Assembly (NCBI GenBank): GCA_039704465.1
Contig: JASFAU010000001.1
Span: 744,001 to 808,000 of the forward strand
DNA length: 64,000 nt
Source of the DNA: Plasmodiophora brassicae
Taxonomy: Eukaryota > Endomyxa > Phytomyxea > Plasmodiophorida > Plasmodiophoridae
Direction of reading: 5' to 3'
Within the stretch, counting starts at the first letter, position 1. Every line of letters starts with the position of its first letter. This document shows, one piece after another, positions 1 through 64,000 of the stretch. Position numbers and translations under genes: made by a program. The notes beneath the pieces are model-generated. The model did not search any database and had not been told where the DNA came from. It was given only the letters and a program-made list of their open reading frames with translations.

Positions 1-1
1 C

Positions 2-325
2 GTCTACCTGCACGCCATCAAGCAGGACAAACGTCCTGTATCTGAGCGGCTCCCGTCCGAACTGCTCTACGACGGCGCGCGCATCAGCCTGACGTTCAGG
101 ACGATCGCCACTTTCCTAACGCCCGACGGGAAGATCTTCGGGCAAGGCGCCGTCGCCAAGCAACGCGACCACGCCCAGGCCATTGTCGAACGCGAGGACG
201 CATTCCTGGAAATGGTCAAAGCGTTTCGCTACGAGAACCAGGACCCCGACTTCGACTGGGAACTCCACTACGGCGCCGGGTTCAACGTCACCCGGCAACG
301 AAATGAACCGGTCCCTACACAGTAG
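2..325 (+). CDS. AlkB-like 2OG-Fe(II) oxygenase, C-terminal fragment
   Basis: The reading frame is open from the window edge for 107 codons and stops at 323-325; the 5' part lies outside. The visible part contains RISLTFRTIATFL about 30 residues in and IFGQGAVAK shortly after. The R-x-S-x-T-F-R pattern resembles the last strand of AlkB-type Fe(II)/2-oxoglutarate dioxygenases, where the first Arg binds the 2-oxoglutarate carboxylate. The upstream HxD...H iron motif would be outside the window, so activity cannot be judged. It ends about 40 bp from the stop of the next gene, which lies on the other strand. The assignment rests on this one motif and could be wrong at subfamily level. Confidence 0.5.
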   Translation, partial: VYLHAIKQDKRPVSERLPSELLYDGARISLTFRTIATFLTPDGKIFGQGAVAKQRDHAQAIVEREDAFLEMVKAFRYENQDPDFDWELHYGAGFNVTRQRNEPVPTQ

Positions 326-363
326 CGGGCAGAGTTGCAGAGCACTGGCGACCCGCGTGCCCA

Positions 364-2796
364 TCACTGTTCATTAGGCTTCGGGGCTGTCTGGAAGAAC
401 TTGTCGGCGGTGGTGTGCAGGTCGTCGAGCGTGGCGAAGGAGACGCCCTTGTCGACGAAGTGGTTCAGCGCGGACAGGAGCGCCGGGGCGGACCCGGCCC
501 GGTCGAGCAGGGCGGCCACGTCCGCGGCGAACAGGTCGACGGGTTTGTTGAAGACGGCGTGGTCGCCGAACCAGGCCGAGACCTCGGCGATGTCACGGGT
601 GCGGGCCGCCGCCCGCTCCTCGTGGATCTTGGCGATCGACGCCGCCAGCGCCGTTATTGTCTCGAACTGACGCCGCTTCCCGATAATGTCGTCCTGGAGG
701 ATGCTCAACGCGTCCGCGTGCGCACCAGTTGCGTTCAGGAATCGCGAAACGCCCTCGAGCGTCATCGACGAAACGGCCGCCGCTCCCTCGACGACGAAGA
801 GTTCATCGGCATGGCGCCTCAGTGCCTCTAGGACAGCCGTCTTCGCCGTCGACAGACTTGGTTCGTGCTGACTGGCAACCAGGTCCTGGAACGATGCCAG
901 CTGAACGCCCCGGGCATTCAGCAGGTGAATGTTGCAGAGGACGGACGGCAACGACGGTTCCGCTTTCATCAGCTCGGCGATATCCGCCAGGCGAATACTA
1001 ACGTTCCCGTCGATGGCAGCGAACAGCGTGATGGACGGGTGCGACAGCGCCGTCATGATCGCTTTGGCCTGGTACTGCACGCGCTGAGCCTGGGTCATGT
1101 TCGCGTCGTCCTGGTCGCCTTCGGCAGCGGCGTACTTGGCCAGCGGGCTGCCCGGGCCCATGCACAACCGGGACGGGTCGTGCCCGGCGGCCTTGTACAC
1201 GGCGCACATGATCGACTCGAGGTCGTCGAACAGGACGCCCTGTGCGGATAACGCGTCGAGGCCGGCGACGACCTGGTCGCACGTCATCCCGTTGTACAGG
1301 ACCTGGAGGACCGGGTTGGGGCGCAGGTCGAGGAACCCGCGGAACACGTGGAGATCGGGGCGGCGAAGCGCCTGGAACACGGTCTTGCAATCCTCCTGTG
1401 CGGTCGTGTCCCGGGCGCGTGCATGCGCCTGCGCACGCACCTGCAGGGCCGACAACAGGTCCGACGCGCGTTCGTGCCGCGGCTCGTGTGCGATCTCCTC
1501 CTTCAGCCGCTCGACGATCGCGCTCCCGCACGTGCTCTCGATGATGATCCTGGTAACGCCTTCCATCGACAGCGTCGTCCGCGGATCTTTGAACAGGGAC
1601 GCGGCGCCGGATGCGATCACGTGGGCCGCCTCGACCGCGACGTCGTCCCAGGACGCGCGCAGGTGCGCTACAGCGTCGGCGATCGACTTCAGGTCGGGGA
1701 AGTTTCGCCTGTGCCGCTCCAACTCCAGCAGCGCCGACAACGCCCCGGACGTCGTACGTCCGGCGCGCAGGATCCCATCGATCAGGTCGGCGTAGACGAC
1801 GACGTTGCCGTGGGCGCGTGCTTCCGACAACAGACCGCTATCGGCAACGAACTTCAGGACATTGTCACGGTCCGCCTGGCCCGGGATCGCGTTGCGGAAA
1901 TCGACCTCGAACGATGGTGCCAGCGATGACGACGTCGACCTCTGGCGCGCCTGGCGCCGATCGACCATTTCGATGAATGACTGCGGGATCCACCCGATCT
2001 CGTCGCCGTTGCGCACCAGGCACCACCCGTCGTCGTTGACCTCGTAGGCAACGACTCGGTCGCCCTTCTTGCCGTGTAATTCGCTTCCGGTCTGGCCTTG
2101 GAAATCGACGATCAGGCGGGCGTGGAACAGCGCCTGCGCGTCGTCCTCGTCCTCAACGCCGCTGACGGTCTCCTCTTCGCCGTCAATTATGTCGTCCTGG
2201 TCGACGGCGGCCGACACGCTGTGGTCCTCGGCAGAATCCCAACCGACGTCGAACTCGTCGGCCTGGTTGATCCCGTCCAGGACCTCCTTGTCGTCGATCA
2301 CCATCGAGTCGACCTTCTCCAGCGTCGTCTTGAGCGCCTTCGGCACGAACGCGGCTTCCTCCACCGACAATTTGTTGGACGACACGCGCGAACGCTGCAC
2401 GCTGCCCGCGCCGATCAGGTTGGGCCGAGAGCCCTGATCTGACTCTCGTCGCGCGTTCCCTATATGTACGGCTCGATGCGGGTCGGCAGGTGCGTCCCCG
2501 AACGAAACCGCCGATCGTGGCGTCGAATCGCGCTTCCGCGCGCTCTGGCCAGTTGCTGGCTGCTGTGCAGCGACAACGGGGGCGCCGAACGGGGCCATGA
2601 GCTGGCGGATGCGATCCTTGATAACGACGGGGACGGTGCGTCGAGCGAGGAGCGGGGCGGCCTGATCCGGCCGGCGGTAGTCGACCCGCATGCTGGGCAT
2701 GTCGGCGGTCCCTGTGTACCCATTCGTGATGATGTTCTCGAAGAAGATCTGCAGGCGCTGAACGTGGCCGGGCGCAGGTAACGTATCGGACGACAT
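364..2796 (-). CDS. SH3-domain protein with large helical C-terminus, function unknown
   Basis: This is a single uninterrupted frame of 810 codons from the ATG at 2796; in-frame ATGs at 2832 and 2916 are alternatives, but MSSDTL reads as the natural start. An SH3 domain is visible around residues 225-285: a hydrophobic start, then ELHGKKGDRV, DDGWCLVRNG and GWIPQSFIEMV, which match the RT loop, the conserved Trp and the ALYDY-type 3-10 helix/Pro positions. Before it lies an acidic stretch. After it come about 500 residues rich in Ala, Leu and Arg that look alpha-helical, with several similar blocks (for example VFQALRRPDLHVF and VLEALRRHADELFVV) suggesting an internally repeated helical module. 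No catalytic motif was recognised. It may be a cytoskeletal or signalling adaptor, but that is inference from the SH3 domain alone. Confidence 0.75.
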   Translation of the reverse strand: MSSDTLPAPGHVQRLQIFFENIITNGYTGTADMPSMRVDYRRPDQAAPLLARRTVPVVIKDRIRQLMAPFGAPVVAAQQPATGQSARKRDSTPRSAVSFGDAPADPHRAVHIGNARRESDQGSRPNLIGAGSVQRSRVSSNKLSVEEAAFVPKALKTTLEKVDSMVIDDKEVLDGINQADEFDVGWDSAEDHSVSAAVDQDDIIDGEEETVSGVEDEDDAQALFHARLIVDFQGQTGSELHGKKGDRVVAYEVNDDGWCLVRNGDEIGWIPQSFIEMVDRRQARQRSTSSSLAPSFEVDFRNAIPGQADRDNVLKFVADSGLLSEARAHGNVVVYADLIDGILRAGRTTSGALSALLELERHRRNFPDLKSIADAVAHLRASWDDVAVEAAHVIASGAASLFKDPRTTLSMEGVTRIIIESTCGSAIVERLKEEIAHEPRHERASDLLSALQVRAQAHARARDTTAQEDCKTVFQALRRPDLHVFRGFLDLRPNPVLQVLYNGMTCDQVVAGLDALSAQGVLFDDLESIMCAVYKAAGHDPSRLCMGPGSPLAKYAAAEGDQDDANMTQAQRVQYQAKAIMTALSHPSITLFAAIDGNVSIRLADIAELMKAEPSLPSVLCNIHLLNARGVQLASFQDLVASQHEPSLSTAKTAVLEALRRHADELFVVEGAAAVSSMTLEGVSRFLNATGAHADALSILQDDIIGKRRQFETITALAASIAKIHEERAAARTRDIAEVSAWFGDHAVFNKPVDLFAADVAALLDRAGSAPALLSALNHFVDKGVSFATLDDLHTTADKFFQTAPKPNEQ

Positions 2797-3068
2797 CGCC
2801 AAGGGTCTGACCGCAGCCGGTCGCGTGCCCATCCGCTGAAATCTGATGATACCCGGCCGGGTTAGCGATCGTCTCGGATGGCTGCAGGTCACACCTGGCG
2901 CAAACCGGTGCAGCACGTCATTGGCAGCTCTTCCGAAACGAGACGCACAGTCCCATGTGTGGCAGGCAGCCTGTCATACGCTGAGGCGTTCAGCGCACGT
3001 CACAGGGTCAGTCCGGCGTGGTTTGTCGAAGCATTGAACGCAGACAGACTGCTTGACCCTCGCCGGCA

Positions 3069-6000
3069 ATGGCGTCGCCGCCCCGATACCGTCCGATGGA
3101 CGGGTACAATGCGAACCCGGACCACCCGACCTGGGGAACGACATTGCAACCGCTCGAGTTCGTCTCCGCTCCACAAGCGTACGCGGACAACGTGTCAGGG
3201 CCGGCCGGCCCGAACCGGGACAATGCCCGGTTCATCTCTGACGTCGTGTTCACGGCACCGTTCCAGTTCAACATCAACAGCGGCGTTAGCTCCTTGTTCT
3301 CGAACTATGGCCAATTCCTGGCCAGCGACATGTCCATGCTGGTCTCGTCTAACCACAGCTTCAATATTCAAGTCCCGCGATGCGATATGGGGTTCGGCCT
3401 GGATCCCAACTGCACGGGCACAAAGACAATCCCTTTCACGCGGCATAGTGCATCGAACACCTCCAATGGGTATCTCCAGGGCAAGAACGATGCGACCGCC
3501 TGGCTTGACCTGAGCAACGTCTATGGACTCGGCGACAGCCGTACAGCGTACCTTCGAACGTTTACAAACGGCACGATGAAGACGTCTCAGGGCCCAACTG
3601 GCGAACTGTTGCCCTACAATCTCGACCTGCTGCCGAACCTTGGCCCGAGCAGCACGAACCTGTTCCTGGCCGGGGACCCTCGGTGCAATCTCAACCTGCC
3701 TCTCCTAGCGATCCAAACCCTGTTCGTCTTAGAGCACAACAAACGGGCAGCCACGTTGAAACAGCGGAACCCGACCTGGGACGACGAGACTCTGTTCCAG
3801 GAGGCTCGACGCTACACCATCGCAGTCCATCAGAAGATCACCTACTTCGAGGTATACCCTGCCGCATATCGATCTGCCCTGGCGGTAAACTGACTGTTTA
3901 TGCTGTGAACAGTACCTGCCGAAATTGCTGAGCGCCGGGCTTGACCCATACTCGGGGTTCAAACCGGATGTGTCGCCCGCCATTGATGTTGCCTTCATTA
4001 CGGCTGCCTTCCGATATGGGCACAGTTCGACGAACCAGCTCCTCTACCGGCTGCAGGAATCACGGGTGCCTGTCCCCGGTGGACCGCTGAACCTCGCCGA
4101 CACGATTCTGAACCCGCAGGAGTTCCGGGACAATGGCATGGAGAACGTCCTGCGCGGGCTCATCCTGCAGCCGGAACCCGCCGCCGATGCCAACATGGTG
4201 GACGCCATGCGAACGGTCCGTTCCGTTTTACGGATGTGTTGATCCCAGTGTGGTGACATCCGTGTTCAGGGCACGATCAACGGCGACATGGCCGCCGTTG
4301 ACATTCAGCGGGGTCGGGATCGTGGCGTGCCCGACTACAACACGGTCCGTGTCGCAGTCGGCCTGCCGAGAGCAACCAAGTGGTCCGATATCTCAAGCAT
4401 CCCCGATTATCAGCAGCGCCTGGCCGCCGCGTACCAAAGTGTCGATGATGTGGACCTGTATGTGGGCGGCTTGGCGGAGGACAGGTATCCGTCGGCGATC
4501 ACCAGCCAGACGTTCGCCGGGCTGATCGCAGCACAATTCCTTCGGACGCGAAACGCCGACCCGTTCTTCTACCAGCGACCGGGGCTCTTCTCCACCGACG
4601 AAATGACCGAGATACAGAACCGGACATTGGCGAACATGATCCTCGACCACACTCAGGTATGTGCACCATCCTGTTTCTGTACGACATGGCGCCTTCCTAA
4701 TATATCTGGGCAACAGGTGCAATGGCTGCCGACGGATGTGTTCCAGCTGGAGCAGATCCCGACCGGCAGTTCGACAGCGACCACAACTACGAGGGCGACA
4801 GGATACACCGGGTTGTTCTCGCCCCTGCCAGGCTATTCGGTTAGCTGGGCAATTAGCAGCGACTGCGTCTGGTCGGTCCAGATCGTCAGCACACGGGGTG
4901 GATGGGCGGGCATCGGTTTCGGAACCCAAATGGCGGGTGCCGATATCATCCTGTGCTACATGGACAACGGGGCCATGACCTGTGCTGATTCGTGGGTGCC
5001 CAGCCCATATGAATCGATGCCTCTTCCCGACTACTACTTTGGCCACTCCGATGATATCGCGCCCGGGAGCGTCTCTGGCCAAATCCTGGGCGGGGCTCTG
5101 ACCGCTCGGTTCTCCCGGAAATGCAACACGGGCGACTCGGTCGATCACATCATCACAAACGCAATGGCGCCGATGATCTTTGCCCATGGTCCGACTGCCC
5201 ATCCTGCCCAGCATGGCCTGTTCGGCAGGGCACAGGGCACTATCAACCTGTTCACGAACGAAGCCGTTCTTGACGGGGAGGACGTGTTTCATCTCGGTTC
5301 TGCATCTTCGTCGACCTTCGCAGCCGTCGGGTTCATCCTCTTGGCTCTACAAGGTTCGTATTTCGACCTAGATATTTGTATATTGGGACTAACGACGTGG
5401 CGTCATAGTTATTACGTTGCTATTCGTTCTTGTATTTCGAAAGACACGCCATGTATTCTTCCAGGGCCCGCCATTGCTCATAACAATGCTGCTGGGGTCC
5501 TCGATGCTCAGTACAACGCTCGTGTTAACGACGCTGGAGCAGTCTGCGGCCGTCTGCGCCTGGCGCCTTTTCCTATCCAGCACTGGATTCACGTTGGTCT
5601 TCTCTATCCTCCTCGGGAAGCTTTACCGATACAGCAAGGTCTGCTCGCGCAGTCATACCGAATCAAGCAGTACTGAACCATTGCATTGTACTCGCAGATC
5701 TTTTTCAACAAGTCATCTCTGACGGTGAAAGTGACCAATGTGCACATCCTATCGGCTACATTAGGCATGTTGACGATCGACGTTCTCCTGTGCGGCATAT
5801 GGGTTGGCGTCTCGCCTATGGATGTTGTGCCAGCGGTGCCGAACACGTGCCCGGATTCCTTTACGGCCTCGGTGATCTCCTGGTTGCTTATCGTCGTCAA
5901 GGGCGGCATCCTGCTGACTAGCGCGTGGTTGTACCGGGGGTTGCAAACGCTGGAAGGGCGCACCGCATCCATGTTTAAAGCGGATTTCGACATGGCCGGT

Positions 6001-6521
6001 CAGATTTGCGGCTTCAGCCTCACGTTCCTCGGCGTCATGCTGCTTGTCAGCAAAGTGTCGGCCAGTACTGCCTTCCAGAGGACCATCCTCCTCATCCAGT
6101 GCCTGTCGTCGCTGTTCGTCGCAGGTACGACCCTACGTGTCATCGTTTAACGAGTGTCGGCCACTGACAGGACTATGCCCCAATAGCCGTACCCTACGTT
6201 TGGTATATGGTTGCGAAGGCCTTAACCCTGAAGGACGACGTGAATCGCAAGTCGCGCAGTGTGGCTGAAGTGACTCAGCCGAAGAAGTCACACGCCGCCT
6301 CGCCCGCTGGAAGTGGAACTTTCGTTTTCGACGACAACCCCATCAGCAACGTCAACACGGAGAAACGGCTTCAGATCAAGTACGACGATGCACAGAAGGC
6401 GCTGACCGAGTTCAACCTGTACGCGCAGCTCACCGAGAAGGCCAACGAGAAGTTCTCCAAGCTGAAGGCGGAGATTCTCCAAATGGAAGCGGAAGCAGAA
6501 TTCCGGAACCAGATTGATTGA
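3069..6521 (+). CDS. Peroxidase-DOMON-class C 7TM receptor fusion, copy A (distal His lost)
   Basis: Seven exons join in phase: 3069-3851, 3913-4215, 4270-4656, 4717-5353, 5409-5638, 5698-6124 and 6187-6521, giving 1033 residues. Residues 8-490 are an animal-type heme peroxidase: RPMDGYN start, DLSNVYG, AGDPR with the catalytic Arg205, FRYGHS with the proximal His298, and DIQRGRDRG. Residues 524-650 are a DOMON domain (GWAGIGFGTQMAGADI). From about 686 seven hydrophobic helices follow. TM3 reads CAWRLFLSSTGFTLVFSILL, the class C (GABA-B/7TM_3) pattern, and TM4 ends in IWVGVSP. The tail ends in a heptad segment. The distal position reads QFLASDM, so Ser86 replaces the catalytic His, and the Asp and Glu that ester-link heme in myeloperoxidase are Ala and Leu. 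Peroxidase activity is therefore doubtful. An in-frame stop lies 5 codons upstream of the ATG and no signal peptide is visible. The exon 2/3 junction is the least certain. Confidence 0.85.
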
Positions 6522-7029
6522 GTTCCATTGTGCTTTGTTCAAAGTGGCCATACCTGACTGGTGAAACAGCAACAATAAATCTGTTTGTAAGCTGAGCCAT
6601 GGTTCCCCTGTCAAGTCGAAGCAAATTGGACTTCGGCTTCTCTCCTTGAAATTAGATAGCGCTGTAAAAGCTGTCTCGGAACGTTGTCGAGAGGTCCCAC
6701 TGGATGCCTGTGGCGTCTGGCTATCCGCTGTGATTTGATTACGGTTCTGGTGCGGCTATATAACTTCCATCATCTACCGTCTTTGCCACGCGCTTCACCT
6801 TCTCCTACCCGCTCCTGCATCCAGGTTTATGTTCATGAACCCATGGGGAAGTTGCTTTGGGTGACCTGCCCTTTGCGTTTCTCGAATCCAGAGTCGGCGT
6901 CAGACAGTAAATACCCCTGATGTCCCGTTCATCGTTGGGGTACAGAAGTAAGCGCCACAGACGTAACACAGCCCGGTCTCTATTATTCGTATAGCATATT
7001 GACAGACGTGTCTGGCGCCGACGTCCAAG
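6522..7029. other. Intergenic spacer with poly(A) signal of receptor copy A
   Basis: An AATAAA hexamer at 6574-6579, 53 nt past the stop of copy A, is the likely polyadenylation signal. The rest is of lower GC than the genes and shows no ORF that I can support. Confidence 0.5.
6574..6579 (+). promoter_or_regulatory. Poly(A) signal AATAAA
   Basis: A canonical hexamer 53 nt downstream of the stop codon of receptor copy A, in the expected orientation. Confidence 0.5.
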
Positions 7030-7310
7030 ATGCAGTCAAAGACAAGGTATCGCCTATGGACGGGTACAACGCGAATCCCGGCCGAGCATCCGGTCTGGGA
7101 AACCACCTACACAGCCGCTTGACTTTATCGCGAGTCGGCCACAGGCATACGCAGACGTCAAGGGCTCGACGCCAACTGGGTCCAATCCGAACACCGCTCG
7201 ATACGTCACGCTCACGGGACCGTTCCAGTCCATCACCAACAGCGGTGTGTTATCTCCTTGTTCTCGAACTATTTATTATAGCCAATTCCAAACGCGTCCG
7301 ACATGACAGC
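7030..7310 (+). pseudogene. Decayed third copy of the receptor (start of peroxidase exon 1)
   Basis: The segment reproduces the first 90 or so residues of the peroxidase domain in broken frames. It has RYR and MDGYNANP at 7048-7080 in shifted frames, then RPQAYADV, PTGSNPNTARYVTLTGPFQS and TNSGV in a further frame, and finally ASDM near 7295-7306. Several frameshifts and in-frame stops prevent translation. The ASDM ending (Ser at the distal position) groups it with copy A rather than with copy B. Nothing of exons 2-7 was found here, so it is a 5' fragment left between the two convergent intact genes. Confidence 0.8.
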
Positions 7311-7386
7311 TGGGTTCCGTGTCCAAAACGAGTTTAGTTGTACTGACGATGATGACGTGAAGAATGCGGACGAAATTTGCTCGGTT

Positions 7387-10300
7387 CTACTGGTTCCTGA
7401 AATCCATTTCCGCCTCCATCTGCAGCAACTCGGACTTGAGCTTGTTGAATTTGGCGCTGGACTTCTGCGCCAGCTGGTCGTACATGTTGTACTCGGTGAG
7501 CGCCTTCTGCACCTCGTCCAGCTTGATCCGGAAGTTCTTCGAGACGTCCGACTGGAGGCCCTTCGTGTCCGCCGCATCGCCCGCCGTGGCGCTCTCCGAC
7601 GTGCTATCGCCCAGTTGCACAGATGTGCCGCCGGCTACCTTCGTGTCGCCTTTCGTCTTCTTCGTGCTGGTGTACCCCTTCGCCGCCATGTTCGTGCTCG
7701 CGATCGCCTCCGACACGTGACTCGACTTGCGCGCCTTCCTGTCGTCGAGCAGGAACACCACCTTGACGCACGCGTACCAGACGTACGGCACCACTGCAAC
7801 ATTGGATACGTTGAGCAGCATTCCAGGGAACAAGGCGGGTCCACTGTTCCACACCTGAAACGAACAGCGCGGCAATGCACTGGATGAGAAGGATCGTCCG
7901 CTGGAAGACGGTGCTGGTGGACACTTCGTTGACGAGCAGCAGGATGGCCAGGAAGAGCAGGCTGAGCGCGCTGATCTGCCCAGTCATGTTGATGTCCGAC
8001 TTGAACATCGATGCGGTGCGCCCCTCCAGAGCCTGCAGGTTCCGGTACAGCCATACACTACCGACCAGGATGACGCCCTTGACGATGAGCAGGACCGTGG
8101 AAATCCCCGTTGCCGTTAGGGAATCCGAGCAGGTGTTCGGCGCCTCTGACGCGATCTTCATAGGCGAGACGCCGATCCAGATCCCGCACAGGATCGCGTC
8201 GACCGCCAGGAAGATTAGCGTCCCCGATACAATGTGCACGTTGGTGACTTTCACGGTCAGCGCCGACTTGTTGTAGAAAATCTGCATTGCCGATCAGCAC
8301 TCAGTCGTGGAACGCATTGCAGCATTCAGCCTGGATGGCAACCTTGTTGTACCGGTAGAGCTTGCCTAGTAGGGTAGCGAAGATCAGGGAGAACCCCATG
8401 CTGGACAGGAACAAACGCCAGGCGCAGATCGAGGCAGACTGCTCCACAGTGGTTAGGATCAGGGTGCCGCTGATCATCATGGACCCCAGCAGCATTGTGA
8501 TCAGCAGCGATGGGCCCTGGAAGAACACGGCACGTGTCTTGCGGAAGCCAACAATCGCCAGCAACGTCAGCGCTAGCATCCTGGTCAGCCATGTCGACAT
8601 CGAACGAGAGCGCGGAGCACGAACCTTGCAGGGCGAGGAAGATGAAACCGATGGAAGAGAAGGCCGCCGCCGACGTGGTGCTCAGGTGGAAAACGTCCTC
8701 GTTGCTAAGAGCCGCCTGATTCGTGAACAGGTTGACAGTGCCCAGCGCCCTGCCGAACAGGCCGTGCTGGGCGGGTCGTGGCGTCGGCCCATGCGCAAAG
8801 ATCATCGGCGTCATCGCCCTCGTAATGACGTGGTCGATCGAGTCGCCCGTGCTGCATCGCCGGGAGAACTGAGCGGTCAGGACCCCGCCCAGGATCTGGC
8901 CGGTGACTGTCCCGGGCAGGACATCGTTCGTGTGGCCGATTTCATCGTCAGACGTCGGTGCCGTCTCGAACTGGCCGACCACCATGGAGTCGACGCAGGT
9001 CATGGCGCCGCCGTTCATGTAGCACAGGATGACGTCGCTGCCCGCCATCTGGGTGCCGAATCCGATGCCGGCCCACCCGCCCCGAGTGCTGACGATCTGG
9101 ACCGTCCAGACGCAGTCGCTGGTGATCGCCCAGCTGACCGTGTACCCTGGCAGGGGCGAGAAGATGCCCGTGAACCCAGTCGCCACTGACGTTGACGATG
9201 CCGAACTAGCCGTCGGGATCTGTTCCAGCGCGAACACGTCCGACGGCATCCACTTCACCTGTGCCCGGCAACATGTCAGGCGGTGCGATATGAACCCGTC
9301 GCCGTTCTTCGCCTACCTGGGTGAAGTCAAGGATCATACTCGACAGGGACCGGTTCTGGATCTTGTTCAGTTCGTCGGTGGAGAACAGGCCGGGTCGCAT
9401 GAAGAAGTACGGGTCGGCATCCCTCGTCCGAAGGAACTGGGCCGTGACGAGCGCGTTGAACGTCGGCCCGATGATCCCCGTGCCGACCTTGTCCTCGGAG
9501 AGCCCGCCGACGTACAGGTCCAGGTCGTCGACGCTGTTGTAGGCGATGGCCAGGCGCCGTTGGTACTCGGGATTGCTGGTGACGTCCGACCAGTTGCGGG
9601 CCCTGGGCATCCCGAGCGCTTGCCGCACCGTGTTATAGTCGGGCACGCCGCGATCCCGACCACGCTGGATGTCAACAGCCGCCATATCGCCCAGGATCGG
9701 GTGCTAAGCAGAGGCAGGGACGTTCATGTCTGCGCGCGACAGCACACGCGAGGTGCCAGGGAACGGACCGTCCGCATGCCTTCCACCATGTTGTCGTCGG
9801 CGTCGGCCTCTGGTTCCAGGATAAGCCCTCGCAGGACGTCGTCCATGCCGTTGACGCGGTACTCCTGCGGGTTCAGGATCGTGTCGGCGACGTTGAGCGG
9901 CCCGTCGGCGACCGGGACCCGCGATTCCTGCATGCGGTACACCTGCTGGTTCGTCGAGCTGTGCCCGTACCGGAACGCCGCCGTCATGAAGGCGACGTCG
10001 ATGGCGGGCGACAGGTTCGGGTTGAAGGCCGTGTATGGTTCAAGCCCGTGCGCCAGCAGCTTCGGCAGGTACTGTTCGTCGAGCGGGGCACCCAGTCAGT
10101 CGCGCTCGCAAAACCAAACTGCGGGGCTGCACGCGATAGAGTCCACCTCATAATAGGCGATCTTCTGGTGGATCGCGATGGTGAAGCGCCGCGCCTCCTG
10201 GAACAGGGTCTCGTCGTCCCACGTCGGGTTGCGTTGTTTGAACGTGGTCGCCCACTTGTTGTGCTCCAGGACGAACAGCGTGTGGAGCGCCAGCAGCGGC

Positions 10301-10929
10301 AGGTTGATGTTACAGCGCGGGTCTCCAGCCAGGAACATGTTCGGCGTCATCGGGCCCGCGTTGTCGAACAGCGGGAGGTTGAACGGCAGCAGCTCGCCGC
10401 GTGGGCCCTGTGATGTCTTCATCTTCCCGTCACTGAACGTTCGAAGGTACGACGTGCGGTTGTCGCCGAGGCCATAGACCAGGTTCAGGTCAAGCCACGA
10501 CGTCGCAAGGTTCTGTCCCTGGAAGTACCCGCGGGATGTAACTGATCCGCCCTCGCGCGTGAACGGGATCGTGGCTGTGCCCGTGCAGTTGGGGTCGAAC
10601 CCGTATCCCATATCACACCGTGGAACGGGAATGTGGAACGTCACGTTGGACGATGCTTGCAGGATCATGTCGTGCGCCAGGAACTGGCCGTAATACGGGA
10701 ACCAGCCGCTTGCGCCGCTGATGACGTTGAATTTGAACTGCGATGTGAACAGGACGTCCGAAATGTATCGGGCGCTGTTCCGGTGTGGGCCGGCCGTAGA
10801 CGACACATTGTCGGCATATGCCTCCGGTGTCGAGATGTACTCGAGCGGTTGCCGCAGCGTCCCCCATGTCGGATGATCTGGGTTGACGTTGTACCCGTCC
10901 ATCGGACGGTACCTCGGCAACGATGACAT
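7387..10929 (-). CDS. Peroxidase-DOMON-class C 7TM receptor fusion, copy B (distal His kept)
   Basis: Seven exons on the minus strand: 10929-10147, 10071-9769, 9703-9317, 9258-8625, 8572-8343, 8281-7855 and 7793-7387, giving 1056 residues. Exons 1, 2, 3, 5 and 6 have exactly the same lengths as in copy A, and all intron phases agree, which supports both models. The peroxidase domain keeps the distal His86 (QFLAHDM), the catalytic Arg in AGDPR and the proximal His298 in FRYGHS. It lacks the Asp and Glu that ester-link heme in mammalian peroxidases, so any heme would be held non-covalently. A DOMON domain, seven class C helices (TM3 CAWRLFLSSMGFSLIFATLL, TM4 ending IWIGVSP) and a longer Ser/Thr/Lys-rich tail ending in heptads follow. 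It lies tail-to-tail with copy A. No signal peptide is visible and an in-frame stop lies 6 codons upstream of the ATG. Confidence 0.87.
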
Positions 10930-12182
10930 CGTGGGTGGCCGTCGTCAAGGATATGACGCAGCAGGCGCTAACTCGACTCCAGGAAGACCTTGGGTTATGA
11001 CTGCTTGCCCGGGTCAGTCCGAGGTTCGGTATACTAGGCGGTAGACATGTCATTCTGTGACGGCGGGGCATGCTGGCTTGCTGGCATAGTGCTATAGTAG
11101 CAAATGTAGCCCGCGTTGTGTAGGATACCCCCTCAAGAGGGTGTCCTACACAGTAGCACTCAGTGAGCCTAAGCTGCTGTGCAGTGAGGTGGATCGGACG
11201 CTTCAGGTACTTCGACCCGCCATGGCAGAGCGCTGTATTTGCCGGGCGCAAAGTTTAAGCGCCATTAGCGCTATAAATCGGTTCTCTGCATTACCGGGCA
11301 GGCTGGCGGTTGTGACCAGACAGTTAATCAATGGACAGAACTTGTCGACGGCCACAGCTCTCGCGATGGAAGTATGATCAGGTTGATCCACTGGCAGGTC
11401 GCCAATTTGACGAGGACGTCGCCTTCCGGTTGTATCTAGCCCGGGTTCCAGAACGTAAAGTGTACGAGTGGCCATCGGGCATTCGGTCACGACCTTTCTG
11501 TACAATATGACGATCTGGTTGATGTCGATCTTGACGGTCTGCATTTGACCCGGGATACCGCGAGCAGTATAATCAGCACGATCGCGGTCGACGCGACGTG
11601 CTGACGGGGCATGCCGATCTTCGGACGGCACGTGGCATGACGAAATACTGCCACTCAAGCTTGTGTACGGCGACAGGTTCCACCACAACGGGACGAGTTA
11701 CTGGATGAGTTTCACTCCATGCAGTCATAGACTCATAGGCGAGTCAGCGGTACGGAATCAGTGTACAGAGTCGCTAAGCAAACATGAGCTGCTTTTGAGG
11801 TGGTGTTCATATGTGCACGCGTACGATACCGTTGACACCTTGTCTCGAATAAGTGCCCTGTAGCCGCAGCATCGGCGGGGCACATTGCGCACCGTCACGC
11901 TCAGGCCACTACTGTGCACGGCGAACGTATCCACCTCGCAATGCTTCCACGTACTGCCTGTTTCTATAAGGATGCAAGTCGGTATAGAAGTACATAGCGG
12001 GATCCAACGGCGGAGATATTGTGCTGCGCCAGTCGCGTGCCCCGATTCGATCGCATCGCGGTACATTCATTGGGGCGTCGTGAATCGCGCGCGGCCTGAA
12101 CGTCGTGGTTCGGATAGGCTCCCCCGTTCAGTGCGCCCAGCCACCTGTTGATCCCGGTCGTTCATGGCGATTTGATCGCTCG
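10930..12182. other. 1.25 kb intergenic region, no supported gene
   Basis: This region separates the divergent starts of receptor copy B and eIF4G and presumably holds both promoters. Apart from a strong hairpin at 11117-11152, nothing is recognised. The longest ORF (minus, 11203-11688) has no family resemblance and was not called. Confidence 0.4.
11117..11152. repeat. Near-perfect hairpin (inverted repeat)
   Basis: The left arm 11117-11134 and right arm 11137-11152 pair almost completely (TGTGTAGGA... against ...TCCTACACA) around a 2-nt AA centre, with one mismatch and a small size difference. It lies in the region between receptor copy B and eIF4G. It could be a regulatory cruciform, the stem of an RNA, or a remnant of a small inverted-repeat element. 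Confidence 0.6.
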
Positions 12183-15100
12183 ATGAAACTTAATCCGAAC
12201 GCCACCGAGTTCAGATGGCAGCCCGCCATTACGGAATTCCCGCCGCTGGGTGCGCCCGACCCGGCGACAGGTCGCCCCGATGCGCCGGCCAACTCTCGCA
12301 CGGCGAACGCGACCCCCACTGGCGCAAATCCTCAACACGCTGATGCGATTGCGGCATCCACAAGCGCGAATGTGTCGCCGGCGGTGCATGCATACCGGGC
12401 GGCCTCCAATGGTGTATACGCGGCTGCCGCCGGCGCCTCTGCAGGTCCCGCCTACGCGAGCCCCAGCACTGCGGCAGCCGCACCTTCGTATGGCTATGCA
12501 GCTCCGGCAGGCGCGCATGCAGTCCACAGTGCCGCAAATGCAGCTCAGGTCTATGCGCACGCCAGCCAGCGAGGTGGCCATGCAGCACGCAGTGGAGCAG
12601 CGCCCGTGGCACCTCCTGATGCGACACTGTCGGCCCCAGCACCGCCCATCACGACGGTGCTGGGAAGTGCTCGACAGTCGCCTTCGCAATCACGCTCGCC
12701 TTCTCAATCTCGATCGCCATCGCGATCTCGATCGCCTTCTCGAGCGCGATCGCCGTCTCCGGCACGATCCGCGTCGCCCGTCTCGACGTTCTGTGAATCC
12801 CGGTCGCTGAACGACATCGAGCTGGCATCATCGCCGTGTTCCATGTCGATGGACATGCTGATACCGACACCGACCGTGTTCACCATTGAGCAGCTGCTGT
12901 CGTACCGCGACAAGTTCACAACGCCGCCTGCCGAGCTCGTCGGCGTCGAAGGCATCCCCGTCCAGGGCAACCCGCACTACGATGAGCTGATGGAGCAACA
13001 GTCAAGGCGAAGTTCGATCGCAACCGACCATGTTAAGTCACCGATGCGATCGTCCTGGAGAGGGTCGCCGCGCGGTGGACCCCAAGTCCAACTGAGTCGC
13101 AACCGAAGCCTGGTCAGGCGCCATGTCCCCAAAGAGGTCGACATCGATGACGGCGTCGACGTTTCCAAGAGCCGTAACGCCTTGGTCCTTGCCGCAGCGG
13201 CTGCCCGGGCCGATCGCTCGACATCGTCCAGAGGGGCCGACAATGAATCGGGAACAAATGCGCCTCAGCGACGACGCGAACAGTCGCAGCAGCCGCGACA
13301 GAGACGTGGCGATACCCGTGACTGGAGGGACCGGTCGCAACCGCCCAGGGCCAAAGGCGGGCGCTATGACGAGGTGAAGGAACGTTCGCATAACGTGGAA
13401 CTCGGGATCCTTAGGGTGTGTGCGATGCCGTGCAGAATAAGCCGAAACACGGCGGGCTGCACCAGAGCGACAACAAATGGAAAATGGATAAGTCGTCGCG
13501 TGACGAATGCGAACAGGCCGAGTCGGCGATCCTCGTCATCCTGAACAAGCTGACGCCGGAAACGTTCATGAAGCTGTCGGATCAGGCGGCGACGATCACG
13601 GTGACCGGTGCGGAGACGCTCGAGCGCTTGTGCGCCAAGATGTTCGAGAAGGCGATCGACGAGGCCAGTTTCGCGTCCATGTACGCCCAGTTCATCGCGC
13701 GCCTGTCCGCGAAGTTGCCCACGTTCAGGAACGAAGATGGGCAGCAGATCGACGTACGATCAACGATCATCACCCGGTGCTATCACCTCCTGACGCAGGG
13801 CCCGGATCGAACCCACTTAGGTTCCACTCGACATGGTTGCATCAATTGTCGACCTTGCCCTAACTCGCTAGCAGAATCATTGCAAGAACCAGAGCTGTCC
13901 GAAGAGCAGCAGAAGATCAAATCAAGGCAGACCGGAAACGTCATTCTAATGGGCGAGCTCTTTAAGCACGGATTGCTAGCGGAACACGTCGTTCATGTCA
14001 GCATCGAAATGCTGCTGACGAACTGGGAAGCGTCGCAAAGGTTAGTCCTGTGGGAGCGCTTCGCGAATCGTCACGAACATGACCATGTGTCGCCGCAGTG
14101 TCGACGACGTTGAAAGCCTGATTCCGTTTATTCAGACGGTGGGCAGCTTCGTCGACAAGCAGTCGCCCGCGAAGATGGACGAGTACTTTGGCCGCATCAC
14201 GTCGATGAGCAAATCAAAGTCGCTGCTGCCCCGGCTCCGGTTCATGCTGATGGACCTGATCGACCTGCGAAGAAACCGATGGCGACTGCGACGGGAGAAG
14301 GTCGTCGACCCGAAGATGCTCGATGACGTCCGCAAGCAGAACGACAAGTCGACGTCACCGTGGTCGTCCGCTCGCCAACCCACAAAGCGATTCGCCGGTC
14401 CACCGCCCGCCATGCGTCCTGCCATCCTGCGGCCACCTTCGAAACCTGCACCCTGGGCGCCGAAACAGACGAATCAGCGACCATCATTCAGCTGGGGAAG
14501 CATCCCGCATGACATGCGGGGTCAGGACGACGGCGATGAACACGATGACGAACCCGAGGCCGAGGCACCGGAACAGGTACAGGAATGTCACTGTCAGCAC
14601 GCCGTTGTCGTTAACTATGGGCACCTCTATATAGGAGGAGCCAGAGACAACGGAGGCGAACGACGCAGACAATGAGGTTGACGACGAAGTATCGAGGAAG
14701 GTCGATGCGCTTGTACGCGAGTACTATTCCTGCGATGACGTGGACGAGGCGTTGCTGTGCGTACGCGAGATCGGGCCGGCAGGGAACCGACTCGTCGTGC
14801 GAACAGCGATCGCGATCGCGTTTGATATGAAGGACAGCAACCGGGAGCAGCTGAGGACGTTCCTGGCCGTGCTGCTCGACAAGGAGATCATCCCTGCGTC
14901 CGATATGCTGGCTGCCATATCGGCACTCCTGGAAGAGTTTGACGATATCGCGATCGATATCCCCAGGGCCCCGCTGTACCTGGCGAATGTCCTTGGCGAT
15001 TTGGTCGGCGATGGAAGTCTACCATTCGCTGATGTGGTTGCCATGCTGCGGAATACGACGACGACGCAGGCGCTGGGCATGATCGCCCTGGACGCGCTGG

Positions 15101-15328
15101 CAAGGATCAAAGCCAAGCATGGCGGCGAGGAGAAATTGCACGATATCTGGACGAAGGTCGACGTGTCCGAGTTCAAGAGGCTCTTCCAACCGAAACAACT
15201 CATGCCGACCACGTTTAAGCACAATCTGGAAGCCAAGGTACGCACACTACCCTGTTGTTCGTGGCTGACCCCCATGGTCTGACTTGTGGCGTTGCACGCT
15301 CCAGGGACTACTGTGCCTACCGATCTAG
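12183..15328 (+). CDS. Translation initiation factor eIF4G with PAM2 motif and RS region
   Basis: Six exons: 12183-13373, 13436-13820, 13875-14040, 14099-14576, 14635-15237 and 15305-15328, total 948 residues. The protein scaffolds eIF4E, eIF4A and PABP at the mRNA cap. The N-terminus reads LNPNATEF at residues 3-10, an exact PABP-interacting PAM2 core. An Ala/Pro-rich region follows, then an Arg-Ser repeat stretch (about 160-200), then FTIEQLLSYRDKF near residue 231, which sits where the eIF4E-binding motif is expected but has Phe for the Tyr. A MIF4G (HEAT) domain occupies about 420-640 (ILNKLTPETF, GNVILMGELFKHGLL, RLRFMLMDLIDLR). An MA3 domain occupies about 757-900 (VREYYSCDDVDEAL, LLDKEIIPAS, AIDIPRAPLYLANVL). 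The intron at 13821-13874 could use an AG 3 nt earlier. An AATAAA begins immediately after the stop codon. Confidence 0.9.
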
Positions 15329-15334
15329 AATAAA
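15329..15334 (+). promoter_or_regulatory. Poly(A) signal AATAAA directly after the eIF4G stop
   Basis: The hexamer abuts the TAG stop at 15326-15328, leaving a very short 3' UTR. The convergent MetRS stop is only about 100 bp away. Confidence 0.4.
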
Positions 15335-15429
15335 GCTATCGTTTTGTGAATATGGATACGCACGACCAGGACATCCTTGAACAATTTTACATTGTAGATC
15401 GAGTGAGAGCGGCGATAGCGGTAAATCGA

Positions 15430-18073
15430 TCAGCTGATCTGTGCAGGGCCTTGGATGCGATCAATAACGACCTGGTTGCCGGTGTCGGCAACGACGATAG
15501 GCGTTTCGTGGAAGTACGCCAAGGAGTCGTCGCCCACGCGAAGATGAGGGGAGACCTTCGAGAAGTGCTTCTTCTCAATCGATGATGTCAGCGAGTTGTA
15601 ACCTTTCGGGCCGACGCGATCACCAGCGTTGCCGGGGGACAAAAGCAGGCCCAGGCTGCCGTCCGGTTTGACGCCACAAAGCAGCATGCCCGCGCTTCGA
15701 ACACCACGGAAGTTGCTCGCCTTCAGGTTCGTCAGAACGACGACCTTCTTGTTCAGCAGTTCATTGGAGGAGTAGTGGGCTCGCAATCCCGAAACGATCT
15801 GTCGCGTCTCAGACCCAATGTCGACTTGCAGCACAAAGAGGTGCTCGGCCGTCTCGTGCCTACAGAGGACCGGTATGAGTAGAGTAACAATATGAGACAC
15901 GCGTCATAGCGTACTCGGAGACACTGCGAATGACACCAGTGACGAGGTTGAGTGGGAAATCCTCGACGACCGGTTGCTGTCCCGCGTAAAGGCGCCGCCA
16001 GGTCGTGATCTGTTCCTCGGATATCTTCGTAAACAGCACTTGCGGTTCTCCGATAACATGGCCCGAGCGAATGGAATGCCGGAAGTACGGCCCATCACCC
16101 TTCAAAGACAGGACCGATCGGTCGGTGTTCAGCTGCTTGAAAATTCTGCTGCCCTGGTAAGAGATACGCCAATAGGGTGCAATCATTGAACCGACCTGTC
16201 AACAAGCTCGGGCATGTACGGTTCGAGCATCGTCGCAAGAAGGACAACCGCGTTCACAGAAACGTTGATAACGGAACCGGCGCGCGCTTTGTCTGTAGAT
16301 TTGTGAGTAATTGCAAACATGATTGCGTAAGTTACGAATCTGCATACCATCTTTGATTAGATGCCAAGGAGCGTTGTCTTGCAAATACAAGTTGCATCTG
16401 TGCGAGGCCTGCATCGCTTGCTTCAGCCCGTCCTTGATCTCGACCTAACGAGGAATCAGAAATTGCCGGCTATTCCCAGCACCAGCCATACCTTCTCCAG
16501 GAGAGCAACGTACGTCTTTGCGTGTTCGTTCATATCCTTAATGAACGATTCATCGTCGGGGGTCAACGTACACTCAGGGACAACGGAACTGAAGTTGTTC
16601 TTGATAAAGACCAGAGCGCGGTTCACGAAGTTGCCCACGTTCTTCAGCAGTTCACCATTGTTCTTCTGCATAAAATCGTCCCAAGTGAACACGGTGTCGT
16701 TCGTTTCGGGCCGGTTGACGAGAAGATAGTATCGCCATACCGACGGCGAGACGCCGGTCAGTTGGACGCTGTCACCGAAAACACCGACTCCCATCGACTT
16801 TGAGAATTTTCCGCTCTCATACTGAAGGTACTCAGTGGTGTTGATATGGTGAAGCATCGTGTACCCTTGGTCGGCCCCGAGAAGAACGGATGGCCAGATG
16901 ACAGTGTGGAAAGGAATGTTGTCCTTCCCCATGAACTGGACCAGTTCCACTTGTTCCGGGTTCCTCCACCAGCGCTCCCATTCTGGGGTATATGCAGCAG
17001 TGATGGACATGTACCCAATTGGGGCCTATTCATCAGCAAACATATCAGGACCGAGATACATCTCACAAATCAACGAACTGAACTGACATCGAACCACACG
17101 TAGAACACTTTGTCACGGAACCCGTCTTTTGGAACAGGAACCCCCCATTTCAGATCGCGCGTTATGGATCTGGACTTCAGACCCGTTGCAATCCACGCCT
17201 TCGTCACTTGTATGGAGTTCTGCGACCAGAACCCCTTCTCCGAGCGCTGATCAATCCACTTCTCCAGCCGCTCGCTCATCAACGGAAGGTCCAGGAACAG
17301 ATGCTCCGTCTTGCGAATGACTGGCGTCGATTTGTCGCTGGCGCAGTACGGGTCTTTCAAGAGAGTCGCCGTCATCAGGTGCCCACACTTATCGCACTGG
17401 TCACCATGCGCGCCAACGTGACCACAGTCAGGGCAAGTTCCTACACACCACCGTGAGCATCCCAATCATAAATGGCCAGGCGACAAGCGAGCGCACCTCG
17501 AACGTAGCGATCAGCGAGGAACATATCGCATTTCGTGCAGAACAGCTGTTCGACTGTATCCTCGTGAACAATGCCGTTTGTTTCGCATTCCTTGAAGATT
17601 CGCTGGACGATCTCAGTCTGAAGCGGCGTCGACGTCCGTCCGAAAATATCGAACGAGATGCCGAACCATTCATAGACCTGAGCATGAATGGCATGGAATT
17701 TGTCGCAGATCTCCCTAGGCGTCAGTCCCTCCTGGATCGCCTTCTGCTCCGTCGCGGTCCCGTACTCATCCGTCCCGCACACGTAGATGGCGTTATGCCC
17801 GCGAAGCCGGCAGAACCGCGCGTACACATCGGCGCTCAGCACGCAGCCAATAATGTTGCCCAGGTGCGGCACGTTGTTGACGTACGGAAGCGCCGACGTG
17901 ATCAGGATGTTGCGCGCACCGTCCTTGGGCAGGACCGGCCGCCGCTGCGCTTCGCCGACGCTGGCGGACGGAGCCATGTCTGCTGATCTGACGCCGCCGA
18001 GCTGCTGCATCATCAAACAGTCCGAGGCGGACCGAGGGATCGATTTTTTCCGATCCCTGCCAGACCGTTCCAT
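15430..18073 (-). CDS. Methionyl-tRNA synthetase with EMAPII-like tRNA-binding C-terminus
   Basis: Seven exons on the minus strand: 18073-17497, 17440-17088, 17025-16492, 16444-16348, 16292-16196, 16148-15915 and 15859-15430, total 773 residues. The enzyme charges tRNA-Met. The Rossmann core shows [16 protein letters not shown] with the HIGH-type HLGN, a zinc knuckle ([18 protein letters not shown]), FYVWFDAPIGY, and the KMSKS-type loop as GKFSKS. The anticodon-binding helical domain includes NAPWHLIKD. The last about 170 residues are an EMAPII/Arc1p-type OB fold ([41 protein letters not shown]), an appended domain that raises tRNA affinity in plant and nematode MetRS. The exon 5/6 junction has an alternative in-phase solution that would add two residues. 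No N-terminal GST-like domain is present. Confidence 0.92.
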
Positions 18074-18502
18074 TTATAGAGTTGGCCGTACGGTGGCAAA
18101 CCCGTTTTCCCGAGAACGCCGCGTGCTGTGTGATGCCCGAGTTGCGCGACGCTGTCCGCGTGCTGTGTGCTGCCCGAGTTGCGCGACGCTGTCCGCGTGC
18201 CAAGCGTGGTTCCCTGTTGCCGGCAGTCCATCCGTGGTTTTGCAGCCGCTCCTTGGAGCCGCATCCGAACCTACGTAGGGGCATTGCCAGCACCCACCAG
18301 CTCCGGTCGGAAAGCGCGACATGCGATCCCCGTTTTAGACAATGTCGACTGGTAAATCTTCGCCGCGCAGAACCCTCGTTGTCCGTCGACGGTGTTGCAA
18401 AGTCCGTGCCGGCCCAGCGGGGTTGCCCGTGCGGTGCGGAGAACGCCGTGGTGTCTCTCATTTCCATCTTGGGCTCGTGCGCGCGACGAGACAAGCAAGG
18501 TC
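18074..18502. other. Bidirectional promoter region between MetRS and desaturase
   Basis: This 429 bp stretch separates two divergent genes. It contains a two-unit 37 bp tandem repeat at 18120-18200. No coding sequence is supported. Confidence 0.5.
18120..18200. repeat. Tandem repeat, 37 bp x 2.2 copies
   Basis: Units 18120-18156 and 18157-18193 differ at one base, and a partial third (CGCGTGC) follows to 18200. The repeat lies within the divergent promoter region, about 50 bp upstream of the MetRS start codon. Confidence 0.85.
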
Positions 18503-20101
18503 ATGGGGCAGCGTCAGTCGTACCCGCATGGCCAGGGCAAGGCCGAGGTTGTGATCAACGGCGTTGTCTACGATGTCACCGACTTCAAGCACCCCGGTGG
18601 GTCGATCCTTCTGAACCAGTGCAACCCGCCCGATGCGGGATTCCCGGCCGACGCCACGATCGCGTTCGACTCTCTGCATGGGCAATCGAAGGAACCGTTG
18701 AAGAAGCTGTCGGAGCTGAAGGCCAAGGGCAAGTCGCGCTCACTGACCCCTGAGGAAATCAAAGCAATGCGCGCCAAGCGCCCGTACGACGAGCGCCTGT
18801 CGAACAAGTTCAAGACCGTGACGCGCGACCTGAAAGCCATGGGCATGTTCGACTACACGTGGCAGCACCTCCTCTGGCGCCAGTTTGAGATCTGGGCGAT
18901 CTTCGCATGGGGTGCCTGGTGCGCGTTGTCGCCGGGGGCCTGGTTCGGATGGTTTCACGGCGCCACCTGTATGGGCGTGTTCATGCAGCGTTCCGGCTGG
19001 TTCCAGCACGAATGCAACCATGGGAGCTCGTCGAAGAACCACACGCTGAACAAATTCCTCGGATCGTTCTGGTTCGGGATTGGCGAGGCTGGCAGCGCGA
19101 ACTGGTGGCGTCGGGCGCACAATCGACACCATGCCGATCCGCAGCGTCATGGTGCCGACGTCGACATGGACACGCTGCCGCTGGCGTTGGACTCGCTGAC
19201 GGCGCAGTGGGGCAGCCCTGTGATGATGCGCATCCAGGCCTGGACGTACCAGGCGCTCGTATGGGGCCTTGTCCACTTCTGGCAGTTCTGGTTGCACCCG
19301 AAGAACATCCTCATGCGAATGGCGCTGTTGGATGGTTTCTTTGTCATCATGCACTGGGCGCTCTGGTTCATGCTCTTCTACCCGAAGCTCGGCCTGGCGT
19401 CCACCCTGGCCCTGCACTTCTTCGCGTCCGGTGTCGAGGCCTCACTTCTGTTCACGAACTTCGCCCTGTCGCACACGACGATGCCGTTCTTGCACAACCA
19501 TGTTCGGGAGCACTGGGTCGAAAGGTCGCTCCGTCGCACCATCGATGTAAGGGTGTACTATTCCTCAAACCGCGTGCTTTACTGAATTGAGTGGCCTCAG
19601 ATTCACAGCCACTCGAAGGCGGTGGGCCCAGCGCTTGGCTACGTGTGCGACCAGTTCGTTGATTGGCTGATGGTGTGACATTTGCTGGGTTTATCACCAT
19701 GCTGTTGGTCTTAATGGTCTATTTGCCAGGGCTACCTGAACTACCAGGTTATTCACCACTTGTGGCCTCTCATGCCGCACCACAAGCAGGCCGATCCGCG
19801 CGTCCACGCTGCTGTACGTGCGCTTGCCGCAGAGGTTCCCGAGTTGGGCCTGCATTACAATGTCACGACGTACTGGCGTGCGATGTATGACATGGTCTGT
19901 TCCTGCTGCCACCGTGTGTACATGCAATGTCTGACTTGTCCTTCATTGCAGTACGCGAATCTGCATGCGATCGGGTTCGACCATGGCAGTTCGAAAGGCA
20001 ACAAGAATGCACGCCACCCAACTGCCCCTGACTGGGTCAAAGGTGTTCCTGCTAACTCTATCAACCACGAATTCAAGACGGAGACGCAGCGTGCTGCCTG
20101 A
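18503..20101 (+). CDS. Cytochrome b5-fusion front-end fatty acid desaturase
   Basis: Four exons: 18503-19546, 19601-19672, 19730-19894 and 19952-20101, total 476 residues. The N-terminal cytochrome b5 domain carries the heme motif HPGG (FKHPGGSILL) and the second heme His in DATIAFDSLH. The membrane desaturase domain has the three di-iron histidine boxes: HECNH, HNRHH, and the variant third box QVIHH, whose initial Gln for His is the signature of front-end (delta-4/5/6-type) desaturases. These enzymes insert double bases between an existing double bond and the carboxyl end in polyunsaturated fatty acid synthesis in the ER, using electrons from the fused b5. Several hydrophobic segments flank the boxes. 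Regiospecificity cannot be read from the sequence. Confidence 0.93.
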
Positions 20102-20506
20102 TTAGTTAGAACATACGATACAATAACTGTCTCAATACACTCAAAGGACAGCTCAGGGTGCAGAACACGTATGCCCTGCATATCGTAGCATGAGCAGATA
20201 ACGGCACAAGTTACATTTCATCTGAGTGGTCTTCGTTGACGGGCATGGACGCGGGAATCGTCAATGCTGAAAGTTTCACGAGCACTAAACAACAGTTTGT
20301 AGTCCGTCCTTACTCCATCATAAGGAGCGTCGGGATGTACATAGTCCAGGTAGACGTCCCAGTGCAGGATCTAGGTAACTCGTAGTCTCCATATCCAAGA
20401 CCATCGCCACAGAGAGAAGGGATTGCCCCACAATTATCAAAGAGAATTTGGGTCGTAGCCCGCAGGTTTAGTAATCGCAGTCATGGAAGTTTGCGAGAAG
20501 CACTCT
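20102..20506. other. Convergent intergenic spacer
   Basis: The 405 bp between the stops of the desaturase and the PrpD-type gene is relatively AT-rich. I see no gene or repeat in it. Confidence 0.5.
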
Positions 20507-22378
20507 CTAGTCGATAGGGTCACGAAGAACGAGCTTGCAGTCGTAGAGCGAGGCGATATCGGAGGCAGTCTTCGACTTCAGTCCTGACAGCTTCTTGATG
20601 AGGGCGGGGGCATCGTCGACCGCGAGGGAGGCGAGTTTCAGGAATTTGGATTGCAGAATGCCTGACAGGTCGCAGGTAGAGTTCCGAGCGTGTCCGCTGG
20701 GGTACATGACGAGCTTGCTGTCGTGGACGGCGCCCTTAGCGTCAGTGATGACAACGGACGTCGGGATGCCATCCGGGTACTTCTCGTCATACTCTTTGCC
20801 ACCATGCTCGAACGAAATACGTTCCATCAGTGAGCGCGTCTCCTTGCAGGTCAGGGCATCGTGGCTGTAGTCGGCTGGTGTAAGGATCAACTGCTTCCAC
20901 AGGTCATTTGTGCCGTCTGACGCAGCCGCCAGTTTGCTCGGTCCAAGCTTGATGGCCTTCAGCAACAGTCGCGACACGATGAACACCATCGAGTGATCAG
21001 CAGACTGTCGCGTCTTTGGGTCTCGCTTCGCCGGATCGCCGATGATCCCGAAAGCAGGCTGGTAAGCAACGACCTTGATTGACTTGATGCCGTCGACTGA
21101 AGTCGCGAGCTGCGGTGAACCCTTCAACAGATTGATGACACCTTGAAGCGCGCCAGCTGACTGATGTTCGTACAGACCAAGCTTGAAGTGCATGCCCATG
21201 ACAGCAAAGTCGCTGCCGGAGTGGCTCAGGGCCAGGTCAAATGGCGAGTCTTCGCTGCCTTTCGGGCTCGGCTCGAACTGGCGGAAGATCGCCTCTGGGT
21301 TGCGGAAGATATCTGCCGGGCCGACGAAACCTTGCATCGACCTCTGCATTGACATGATCGCAACCTCGGTGCTGAGCGCTGCGCTTGCGCCTTTGGAATC
21401 GCTCAACTGATGTCCAGCACGAATCGCGCGCCAGGGAATGTAATGAGCCACAACCATACCGATTGCGCTCTCGATCTGGGAGCCGGATCAACAAGGGACA
21501 TGGAAGTCTACGGGGGGCGTTCCGACCTGTTCCTCAGTGGCGTCCAGAAGTGCACCGTATGTCGCAGCCGATGCGATTGCGCCGTGGACGACATCTACAG
21601 GCACGAAGTGGTTAGGTCGCTGCATCGCACAGCTAAAGCGATCCATTTACGGTCAATTCTGTACGACTTCAAGCTGAATACTTCGGCCAGGCGACCACGA
21701 ATTTCGTCCAGCATGATCATGGCCTTAGCAGCCGTCTTTCCGTCGACTTTCTTGATCTGACACGCCGCAACAACAACCGGGTAAAAGTCTACGCCGGCTT
21801 CGATTGAGGTGTTAATCAAGGTGCCGATCGAAATTACATACCGTTATGACCAAATTCTCCCGCCGTGTGCTCTTCCCCGAGTTTGCCGTTAAACCTGGAT
21901 AACGTCATTAGACAAAGCCGGGCTGATGCAAACACCGGTCTTGTTACCCGAAGACGGTGCCGTTGGAATCCCATTCGCGAACGGCGGACGAGTTCGCCGC
22001 AATAGCCTGCCAACACATTTCTAAAACGGTGTCGAACCACAACGCATTGCAATAAGGTTGTACCTTTTCAGGGGCGACAGACACGTTTGAACCGAAGACA
22101 GTGGCGCCATTGTTCCACTTGTATTTCAGGGCCTCCTCGCGAAGCACAGTCGGCGCATTCGTCCTCAGCGCCAGGGCCGACAGGCCGCAGACGACCGAGT
22201 CGGTATGGAACAGCTCGACGCGGTCATAGACGGAATCGTCGGGGCCGGCGCCGAGCGTCCCCTTCATGAACCCGATCGCGAACTTGGCGATGCCGCGGGC
22301 CTGGTTCGTATTGCGCCCCAGCACCGTCGCCGTCTTGCCGACGAGGGCCACCTTGTCCGCCAGGCTCAGCTTCGTCAT
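20507..22378 (-). CDS. MmgE/PrpD family, probable 2-methylcitrate dehydratase
   Basis: Six exons on the minus strand: 22378-22064, 22006-21948, 21894-21842, 21788-21651, 21594-21527 and 21475-20507, total 533 residues. Family signatures in order are ANSSAVREWDSNGTVFG (active-site region of the helical domain), EEHTAGEFGHNDFYPVV, IDHVVHGAIASAATYGALL, IPWRAIRAGHQLSDSKGASA, GFVGPADIFRNPEAIFR, and DPKTRQSADHSMVFIVSRLL in the lid domain. Known members dehydrate 2-methylcitrate in the methylcitrate cycle of propionate breakdown, usually in mitochondria. The first ATG in frame was used; no clear targeting peptide is seen on this start, and an upstream exon with the presequence is possible. Related family members include cis-aconitate decarboxylase, but the motif set fits PrpD better. 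Confidence 0.88.
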
Positions 22379-22580
22379 CGCCGCCGACGATCCCACCTGA
22401 TCGAACGCGAACAAAAACGCTTTGTCCAAGTGTGGGGTTTCCTCCCCGGCGACATTGGCCCAACCATGGTGGCGCCGCGCTCCTTGGCATGGGATGGGCG
22501 GCGCTATAAACGGGGGCGCCGGAACGCCATCACGCGCGGCCGCCGACGGATACGGGGGACGCTCTGCTGTATTTCGCTAG

Positions 22581-23549
22581 TCATGTGTCGATGGACTGAC
22601 GCAGGGCGAACAGGCACTGGAACACATGGCGGAGGTGGTCCTTATCGTCCGACGCGAAGGTCGGCAAGGCATTCTGCTCCGTGGCAAGGTCGTATCGACG
22701 CATTTCGAGAAGGGGAGCTGAAGCGTCGCGCGCGCAAACCAATGCCCGTCGTAACGCGTTGAATTTCTGTCGAGTGAAGTGCACTTTGAAGATGGTCGGC
22801 AAGGTTCCGACCAGGCTGACGCCGAACATGTCCTGTTCGTCGGTGTCGCAGTTAATCATGTTCGTGAAGTAGGCGCCAGCCATGCTCGCGAACAGCTGCG
22901 CTGGGAGATCTGTGTCGCCCCCCTCGCCTGGCTCGTCCGATTTGACAACAATCGAGAGTGTGGAGCGTCGGCGAATGGCCAAATTCGTCACGGCTGAGAT
23001 GCCGACGGTGCCCTGGCTGCTGCCGACAGGCATAAAGACGTTGAAGCCGACGTCGGGGCTCAGGATGATGTCGATGTCCGCCGTGAGAAATTCAGCGATG
23101 ACGAACAACGAATACATGACGAGATCGACGTGCATCTTTTCCGACAAAGGAAAGTACACCACCTCGCGCAGGCTCTTGAGCAACATGACGACAATGTCGT
23201 CCGGAGAGGACGACATCCTATCGACGCGGATCTGTTCATCGACCGCCTCTAGTGATGACAGGTCCATGTCCAGAATGCGCTGCGCTCGCACGTTGTGCGC
23301 GTACAGGGAATTGGACCTGTGCACGCCGAACATGGCCTCGAACGATGATGATTCATCGTGGACGGAGACCCCGAGGCGATCCAAGACACCCATTCCCCAT
23401 TTGACGGAATTCCTGGGCACCGACGACGGCACGAATGTCGACCGGGCCGGTTCATGCGTCGTCAGGCGACGTGCCACTGCCGTCGTCAATCTGCATGGAT
23501 ACCGCAACGCTGCCTGATGCCGAGTGGCGAGCCTACCGCCAAGCAGCAT
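22581..23549 (-). CDS. Unknown protein with possible mitochondrial presequence
   Basis: A single uninterrupted frame of 322 codons from ATG 23549. The first about 35 residues (MLLGGRLATRHQAALRYPCR and onward) are rich in Arg, Ala, Leu and Thr with no Asp or Glu before position 33, which resembles a mitochondrial targeting peptide. The rest has well-spaced hydrophobic beta/alpha-like segments (VVMLLKSLREVVYFPLSEKM, LVMYSLFVIAEFL) but no motif that I recognise. It sits downstream of dymeclin's divergent promoter and upstream of the PrpD-type gene on the same strand. If both are mitochondrial they may be related in function, but that is only suggested by position. Confidence 0.65.
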   Translation of the reverse strand: MLLGGRLATRHQAALRYPCRLTTAVARRLTTHEPARSTFVPSSVPRNSVKWGMGVLDRLGVSVHDESSSFEAMFGVHRSNSLYAHNVRAQRILDMDLSSLEAVDEQIRVDRMSSSPDDIVVMLLKSLREVVYFPLSEKMHVDLVMYSLFVIAEFLTADIDIILSPDVGFNVFMPVGSSQGTVGISAVTNLAIRRRSTLSIVVKSDEPGEGGDTDLPAQLFASMAGAYFTNMINCDTDEQDMFGVSLVGTLPTIFKVHFTRQKFNALRRALVCARDASAPLLEMRRYDLATEQNALPTFASDDKDHLRHVFQCLFALRQSIDT

Positions 23550-23824
23550 TCGGGGCCAGCAGCAGCAATTCCGCGCGGACTCGCATCACCCTGGGCAACA
23601 ATACAGTGGCATTGCGCGCGGACGACGATGCCGTCCGTCTTCCCAATAACCATCCCGACTAAAGCACTTTCGAAATTGCTTCCGGCAGCGACTCTGAAAG
23701 CGTCCATAATTTTCGGGCGTTACCATCGCGTCACGTTCGCAATAAAACAATAATCTCAAAAAGCGAGGTCGGCAGAGCGCGATAAATTGAAAACCCAGGT
23801 CCGCAGATCGGTCGGTGGCGCGCG

Positions 23825-26221
23825 ATGGGCGGCGGCTTATCTGTCGCTGAGCAGCGTCTGGTCGAAGGCGATCAGTCCGACCTGGGCCTGCTGTCCGGTC
23901 GTCGCAGCCTGCCGCCGGACCATGCGTTCTGGTCCCGACTCCACCTCCTGCGGTTCTCGTTGGACCATCTCGACGCCAGCCAGGTGTCGCGCGTCATCGA
24001 CATCACCTGTTCGCAGATGGTGAAGAACAACCTGGAGTCCAGGAACCTGAACGTCCTACTTGCCATCGTTTGTGAGCGCCTTGGCGAAACCGTCGCGGGA
24101 TCGCCTGTCGTCCCGACAACCACGAACCTCGTCTTTCTGGCGCGGACCTTCATGAAATACTTTTGTGAGAAGTTGCCATCCGACCAGCTTCGCGAGCATT
24201 TAGAACCCGCCGTCTCTTCGAACGTAACGCATGCCGTTGCCATCGCCATCGTTCCGGTCCATTCCAAGTCCATGTCGCACCTGCCCATCCCGCAGCGCCT
24301 CCTGAACGTTGTCGTCGACGCGTGCGCTCGCGTTCCGTTGACCGACGACACCATGGACTTCCACGTCGAACTCCAGAACCTGCTTCTCGTCCTCTTCTCC
24401 ACACAAATGTTCGCGGGGAGCTCCGGGTCCAACCTGTTTCTAGACGAATTATTCGACACGCTCGCTGGCAAGTTCGCCACGTTCTGCCAGGTGCTGCTGG
24501 CGAGGTTCGTCCGGCGTGCGCCAGTGTCGATGATCTCCCCGGTTGCACGAACGGGATCGCATTCGTCGCCGTCGTGGTTCCAGTCGCTGCGGGAATCGTT
24601 CGTCAGCGTTCTGCTGTGGCCGTTCCAGATCTACCGGGTCCTGTTCGCCAAGAGCAGTGCTGCGAGTCAGATCTCCGACAGTGCCGCGTTTCTGCTGCTG
24701 GTTCTGGCGCATCAGGGCGGGCGCGATGACAACGCGTTTCGCGAGGTGTTAAGCGCAGCGGCTGATGCTGATAACGATGAGCAAACTCGGGCGGCTGGAA
24801 TTGTGACGGTCTCGTTCGACCGGGTGTTTGAAGCGCTCGTGCATTGCCTGTTTGAGCGCTCGTCGCAGGACTGGGCCGTCTCGCTGCTGTTCACCATGCT
24901 GCATAGCAACAAGGCGTTCTGCGACTTCCTGTACTCGAAGTCGGACGTCGACTGCGTCGTCATGCCCATGTTGGAAATGGCGTACAGCGAGGAGCGGTTT
25001 GATTCCAGCCGCATCTACACCATCATTGTCATCCTGATCATTCTGAGCAGTGTCGGTACTGTCGAACCGCTGGTTGGCGCGGTGCAATCGGCCTGATTCT
25101 TCTGTTGCAGGACGATTCGTTCTGCGACAACGCGCATCGTCGACTCGTTATCTCGAACGTGCCCTGGTTCTCTGAGTTTCACCTGAGTGACATCAGCCTT
25201 GGTAGCCTCATCATGGCGGTGATCCTGCGCACGATCCAACGCAACCAGGCGACGCTTCGCGATGCGTACCTGCATTCAAGTTGTCTAGCAGCACTGAGTA
25301 ACCTGGCGCCGCATACGACCGGGACCCACAGGCACACTGCCCAGCGTCTGGTCGGCCTTCTCGGAGGGCTGTCTCGTCGATATCAGCGCCTCTGCGATCG
25401 AGGCGTTATTGCGTCGCGGGCGTGCACCTCTGATCAACCGCGGGTGAACGTTTCGAGACGGCAGTCTTTCTGCGAAGACGATCTGCTGTCACCTGGTGAC
25501 ATTGTCGCTTTCCGTAAGTCTGTCTGGCTCGTGATGCCGTGATAGGCACTAAATCACGTCATGTGCAGAGCAATACGTCCGGACTGTCCTGGATATCGTG
25601 TGCGCGTGCCTAACGAACGGAAGCTTGGGCGACAATGTCCCTTTGTTGTATTGCCTCATGCACGACCAGCGCATTCTGGAACCGTTTCACCACGATCGCG
25701 AGCTAGGGCACGTCGCTGAATACCTGTGGATAATCGTAACATTGTTCACGTCCACACGCCACGTCGTGTCTGACCGTAGTATGTTCGCAGGTGCATGACT
25801 TCATCAATCGCCTGAGTCAAAGAGCTCTACCTGACGACTGTAGCGTCGCTACCGTTCAGAACGTTCTTCGAGTCGACGCCCGCACATATAGTGGCCCGCC
25901 CGGCCTTGAAGTCCCGACGATCCAGAAGTTCTACTACGAGGATTCCGAAGATACGGAGAGCTTCTTTCGCGCCTCTGCATGGGAGGCAGTCTTCAAGTAC
26001 GTTGCAATGCTCTATCCACTGCGAGGTTCGTTAAATTGAGGGTCTGTGCCAGGGCGTCGCCGATTCCCTGGGCGCCGCACGTCGTTTCCTTGTTTGACGC
26101 GAAGTCTGGCGCCGACGATACAAACGATATTGGCAGGTCCAACGGCAGTGTCAAGACAGAACTGGACGGGTCCTCGGAGCCGCCACAGCAAGAAGCAGTC
26201 GTCGACGCGGATATTGTATGA
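23825..26221 (+). CDS. DYM: Dymeclin
   Basis: Five exons: 23825-25051, 25111-25513, 25569-25735, 25791-25996 and 26053-26221, total 723 residues (human dymeclin is 669). Dymeclin is a Golgi-associated peripheral protein linked to membrane trafficking and mutated in Dyggve-Melchior-Clausen dysplasia. Matches to the family are visible throughout: LQNLLLVLFSTQMF, SVLLWPFQIYRVLF, SLLFTMLHSNKAFCDFLY, the block from SDISLGSLIMAVILRTIQRN into YLHSSCLAALSNLAPH, and QYVRTVLDIVCACL. The N-terminus MGGGLS fits an N-myristoylation signal, as in the animal protein. The protein is helical without transmembrane segments. The C-terminal exon ends in an acidic, low-complexity tail. The gene shares a 275 bp divergent promoter with the unknown gene at 22581-23549. 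Confidence 0.9.
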
Positions 26222-27084
26222 TTGGGCAGCATACTTTTATAAAATGTTCAGCTATGATTATTTATCATAACCTATCGTGCGCCCTCTTCCTCCGAGTACT
26301 GAGCTCCGCCTTGCGAAGTGAACGTACCTCTCCAAGGAGAATACCTCATCCAAGATTGGGGCAAACGTCGCAGCCGTACCAAAGATGCTACACCATGGGC
26401 GCCGTTGTCCGTTGCTGCTTGCAACAGGGTGCCATCCTGCGTCCCGCTGCTTCAAAGCGGAATTGTAGTCATGACTGTTCAACCCATTATGTGTCGAACG
26501 TGTGTCTGCTAAGGTACGTTAACCACCATTCAATCTGCACAGAGCCGTGGAGAACGCAATTGATGACAACAGAATGGCAAAACGTCCCTTACTGGGAAGC
26601 GGGGTGCAGAAGACCAACCAGTGTGCCCTCGAGTTCCAAGCGTTGACACAGTCCCTGATGCTGCAATGCCTGCGGTTAATATTCTGCTTCAGTGCTAACC
26701 GTAATAGGTACTCGGATACCACAAACCCCAGCAAGCAAACAGTCTGCCAGAACCGATTCATTGCCATGGCGATATGAAGCGTATCGTGTCCGGCAAACTG
26801 CTCTGCAGTGGTAACTGACCACATTTGTGGAAAACAGGACACGAGAAATAATAATTGCGCTTGATCAATGATCACCCCCAATGGCGCAGATTTAAGGCTG
26901 GCCTCACATATAGCGCGCAGGCGCAGCACACAGTGCGGAGAGCCGTGGCGGAGTCCGTGACGGCGTTCAGACCGGAGTCCAGAACCTCTTTTCGCCTGGA
27001 ACGCATCGTTCCCGATCAGGTACTCGGCGATGAGCAATATCGGTGCTGTGGCTATTGCTCATCGTGGAGATCGGCGATGCGTCA

Positions 27085-27233
27085 GCACACATATCTTTGA
27101 CGGGCACAGCGATATTGTTGCCACGCTGTGCTTGCAAACAGTTGTGCTAGAGTGAACATCATCCGTTTACTATCTACATCGCTGGCAAGTGCTTCCAGTC
27201 AGCCGTGCTAAATCTAAGCGGAACAGATTGAAA
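27085..27233 (+). repeat. Direct repeat, unit 1
   Basis: Aligns with unit 2 at 27433-27580, sharing ATCTTTGACGGG, ACGCTGTGCTTGCAAACAG, TGTGCTAGAG, CGTTTACTATCT, and CCAGTCAGC near the end; roughly 80% identity by eye. Confidence 0.75.
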
Positions 27234-27432
27234 ACCTCTATCATACGAGGCTGTGTAAACCCGAGAATTAGCCTGGAGAAGGTCAAGCTGCAAGCGGCGC
27301 CCGAAATGTGACGTGGTAGCCCCATGTGAAGAAGCATTTCTGGCATTGTCTGCGCTGCTGGCAATCCAGGCTACTTCAGGTTGCGCAAGGTTTCGATGTT
27401 TATGTACTCTATAGGTCGCTCTGGTTAACACG

Positions 27433-27580
27433 GGCATGCACACGAATCTTTGACGGGTACAGCAGCATGCTACGCTGTGCTTGCAAACAGATGTGCTAGA
27501 GAGAAGTCGGTTCGTTTACTATCTGCATTGTTGGCACATTTGCCAGTCAGCAGTGTTAAATATAAACGAAACATGTTGAA
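27433..27580 (+). repeat. Direct repeat, unit 2
   Basis: Second copy of the unit at 27085-27233, about 350 bp downstream in the same orientation. The divergence suggests an old duplication or two copies of a short non-autonomous element. Confidence 0.75.
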
Positions 27581-27663
27581 CAGTAAAGTAAACAGGTGTC
27601 TGTTTAAAACGTGCGAATGTCATTTCCGATGCGTAGAGAATACGGAACGAGCCTCCTTGCGCG

Positions 27664-28878
27664 TTACGAAGCCGGCTTTAATATCCTTATGATAATGACA
27701 CTGTAGATATGCAATCGATTAGATTTGCGGTCGTCCAGGTGATGATTATTGGAAGACCTCATGTTGTCTCCTGTCGCACAGTCACTCCACGCACGGTCAC
27801 TCTTGGCCAGGAGCGCCTCAGCGACAGTCAGGACGCCATGCGACATATGCTTTGTCAGGATCTGGGCAACATCTGACTGCTCGAGGACATCCCATATGCC
27901 GTCGCTTGCAATCACGATACAACTCTACAACAACGAGGTGAGTCTAGGTATTCAGGTTACAGTTACATCGCGCTACAGCACTAACGTTTCGTAGACGACT
28001 CAGCGTGATTTCGTGAACGTCGGGATCTGGCGATACCCCATGCTGGACCAGAATGCGATGACCGAGTGCCCGGGACATGTTCAGCGTTAACTTGTTCCGA
28101 ACAGCGTCCTCCAGAGACATCGAACGCGGGTACACCCGGGTGCTACCAGCGACCACAGTGGTTCGCGCAGGCGATTGCAGGAGACGAACTTTCTCCGCTT
28201 CATGAGTCTCGGGATTGTGTTCCTGCATGGTTTTCATAAAAAGCATTACACAATACACATTTCGTCGACGGTATGTGCCTTACCATTGACGACCATTGCC
28301 ATGACCAGGTCCGCGTCCTCGCATTCTCCTCAAACAAGGCAATGCGAGAATCGCCAACCCAGGCGCATTTCACCTGGAGCCCCGAGATGCGGACGATGGC
28401 CGCCGTCGTCCCATAATCGAAGCCCTCTTCGGGCAATCTGCGGTGCTCATTGTCGGCTATCTGCACGAGTACCGATTGCAGAGCCCGAAGGCATTCAGGA
28501 AACGATTTACCGCTGGCAACCATCGACGGTATCGCCGCCGAGCATAGCAAGGCAGCGTTCTCGCCCAGCAATCCGTGCCCGTCGAAAACACCTGCAACGA
28601 TATCATCGTCAGGCAATTGTTCGAGGCATACGCGATCCTAGAAGAGAGCTCGTTGAAACACGATGAAATTTAATGGTTAGCTGGGTCGATCTGACCTGAT
28701 TTATCGCGCGAAACCGTCCACAGCAAGTCACGGCAACGGCATGGTCATTGACGGCAAGTCGCGTTATCGGCGCGCATCCCAGCGCTTCCGCCAGCGGATC
28801 GACATCCATGATAGTGTCCTCGACGACAGGCACGGGCGCCTCGACAGCGTCCATGTCCACGAACGACCCACTGTCCAT
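27664..28878 (-). CDS. PP2C-type protein serine/threonine phosphatase
   Basis: Five exons on the minus strand: 28878-28696, 28637-28284, 28222-27986, 27924-27758 and 27700-27664, total 325 residues. The PPM/PP2C metal-dependent fold is shown by DDDIVAGVFDGHG (metal-binding Asp and Gly), DYGTTAAIVRI, VKCAWVGDSRIALF, LNMSRALGH, IVIASDGIWDVL and the final metal Asp in GDNMSVIIIRIL. The usual SRALGD has His in place of the Asp; the adjacent DGHG, SDG and DN positions are intact, so activity remains likely. An acidic N-terminal extension of about 35 residues precedes the core. The last exon adds only 12 residues but is needed to complete the final beta strand. Substrate is unknown. Confidence 0.87.
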
Positions 28879-30826
28879 TCTCGTCTAACGATGCGACCTC
28901 CAGTCGCCTCATTCATTCCATTTTGTACAACACGGCGGCCGCCATCATGAAAACGAAATCTCAACGGAGCAAAAAGCGCAGTGCAGCTCAGCAGCGGACG
29001 TTTTGGAGGGGTTGGGCCGGGACGGTTTCGGGCACCGAACCGCAACTTGCAAAGCCGTATTGGGAGTGTCATCTGTGTGGACACTGGTGTCCAGAGACCT
29101 AACTGCAAGCGTTGTTGCGAAAAGCGTTCGTTGTGCATAAGCAATTGAAACGATTCATTCCACGTGTAAAGAATGTGCATGGTCGCTTCAGGATCCAAAA
29201 CAAGATTGTGAGGGATTAATATGCCTGTACGGTCACCAGAACCATCGTTGCAAGGGGTGTCGCGAAACCTGATAGATAATAACGCAGGCATGTCCTACTT
29301 ATATTCAGTGGCACACACCCGTTCCATCGCGAATCAAACGACTCCTTGAGAATGGTTACGCAGAATCGCATTGTCCAGCCAGGCTAGGTTACCGCAACTA
29401 CGAGCTGTCTTCGTGAAGCCGTTTACGGTACATGTTGGACTGAACGCCAGACGGCGTTCACCGAGGAGCGATCATGGCGGTGGAACGTTCAACGATGTTG
29501 ATGACAGATGCGGGAACCGATGCTGGCACCCGGAGTGATGTTGTGTCGCGAACAGATTCGCACCACGACCAGCATTGTCGACTGCATTCGCCTTCGAATA
29601 CGAAGATGCCGCCTAAACTATCGACGACGTCGAACCTGGGTGGGTCTGCATATCAGAAATCGATAAAGCAGCGAGCGAATAGGACACAAATACGACTCGG
29701 ACCTGTTCGACAGGGTCCGACCATCTTGAACGTGTACATTCACGCCGACAACGGTGCTGATGACGATCGTGTCATTATCGATCCCATCCGGGCATATCTG
29801 GATGTGTTTCCCATCGTCTCCAGCACCAAACGTGGCAAGACCGATAACGGGAGCAACGCAAGCGCACTGCAATGGAGACGAAATTTCGGCAATTTCGCCC
29901 ACATTCTCACCTTCACTGGCAAAACGAACGAGCTCCTCATTCGTGTGCTCTGGGGTATCAGGGAACAGAAGGACATTAGGGTTTCCCGAACGTGGTGACA
30001 GCCTAAGATTCACCATATGAGGAGAGGCGGGTCTCCTGTTCGCATCAGGACCATTGTCGGGACGCTTCGGCCTACGTCAGGCATCCGTCACTGTCCGAAC
30101 CAAATAGTGGAGTACCGAGCTCGCCCGTTACGAGAATGGCTTGGCACCGGCGAATCGGGATGGGCTGCGGAACGGCCTGTCGTCGAACCTGGACGCGCCC
30201 GTCAGCGCCGACCGCCCTTCACTTTGCGGCAACGCGGATGCGACCTGAGATCATAAGCCACCGACTTGGACTTCTGGAGCTCTCCGCCGGCCTGCTCCTC
30301 GAGGACCTGTTCAGCGGCATCCATGGCGCCTGCTGCAGCCGGCAGCGTACGACGTTGTGAAAAATACAGGTCCCTGAAACGAGATGCGTTGTCGTCCCCG
30401 CTCTCCCGTTTTTGATTCCGACGGGTCGAGCAACTGCTAGCAGTGAAGTGTACCCACACAGGCTAAATCGCTTTGATGGCCCGCAAGCGCATCCACTTTC
30501 CGGTCCAACTTGGTATGTGCGACCGTTGTGGCATGGGTTACGGTGATGCGTTTGCGTGAAGGCGTTGCTGAAGGTCGGGCAGCCGACGGGCGTGGCGGCC
30601 GGCGATGTTGTCCAGTGGTATCGCCCCTTTATGGACAGGGTCGACTGGCCGTCAAACGCTGATGCTCAGCATGTTCTTTGCTAGTACTCGTAAGCCAGTA
30701 CCGGCGTCAAGACAATTACTCGAACGCATTGGGGCGGCCAGACACGTCTCGTGCCGATGAGATCGAATCGCCCAGTCTGTAACTCATCGATCTCCAGGTT
30801 TAATGGTACGGGTGTCGACGCTGATC
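28879..30826. other. 1.9 kb region without a confident gene
   Basis: It holds two overlapping opposed ORFs at 29474-30016 that I cannot decide between, and a short basic minus-strand ORF ending at 30202 (MDAAEQVLEEQAGG start, RKVKGGRR end). None shows a recognisable domain or a clean splice extension. The rest shows no structure I can name. Confidence 0.4.
29474..29998 (+). CDS. Doubtful ORF, unknown
   Basis: 174 codons from an ATG, with NVYIHADNGADDDRVIIDPI and HILTFTGKTNELLIRVLWGI reading as possible globular sequence. The opposite strand carries an equally open ORF (30016-29618) with VLLFPDTPEHTNEELVRFA. Neither matches a family that I know, and codon third positions do not separate them. 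At most one is real. Confidence 0.2.
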   Translation: MAVERSTMLMTDAGTDAGTRSDVVSRTDSHHDQHCRLHSPSNTKMPPKLSTTSNLGGSAYQKSIKQRANRTQIRLGPVRQGPTILNVYIHADNGADDDRVIIDPIRAYLDVFPIVSSTKRGKTDNGSNASALQWRRNFGNFAHILTFTGKTNELLIRVLWGIREQKDIRVSRTW

Positions 30827-30970
30827 TTATTCAAGGCGTTCAGCGACCTTGCGGAATACGAATGGCAGGATGCGGACGACGGCCACGAACGAACCCATCC
30901 AGATAGCTTTCTGCGTTAGTTCGCGTCGGACCTTCTTCATGTCGGGTTGAGGGCGCTCGCCAAAGAACAT
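30827..30970 (-). CDS. TOM5-like small mitochondrial outer membrane protein
   Basis: A 47-residue single-exon ORF, MFFGERPQPDMKKVRRELTQ followed by one hydrophobic segment (IWMGSFVAVVRILPFVF) and a short basic C-terminus. Its length, the PDMKK basic amphipathic N-terminus, and the VVRILPFVF ending resemble animal TOMM5 (about 51 residues), where the equivalent segment reads LLRVTPFIL followed by a Lys pair. TOM5 is a tail-anchored subunit of the translocase of the outer mitochondrial membrane. The gene is close to MPP-beta, another mitochondrial import component, 1.6 kb away. Small size makes the call less certain than for larger genes. Confidence 0.65.
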   Translation of the reverse strand: MFFGERPQPDMKKVRRELTQKAIWMGSFVAVVRILPFVFRKVAERLE

Positions 30971-31281
30971 CCTGCACAGGAACGCAATATCATTAGTCCT
31001 CAATCGCAGACGATCCCGGGCAAGCAGACGAACGTGGGCGCGCCTCGAAGATGAGAGATGGGCGCTCGCCTCGCGCAGTCCGTGCGATCGGGTGCAGCTC
31101 CTACAATACGTAGAGTAGGTAGACAGGGAGATTAGTACATACTCGCTCGCCAAAGGTCGACAGGCTCGAGCCAAGCCCGAGTCGATTAGCACTATCATTG
31201 GAATGCATCGTGATGAACATTAGCTACATAAGTCCATCATGTATAGAGGAAACATAATGACCACGTGAACTATGGGCGGAA

Positions 31282-32177
31282 TCACGGCTTGAAGTGGTCT
31301 CCGTCGACATGAGCGTCGTGGCCGGCGCTCTGTTTCGGGCAGAACTGCACGAGACATCGGAACTGGTAGAATAGACGCTTTTCGAACACGTTGCACCGGA
31401 TGAGCACATCGACAGGAATGACCTCTAGTTCGGAGTCGGATGCTCTTACGGGCACCGCCATGTGTACGACCAGCTGCTTCGAGAACATTGCGGTTGGCGG
31501 CTCGTCGCCCTGTCGTGATGGTTGAAGGGCCCCACCAGAGTCGTCTTCTATTCCGTCGTCGATTACATCGTACGGTTCCGCCTTAAGCATGTTGAAATGG
31601 ACGGAGAACGTATGCGCTGTGAACGATTTGCCAATGACGTACAACGGGATAGGGGCGGGCGCCGCATCCCCTACCACACTGTCGTTGGCGTCCGCGATCT
31701 GATTTGGCATATTCGTTTCCGTCTCGCCCTTGCCATCCTCTACGTGCAATCCGAACTCGTCGATACTGTCTGGACCTAGCAGCGCTCGAAGCACCACTTC
31801 TAGGGCATCGTTGTTCACCGACGGATCAGACAACAATGAGCCAACCTGGGTGGAGTACTAATGTGAGCGACCTGAATTCGTCCGCGTTGTGATGCCAGTA
31901 CCGTGGCTCGAATGGCTTCGACAACCATGGAGAACGCTTTGGCGGTTTCTGGAGTCCGGTTACGGTCGCCGGTTGACTTCTTCGACAGGGTGCAGTCTGT
32001 ACCACCGAGAGATGTACAGTCGAACGACATCCAGTAGGCGGGGAACTCATTGCCATAGTCATCCATGATCGGATGCGACAGAAGTTCGACGACGTCAACC
32101 AGCGACCTGCCTTCGAGCAAGGCCCCGGAGCATTGGGCGACGACGAGAAGGGCGATGATGGCAACTCGCCCGACCAT
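31282..32177 (-). CDS. Orphan secreted or ER-luminal protein
   Basis: Two exons on the minus strand, 32177-31902 and 31845-31282, total 279 residues, joined in phase 0 across a 56 nt intron. The start MVGRVAIIALLVVAQCSG is a clear signal peptide with a probable cleavage after the Ser-Gly. The mature part has Cys residues (DCTSLGGTDC early, then RCNVFEKR and RCLVQFC near the end) that could form disulfides, an acidic middle, and no further membrane segment. An in-frame GTG nine bases upstream would extend the start but the ATG is preferred. I recognise no domain. Confidence 0.65.
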
Positions 32178-32186
32178 CACAGCCAC

Positions 32187-32576
32187 TACCTACCTACGCT
32201 GTCGTGTGCACTTCGATCGCGATTGAATCTTGTACTAATACATTCTGTGTTCGAGAACACATACTGCCCATTGCACGCCACCTGTCGTTATGGGGGTACA
32301 GGCCAACCGGATCCTTCCGATCGCGTTCCATTCTACTGACCAGGTCGCGTGCTGGCTGCTGCATTGTGGACATCGTCACCGCCCCTCGAATCACAAGCAA
32401 CGCGGCGACGGCGCATTACAACACCATCTGAAGAGGAAGCCTGACGAATTGCGATAGCCGTATCGGGCGGCCCGTCCGCATCAGCAGGAGCGAGTCCAGA
32501 CCGCGACGGCGACGGCCATACGCAGTCCGGGAAGCTGCAGCAGCCGCAGTACCGACTTCTGCGGCGCCCGGGCATC
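32187..32576. other. Divergent promoter region
   Basis: 390 bp between the secreted-protein gene and MPP-beta, which are transcribed away from each other. No motif or gene is evident. Confidence 0.4.
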
Positions 32577-33998
32577 ATGACGAGCATGCTGCGGCGTGGC
32601 GTTCGCCAATTCAAGGTCGACGTGTCGCCGCTTCAGTCGTCATGGCGGTCGAACTCGCCGTACACGATGTTCACGTCGTACCCGGAGTGCCGCGTGTCGA
32701 CGGCATCGAACGGCGTGCGCGTCGCGACCGAAACCCTGCCGGGGCGCACGGCCACGATCCAGGTCTGGATCAACGCCGGATCCAGGTACGAAACCGCCGA
32801 GAACAACGGCGCCGCCCATTTCCTGGAGCACCTGAAGTTCAAGGGCACCCGGCAACGGACGCGCGTCGGCCTCGAGAAGGAAGTGGAGAACATCGGCGCG
32901 CATCTGAACGCGTACACGTCGCGGGAGCACACTGTGTTCTTCGCATCCGTTTTCCAGGACCATATCCCTCAGTCGATGGATATCCTCTCCGACATCCTGC
33001 AGTACTCGCGCCTGGACCCGAGAGCGATCGACGTCGAGCGCGATGTGATCCTTCGCGAATTGCAGGAGATTGAGTCGATCCCCGAGGAAGTCGTCTTCGA
33101 CCGTCTGCACGAGTCCGCGTACCCGGGCCAGTCCCTGGGGCACACCATCCTCGGATCCGCCGAGCAGATCGCCAGGAACATCAACCGCGACATGCTGCTG
33201 GCATACATCGACCGGCACTACACGACGGATCGGTTCCTGGTGGTCGGGACGGGTGCCGTTGACCACGACCAGCTTGTCGAGCTCACCGAGAAGCACTTTG
33301 GGGACCTGAACCCGCCGCCCGCCGACCCGCTCACGCTCGCTCCCGCGCAATTCACGCCGGGCGATACGCGCGTCAGGAACGACGAACTCGGCAGAGCACA
33401 TTGGGCGTTGGCGTTCAAGACGGAAGGCGTGAACTCAGCGGACGCGATCCCGCTGCTGTACCTTCAGACATTGCTCGGCAAGTTCGATCGGGGGTTGGCG
33501 TCGCAGACGGCGGCAGCCGGTAATTACTCGCACTCTAACCTGGTCGAGAGTGTCATCAAGTCGGACTGTGTCGACAAGCTGAGCCCGTTCGTGTCGCTGT
33601 ACAACGATACCGGCCTGTTCGGCCTGTACGTCGAGGCGAGGCCGTGCGACTTGAACGAGGCGGTCTACCAGATTATGAACGGGATCTGCAAGACGTGCTA
33701 CGACTTGACGGACGAGAAGGTGCTGATGGCCAGGCACATGCTGAAGGCCGCGACGCTAACGGCGTTGGACGGGACGACGACGCTGGCGGACGAGGTCGGC
33801 AGGCAGATGCTGTGCCACGGGCGGCGTATTCACCCGGCTGAGATCGTCGCCCGCATCGATAACATCGACACGGAGGCGGTTCGTGCCTGTGCGAAGAAGT
33901 ACCTGGAGGACGCCGACCTGGTCGTCAGCGCCCTGGGTGCCATCAACGAGCTTCCCGACTACGACGTCATTCGCCGACGAACGTACTGGAATCGTTAG
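32577..33998 (+). CDS. Mitochondrial processing peptidase, beta subunit
   Basis: A single uninterrupted frame of 473 codons. The M16 inverted zinc motif is intact as HFLEH (AAHFLEHLKFKGT) around residue 82, and the downstream zinc-ligand Glu falls in ILRELQEIES, as in the catalytic beta subunit of the protease that removes mitochondrial presequences. The flanking family blocks LNAYTSREHTVFFASVFQ, ERDVILREL, GHTILGSAEQIARNI and YSHSNLVES agree. The N-terminus (MTSMLRRGVRQF) is basic and could be its own presequence. The glycine-rich loop of the alpha subunit is absent. A dual role as a core protein of respiratory complex III, as in plants, is possible and cannot be excluded. Confidence 0.92.
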   Translation: MTSMLRRGVRQFKVDVSPLQSSWRSNSPYTMFTSYPECRVSTASNGVRVATETLPGRTATIQVWINAGSRYETAENNGAAHFLEHLKFKGTRQRTRVGLEKEVENIGAHLNAYTSREHTVFFASVFQDHIPQSMDILSDILQYSRLDPRAIDVERDVILRELQEIESIPEEVVFDRLHESAYPGQSLGHTILGSAEQIARNINRDMLLAYIDRHYTTDRFLVVGTGAVDHDQLVELTEKHFGDLNPPPADPLTLAPAQFTPGDTRVRNDELGRAHWALAFKTEGVNSADAIPLLYLQTLLGKFDRGLASQTAAAGNYSHSNLVESVIKSDCVDKLSPFVSLYNDTGLFGLYVEARPCDLNEAVYQIMNGICKTCYDLTDEKVLMARHMLKAATLTALDGTTTLADEVGRQMLCHGRRIHPAEIVARIDNIDTEAVRACAKKYLEDADLVVSALGAINELPDYDVIRRRTYWNR

Positions 33999-34092
33999 GC
34001 CATCATCCCATTGTACAACTAAAGGCCCTTTCGGAGTGACCCCTGGCGGGCTGAATGGATGAATGTATTGGTTGTCTACAGGCAGCATACGT

Positions 34093-35220
34093 TTAGAAGC
34101 ACTTGCGGTGGACGATGGACGGGCCGGCCTCGTCGTACTCCTCCTTGGAGACCCACATCTGCTGGAAGGTCGACAGCGACGACAGGATCGACCCGCCGAT
34201 CCAGACCGAGTACTTGCGCTCGGGCGGGGCCACAACCTTGACGCGCATCGACGACGGCGCCAGGGCGGCCACCTCCTTCTGCAGGCGCGTCGCCAGGCCG
34301 TCGTACATGGTGCTGCCGCCGGACATGACGATGTTCTCGTACAGGTCCTTGCGGATGTCGACGTCGCACTTCATGATCGACTGGTACGCCAGCTGGTGGA
34401 TGCCCTCGGACTCGTTGCCGATCATGGACGGCTGGAAGAGGACCTCCGGGGCGCGGAACCGCTCGTTGCCGACCGTGATGACCTGGCCGTCGGGCAGCTC
34501 GTAGGCGCGCTCGACCTCGGACGACTGCTCCGAGTTGGACATCTCGGTGTCGAAGTCCTGCGCCACGTACGCCAGCTTCTCCTTGATGTCGCGGACGATC
34601 TCCCGCTCGGCCGTCGTCGTGAACGCGTACCCGCGCTCGGTCAGGATCTTCATCAGGTAGTCGGTGATGTCCCGGCCGGCAATGTCCAGGCGCTGGATGG
34701 CGTGCGGCAGGGCGTACCCTTCGTAGATGGGGACCGTGTGCGACACGCCGTCGCCCGCGTCCAGGACGATACCCGTCGTGCGGCCGGACGCGTACAGCGA
34801 CAGGACGGCCTGGATGGCGACGTACATGGCCGGCGTGTTGAACGTCTCGAACATGATCTGCGTCATCTTCTCGCGGTTGGCCTTCGGGTTCAGCGGCGCC
34901 TCCGTCAGCATGACCGGGTGCTCCTCGGGGGCCACGCGCAGCTCGTTGTAGAACGTGTGGTGCCAGATCTTCTCCATGTCGTCCCAGTTCGTCACGATGC
35001 CGTGCTCGATCGGGTACTTGAGCGTCAGGATGCCACGCTTGGCCTGCGCCTCATCGCCGACGTACGCGTCCTTCTGCGTGGCACCCACCATGATGCCGAC
35101 GTGGCGCGGGCGACCCACGATCGACGGGAACACGGCACGCGGGGCGTCGTCGCCCGCGAACCCGGCCTTGACCATGCCGGAGCCATTGTCGACAACCAGG
35201 GCCTGGACTTCGTCGGACAT
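34093..35220 (-). CDS. ACT: Actin (left copy)
   Basis: An intronless 375-residue actin with no gaps relative to canonical actins: the N-terminal phosphate loop [19 protein letters not shown], the hydrophobic plug region, [17 protein letters not shown], and the C-terminal IVHRKCF. All nucleotide-binding segments are intact. The encoded protein is the same as that of the right copy at 44189-45316, and the few DNA differences I found are all silent. The gene lies in the left arm of the inverted duplication, transcribed away from the central ARPC1/IFT46 block. A CArG-like element lies about 140 bp upstream. Confidence 0.98.
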
Positions 35221-35359
35221 GTTGATGATGGGAGAGGGGTTGGCTTTGACGAACTTGGCTGCGAAGGCTGGCGGCGCGTTTGCGGAATGCAGATCGTGCT
35301 GCCCTGAGGGGACGGGTAAACCTCGGCCGGCCGAGTCGCTCCACCCTCTGCGTTGTGTC

Positions 35360-35369
35360 CCGATTTAGG
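35360..35369 (-). promoter_or_regulatory. CArG-like box upstream of left actin
   Basis: CCTAAATCGG on the minus strand, 140 bp upstream of the actin ATG. It differs from the SRF/MADS consensus CC(A/T)6GG at one position. The same element occurs at the same place in the right arm. Confidence 0.4.
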
Positions 35370-36009
35370 TCGGCATTGCTTCATGCTCAGATTTAGCTCA
35401 TCGTGCAGCGCGCGTTTCCAAGAATAGGACAACGACATCTGATGCGCGCATCACCAGCCCAAGAAGGTGGTGTCCGGCGTAGGCACACCGTGGATGCGGC
35501 TGTAGAGTGTAGACCCAAACCGAAGCAAAGCACTTCATGCTGCTGTTGAAGGCGGACAACGGGTTCGCACGTCTGTCAGATGCCTTTGATGTCGACAGCT
35601 GGTATCCAGATCGGAATTGTTCAGTCGTCGGAATCGTCGCGTGCAGTCTGATGACGACGTTTGCGAAGCGGACGGCGACGAAGTGCTCTTCAAGGCTTCT
35701 GTCCTTCGACACCGGACGCATCTGGCGATAATACCAAGCTCGTGACGAGCACGAAGACATACCTGTCAACAATCATGGCCGGCTGTCGTTGGTCGCCTGC
35801 GTCGGCTATCAGGACTTCCACCTCACGGGTGCTCCCTAACGATGCACGGCCCATTTCGTGGGAATGGATGACAATGTAACCCTGATGTTGTATCTGACCC
35901 CGCCGAACTGTCTTCCCAAGAAGCAACGACTGCAGCAACCCCAGCGTGATAGTCGCAGCAATACACGCGTGCTTGTCAGGGCATGGTCGACGGCTGCCTG
36001 GCGAGTTCG

Positions 36010-36047
36010 TGGCGCCCACGCAGGGTAATGGCGCCCACGCAGGGTAA
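36010..36047 (+). repeat. 19 bp tandem duplication in the left arm
   Basis: TGGCGCCCACGCAGGGTAA occurs twice in direct succession (36010-36028 and 36029-36047). The right arm has one diverged copy, so this duplication arose after the arms separated. Confidence 0.8.
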
Positions 36048-36238
36048 CAGACTGTCAGTACTGAGCTCCAGAGCGCATCACAACGATTACGTGATGTGTG
36101 TCTGAAAGGACAAAAAGTGGTTACATCACCATACGGTTCCCCGGTGGTCCCCCTCCCGAGTACTGGACAGGCCAAACACCATTTGGCTTCGCAATTCGGA
36201 ATGAGATACGGCACATTCGGTGTTGTATGAACGTAACC

Positions 36239-37723
36239 GTCGGTTAGTCGTCATTGCGGCAGTTCGAATCACTCTATACAAGACGAAGTCGATTGTCCGG
36301 GCAGTGGTCTGAGTTTGAATCACGTAACCGGAGGGACCGTCGGGGGATTTCCGACCTGCGCCCTATCTTCATCGGCTCTCCGGGTGAGCCGAAGCGCTCC
36401 GTTTGGTCGCTATCTAGGGGTAGTGTGTTGATGGCAAATATTTGGCCGGATCTATCGACGACTGGACATTGGCCGTAATCCCCGTATCGCTGACAGCTCT
36501 ACAAGTCTGGGTTATCAGTGTTGCCGAGAACCAACAGGCGACGTCACCGGTCGACGTCGTCGGCAAACTTGCCCTGTTGCATGGTTGCCTGTTGCTGGCC
36601 ATTTGTAGGGTGGCTGGGTGGGTGGTACGACTCCTGGAAGGCGATGCAGCCAAGCATGGGGACGGATTCCGTGCGCGCGTCCACCTACAGAGATATCATC
36701 GTCTATACCGCCTCGAAACGCAGTGATCGGATCGCAGCACCCAATTCCTGCGAACACGTCGGCATGTCCTGGTCGTCGTTGTCCAGCTGGCTGTGGATCC
36801 AGGTCCTGTGCCAACTGGCGCCATGTTCCGGCGTTCCCAGAGTCCGGTTTCCGACCGCGTCCTTCAGGATGCCTCCATCTGCCGTCCGGATCGACCCAGG
36901 GGCACTGGTGCCATGTTCTTGTTGGGAGGCGTGCACCACCACCACCAACCGCAGGCTCGTCGCCGCCATCATCATCATCGTCCTCAGCATCCCAGCGTCC
37001 CCACATCGATGGTCCTGGTCCCCGCCCTAACGAGCCTGGCCACCGGGGCAATCGTATATCGCGGAGACTCCATTTGTTCAGGATGTTCAGATTTGTCGTG
37101 AACGTTGGACCCGCAGGACGTCGTGTACTAACACGTCCAGGCACAGCGCGTATCGTGACCGCCGGGTTTGCGCTCAGCGATGATTGTGCAGGGCATTCAC
37201 TGGTCTCCAAGCCTCGTGGTGTTTCCAGTAGGTATACCGTACCCTGACACGTCCAGGTACAATGGACACGTTAACGGAAGCTGCATTTAATGCGGTCGGT
37301 CGTGTCCAGGTACCACCGGAGGAGCAACGTCGTCCAAACGGGTATGATCCGCCTCCACGATACTCGTCGAGTATGCGTTCGTTTCATGGGAGCAGCGGCT
37401 CTGAGGCCCCGGTCCCTCTTCGAGTAGGAGTTCCCGATCTGGACTCCCTTCAAGTCGGCCTGTGCTTGTCCCTCCAAGTCCGCCTCTGGATTCCTTCCGT
37501 AGAACCTGTTTGTCCCCGGTCAACGAGTTGCTTACGGCTCCGTCCCTCACCATGGTTTCGCCTTCGCGCCATAGTCGCATGCGACTGCACTTCGCTGCGC
37601 CTTCGGCTACGTGAAGCACGACTGGTCGTTTATGCGAATGGGTGTACTGATCCCACGATGAATCACGATGGGGTTCGCAGCGTATACAACTGTTGGATAT
37701 ATCATTGGGCAGAGGACTGGCTG
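36239..37723. other. Intergenic region inside the inverted duplication
   Basis: It contains one weak candidate: a minus-strand ORF 36990-36703 starting MLRTMMMMAATSLRLVVVVH, which resembles a signal peptide followed by about 70 residues. A short motif, CACGTCCAGG, recurs at about 37132, 37254 and (as GTGTCCAGG) 37303. I see no other gene. Confidence 0.35.
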
Positions 37724-38974
37724 TTACGCCAGGCCGATATCGGCGAGATTGACGCCATCGATCTTGGACATGTTCCAGAGGAGGACCCGTCCATCGATGC
37801 CGCACGTGCTAAACTCGATGGCATGGTAGCGCGTCTCGTCCGCCCAGAACGGAACGAGGCCGTTGATGGCGTTCTGGTGCCGCGTCTTCAGCGTCCCGTC
37901 AGTGTCCGTCGATTCAGTGCCAAAGTTGACACCCATTCGCGATGACGCGTCGAACAGGTTACGCGCGTTCGAGAAGCTTGACACCGCCTTGGGCTTCGAT
38001 CCCGGCGTCGCCAGCATCTTGTCCAGGACACCATGCGCTTCGAATGAGGGCTCTGCTTCCGTTCCTTTGTTGATGAACAGGACCGGGTTGGCATCGTACC
38101 CGGCGAACACGACAGCGTCCTCGGACAGGAATACAACAGCAGAGAACGGGAGGAATGCGGTGGAGATGGTCTGGCAGGTTGGTGGTTCGCCAGCGAGGAT
38201 CTGGACAATGTGCACCGACGAGTCATGCGAGGCGAATGCAAGACGATAGCCGCTTGGCGACCACGATACAGCCTCGACCCAGCCGTTGGCGGCGTCGAAC
38301 TCGGCGAGTTGGGCGCCAAACCGGTTCTGGTTCGGGAAGATGTCCGCCCACGCGTCATGGTCCTCGTCGACGTCAACGTCGTCAATGAACGCAGAGAAGA
38401 TGCGGCACTTGAAGTCGGCACAGCCGGTGACGACGAACTTGTTGTTTCGGTTCCAGTCCAGTGTCAGCACGGTCGACTTGTGCTTCTTGATGGTCTTGCT
38501 GACCCACCAGTCGTTGCCCTGCTCGTAATGGCAAACTGGGACGGCTTTGGCGCCGCTCGTCACTGCAAATTTCGCGCCGGACGGCGACCATTTCACAGAG
38601 GTCGCCGCCCGGTTGATGCGCAGAATGACAAGTGTCGGGCACCAGACATTGTCCACCAGTTTCCAGACATACGCGTTCCGGTCGTGCCCGCACGTCACGA
38701 TCATATTCGTACGGGGGCACCAATCGATTCCCGACACCAACGAATCATGCTGTACACACCATTCAGCCATCGGAGGACGACGATACCGTGACGACACTAG
38801 ACGGACCTCTTTCAGCACGTGCAGCGCCGTCCAGTTGCCGGCGTCCGTGCCGCTGACGGCGAATATGTGAACCTCATTGTTGTTCGGGCAGACGGCGACC
38901 TGCGTGCGGTCGGCGTTCCACGCATGGCAGGTGATGGCCCGGCAGAGAGCCTTCTCCTGTTCGCCCTTCCCCAT
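37724..38974 (-). CDS. ARPC1: Arp2/3 complex subunit 1 (ARPC1, p41, WD40)
   Basis: Two exons on the minus strand, 38974-38807 and 38749-37724, total 397 residues. The 57 nt intron is a multiple of three and lacks stops, so a naive frame reads through it. Removing it joins LHVLKE to HDSLVSGIDW, as in other ARPC1 proteins. The WD40 propeller of the actin-nucleating Arp2/3 complex is shown by ITCHAWNADRTQVAVCPNN, GIDWCPRTNMIVTCGHDRNA, VKWSPSGAKFAVTSGA, CADFKCRIFSAFI and VSWSPSGYRLAFASHD. The ATG at 38974 is used; the frame is open upstream only to a TTG. The gene lies between two actin genes. Confidence 0.95.
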   Translation of the reverse strand: MGKGEQEKALCRAITCHAWNADRTQVAVCPNNNEVHIFAVSGTDAGNWTALHVLKEVRLVSSRYRRPPMAEWCVQHDSLVSGIDWCPRTNMIVTCGHDRNAYVWKLVDNVWCPTLVILRINRAATSVKWSPSGAKFAVTSGAKAVPVCHYEQGNDWWVSKTIKKHKSTVLTLDWNRNNKFVVTGCADFKCRIFSAFIDDVDVDEDHDAWADIFPNQNRFGAQLAEFDAANGWVEAVSWSPSGYRLAFASHDSSVHIVQILAGEPPTCQTISTAFLPFSAVVFLSEDAVVFAGYDANPVLFINKGTEAEPSFEAHGVLDKMLATPGSKPKAVSSFSNARNLFDASSRMGVNFGTESTDTDGTLKTRHQNAINGLVPFWADETRYHAIEFSTCGIDGRVLLWNMSKIDGVNLADIGLA

Positions 38975-39849
38975 CGGCGGTCCCAATCCCAAATGACGCC
39001 CCGACCGCTACGTCGTTTTGCTGTCGTCGGCCGGTCAGCCATTTTTTAGCAACCCGCCGCGACCTAAAAATAAAGTCGCCACACACACAGCGAACAGGAA
39101 AGCACCGCAGGAGGAGGCGCCGCCGCCAGCGCCTTCAGCCATCTCTCTGGTTGTTTCGCCCGTCTGCGAAACATGCGACCCGAGCCTGCTGCCTTCCGCG
39201 GTCGTGGCGCTGTAGCGGAACATGCTAGACGAGTCTGCTATGGTTTCTGAGTACGAAAGCAAAGGGACGGCCGATAGTCGGGGGCATCACTGCATCACAC
39301 TCACAGGACGCGCGGCCTTCAGCTTCAGACGGTCCGCGTTCAGGTGGCGCCGGCGCGATGAGCGTTAGAGATCGGACTGTCATCTGGCCTCCAAAGCGTT
39401 TGGTGTTAATTGCTCCGATAGGCATCCGACAGCGACGCGCGAACCGATCTGGATCGCAGCCCGTCGCCAGACGGTGACGACGAATTCGACTACGGCGATC
39501 CCTCCCCCAGGCCACCACAGAAACGACATGTGCGAGCGCATAAGGCACCGTTCTGCGTTTGGTACAAGCGCTTCTGACCGGTCTCGTAGGGGACGTCTGT
39601 GCTCGTTCCTAACCAGCATCACGACGAGGCTGTCGAACTGAGTGACGACGCATCCGTTGGGACGGCCCCATCACCGACGCCACCGGATCGGCACCTGGCC
39701 GCCACCAATTCCGCAGGTACACTGGGCATATACTGCCCTTCGCCAGCACGACTGACCTGACAACCAAATACTTATCAGGCGCAAGCCCAGGCCAATCATC
39801 TCGTCAAACGGTAAGAGGCCGCTGACAGCGCGTGTCGTCCATTCCTGAT
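38975..39849. other. Divergent intergenic region between ARPC1 and IFT46
   Basis: 875 bp holding both promoters. A CTAAAAATAA element (39064-39073) about 90 bp upstream of ARPC1 resembles a MEF2/MADS site. No gene is supported; a short minus ORF ending at 39035 (with GAFLFAVCVATLFLG) overlaps the ARPC1 promoter and was not called. Confidence 0.4.
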
Positions 39850-40728
39850 ATGGTCGCTAGATCTCGTAACAGCGTCAACCGTGTGACGAATTCGACCAAT
39901 GGGAATAACCTGGTTGGTGTTAGGCAGGGTGGTGGTGGCGAGTACGATGACGACAGCGCTGACGACGACGACGTCGATGAAGGCGATGAAACGTCGCAGC
40001 AGGCGCGATCGGTGCAGCCGCCAGCGTTGTACAACCCAGCGGACTACAAGGACCTGAAGGTGTCCAGCGAGATCCTGGACCTGTTCGACTACATTGGACG
40101 GTACAAACCACAGGTTATGGAGCTGGACACGCCGCTAGCCCCGTTCGTCCCCGAGTACATCCCGTCCGTTGGCGACATCGACGCCTTCATCAAGGTGCCG
40201 CGCCCCGATGGCAAACCGGACGGCCTTGGCCTTGTGGTACTGGACGAGCCAGGAGCGAACCAAACCGACCCAACCGTCCTGGACCTGCAACTGAGGGTCC
40301 TGTCGAAGCAGTCGACGTCAGCAACGGCGGTGACCGTGAGGAGCATTGAGAATGCCGACAAGTTCCCGAAGAACATCACGGCGTGGATCACGAGCATCCA
40401 GGACCTGCACAAGCAGAAGCCGCCGCCGACCGTGTCGTACTCGAGAATCATGCCCGACGTCGACGAACTGATGCAACCGTGGGCGCCGGACTACGAAGCG
40501 CTGATCAATGAGCTGGGCGACCCCGGCACCGACCTGAACCTGGACCTGGTCAACACGGCCAAGCTCGTCTGCGCCATCCTCGACATCCCCGTCTACAACA
40601 ACCTCAAGGAATCCCTGCACGTCCTGTTTACGCTCTACCTGGAGTACAAAACGCAGGTCGCGGCTGACCCGTCGAAGACGGCGCCCGGCATCGATGCCCT
40701 CGACCGAGCCGAGGCGCCCATCTACTAA
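39850..40728 (+). CDS. IFT46: Intraflagellar transport protein 46
   Basis: A single uninterrupted frame of 292 codons from the ATG at 39850 (the frame extends upstream only to a GTG). IFT46 is a core subunit of IFT complex B needed to carry outer dynein arms into flagella. The conserved core is nearly complete: LKVSSEILDLFDYIGRYKPQ, APFVPEYIPSVGDIDAFIKV, LGLVVLDEPGANQTDPTVL, ITAWITSIQDLHKQKPPPTV, YSRIMPDVDELMQPW and LVCAILDIPVYNNLKESLHV. A variable acidic N-terminus (DDDSADDDDVDEGDE) precedes it, as in other IFT46 proteins. Its presence shows that the organism builds flagella. It ends about 55 bp from the convergent PDRG1-like gene. Confidence 0.96.
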   Translation: MVARSRNSVNRVTNSTNGNNLVGVRQGGGGEYDDDSADDDDVDEGDETSQQARSVQPPALYNPADYKDLKVSSEILDLFDYIGRYKPQVMELDTPLAPFVPEYIPSVGDIDAFIKVPRPDGKPDGLGLVVLDEPGANQTDPTVLDLQLRVLSKQSTSATAVTVRSIENADKFPKNITAWITSIQDLHKQKPPPTVSYSRIMPDVDELMQPWAPDYEALINELGDPGTDLNLDLVNTAKLVCAILDIPVYNNLKESLHVLFTLYLEYKTQVAADPSKTAPGIDALDRAEAPIY

Positions 40729-40782
40729 TCGATGGATAAACATGAACCGCAACTGAAGAAGGCATTGCCTTGGCAACCACGT

Positions 40783-41161
40783 TTACTGTTCGACACGGCC
40801 GGTTTCGTGGATCCGCTCTCGCAATGACTGGGCTTCGGCGGTGATCGCCCGCATATCTGTAGACGAGTCCGCCCATCAGCGTCCACGATGCAAACAGGAA
40901 ACGCGGGTACCGTTTTCGATGATCTTGCCGATCGTGGTGGACGGGATCCGGACAAACAGATCGCCGATGTTCATCCAGCGACGCAGGCCGTTGTCAGCGT
41001 CCAGGTCGATTTCCCGACGCAGCGACTCGTACGACCGCAGGCGCTCCTCGAACGCCCGCAGCTGTTCGAACAAACGCGACGGCGCCGTTCAGATAACGAT
41101 GGCACACCGTTGCATCCCGGCGTACCTGGATATGCATGGCTTCCTTGTCGTCATCAGCCAT
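40783..41161 (-). CDS. PDRG1-like prefoldin-related small protein
   Basis: Three exons on the minus strand, 41161-41126, 41061-40911 and 40856-40783, total 86 residues; exon 1 is only 36 nt. The assembled protein starts MADDDKEAMHIQLRAFEERL and has RRWMNIGDLFVRIPSTTIGK and a second helix ending TAEAQSLRERI. The pattern W-x-x-x-G-(D/N)-x-F-(I/V)-(K/R)-(I/L/M)-P between two coiled-coil helices matches PDRG1, a subunit of the R2TP/prefoldin-like assembly complex. It is shorter than human PDRG1 (133 residues) at both ends. The first exon is inferred from splice phase and the ATG. Confidence 0.65.
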
Positions 41162-43186
41162 GCCGGGGCGCCGGCCTGGTCACCACTGCAGCTGACGCAG
41201 CTGTGTCGGTGGCGGCCGCCTCAACAGCCTGACGCGAAAGGTTCGGTTGATGTGGCCGCGACACCGATGGCGCAGCTCCGCGATGTTCCCCTTCGCAGCG
41301 CTGCGCACTGGATCCAGTGCTCTTCGCCAGTCAGTACACGAACTCTTCCGACTCCAAGCCGTGCTTTAACCAACGACGACAATCAGTTCAGGAATCGGAC
41401 CATTCGCATAGTACATGTTGCAGTTGCTCAGGTATAGCGAAGACAAAGGGTCAACAGTCTTGACAAGAGCAATGCCCGCACCGCTTGATTGTGGCGATGT
41501 GGCCGACGCAAGTGGCCATCCACTAAGCAACGACGCGGATCCTGCTCCTCGTCTTCATCGCCATGGGTGGCACCATTCGCCAAGGGGCTTTGGCGCTGAT
41601 ATCAGGGTTGACGGTCGCGAACGCACCCTGAAACCGTGGGAGTCGACGACGAAGCAAAGACGACCGAGGCGCGGGATCCGATCGCTTCCTGCCGTTCAAC
41701 GACGCCTGCAATGCCTGGGTGCACGGCGTCTGGCGACGAGTGACGCGGCCTGAACGCGCGCCACCCGGGGTGGCCGATTTGACCCGTCGACCAGCGGTGC
41801 CGCGTTCACCGCCCTCAGCGCGGACCTCCTGTGCACATACGACTTTGTCAGCCACGATGGTGCCAGGAATACGCCTCCAGAATGTGTTGAGGACCTGCTC
41901 CAGGCGGCGTGCCCGAATCCGTGCTCGTCTGGCCTCCTCGCCCGACTCAGGTTGAACTCTGCAATTAGGACATCATCTCCTGCCTGCACTGGTCGAAGAG
42001 CCGCGTGCGACCGACCGCGGCAGGTGAAATGTCGGCCACGAGCGCTTGGCAGACTTCAATGCGGACGGTCGGGGTTGCATGTTCGGCACGGCCGCGCGCC
42101 CCACCACCTGGTTCGGGGGATCACCAGAGCGGAACCCTGCAGGCACAGCAGCACAGCAGTCAGGCATGCCTACAGGTGCAACAACCAGGGCGCCAGGATG
42201 CCCAGGCACGTATGTGTGACCTGGTCGGGACCCGGCGCGAACGACACGTTGCGGGCCTTGGCCGATGTCGTCGACGATCGGCCGGACTGGGCAACGGGAC
42301 GAGCGGGCTTGACGGATTTCAACGCGCCTCGTCGTGGCCGCATGTTCGCCAGGGACGTCCGCCGCATCTGGTTCGGCGGGTCGTCCCTGCGAGCGGGAAC
42401 GCGAGTACTGAACGCGGGCATACTTGTCTTCGATGACGATCCCGAACCTCCCTATTGACTGTGGCGAAAGGATCCACGCGGAGTGCACGAGACCAGGGCA
42501 GTTGCAGGCAGTTGCAGAGCGTATCGTTGCGATCAGCGCCAGGCACTACCCAGGCGCTGGACAGGGAGGCAGGAATGCACAGACTCTGCCGCGTGGGATC
42601 GGGTAGCAGATGAGGAGCAGGACAGTAGTACTTGCTGCGCCCATATGGCTGCAGAGGGAATCGCCGGCCAGACTAAAGACGTCCTCATCGCCGAAGCGTG
42701 CAAGCTCATGACAATGACGGAAGCAACGTCGGTAGGTACCGACCAGGACGATGAAACATACTTTCGGTGTCGTCACGTTACCGGCGACCGGCGATGTCCA
42801 TCGCTTGATGAAGGGGGCACACCGACGTTCGTCCAGGATCGTACTTGGCTGCTTGCTCGTTCCAGGTGGCAGAGTAACGTTCAGAAGTGCCTCCTGAAAT
42901 TCTCGGGATACACGAGCGAGGCGCTGAGTGACGCGCGACGACGCTACATGAATTGACACGTTCTTAAAGGAGCAGCAGTACGCGGGCCAGCATGAACTCG
43001 TCGGCACCGTCAGATGACTCCATGCTCCAAGGCGCCGACACCCCCGTCCCGTTTCAGGGATGGTGGTCGGTGTCTCGGACCCCGGGAACGTCCGCCCGGA
43101 TTGCTACTCAATCTGGAACCCATCAATGCCGGACCATCAGGCCGGGCGGGACATCACCAGACACGGCGCAGCGACCACATGCGGAT
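41162..43186. other. 2 kb region, possibly decayed FG-GAP/VCBS-like repeats
   Basis: Two related segments (about 42043-42145 and 42298-42405, roughly 70% identical) read LADFNADGRGCMF...TTWFGGS and LTDFNAPRRGRMF...RIWFGGS. The first resembles the calcium-loop DFN-x-DGR-x motif of FG-GAP/VCBS propeller repeats. Frames are interrupted between them. No intact gene is supported. Minor ORFs on both strands at 42483-43007 have no recognisable features. Confidence 0.35.
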
Positions 43187-44039
43187 GGTTACGTTCATAC
43201 AACACCGAATGTGCCGTATCTCATTCCGAATTGCGAAGCCAAATGGTGTTTGGCCCTGTTCAGTACTCGGGAGGGGGACCACCGGGGAACCGCATGGTGA
43301 TGTAACCTCTTTTTGTCCTTTCAGACACACATCACGTAATCGTTGAGATGCACCCTGGAGCTCATTACTGACAGTTACTCTGCTTGGGTGCCACGAATTC
43401 GCCAGGCGGCCGTCGACCATGCCCTGAAAAACACGCGTGTATTGCTGTCACTATCAATCAGGGGTTGCAGCAGACGTTGTGAATTGGGAAGACAGTGTTC
43501 GGCGGGGTCAGATACAACGTCAGGGTTACGTTTTCGTCCATTCCCACGAAATGGGCCGCGCATCGTTAGGGAACAAACACCCATGAGGTGGAATGCTTGA
43601 TAGGCGACGCAGGCGACCGACGACAGACGGCCATGATTGCTGACACGCATGTCTTCGTGCGAGCTTGGTATAGGGCCAGGCGCGTCCGGTGTCGAAGGAC
43701 AGAAATCTTGAAGAGCACGTTGTCACTGTCCGCTTCGCAATCGCCGTCAGCAGCCTGCATGCGGCCATTCCGACGACTGAACAATTCCGATCTGGATACC
43801 GGCTGTCGACATCAAAGGCATCTGACAGACGTGCGAATCCGTTGTCCGCCTTCAACATCAGCATGAAGTGTTGTGCTTCCGTTTGGGTCTACATCCGCAT
43901 CGACGGTGTGCCTACCTACGCCCGACACCACCTTCTTGGGCTGGTGATGCGCGCATCAGAACGGACGGCTTGACGTCGGTCCTATTCTTGGAAACGCGCG
44001 CGGCACGATGAGCTAAATCTGTGCATGAAGCAATGCCGA

Positions 44040-44049
44040 CCTAAATCGG
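44040..44049 (+). promoter_or_regulatory. CArG-like box upstream of right actin
   Basis: CCTAAATCGG, 140 bp upstream of the actin ATG, one mismatch from the SRF/MADS consensus, at the same position as in the left arm. Confidence 0.4.
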
Positions 44050-44188
44050 GACACAACGCAGAGGGTGGATCGACTCGGCCGGCCGAGGTTTACCCGTCCC
44101 CTCTGGGCAGCACGCTCTGCATTCCGCAAACGCACCGCCAGCCTTCGCAGCCAAGTTCGTCAAAGCCAACCCCTCTCCTATCATCAAC

Positions 44189-45316
44189 ATGTCCGACGAA
44201 GTCCAGGCCCTGGTTGTCGACAATGGCTCCGGCATGGTCAAGGCCGGGTTCGCGGGCGACGACGCCCCGCGTGCCGTGTTCCCGTCGATCGTTGGTCGCC
44301 CGCGCCACGTCGGCATCATGGTGGGTGCCACGCAGAAGGACGCGTACGTCGGCGATGAGGCGCAGGCCAAGCGCGGCATCCTGACGCTCAAGTACCCGAT
44401 CGAGCACGGCATCGTGACGAACTGGGACGACATGGAGAAGATCTGGCACCACACGTTCTACAACGAGCTGCGTGTGGCCCCCGAGGAGCACCCGGTCATG
44501 CTGACGGAGGCGCCGCTGAACCCGAAGGCCAACCGCGAGAAGATGACGCAGATCATGTTCGAGACGTTCAACACGCCGGCCATGTACGTCGCCATCCAGG
44601 CCGTCCTGTCGCTGTACGCGTCCGGCCGCACGACGGGTATCGTCCTGGACGCGGGCGACGGCGTGTCGCACACGGTCCCCATCTACGAAGGGTACGCCCT
44701 GCCGCACGCCATCCAGCGCCTGGACATTGCCGGCCGGGACATCACCGACTACCTGATGAAGATCCTGACCGAGCGCGGGTACGCGTTCACGACAACGGCC
44801 GAGCGGGAGATCGTCCGCGACATCAAGGAGAAGCTGGCGTACGTGGCGCAGGACTTCGACACCGAGATGTCCAACTCGGAGCAGTCGTCCGAGGTCGAGC
44901 GCGCCTACGAGCTGCCCGACGGCCAGGTCATCACGGTCGGCAACGAGCGGTTCCGCGCCCCGGAGGTCCTCTTCCAGCCGTCCATGATCGGCAACGAGTC
45001 CGAGGGCATCCACCAGCTGGCGTACCAGTCGATCATGAAGTGCGACGTCGACATCCGCAAGGACCTGTACGAGAACATCGTCATGTCCGGCGGCAGCACC
45101 ATGTACGACGGGCTGGCGACGCGCCTGCAGAAAGAGGTGGCCGCCCTGGCGCCGTCGTCGATGCGCGTCAAGGTCGTGGCCCCGCCCGAGCGCAAGTACT
45201 CGGTCTGGATCGGCGGGTCGATCCTGTCGTCGCTGTCGACCTTCCAGCAGATGTGGGTCTCCAAGGAGGAGTACGACGAGGCCGGCCCGTCCATCGTCCA
45301 CCGCAAGTGCTTCTAA
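44189..45316 (+). CDS. ACT: Actin (right copy)
   Basis: An intronless 375-residue actin with the same protein sequence as the left copy. The DNA differs at about 7 positions, for example GTT/GTG, CGC/CGT and GGG/GGC codons, all third-base and silent. Nucleotide-binding loops and the C-terminal IVHRKCF are intact. The short 3' flank up to 45359 is also shared with the left copy, and similarity ends there. It is transcribed outward from the ARPC1/IFT46 block. Confidence 0.98.
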
Positions 45317-45537
45317 ACGTATGCTGCCTGTAGACAACCAATACATTCATCCATTCAGCTGTTTCAGCAGGAAGGTGCTAAACGGAGCGTCCGCATTCTT
45401 AAGCTGACCCGACGTGGGATCCAGGAGGGCTGCCCAGCGGCGTGATATCGGTCCAGGGGCGCCGTTCTAAACGTAGAGCCGACTAGCGGAAATATCTGGA
45501 GGGCCCGCGTGCCTCGTAGTGACAGACCCGGTTCGCC

Positions 45538-48500
45538 ATGTCGACGACGCCGACGGATGCGGCACCGGCACCATCGGCCATCGACGCGGAACGTGTCGAT
45601 CGTGGCGCACTGGACGCTGTCCTGTCCAAGTTCAAGTTTGCGTTGCGACGTGAGATCACCCAGCGTCAGGCGATGCAGGCGCAGATCGCCAGGCACGAGG
45701 AGTTCCTGTCGCAGATCGCCCTGCGGCATCGCCTCGCCGGGGGCAGTGACGGCGACACGTTCGACTCGGCCGATGTCGTCCAGGCCACGATGCGCGTCTT
45801 CCGACGCGCCATGGACCATGACAAGCACAAGTTCCTGGCCGATGTTCGCCCGCTGATGGCGGAATTCACGAGGCTTCGCGACGACGCCGTCGCGCTTCGT
45901 GCAGAACTGTCGCAGCGATCATCGGCGCCCGCTCAGCGCCTCCCGTCTGCGAACGACGTCGTCCGCCCATCGTCATCGTTGCCGCCCGTCGTGACGGCCG
46001 TCGAGGTCGACGACAAGATCAAAGCGGTGCACGCCGCTTTCGGCAGGGCCCGCGCCGCCGACGAGGGCATGCAGGAATGGCAGCGGTCGATGATCGATTC
46101 GCGGCTGCGCCAATCAGGGCAAGCGGTCGATGTGCAACTGGAGACCCTCCGTCACGACCTGCGCGTCGTGAAGCGCCGCGTCGACGACGGCGCGTCGTCG
46201 AACGCGGCAATGGCCCGCCAGTTGTTCGGAAACCTGGAGCGCGCCGTTGCCGATGACCTCCAGGCGGTTGCCGCCGACCTGCACGCGGTACGCGACGAGA
46301 TCCTCGGCGAGATTGCCAAGCGCCGCGCCGCCTGCACGGCTGCGAACGACGACCTCTCGAAGCAGGTGCGCGAAGTGGACACGAACGCTGACCATCGCGT
46401 CGTCGGGCTGAAGGCCGACATCGATGCCGCCGTGGCGTCGCTGTCCAGCGGCATGCGACGCCTGGAAGCGGTGCTTCGCGCCGAGGTAAAACAACTGTCG
46501 GCGTGACGAAGGCGATCCCACCCGCTGAGCGGGGCGTTCGTTGCACAGATTCGCACGCGGAAGGCGCACGGCGAGACGACGGCGTCGGCAGTGGCGCGCC
46601 TGGACACGCGCCTCGACACAGGACTGGATCGGGTCCAGCGCGATCGCGCCGACGATGTCGACCGGTTGACCAAGAGGGCGGCCCAGATCCAGGACACGTT
46701 CGAGGCACGCTGCCAGGAGATTTCCGGCGCCCAGCGACGCCTGGAGCGGACGATCACCGCCGCGGCCGAGGCGCTGGCCCGCCGCATCGCCGACCTGGAG
46801 GAGACATCGTCGACAACGCTGACGACGATTGACGACGTTCGGAAGGCGCTGCGCGACGAGATCGTGGCAGAAAGCCGCGCCCGTCAGGACGCGGACGAGG
46901 CGCTGCGTGCCGAGACGCAGAAGGACGTCGAGAACGTCAACCAGCAGATTGCGCAGGCCAGGGCGGACAGCGACTCGAAGGCGTGCGCGTTACGAGGTGA
47001 ACTGTCGGCGCGGCTCGAGTCGGAATCGCGCGATCGGCAATCGAACGAGAAGCTCCTGGAGCAGGTGCTGGCGAAGCTGGACGGGAAGCTCGTCAAAGAG
47101 ACCCAGGAGCGAATCGCGTCGGACGGCGAGCTGAGTGCCACGCTCGTCAGGCACGGGAACGATCTTGCGAGAGAGGTACTCGCTCGGGAAGAGTCGTCAA
47201 GGAACGTGAATGCCAAGGCGGACGACCTCTGCGACAAGATTGCGTCCGAAGCACGGGATCGCGTTGACGCCCTGAACGCCATGGCGGCACGGGTTGACAC
47301 GGTCGACGCGCGCCTGACTGGTGAGTCTGGCGATCGCGCTAGGGCCGACCAGGACAGCGACGTAAAGATCACGGCTCTTGCGGCCATAGTCGACGCTGAA
47401 ATCAAGGACAGGGTTGCTGCCCAGGAGCGCCTCAACGGCACCGTCGTCGAAACCGATCGGAAGCTCAGCGACGAAATTCGCGCGCGTTGCACGTCTGTCG
47501 ATCGCGTCGCCGACGCGACTGCGACACTGGACGGGAAGCTTGCGAGGGAGTCTCTGGAGCGATCGCAGGACGTACAGCGCATCGATGCGAAAGTCGACAG
47601 CGAGACCCGCGACCGCAAGGCCGATAACGACACTGTCAATGCGACGCTCGCCGCGCTCGACACGAAGCTTGTGTCCGAGATCAGTGAGCGTTCCGCAGGC
47701 GTCGAGCTGATGGCAATGAGGTTCGCCGGCGTTGAGGGCAGACTCGACGGCGACGTTCGGGAACGATTCGACGACGTCGACAGAAAGGTGTCGGCCCTGG
47801 ACTCGCGTATCGCAGACGAAGCTCGCGAACGTGCATCAGACACCGACCGGTTGACGATGAGGATAGCCGGCGTTGAAGGCAGACTCGACGGCGACGTCCG
47901 CGATCGGCTCACGGCGACCGACAGGATGATGGGCGACTTGGCCAAGAATATCGCCGACGAAGCGCGCGAACGTTCGTCGGAGGCGGACCGGTTGGCGACA
48001 AGGACGGCCGGCGTCGAGAGCCGCCTGGACGGCGATGTCCGCGATCGGTTCACGGAGATCGACAGGGTGATGCGCGACCTGGACAAAAATATCGCCGACG
48101 AAGTGCGCGAACGTTCGGCGCAGATCGACTGCGTGATCGCACAGGTCGATGCTGCTGAGAAGCGACTGGACGGGGAGATTCAGGGCCGACAGAGCGGCGA
48201 CGAGCAGCTGGACAGGAAGATTGCTAGCGAGGCCCAAGAGCGAATGGCAAGCGGCGAGCGGGTCGACGCGGCCTTGAGCAGGTTCGAAGGCAGACTAGAC
48301 GGGGAGGCTCGCGACCGGGCCACCGAATGCGACCGCAAGGTGGCAGACTTGGATGCGAAACTCTCGGACGATATCCGAAACAGGAACTCTGTCATTGACG
48401 AGCAGCTGAAAGAAATCAACGAGCGGGTGTCGAGCGAGATCTCATCCAGGGCATCGGCTGTTAGCGACATCCAGCAAGCCGTCACCAGTGACATCGCCAG

Positions 48501-49389
48501 GTTGGAGAAGAACATGGTGGACGCCATGGCTACGGTATCAGGTGAGGCCAGCGATCGCAAGGCCGCTGATGCTGAGATCGGCGAGAAGCTGACCGCCTTG
48601 CATGCGGCACTCGACAACGAGGTCCAGAACAGGAAGGAGAATGAGTCGAAATCTGCTGCGCTGGCGGGATCTCGGGAACAAGTTGACGCCAAACTCATCG
48701 CCGACCTGCGATCGTACACCGATACGACGGTGGGTGCTCTCACTGAGCGATCGGGCCTCGACCTCCGCGAACTGTCGGCCAAAGTCGTTGAGAACCAAAC
48801 CGCACTCGACACGAAACTGGGCGACGTTCTGTCCAAAGTAACCCGTCTTGATGACGGCCTGGCGAACGAGGCCAGGGAGCGGACGCTCGCCGATGATCGA
48901 CTCGATCAGGCGGTGGTGGCGCTAGAGACGAAGCTGGAATCGGAAGTGGACGCCCGGTCCAAGGCGGACGACGCGACGATGAAGTCGGTGCTGGAGAAAC
49001 AGGGTGCCGACGTCGGAGAGAAGGTCGACACGCTGACCAAGTCACTGGACCAGGTGAAAGTGGACATCATGGATGCTAAGAGGGATGCATCGGGGGTTAT
49101 CGACAAGGTGAACACGATCAACAGCAACGTCGACGACATGATGAGGAAGTTCGGAACGTCGGTGGAGAAGGCTGCGACCGTACAAGCGGACGTGGAAGCG
49201 TTGACGACGATGGTGTCGACGACGAAGGATGAGCTCAGCGCGAGCATTGAAACGAAACTTCGCATGGAGAGCGCAGCGCGCCGCTCACTGGAGGGCGACA
49301 TGAAAGCGACGTCATCCAAAGTCGATCAGCTGGCGGCCGCTGTCGATTCGCTCGCATCACGAATACCACAGGGGACACCAACATCGTAG
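45538..49389 (+). CDS. Very long coiled-coil protein with E-x-x-R repeat units
   Basis: Two exons, 45538-46485 and 46549-49389, joined in phase 0 across a 63 nt intron, giving 1262 residues. After a short Ala/Pro N-terminus nearly the whole protein is predicted coiled coil. From about residue 430 a degenerate unit of about 38 residues repeats. It is seen most clearly as DEARERASDTDRLTMRIAGV, DEARERSSEADRLATRTAGV and DEVRERSAQID, separated by RLDGDVRDR segments. The regular E-(A/V)-R-(E/D)-R spacing recalls striated-fibre/SF-assemblin and other basal-body or flagellar coiled coils, but no specific family was identified. There is no motor, membrane segment or head domain. A structural cytoskeletal role is inference; the adjacent actin gene is not evidence for it. 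Confidence 0.8.
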
Positions 49390-49403
49390 TGGCGCCATTG
49401 TTA

Positions 49404-49958
49404 TTATATTATCGGTTTAGGCTTTCGAAACGACGATTGTTTCATTTCAGACGTTGACCGGTTGTCGTTGTTGTTCCGCTTCTGCCGCTTCTTAGATGGT
49501 GGCTGTTCATCTGACACAGAGCGCCCGCCAACGTATCGCTCGTAGCGAGCCGCCAATTCCTTGTCGGAGAGCGAATCTCGCGCCGCGTCGCGTTCCAGGT
49601 CAGCGGCTGCCGCCGCCGACCGATACGATTCGCGGGCACTGTCGACTGCTGGATTGAAACTCATGAAAGACTTTCGAGTTGGCACGCGTGCTTCGGACTT
49701 AGTGTCATCTGCCGTTTGTGCACTGACGTTGGCGATAGCAGACGGCACGAGGACCCTATACGAAGAAACACGATGTTAACAAACATCTGTCGCGAGAGAC
49801 AACGCAACGGACCAGTGCGATGCCTCCAGCGCTGTGCTCTGCTGGCGTTGCAGATTGTCCCGATGTGCCGCCTCATCCTTACGCCGCATGAACTTCATGC
49901 CAAGGACACGCGACGACAGCGCCGTCTTCCCCGCCGGCGACCGTGCAGGCCCGCTCAT
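49404..49958 (-). CDS. MPP6-like RNA exosome cofactor (MPHOSPH6 family)
   Basis: Two exons on the minus strand, 49958-49813 and 49755-49404, joined in phase 2 across a 57 nt intron, total 165 residues. The N-terminal block LSSRVLGMKFMRRKDEA corresponds to the family's LS-x-x-L-x-x-MKFMQR signature, which docks on the exosome. The Trp in EASHWVLV matches the EEHW motif. RKSFMSFNPAVD matches the conserved SF-x-x-FNP-x-VE element. SDKELAARYERYVG matches the SDEEMA-x-RYE segment. A basic C-terminus (PPSKKRQKR) could be a nuclear localisation signal. MPP6 links the nuclear exosome to Mtr4 for 5.8S rRNA processing and RNA decay. The gene is convergent with the preceding coiled-coil gene, only 14 bp apart. 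Confidence 0.82.
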
Positions 49959-50195
49959 GATGGCAGCGCCGACGGGCAGCAACAACAGGACAGGAAAGTG
50001 CGCCACGCACTCCTCTGCCGAGGTGCAGCTGCGACTGCTCTCCCACTGTGGCGGTGTTTATGCTGCATGCAGTTCCCCCGGCACCGCCAAAGTGCTGCGT
50101 CCACTGGCAAGGCTGCCAAGTGCAGCTTCGGCCACTGGGAGACGTTACCTACCTGCCCTGCCTACGGCAAAATGCGCGAACAAAGGTTCGTCTAC

Positions 50196-51863
50196 CTAAT
50201 GCGAGTCTCGATGTTTCATCCAAGACGTTGCCGAATCCGTGGCAGCGTCCGCCATGCTGTGAACGCCGGGCGGGAATGGGACGAGCGGTTCGCCGATTTC
50301 GACGGTTGGATCCGTGCCGCACAGCTCGTTGTCGTCGATGTGGAGTGCGAACGCATCGGCGTCGAACTCGTTGTTGGCGTTCTTCGCCTCCGCGCAGACG
50401 GTCTGGACCTGGCCGGGCTCGGGCGTCGGTGTGCCCATCGCAAAGATGAGCGCCAGTAGCTTGCTGCCGATCGCTTTCGTATACAGCGGTTGCCCTTGCT
50501 GTACCCAGGCAGTGTGCACGATACTGCCCTGGCCGGCCCGCTCATGAAACGACATCAGGAACGTGCTACGAACTCGGTCAACAGCTTCGATTGTCCACAC
50601 CGACAAAGCCTTGTTTCGTGTTGCGCACACGATCTGGTACCCGTTCACCGTCCCCTTCCTGGTGTACAGTATCCCGAGTCCCGTTGCCAACTCGTTATCC
50701 TTCAGGATATGCAGAACGCACCGATGTCGGAGGTCGTATGTGACGACGCCCATACCGTCCACGACCGCCATCGCGAACCGCCCGTCCCGACTAATCCCAG
50801 CCATCGACGACCCGACGACGCCCAGGTCCACGTCGTGTTCGATCTTCATCGTGAACGCCTCGCCAGGCGGTGGCAACTTGTCCACGGTGCCAAACTCACG
50901 AGGCTCGTGGTGCTCGGGGGCGACCAACAGCGTGCCGTCGAAGAATGACCCGATGAAGGATCCGTCGAGGCTTTCAGAGATGCCGACCGAGCATGGGATC
51001 CGTGCACGACCCGGACAAGGGAATTGCCGGACGCACTGAGCAAAGCGCTGGTAGTCGATGTCGACGCACCACAGGAAGAAGCCAGCGTTCTGGATCGCTG
51101 TGACGCAGTACCGCCCGGCGCAGGACATCGTTTCGATCTTGCCTTTGTGCGCTTCGTTCTCCATCATACAGACCCAGGACATGCTGCCTGCTTGCACGTT
51201 GAACACCTCCATGATGTCACAGGTGTGGGCCGCAACCAGCATGAGCTTGTCGGTGACGCCGAACGGGGCACGATCACCACTAACGGCCTGCTTGTAGAGC
51301 AGGCGGCCGATGGCCGGGTTCCAGACCGTGATGTTAAACTGGGCGTCGCGCAGGAACAGCATGTTCGTGCTCATGCAGGCGCTGTAGACCCGAGGAGACT
51401 CCAGCCGATGCACCAACATCCATCGCTGCTTCCACCAGACGCAGGTCTCGTCCTTCGAACAAGTCACGACGAAGTTCAGGTTCTGGGTCATGAGAAGGAT
51501 CGGGGACTTATGCCCCGTCATTTCCGCCGTGTGGAACGCATACATCTGTAATGGCGCCTCCGCATGTCGTGGCGTCGGCGGCGAGGAAACCCACAGGATT
51601 TCCGTCTCGTCGTCCAGGTTACGGCGAACGTTAAAGTTGGCAACGGCGGCCCGTTTCAGTTTCGTACCCTCGTCCCCGCTGTCCGAATCCACATCATCCA
51701 CACCGTCCTCGATGCCCGCCTCGCGGTTCGCACGCAGCTTCTCTCGTTTCTTCATGGCGACGGAAGCGACGGAATCGTGCAACATGGTGACCCGCTTGGT
51801 CTTCACCAGGTGCGTCAGGTACTTCCAGTTCTCGGACAGGCGCACCGGCGCCTTCATCGCCAT
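50196..51863 (-). CDS. WD/beta-propeller-like protein, unknown
   Basis: A single uninterrupted frame of 555 codons from the ATG at 51863 (the frame is open upstream to a TTG). After a basic N-terminus (MKKREKLRANREAG) and an acidic patch, the body alternates short hydrophobic strands with turns and WD-like endings: VTCSKDETCVWWKQRW, FNITVWNPAIGRLL, VTAIQNAGFFLWCVD, GVVTYDLRHRCVL and VCATRNKALSVWTIEAV. This fits a seven-blade propeller with degenerate repeats. No family-specific motif was found. It shares a 280 bp divergent promoter with the cystathionine gamma-lyase-type gene. Confidence 0.7.
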   Translation of the reverse strand: MAMKAPVRLSENWKYLTHLVKTKRVTMLHDSVASVAMKKREKLRANREAGIEDGVDDVDSDSGDEGTKLKRAAVANFNVRRNLDDETEILWVSSPPTPRHAEAPLQMYAFHTAEMTGHKSPILLMTQNLNFVVTCSKDETCVWWKQRWMLVHRLESPRVYSACMSTNMLFLRDAQFNITVWNPAIGRLLYKQAVSGDRAPFGVTDKLMLVAAHTCDIMEVFNVQAGSMSWVCMMENEAHKGKIETMSCAGRYCVTAIQNAGFFLWCVDIDYQRFAQCVRQFPCPGRARIPCSVGISESLDGSFIGSFFDGTLLVAPEHHEPREFGTVDKLPPPGEAFTMKIEHDVDLGVVGSSMAGISRDGRFAMAVVDGMGVVTYDLRHRCVLHILKDNELATGLGILYTRKGTVNGYQIVCATRNKALSVWTIEAVDRVRSTFLMSFHERAGQGSIVHTAWVQQGQPLYTKAIGSKLLALIFAMGTPTPEPGQVQTVCAEAKNANNEFDADAFALHIDDNELCGTDPTVEIGEPLVPFPPGVHSMADAATDSATSWMKHRDSH

Positions 51864-52145
51864 CGTCGACACCGTCGTCAACTGTACTACTGCCTGTATA
51901 ATAAACGGTACCGAACTTCGATCCCTTCCTCAGTGTTCAGGACCCGACGTTTCCGAGACAAGCCATCCTGCGGTCCGCAAAGTCGACGTGGCGGAACGTG
52001 GTCCCGCACGTTGACCAAAATAGGCCACGCTGGTCAGTGGTGGCCCCGGTGGCCATTTGGCGGGCCGCACGTGACGCGACATGCCCTACAAAACAAGTCC
52101 ACTTTGGCATTTTGCAATTCCGGTCACGCCGGGTCGAACCGTGCC

Positions 52146-53687
52146 ATGACGCGTGGGACGGAGCAGTCGTTGGCGACGCGATGCATACACGCGGGCCAGA
52201 AGGCCGACGTGGTGACTGGGGCGGTGACCGTGCCGATCAGCCTGGCGTCGACGTTCGCGCAGAAGTCGCCGGGTGTGCATACCGGGTACGAGTACTCGCG
52301 GTCGGGCAATCCGACCCGAAAAGCGTTCGAGGATTGTATTGCCGATCTGGAGAACGGCAAATACGGGTTCGCGTTCGCATCGGGCAGTGCTGCCACGTCC
52401 ACCATTCTCCACCTGCTCCAGTACGAAGGGCGATATTGACGAGACACCGTCGATGCTGACACGTGATTGCTCAGGCCAGGAGACCATGTTGTCACAGTCG
52501 ACGACGTCTACGGTGGTATGCCCATTCTGGTGGCCGCTCCGTCCCTAACGATGTGCCTGACATCGCGAGCAGGCACAAATCGATTCTTCAACCGCGTTGC
52601 AAAACCCTGCATGGAGCTGAAGTTTGATTTCGTTGATCTGTCTAAACCTGGTTCACTTCAAAAGGCCATCGTGCCGCCTAAGACGAAGGTAAGCGTATCG
52701 AAATCGCGGTCGCATATGAATAATGCCCAACGTTTGTGCAGATGCTGTGGTTGGAAACGCCGACGAATCCCACTCTGAAGATAATCGACATTGCCGAGGC
52801 GGCCGAGGTCGCCCATCGCAACGGGCTTATTGTTGTCGTTGACAACACGTTCATGTCGCCCTACCTGCAGTCTCCTCTCGACCTCGGCGCCGATATTGTT
52901 GTGCATTCAGTGTCGAAGTATATCAACGGTCACAGTGATGTCGTCATGGGCGTCGCTGTCACCAGCAATGAGAGCATTGCCGAGCGCCTGAGCTTCTTTA
53001 ACAACGGTTCGGTGAATTGTGAAGTCGGGCTCCCTGTCATTGATAGGCAGTTTCACATAGCAATCGGCGGCATTCCAGCCCCGTTCGACTGTTACATGGC
53101 TATGAGAGGCGCAAAGACGTTGGCGGTTAGAATGGATCGTCATTCCCAGAATGCCATGATTGTCGCTCAGTTCCTGGAGAGCCACGAGAAAATTGACCGG
53201 TCGGTGCCCACCCCCAGTACAGTGCAGGTCGTCTAAATATCCTGGCAGGGTCGTATACCCAGGGCTGGCGTCGCATCCCCAGCACGACATTGCGCTGAAA
53301 CAGATGAGGGGATTCGGCGGCATGATCACCTGCTATCTAAAGGGAGGTCTTGCTGAGTCCCGCACATTCCTGGAAAACCTGCACCTGTTCAAGTGTGCCG
53401 AGAGCCTTGGTAAGCTTTGTCGATACGCGCCTCAGCGATGATGATGAATTGTGTGGGTTCAGGGGCTGTGGAATGTCTTGCTGAGCATCCAGCTATAATG
53501 ACGCACGCCTCAGTGCCTCCTGAGCAGAGAGTATTCTCGTCCATCATCCCGCTACGAATTCGTTCACTTATTGCTCGGATAGGCTGTACTCGGGATTAGC
53601 GATACGATGGTCCGGCTCTCCATTGGCATCGAAGCCGTCGAAGACATACTGGCTGACCTCCGCTCTGCCCTCGATGCAATCCCTTAA
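52146..53687 (+). CDS. Cystathionine gamma-lyase-type PLP enzyme
   Basis: Eight exons: 52146-52420, 52475-52515, 52573-52688, 52742-53006, 53061-53199, 53249-53409, 53463-53538 and 53600-53687, total 386 residues. Exons 2 and 7 are very short (41 and 76 nt). The Cys/Met metabolism PLP family is shown by YEYSRSGNPTRKAFED, FASGSAATSTILHLLQPGDH, VDDVYGGTNRFF, WLETPTNPTLKIIDI, VVVDNTFMSPYLQSPLDLGA, and the PLP lysine in HSVSKYINGHSD. C-terminal blocks are IPAPFDCYMAMRGAKTL, YPGLASHPQHDIA and SDTMVRLSIGIEAVED. The closest pattern is cystathionine gamma-lyase (reverse transsulfuration, cysteine and H2S formation), but cystathionine gamma-synthase and methionine gamma-lyase share most motifs. Confidence 0.9.
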
Positions 53688-53754
53688 GTCGTATCATCGG
53701 CTCATTGTTCATTGTCCAATTCGAATACTGTATGCTCTAAAACAATTATTACTG

Positions 53755-54693
53755 TCAAACCTGGAGGCGCTTCTCGACGTATTCCTTGGCAGTAACGGCA
53801 TCGGCCATGCTCGGCGATGACAGGAACAGCTGGATTAGGTCTGAGTGCCGCTGTTCTCGGTTCAACGCGAATGCTTCAATTGCACATCGCCCCGTTATCG
53901 AATGGTACGGCCCAAGCGACGCATGAGCGCGATCGCATAACGATCCCCAATCAGGGCGCTCGCTATCGATCATCTCGAAGTACAATGATCGCTCGTCAGC
54001 CTCTGTAGCATCGCTAAGGCCCGCCCCGCATGTGGAACAACTCGGGCTGGGACCTCGATCAACTCCAACGACGAACCCAGTTTGGCACTTGTGACACGGG
54101 AACGACCGCAGATAGTCCAACGAAGTGCATGCGTCGCACCTGCACAGGAACCCACGAAGCTCGAGCAATTCGTCGCGTCTAACCGCCGTGTTGGACAGCA
54201 TGGCACGATCAGACAGATTGTAATTCCATCCGAGGATCTCTCCCTTGCGGATCTGCCGAAGAGCTCGCACAGTCCACAGGTACGACACGCCATCGAAGCT
54301 GGCTGTGCCCTCGATATTCGGCCGGCAGTGATGCGCGGCAAGCGATGCCAGCGCGAACAGGCCGACGATGCCATTGCCGAGATCAATCGAGTTATTGTGC
54401 AGAATCTGAATCAGGTCACCGGTTGTCTCCGTCCAGTCCTCCCGCGGAATCGACCGTTTCGCGATTCGCATCGCATCATCCTGCTGCTCCTCGTCATCGG
54501 CCCCGGAGAACGCGAGCACAATCGACCGTTGCTTGCCATCCAGCAACGAGAACGCGCGATTGCATGCCGCCCAGGTGCCGACCAGGATCGGCGCCTCCAC
54601 CAGGCAGGTATCGCCGGGAGCGAAATCTTGTGCAGCAACCAGACACCGCCCAACGGTCTCGAACGCTGCGCAGCGCACAGTCGCGACCGACAT
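53755..54693 (-). CDS. SET-domain protein, SMYD-like
   Basis: A single uninterrupted frame of 312 codons. It contains the start of a SET fold (VGRCLVAAQDFAPGDTCLVE), the substrate/cofactor core as LASLAAHHCRPNIEGTASF (the family's N-H-S-C-x-P-N variant, here with His-Cys-Arg-Pro-Asn), then RKGEILGWNYNLSDR with the catalytic Tyr region, and the post-SET cysteines FLCRCDAC. A further CxxC pair and CSTCGAGL follow, possibly binding zinc. SET proteins methylate lysines on histones or other proteins. The MYND zinc finger of true SMYD proteins is not visible, so assignment is to SET/SMYD-like in general. A 154 bp divergent promoter separates it from the Skp1-ankyrin gene. Confidence 0.8.
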   Translation of the reverse strand: MSVATVRCAAFETVGRCLVAAQDFAPGDTCLVEAPILVGTWAACNRAFSLLDGKQRSIVLAFSGADDEEQQDDAMRIAKRSIPREDWTETTGDLIQILHNNSIDLGNGIVGLFALASLAAHHCRPNIEGTASFDGVSYLWTVRALRQIRKGEILGWNYNLSDRAMLSNTAVRRDELLELRGFLCRCDACTSLDYLRSFPCHKCQTGFVVGVDRGPSPSCSTCGAGLSDATEADERSLYFEMIDSERPDWGSLCDRAHASLGPYHSITGRCAIEAFALNREQRHSDLIQLFLSSPSMADAVTAKEYVEKRLQV

Positions 54694-54847
54694 CCCAGTC
54701 GTCGAACGCGGCAGTCACGGTGTTTGCGAACTGCAATTTTTCTGCGCGACGGCAATAGTAACCTGAACTGCACACCGAACGCCGTGCGTTGTGCGCGGAT
54801 TGTTTCGCAGCGATACGACTTGCTGGACCTGAGTTCGTCAGTCCGGA

Positions 54848-56092
54848 ATGGCCATGGATCGCAGTCGCCGCCGAGTCGCGTCGTTTGTTGCAGTGGTCGC
54901 AGTACTGAGCAGGGTTATCGATGCCATTACGCTCCGGTCCAGCGATGCGATTGAGTATAACGTCAGCACTTCCGCTGCCGTTGGCCATTCCAAGCTGCTA
55001 CGCGAGGTAGTCGGTGCATGTGGCGATAACACAGCCGTGCCTCTGCCGACCGTCGGTGGTACCGAGCTAGAACTGATCGTCGAGTTCATCAACGCGTTCG
55101 AAGTGGATGATGTAATACCGTTATCGTTGGGTGCGATGCTTCTACACCCCTGATGAACCGTTGTGCTCCACATCCAGGTTGATGCTGCGTCGCAATGGAT
55201 CAAGGACAGGTTCCTTTCGCTCGGGCTTGACGCCCAGTGCCGGATGCTGGCCGCCGCCACGTACCTGCACATGCCCTCGCTGATCAACGCCACCGTGTCC
55301 CATTGGCGCGCATGGGACGACCTCTCTGCAATGCGCCGAACGCTTCATACGGACGTTTTCGGGATCGTCGTGGACAGAGCCCCCGGCCTTGTCCGTCTCC
55401 GCGGGCTCGCTAAGACGGACAACCAGATGGCAATCGCCAAGGAAATCCACAGTCTTATCGCCTTCGGGGGCAATGCCGTCCTTGTCAATAGGGAAAAGTG
55501 GACTGGCAATCTGACCGTGTTGCACTGGGCCGCGCACGCTGGTGACTATCTGATCGTCGAGCTGCTGCTGAACGTACCGGGGATCGACGTGAATGTGCGC
55601 GACGAAACCCAGAGGACGCCGCTGCACTGGGCCTTGGACTGGGGACGTGGTGACGTTGCCGAGCGTCTCCTAAAGGCCGCCACGATCGACGTCAACGCTC
55701 GCGATGCTTTCGAAAAGACACCGCTTCATTGGGCCTCGCGTTATGGTCAGGTCCAGGTTGTCAAGGTGCTGCTGAAGGCCTCTGCCATCAATGTGAATGC
55801 ACGAGACAGCGACGGCATGACGCCACTGCACAGGGCCGTCTCTCATGGCAATACCGGTATAGTAGCCGTGCTCGTGAATGCACCCAGGATCAATCTTGGT
55901 GCGATGGACAACGACAACCTAACGGCACTGGACTGGGCCTTCGCATTTGGCTTCGGTCAAATCGTCCAGCTACTCAAGCCACGATATCATATCCCCACGT
56001 TCACTTCGCCCGGCTGGGAATCATCGCGTGCTGGCAAGAAAGCGACCGGCGCCATCTTCAAGAAGCTGTTTCTGAAGAAACGCACCACGTAA
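54848..56092 (+). CDS. Skp1-like/BTB domain fused to ankyrin repeats
   Basis: Two exons, 54848-55111 and 55178-56092, joined in phase 0 across a 66 nt intron, total 392 residues. Residues 25-150 resemble Skp1/elongin-C: ITLRSSDAIEYNVS, VPLPTVGGTELELIVEFINA and MLAAATYLHMPSLINATV. Residues 210-345 are four or so ankyrin repeats (TVLHWAAHAGDYLIVELLLN, TPLHWALDWGRGDVAERLLK, TPLHWASRYGQVQVVKVLLK, TPLHRAVSHGNTGIVAVLVN). The tail is basic. Before the Skp1-like part, residues 9-23 are hydrophobic (VASFVAVVAVLSRVI) and could be a signal peptide or membrane anchor, which would be odd for a Skp1 fold. Related ankyrin genes lie at 58615-59556 and 59597-59965. Confidence 0.75.
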
Positions 56093-56247
56093 ACAATGCG
56101 CGAGTCGTGCTAATCTTTGTCAAAGTGCTGTCACTGTGTATGAAGAGAAAGTATAAACATGACACTTGGGTGGCTCCGTCTGTATGCACGCATGTGAGCT
56201 GATCAGTTCTCGTAGTTGACGTCCGGGCATGCGTCACGGCTGATGGA

Positions 56248-57969
56248 TCAGGTGAGCGGAGAGCGGTAGTCAGGAAACGAGACCGCTACGTACCTCGGGA
56301 TCATGGGCTGGAGCATCTCTTGGAAAGCGGACAGAGGGCACAGGTCGTTGTCGAGCGGGCACGGCTCCGGGAACCGAAGGACTTTGCCGTTGTACACGAA
56401 ACGAACGAAGTACGCGGACCTGTCCTTCTTGGACTGGATCAGCTCGATGGACATGTAAGATCCGCTGCAACGGAGCCGTCGTTAGTAACGCGATGGATGG
56501 TATTTCCAACGCAGAGCGGGACGTACTAGGGCGGCCAGAGGGTCGGGGTGTTACCCAACGCCGACAGAAGCATCATCATCGGGGTCGTATCATGCCCGCT
56601 GAACACATAGAAGCTCTTGCCTTCGCCCTGGACGCCCAGCGTCATCCTGTCGTTGATGTTCCTGAGGAGGGGGCCGACCGTGGCCTGGCCGGCCGTAATC
56701 CGATCTGGGAACCCGTTCAGGTAGTTGACCTCGAACAGCCCCTGATTGCGGCCTGTCAGTCGCCGGCTCCCGATCCACAGCAGGTGGCCGTCAGTCGACG
56801 AACCTCGACTGACGTGGCGTCCATGATCTCCTCGGTGATCCCAACTGGCATTGGGTCCCCCCGGCAGGACGAAACGGCCAGACAGTCAAACCAGTGCAGG
56901 TTGACGCTGGACAGAGGCATGCCGGCGATCGCGGCCAGTTCCTTGAGCAGGGGCAGCGTCGTCCCCATGTAATGGGTGAGGAAGGCCGTCGAGCGTCCTG
57001 CCTGTGAGGCCAACGGACCGGCGCTCGGGCAGGCGTACGGGTTCGAGAACGGGACAGTCGTAGGCGCCGCCGGGACCGTCCACATATCTATTGCCGAAGA
57101 CGGGCCTTGTTCCGCGTCCTTGAAGACCGTCTCCAGGAACGCCTGTCCGGACAGAATCGTCCTTTCCGTGTCGGTTACTTCGAACTGGACCTGACAAGGT
57201 GCGAGTCAGATCGGGTTATCGGTACCTGCCTTGGCCGTACCCTGTTGTCCTTCAGGCACTGGTTGCCCAGCAGGCGGTCCCCGTATGCATCCTTGAAGAT
57301 GCCGCCGAGGACTTGCATCTGGCGAAGGCCCTTCAGCGTCAGCTGAGCCACTTCGCAGGTGCCGTTGAACGGGTGCCTGGTGATGCGACGGTGAGATGGG
57401 CCCAACACCCGTTTCAAGACAGGCTTACACGAGACTTCGCTCTCGGAATCGAACCGCTTGAGACTGCGACCAGCGGGTTTAGAGGACCAAACAAACGGGT
57501 CGTCTCACGACGACTGACCTTGCAGAACTTTCCGGAAGACGTTGGCTGGGATAGCGATGTCACACGGTCGCATTCGTAGACGGTGTTCTGCTGCCCAGGC
57601 CAGCATTGCCTGCAAGAATAGCGCGCGTCACGAGGGCATGTCGTTTGCGCCGATGAGCATGGCTTACGTTCCCTCGGCGAAGAACCGGTCGCCGTGCCTC
57701 AGGAACGCGTGCACTTGGACGACCTCGTACTTGCGACTGTCAAGCGTTGGAATCGCCAAGTCTTTCACAGCGCCGGCGTTGTCAGGGTCGACTCCACCTA
57801 TTCCGTTTCGGGTGCCAGCGTTGAGACCCAGGGTAGTCGTCGGAGGATTCGTGCCATCCTTACAGGTTGGCCGGTTGAGCAGCTCGGGCTTCGTGACGAG
57901 TTCGACCGCACCGACCCGGTTGGCGGCCGCGATCGCAAGCACGGCAGTAACGATGAACGTGGGAGACAT
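56248..57969 (-). CDS. Secreted histidine acid phosphatase
   Basis: Six exons on the minus strand: 57969-57668, 57609-57519, 57456-57241, 57190-56800, 56752-56527 and 56464-56248, total 480 residues. The start MSPTFIVTAVLAIAAANRVG is a signal peptide. The catalytic phosphate-binding motif is RHGDR (HAFLRHGDRF), where the His forms the phosphohistidine. QLTLKGLRQMQVLGGIFKDA and DTERTILSGQAFLETVF follow. The second catalytic motif is HD in FSGHDTTPMMMLL, and the C-terminus has PPYGSYMSIELI. The product belongs to branch 2 of the histidine phosphatases (prostatic/lysosomal acid phosphatase, multiple inositol polyphosphate phosphatase). It acts in the secretory pathway, lysosome or outside the cell. 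No C-terminal membrane anchor is seen. The intron at 57457-57518 has an alternative acceptor that breaks frame and was rejected. Confidence 0.88.
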
Positions 57970-58614
57970 GACGTTGGCGTCTTCGGCGAGGCGTTTTACA
58001 CACTGGCGGGCAACCTGCAGAACGACCACATCATCATCGGCATCGGTGCACGGAAGCGCTCGAGCGTCTTCTCGAACCTGTCGGCTCCGGACCCGGTGAC
58101 CTTCTCGAACGCGATCGATTTGGAATGTGACCTATCGGGATGGCCGGATGCCGCGTGTCGCCTCGCGCAAACGTGCGCGATATCCGGGTCGGCGCGCGCC
58201 CCTATCCACGCTGCTGCTCGCGGCTCGCCCATATCAGCGCGCGCCTGCACCGCCCCCGCTGTCGGTTGCGAATCTCCTCCTGCGCCCTCAAGCGATGGCC
58301 ACAATCTCCGATATCTCGGCACTGGGCAGAAATCTCGCCCTGCCAACGGGAGCTGCTGCCGTCTGCTGACACAGTCGTAAGTAGGCAGATCAGGTGGGCG
58401 TCGATGTCCCGGGGTCGGCAGGTCTGCGGTGCGGCCGTGGCGCAGGGCCCGGGCCGGCCCGAGTCAGACAGTGGCGCAGTTTCGGGCTGCGCAGAATTCT
58501 CTGACAGAGCCCGGCCGTCGGCCGACCTGCGCTCGCAGTCGGTACTTGGTTTTGCAAGTTCGTACGGGTATCTCGCTGGCGTTTTAACGAACCCCACGAG
58601 CGTCCCGACCCGGA
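57970..58614. other. Divergent intergenic region
   Basis: 645 bp between the acid phosphatase and the secreted ankyrin gene, transcribed away from each other. It is GC-rich. Overlapping ORFs on both strands lack features and are not called. Confidence 0.4.
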
Positions 58615-59556
58615 ATGTCGTTCGGCAACCGCGTCCCAGCCTGGCTTATGTTGTCGTCGTTCATCCTGATCGCCACTCGCAATGGCTTCACCGTGCGCGC
58701 TAATGACGACGAGGACCATGACGACGCCAGCACGTCCGCCGACGTCATGACCGAGGAGTTTGGCGACGACAACGCGTCCACGATCCCGTCTTACGTCGAC
58801 TACGCCGAGATGAAGCTGATCGTGGAGTCCATCAACAATATGACCGCCATGGCAGTGCTGCGTCGGGCGGCCGACACCCACAACAAGAACGCCATCGTCG
58901 AGCGCATTGCCGAGCTGATCGCCCTGGGAGGCCCGTCTGACTTGATCAACTACGCGCGGTGGGACGCCGATTACAGGAACGTATTGCACTGGGCCGTGCG
59001 CTGTCGCCAAGAATCGGTTGTCAGGTTGCTCGTTCGCGTTCTCCATGGGATTAACGCCAACGTCCAAGACTCTGACGGGAAGACACCGCTGCACTGGGCA
59101 GCTGAGCAGGGATATTCGCAAATCGCCCAGCATCTCCTGGGATCCACTAACATCATTGTCAACGCACGCGACAGTTCGGGCAGGTCGCCGCTTCACCTGG
59201 CCGCTAAGAACGGGTACAATGACCTGGTCACGCTGCTCGTAAAGGACTCGGATATCGATGTCAATGCGCAGGACGACGAGGACGTGACGCCGCTGCACAA
59301 GGCTGCGATAGAAGGACGGGGCAACGTTATCCTATCGCTGCTGCGAGCCGAGGGCAAGATCAACGCCTACGTGAGGGACGGCCAGGGCAGGACGGCGTTG
59401 GATTGGGCTCGCCTCTACCTGTTCGACAGAATCGCTGCGCAGATCGAGGCACATATGAAGGAGCACCCCGAGCCTGAACTTGCCCGACGCATCGCCGGCG
59501 TGGCCAGGCGGTTCAGCGGAAGCTTACGGAACCTGTTGAGGACGACCAGCTCGTGA
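58615..59556 (+). CDS. Ankyrin-repeat protein with signal peptide
   Basis: A single uninterrupted frame of 313 codons. The start MSFGNRVPAWLMLSSFILIA resembles a signal peptide, and an acidic stretch (NDDEDHDDAS) follows. Residues 60-110 (MKLIVESINNMT, AIVERIAELIALGG) resemble the corresponding part of the Skp1-ankyrin protein at 54848. Four ankyrin repeats follow (NVLHWAVRCRQESVVRLLV, TPLHWAAEQGYSQIAQHLLG, SPLHLAAKNGYNDLVTLLVK, TPLHKAAIEGRGNVILSLLR) and then a basic tail. Ankyrin repeats are usually cytosolic, so a secreted or luminal form would be unusual. Function is unknown. Confidence 0.75.
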   Translation: MSFGNRVPAWLMLSSFILIATRNGFTVRANDDEDHDDASTSADVMTEEFGDDNASTIPSYVDYAEMKLIVESINNMTAMAVLRRAADTHNKNAIVERIAELIALGGPSDLINYARWDADYRNVLHWAVRCRQESVVRLLVRVLHGINANVQDSDGKTPLHWAAEQGYSQIAQHLLGSTNIIVNARDSSGRSPLHLAAKNGYNDLVTLLVKDSDIDVNAQDDEDVTPLHKAAIEGRGNVILSLLRAEGKINAYVRDGQGRTALDWARLYLFDRIAAQIEAHMKEHPEPELARRIAGVARRFSGSLRNLLRTTSS

Positions 59557-59596
59557 TACGAACGCGTGCGCCCATCTGGACAATACATGTCTAACG

Positions 59597-59965
59597 ATGG
59601 TCGTGCACGGCGTCGCCCGTACCGACTTGGAACGGGTCGTTCAGTTCGTCAATGCTACGAGTGTGCAGCAGGAGGGCAGCGTAATGTCAACCAGCGATCC
59701 TGTCGTGGTCAACGACTAACGGGTCGCGTCAGCAGGTCGACCGTGTTGCCTATGGAGCACGTACGGGCTGGAGGCGATGGGGCTCGAGACGCAGGGCCGT
59801 ACGCGCATCGTCGCGCTGCTGCTGAATGCACCTGGGATCAACGTTTACGCCCGTGGCCGGCGCGGCAAGACGGCAATGGAATGGGCCATGGCCTTCGACT
59901 TCCCTGACGTCGCGTCCATGCTCGACGTGCACACGTGCTGGGGCCTGCTCTGGGACCGCGCCTGA
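59597..59965 (+). pseudogene. Decayed ankyrin gene copy
   Basis: An ATG at 59597 opens a frame with LERVVQFVNATSVQ, similar to the pre-ankyrin segments of the two neighbouring genes, but it stops after 40 codons. A second frame from 59757 resumes with one ankyrin-like repeat (TRIVALLLNAPGINVYARGR, then EWAMAFDFPDVASML) and stops at 59965. No splice pair restores a long product. It is most likely a truncated, decaying third member of the cluster; a short two-exon gene is less likely. Confidence 0.55.
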
Positions 59966-59996
59966 TGATCCAACATGGCCGCGATACCGTTTGGGT

Positions 59997-62900
59997 TCAT
60001 TCATTGACGGGCGGTTGTGCCCCGCCGGCGACGTTGTCGCTGTCAATCGAGATGCGCCTGCTCTGCGACCTGGACGGCACATCGCTGCTACCGGCGGCGC
60101 CGCCGTCGAACTCGACGCTGCTGATCGGCGGCACGCTGGACACGAGCGACGACATCCGGGACATCATGGGCGTCTGCGGCTGCGACCCCTGCCGGGACCT
60201 GCCGGGCAGCCTGGTCGTCGTCGTCGTCGTCGGTGTCGTCGTCGCCTGGTCCCGTATCGATGTCAGCGTCGTCCCTTGCTTCCCTCGGCGCAGCAACGTC
60301 GCCTCGTTGGCCAGGCGGACGGCCTGGGCCACCATCCGCGTGCGCATGTCCTCTTCCGACATCCGGCTGCGCTCCATCGCCAGCGTCGCCTGGTGCAGCT
60401 GACGGGACATGACGTCGGTGGACTTGGCCAGCGTGCCCAGGGCGTCCGCCGTCCTCGCCCGGACGACCCGGGTCATCGCGGCGGCGTTGTCGACCTCGCT
60501 GGACAGCTTGGTCGTCAGCGAGTCGATGGCGGCGTACAGGTGCTCCTTCTCCGACGACCACTCGTTGGCCATCTTCCTGAACTCGCTCTGGACCGCCCGC
60601 AGCTTCTGCTTCAGGTCGTCGGCCGCCTTCTCCATCAGCGACCGCTTCTGCTCGAACTTCTCGAAGCACAGCTGGAGCTTGGCGTTGTGCGTCGCGACCA
60701 GCGCCGCGATGCGCTCCTCGGTCGCCGTCTTCTCCTGCTCGGCGAGAGTGTCCAGTTTCGCCTCGTACTCCTGTCGGAGCTTCGACGCCACCAGGTCGTA
60801 CTTCTCCTGCATGCGCTCCAGCTTCGCCTTCCACGCGTTGCCCGTGTCGACCACCTTCTCCCGCATCGCCGCCAGCTTCTTCTGCATCAGGGCGACATCC
60901 TCGGCGCCGTCCTTGCCCTTCCGGGACGATCTCTCGCTGCTGCCAGCGTCACTAACACTGTCGGAACGTCCGACCGCATCCTGGGACGGCTCATGGCGAT
61001 GTTTCATGACGATGTCGTCTCCTCGTTGGATGCGGTACGCCATCAACCGAGGGAACTCGCTGACGTCCAACGGAATGGGGAGGATGCCCAGCGATCGGGC
61101 CGCGACGCGCAGGTCGGCGATCGTGATGGGCCGGCCCCGAGCGGCATTGCCCGCCTCCCGGTACATCTGCAGGATGTGCAGGTCGGTGACGTTGATGTCG
61201 ATCTGGTGGATGACGACCTCGAAGTCGTTCAGCGTCAGGACGACGTCGCTGCGCCCGTCGACGTACTTGACGGCGTGCTGGTGCAGAGCGGCCTGCAACT
61301 CGCTCGACAGGCGGTCGTCCTCGGCGCGCAAAGCGTCCCAGATGATCTCGATGCAGTCGTCCAGGTCCATGAACTGGTCGGTCCCCTTGTAGGCCGTCGT
61401 GGTCGGCGACGTGAAACTTCGCGCCACGCTCAGGACCTTCGACCGTGCACGTAGGTTCCGCTGCAGGCCGTCCAGGGCTTCGCTGTCGAACTGGTGCAAC
61501 AGCCGGGAGACGACATCGCAGACGGTGTCGACGTCGACCCAGCAAACGCCCTGGCAGTTGTCCACGATGCAGTCGAACGGCCCGGCCGCGTACAATCGCA
61601 GGGCCTCGTGCACGGTCAGCGCCGCGTCGACGACGCGCTGGGGGGCCGGCCCGGACACGAAGCGCAGGAACATGCGGATGCGGGCGCTGTCGGCTCGATA
61701 CCGGTTCAGGTTGTACGCCAGGTCCATCAGGTCCAGTTCCGCACTGCGGGACGCCGTCAGTGTTGCAGTCGCGCAGTCCGTCGCTGCGCGCGCTTGTACC
61801 TGTCGCGGAGGCTGTGCTGGGACAGGTAGTAGTCGTAGACGACCTCGGGGAACGACAGCGGCACGAGGCCGCGACGCGCATAGTGCCAGTCGTAGTCGCC
61901 CTTGACGAGCATGACCTGGTTCGTCCACTTCAGCAGCTTGGCGCGGGGTATCTCCTGGCGGAAGTGCGACGCGTGCACCTGCGTGCCTGGCGGATCAGCG
62001 CGAGAGGTGCGTCCACGCGCGCGCAGCATGTACCTCGGGCGCGCACTGGAACAACCTGCGAAGCGGTTCCGGGACCTCGCCTGTCTCGGCAGCCGCTGCC
62101 GGCTCGGGTGCCTTTGTCGACTGCGCCATCGCTTCCGACCCTTGCTCGGTCTTACGACGCGACAGGTTGCCGCGTACGAGACGCTGGATTCGGATGGCGG
62201 CACTCGCTGCCGTTTCGATATCGACGCCCGGTCGCAGAATCGACTGTGCATTGCAGGTCAGTAGCAGAAGGCGGGTATAGCGGTTGACGGGTCGTACCTC
62301 GATGGCAGCTTGAGCGCCTTCCTCATCCGGAACCGTTGGCAGATCCTGTACCTTGATGGACTGAAGCCTGGACAGCTTCCTGCTGCCGGGTGTGGACTTC
62401 GCATCGACTTTCGCCTGCCATTCCCTGGCGAACTTCAGGTCGAGGTCGCGCTGGGCGATCGTCTCGTTCGCGGCCTGCAACGCTCGCTGCATGGCCGTGC
62501 GACCGTCCATCAGGTCGGCTAGCTTCACCGATAGGTCTTCCAGGGCGACCTCCATCTGTCGAGCGGCGCGCTGCTGCACCTTGAGGGCGTCGTCGCGCTT
62601 CGACACCTCCTCCTCCATCTGCGTCTGCATCGTCGACAGCATCTGCTCTCGTTGCACCAAGTGCCCACGAAGCTCCTCGCATTCCTGCCAGATCCGTAAC
62701 CTCTCATCAGCCAGCACAGCCGCGTCCGCCTGCTGTTGCGAGCTGATCGCCAGCAAGCGCGCTCGATACTCCGTCCTGGCGCTGTCCAGCTCCTGCCGCA
62801 TGGCCCTGTCCATGATCCGTTGTCGGACGCGGCGCTCTTGGGTGCACAGGTCGGCCAGGAGCGTGCCCCGCTCGGACGTGTGCGCCGTGACCTGCCGGAT

Positions 62901-63743
62901 CAGGTCGCTTAACGCCGTCTCCAGGACGGACGCGATGAACTTGTCGCGGTCGCCGTCGTCCTTGATATCGTTCGCCATCGCGAGCTTCTTCTCGAACCAG
63001 GTCGACAGCGTGACCACCTCTCGTCGTTGTGCCTGCGCCTTCTCCTGTACGACGCGTTACAATGAATCCCCCATCCGAATCGTACAGTGCCCTCCCGGGT
63101 TTACCCTTGTCAATGGCAGATGCCGACTGCTACGACTGCCATGGGTCCGGCCAGGGATGAGCTCATCGGGAACGCGACCTTCCGGTCGCACGAACGCGTC
63201 CATCTTCCTGGCGAGCTCCGCTGAATTCGGTCGCGGCAGCCGAAGACGATGACGTTTCGTGGGCGGTGGGCGATCCGTGACGGGGACCCGTTTCTGCTCC
63301 GACAGACGTGTGCGCTCGCCGTCGGCCAGGTTAGCGGCCGCCGGGACGGCCATGGCCAGATGGGGAGCAGCGCCGCCATCGGGGACCACGACAACGGCTT
63401 TCGCCAAGGATCGAACGTGAAGAGGAGACTCGGGCGTATTATTATCGTTAACTGGGCCCCATTGCAACATCGAACGTTGTCGGTCAACAGGTTCCGGCCC
63501 TCGGTATGTGGCTAACGGGAAGAGGAGGGGAGGCGTTAACGACCCGATGCTTCGCTGGCCGGACAACGATCGTCGATGAGATCGCAGGACGGAGAGGCGG
63601 CGGTTCGGTCGTGGCGTTAGCCCCTGGAATGGTTCCGCCAGGGCGGTGTCGGCGTCGGATGGCGCATACGGTGGCGGGTCGCGACCGGCAGGCCCGATCA
63701 ACAGATTCAGTTGCAGGGGAGGGACGATGCTTGGCGACGACAT
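59997..63743 (-). CDS. Long coiled-coil protein with probable IQ motif
   Basis: Four exons on the minus strand: 63743-63105, 63044-62034, 61978-61800 and 61743-59997, total 1191 residues; all junctions are in phase. The N-terminal 210 residues are Pro/Arg-rich and disordered-looking. Then come coiled coil (about 215-440, with QQQADAAVLADERLRIWQEC) and an IQ-like calmodulin-binding motif (SAAIRIQRLVRGNLSRRK). A globular segment without a recognised family follows (LAYNLNRYRADSARIRMFLR, ITIADLRVAARSLGILPIPL), then more coiled coil (900-1100) and a Ser-rich tail. The ATG at 63743 is used, because the frame upstream opens only at a TTG. The architecture suggests a calmodulin-linked cytoskeletal or axonemal protein, but no orthologue was identified. 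Confidence 0.75.
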
Positions 63744-64000
63744 GCCGCCTTGCAACTCGCCCGGTTAGGTCCAGGGTACCAGACGATCGTCGCAATTACG
63801 TCAAGCCGCCGTGTTGGATTTGTGTCCGCAGAATCGCGAACGTGTGTCGCAACGGAGTGTGAACTGCATTTGAACGCGCAACCCAGAGGCAGTTCACGAC
63901 GGTGCGAACTGCACTCGGGTGTACGCACGCTCGGGCATTGTGCACCCCGTCGGACTGCTGTCTGGACCAGGAACGATTGCGGTACCTTGGAACGTACTGC
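63744..64000. other. Upstream flank at window end
   Basis: Promoter side of the coiled-coil/IQ gene; nothing further is recognised. Confidence 0.4.

Follow-up and report, generated by a model that had tools for sequence, protein, structure and literature searches.

Peroxidase and DOMON domains joined to a class C receptor core in two gene models of Plasmodiophora brassicae

Class C G-protein-coupled receptors (GPCRs) are usually pictured as ligand-binding flytraps mounted on a core of seven transmembrane helices (7TM). According to the available portions of PMC3251606 and PMC5168858, class C families are expanded in early-branching fungi and bear varied ectodomains, and the abundance of class C receptors in such fungi is also reported in the available part of PMC12842992. 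The two genes described here, A and B, resemble these fungal, glutamate-type receptors in combining a class C 7TM core with an unusual ectodomain (PMC3251606, PMC5168858), but differ in its nature: as far as the available text goes, the fungal ectodomains are periplasmic-binding, pectin-lyase-like and others, whereas that of A and B comprises a heme-peroxidase fold and a DOMON domain. The words peroxidase and DOMON are absent from the main texts, to which the search was confined, of PMC3251606, PMC5168858, PMC12842992 and PMC12716839, and no title or abstract among the matches listed in a literature search whose coverage leaves out most subscription journals describes a peroxidase–DOMON–class C fusion. 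The sequence-only reading of this locus had supposed the fusion to be undescribed, which holds for the literature searched but not for the databases, where eight proteins show it and one is named by its domains.

Parts of the architecture are familiar from other systems. With the peroxidase-cyclooxygenase superfamily, which includes peroxinectin and dual oxidase, A and B share the An_peroxidase domain, the proximal His and the catalytic Arg (PMC4420034, in its available part); they differ from it in having no NADPH oxidase part, in the loss of the Asp and Glu that form heme esters and, in the case of A, in lacking the distal His. The peroxidase domain of dual oxidases is described in the same part of that source as likewise strongly mutated. 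CYBDOM proteins, in which DOMON is joined to cytochrome b561 (PMC10784552, in its available part), and the database proteins P0030, P0007, P0008 and P0128 share with A and B a DOMON domain with Met and His placed directly before a membrane domain, but the membrane part of A and B is a class C 7TM core rather than a b561 domain. In the database proteins P0063 and P0121–P0127 the three domains follow one another as they do in A and B. The six long ones among them carry, in addition, an N-terminal region of some 300–400 residues before the peroxidase domain that A and B do not have, and the peroxidase domains of P0063 and P0121–P0127 lie on another branch than those of A and B, the joining being judged independent.

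A and B lie in a window of 64,000 nt (the whole stretch of DNA that was analysed), in whose coordinates the features are as follows.

3069..6521, + strand: gene A, seven exons, 1033 aa, peroxidase–DOMON–7TM (class C)–tail (splice model, Pfam)
3069-3851, 3913-4215, 4270-4656, 4717-5353, 5409-5638, 5698-6124, 6187-6521, + strand: exons of A
3087..4743, + strand: An_peroxidase domain of A, residues 7-500, introns included (Pfam, 413 bits)
3324..3326, + strand: Ser86 of A, where the distal catalytic His is expected (alignment)
4021..4023, + strand: proximal heme His298 of A (alignment)
4834..5187, + strand: DOMON domain of A, residues 531-648 (Pfam, 58.5 bits)
4930-4932, + strand: Met563 of A, predicted axial heme ligand (alignment)
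5212-5214, + strand: His657 of A, predicted axial heme ligand just beyond the Pfam match (alignment)
5302..6218, + strand: class C 7TM core of A, residues 687-933, introns included (Pfam 7tm_3, 70.5 bits)
6219..6518, + strand: predicted cytosolic tail of A, weakly heptad-like (splice model, a/d count)
7053..7272, + strand: third-copy remnant carrying insertions and deletions, 69% identity to the beginning of exon 1 of A (blastn)
7387..10929, − strand: gene B, seven exons, 1056 aa, peroxidase–DOMON–7TM (class C)–tail (splice model, Pfam)
10929-10147, 10071-9769, 9703-9317, 9258-8625, 8572-8343, 8281-7855, 7793-7387, − strand: exons of B
7387..8682, − strand: class C 7TM core of B (from residue 684, introns included) and tail (Pfam 7tm_3, 68.5 bits)
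8766-8764, − strand: His656 of B, predicted axial heme ligand just beyond the Pfam match (alignment)
8791..9144, − strand: DOMON domain of B, residues 530-647 (Pfam, 48.8 bits; fold model)
9048-9046, − strand: Met562 of B, predicted axial heme ligand (alignment)
10672..10674, − strand: distal His86 of B, retained in GQFLAHD (alignment)
11536..11612, − strand: candidate signal-peptide exon of B, with a hydrophobic start, in-frame donor GTCAAG and a 623-nt intron (sequence only)

Each gene has six introns of 52–75 nt, all GT..AG and at matching positions, and the spliced frame is open throughout. B is an inverted paralogue of A, the two being convergent, with 68% amino acid identity over 1030 aligned codons and 73% DNA identity over 3.1 kb; the third-copy remnant sits between them. 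Differences between A and B number 244, 160 and 410 at codon positions one, two and three, dN/dS is 0.22 for the peroxidase domain, 0.25 for DOMON, 0.24 for the 7TM core and 0.45 for the tail, and the likeness of their introns exceeds that of shuffled introns by just 3–6 points. The co-linear exons, the codon-position pattern, the like constraint on the three domains and the near-shuffled introns count against an origin by chance or as a chimera. Both proteins returned An_peroxidase, DOMON and 7tm_3, in that order, above the Pfam gathering cut-offs (32.7 bits for DOMON, 33.5 bits for 7tm_3), so that the three-domain composition proposed from the letters was borne out by profile search, and the fusion in one reading frame is confirmed for both gene models. 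That the three parts are separate genes is unlikely, given the frame, the introns, the constraint and the same domain order in database proteins. When the assembly (25.3 Mb, 21 contigs) was searched with the An_peroxidase profile, four exon matches were obtained, all within A and B.

The An_peroxidase domain of B scored 407 bits, and the motifs VYG, AGDPR, FRYGHS and RGRD that had been noticed at first reading are present in both proteins. By sequence, the nearest solved peroxidases were 8s6c, a cyanobacterial protein listed as lactoperoxidase, and then peroxinectin A (6erc), which we take to be a Dictyostelium protein. Against the distal motif G-Q-x-x-D-H-D, used here together with the roles of the distal, proximal and heme-ester residues as given in the available part of PMC4420034, A reads GQFLASD, without the His, and B reads GQFLAHD, with the His present and the first Asp absent. 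The catalytic Arg205 and proximal His298 are found in both, and B has its distal Gln, His and Arg intact. The residue that partners the proximal His, usually Asn, is Asp in both proteins, as it is in P0005 and P0007, and the heme-ester positions hold Ala for Asp and Leu or Ile for Glu. Our alignment comprised 40 peroxidase domains, i.e. ten from receptors, six from other proteins combining peroxidase and DOMON domains (Px-DOMON proteins) and 24 hand-picked rows without DOMON, 23 of which came from among the 120 listed of 224 matches and one from the search with P0063. The proximal His is present in all ten receptors, the catalytic Arg in all eight that cover its site, and the heme-ester residues are gone in all eight that cover both positions. 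The distal His, by comparison, is absent from seven of the eight receptors covering that site, B being its sole keeper, and is replaced by Ser in A, Thr in P0063 and P0121, Met in P0122 and P0125, Val in P0123 and Ile in P0124. All 24 of the rows that lack DOMON have it, as do P0008 and P0030, and P0128 does not; this count sets aside P0005 and P0007, which do not cover the site, and P0017, the start of which is garbled. A Fisher test of 7/8 against 0/24 gave 2e-6, with kin treated as independent. Two losses would be enough to account for the receptor side, one in A after the A/B split and one in the P0063 group. The best reading of these residues is that A is a pseudo-peroxidase, which would not turn over peroxide by the usual route; B possibly still does so.

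In cellobiose dehydrogenase, a Met and a His of the DOMON domain hold heme b, and the pair is retained in CYBDOM proteins (PMC10784552, in its available part). Of the 16 Px-DOMON proteins that were aligned, 15 have the ligand Met, with P0128 showing a Met one place off, and all 16 have the ligand His; among the receptors the pair is complete in 10/10, as assigned by alignment and not by superposition on a solved heme domain. Taken with the proximal His, likewise in every receptor, this points to the hemes having probably been retained. A structure model of the DOMON exon of B had a mean pLDDT of 81, with most of the core in blocks of 93–97, and its fold gave nine matches with E < 0.001, among them dopamine beta-hydroxylase as well as the cytochrome domains of both cellobiose dehydrogenase and pyranose dehydrogenase. 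The B DOMON sequence gave no sensible match when compared directly with solved structures; an eight-row DOMON profile gave one, dopamine beta-hydroxylase, at E 1e-4.

The 7tm_3 profile is covered from position 6 to 251 by A and from 4 to 247 by B, out of 251, and hydropathy plots of both proteins contain seven hydrophobic stretches from residue 683 onward. Cys753, Lys774 and Arg777 are retained in A and B, as each is in 25/25 other class C rows, and so is Cys831 (26/26); the two cysteines singled out at first reading, in TM3 and after TM4, are thus found in both proteins, and we infer a disulfide between TM3 and ECL2. The GFTL motif reported for TM3 is found in A, whereas B has GFSL. At least one of A and B conforms in 13 of 21 well-conserved class C columns and neither does in the other eight, and an Asn near TM6 that occurs in 22/22 other rows is Asp in A and Asn in B. 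The positively charged RKTR after TM1 would fit an N-terminus outside the cell. Neither protein matched b561 (PF03188) or an NADPH oxidase part at E up to 1, and the three b561 profile matches in the genome all lie outside A and B. A b561 membrane part is ruled out by the absence of a PF03188 match as against 7tm_3 scores above the cut-off, and the earlier preference for class C over b561 is upheld. The tail had been called heptad-rich; it is present in both, but its heptad pattern is weak, a simple a/d count reaching 0.40 for A and 0.50 for B in whichever register scored highest. A structure model of the related receptor P0126 was of low overall confidence (pLDDT 65.9, pTM 0.40).

A search with P0063 returned 15 proteins, eight of which (P0063 and P0121–P0127) carry An_peroxidase, DOMON and 7tm_3; the automatic name of P0123 lists all three domains, and P0124 is a EukProt entry from set MMETSP0173, the only receptor here from such a set, MMETSP being presumably a transcriptome project. 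A protein search with residues 500-960 of A found none at E 0.001 among the 7993 scored, a result that says little because P0063 was missed too. The Px-DOMON pair also occurs with other partners: with b561, just above the cut-off, in P0030; with b561, cytochrome b5 and FAD-binding parts in P0007; with reductase parts of the cytochrome b5 and FAD/NAD-binding kinds in P0008 (Borealophlyctis nickersoniae) and, by precomputed domains, in P0128 (Blastocladiella emersonii), in both of which b561-like helices were recognized by eye only; and, in the fragment P0017, with a protein kinase domain represented at the fragment's end by its first half. By these domain assignments the Px-DOMON pair behaves as a portable module.

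In the peroxidase tree, A and B group with P0007 and the fragment P0005 (support 100/99), next to P0008 (96/95), and apart from the other receptors; P0005, P0007 and P0008 hold the peroxidase domains nearest to theirs. A single clade of all ten receptor peroxidase domains was rejected by the AU test (p 8.7e-5, with 10 of 39 rows constrained and P0128 excluded for its long branch; p 3.0e-5 when P0005 was added), and a 40-row tree including P0128 gave the same receptor split. In the latter tree P0127, which covers just the C-terminal half of the peroxidase domain, does not group with the remaining receptors. Rejection of one receptor clade implies that the module joined a class C 7TM core at least twice. 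One branch separates 15 Px-DOMON proteins from the 24 others, with support (75/93) that is not firm. In the 7TM tree the eight other receptors are grouped (99/95), with A and B unplaced among class C on a branch of 2.64; the end branches of A and B are 0.19 and 0.20 in the peroxidase tree and 0.14 and 0.37 in the 7TM tree. The likely history, as read from these trees and domain orders, starts from a single Px-DOMON pair that belonged to an electron carrier and was later moved to signalling parts, including class C cores at least twice.

The gene models of A and B contain no signal peptide. For A, there is an in-frame stop 15 nt upstream of the ATG, and neither the interval from that stop to the ATG nor the opening 87 nt of exon 1 contains an acceptor AG for an upstream exon. 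For B, the candidate exon has its hydrophobic start at 11612 and its donor is one of four in frame; in 128 kb of strand, eight starts have a hydropathy peak exceeding 3.0, so that 0.09 would be expected per 1.5 kb. Among nine relatives from outside this genome, a hydrophobic start within the first 45 residues was present in five (P0121–P0123, P0008 and P0030) and absent from P0063, P0124, P0125 and P0128.

This evidence suggests that a receptor has drawn its outer portion from the parts of a redox enzyme, and we lean towards regarding A and B as two-heme, enzyme-derived sensors on a G-protein receptor, A being a pseudo-peroxidase and B possibly active. Our working hypothesis is that the peroxidase–DOMON module would lie outside the cell with its two hemes and be triggered by peroxide, by an organic radical or reductant, or by a small ligand at a heme; the change would be relayed through DOMON and the adjoining TM1 to the 7TM core, and from there to one of the organism's many G-alpha proteins. 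Several observations weigh against this hypothesis: the model of A has neither a signal peptide nor an acceptor for one, and that of B just a candidate exon, although an ectodomain of 680 residues would have to reach the outside; the partner of the proximal His is Asp and the heme-ester residues are gone; the distal-His losses can be explained by as few as two events; the 7TM tree does not place A and B, eight conserved class C columns are kept in neither, and A has Asp for the Asn near TM6; the tail is weakly heptad-like; and the P0126 model is of low confidence. A would be a non-catalytic sensor subunit, its distal His gone as in six relatives. Since A lacks the distal His and B has the distal Gln, His and Arg, the two may form a pair of GABA-B type, one sensing and one reacting, and the Asp of A set against the Asn of B near TM6 invites comparison with the division of labour between the two GABA-B subunits. 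Redox sensing had been proposed from the sequence alone: module swapping and the DOMON Met/His pair speak for it, whereas its peroxide-sensing form is weakened by the absence of the distal His in A and in 6/6 relatives. A wider proposal, which we put forward tentatively and consider rather doubtful, is that of a heme-holding GPCR family whose module came from electron carriers, joined class C cores at least twice and a kinase besides, and became a sensor through loss of the distal His, A and B forming a catalytic/pseudo-enzymatic heterodimer in which turnover or heme redox state is the signal.

An alternative is a membrane-tethered enzyme: the peroxidase, at least that of B, would act on substrates in the cell wall or the environment, with DOMON as the electron relay and the 7TM part mainly as an anchor. 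B does have the distal Gln, His and Arg together with the proximal His, and the nearest peroxidase domains include, besides the fragment P0005, those of P0007 and P0008, which carry electron-transfer parts. However, an anchor sits poorly with a 7TM core about as constrained as the enzyme part (dN/dS 0.24 against 0.22) and with kept class C residues, and an enzyme sits poorly with a distal His missing from A and six relatives; we consider this explanation unlikely. Just as improbable, in our estimate, is an adhesion or binding receptor that would use its peroxidase fold for binding, in the manner of peroxinectins, with heme either missing or playing a structural role. The altered distal pocket of most receptors, the rank of peroxinectin A (6erc) as second-best solved match and the PBP, ANF, laminin-G and kelch domains of other class C receptors of this genome are all consistent with it, but the retained hemes to which the invariant proximal His and DOMON pair point are not.

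There is a very slight chance that the two genes are chimeras produced by annotation, or members of a tandem array that are decaying, for which the broken third copy between them and the gene models without signal peptide could be cited. Against this stand the unbroken frames, a dN/dS of about 0.25, end branches that are nearly equal for A and B in the peroxidase tree (if less so in the 7TM tree) and the eight database proteins that share the architecture. Were the preferred reading of a two-heme sensor true, a G-protein receptor could read redox chemistry directly, a heme-enzyme fold having taken the place of the flytrap more than once; early-branching fungi and other microbes would gain, in this family, a concrete candidate sensor of peroxide or redox state, and the family would be a natural example of an enzyme turned receptor domain. 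As the module precedes b561, kinase and GPCR parts, the sensor idea is testable by comparing the ectodomain across these outputs.

In the genome, the 7tm_3 profile gave 70 exon-wise matches in 47 clusters, A and B included, and G-alpha gave 82, the 38 strongest of which fall in 23 clusters. Apart from A and B there are 45 class C loci, and reading frames were scanned at 19 of them. Seven of these 19 showed no other domain above cut-off, which means little because exons were scanned one by one. Twelve showed a domain besides 7tm_3 that exceeded its cut-off: ANF (three), PBP or solute-binding types (four), laminin-G with ephrin-receptor-like (three), kelch (one) and a chitobiase C-terminal domain (one). 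A rhodopsin search yielded no match, nor did it yield any in the controls. Separately, chitin synthase type 1 gave 17 matches in nine clusters in the same assembly, and chitin synthase type 2 gave weak matches, the best scoring 74 bits.

The peroxidase-DOMON module that precedes the class C seven-helix core in genes A and B is also found in front of other output parts. In three database proteins, P0008 and P0128, which carry the organism names Borealophlyctis and Blastocladiella, respectively, and P0007, it is joined to cytochrome b5 and flavin reductase parts, a layout that resembles DUOX but is of separate make. In the database protein P0017, a peroxidase, a DOMON domain and one hydrophobic stretch are followed by the start of a protein kinase domain; a kinase is preceded here by an ectodomain of the same kind as that of A and B. 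The genome assembly that holds the window contains large families of both class C receptors (47 match clusters) and G-alpha subunits (23 clusters among the 38 strongest matches). Individual features were located as follows, with coordinates of the window or of the locus named.

Window 7053-7272, between A and B: third, broken copy of the beginning of gene A
Window 11612-11536 (-): ATG-started hydrophobic stretch near B
Window 34050-36241 and 45359-43184, in opposite orientation: second inverted repeat, with two actin genes
L039 1252-3153 (-): class C receptor of the same genome whose ectodomain is of the kelch type
L017 649-3342 (+): reading frame with three successive DOMON matches

The broken third copy is a sign of an older array, and the hydrophobic stretch near B could be its signal-peptide exon. 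The frame at L017 has proline-rich linkers, and a hydrophobic stretch follows its three DOMON matches. The arms of the actin-bearing repeat are 93.5% identical across 2.2 kb; this pair resembles A and B in its opposite orientation and in the separation of its copies by some kilobases.
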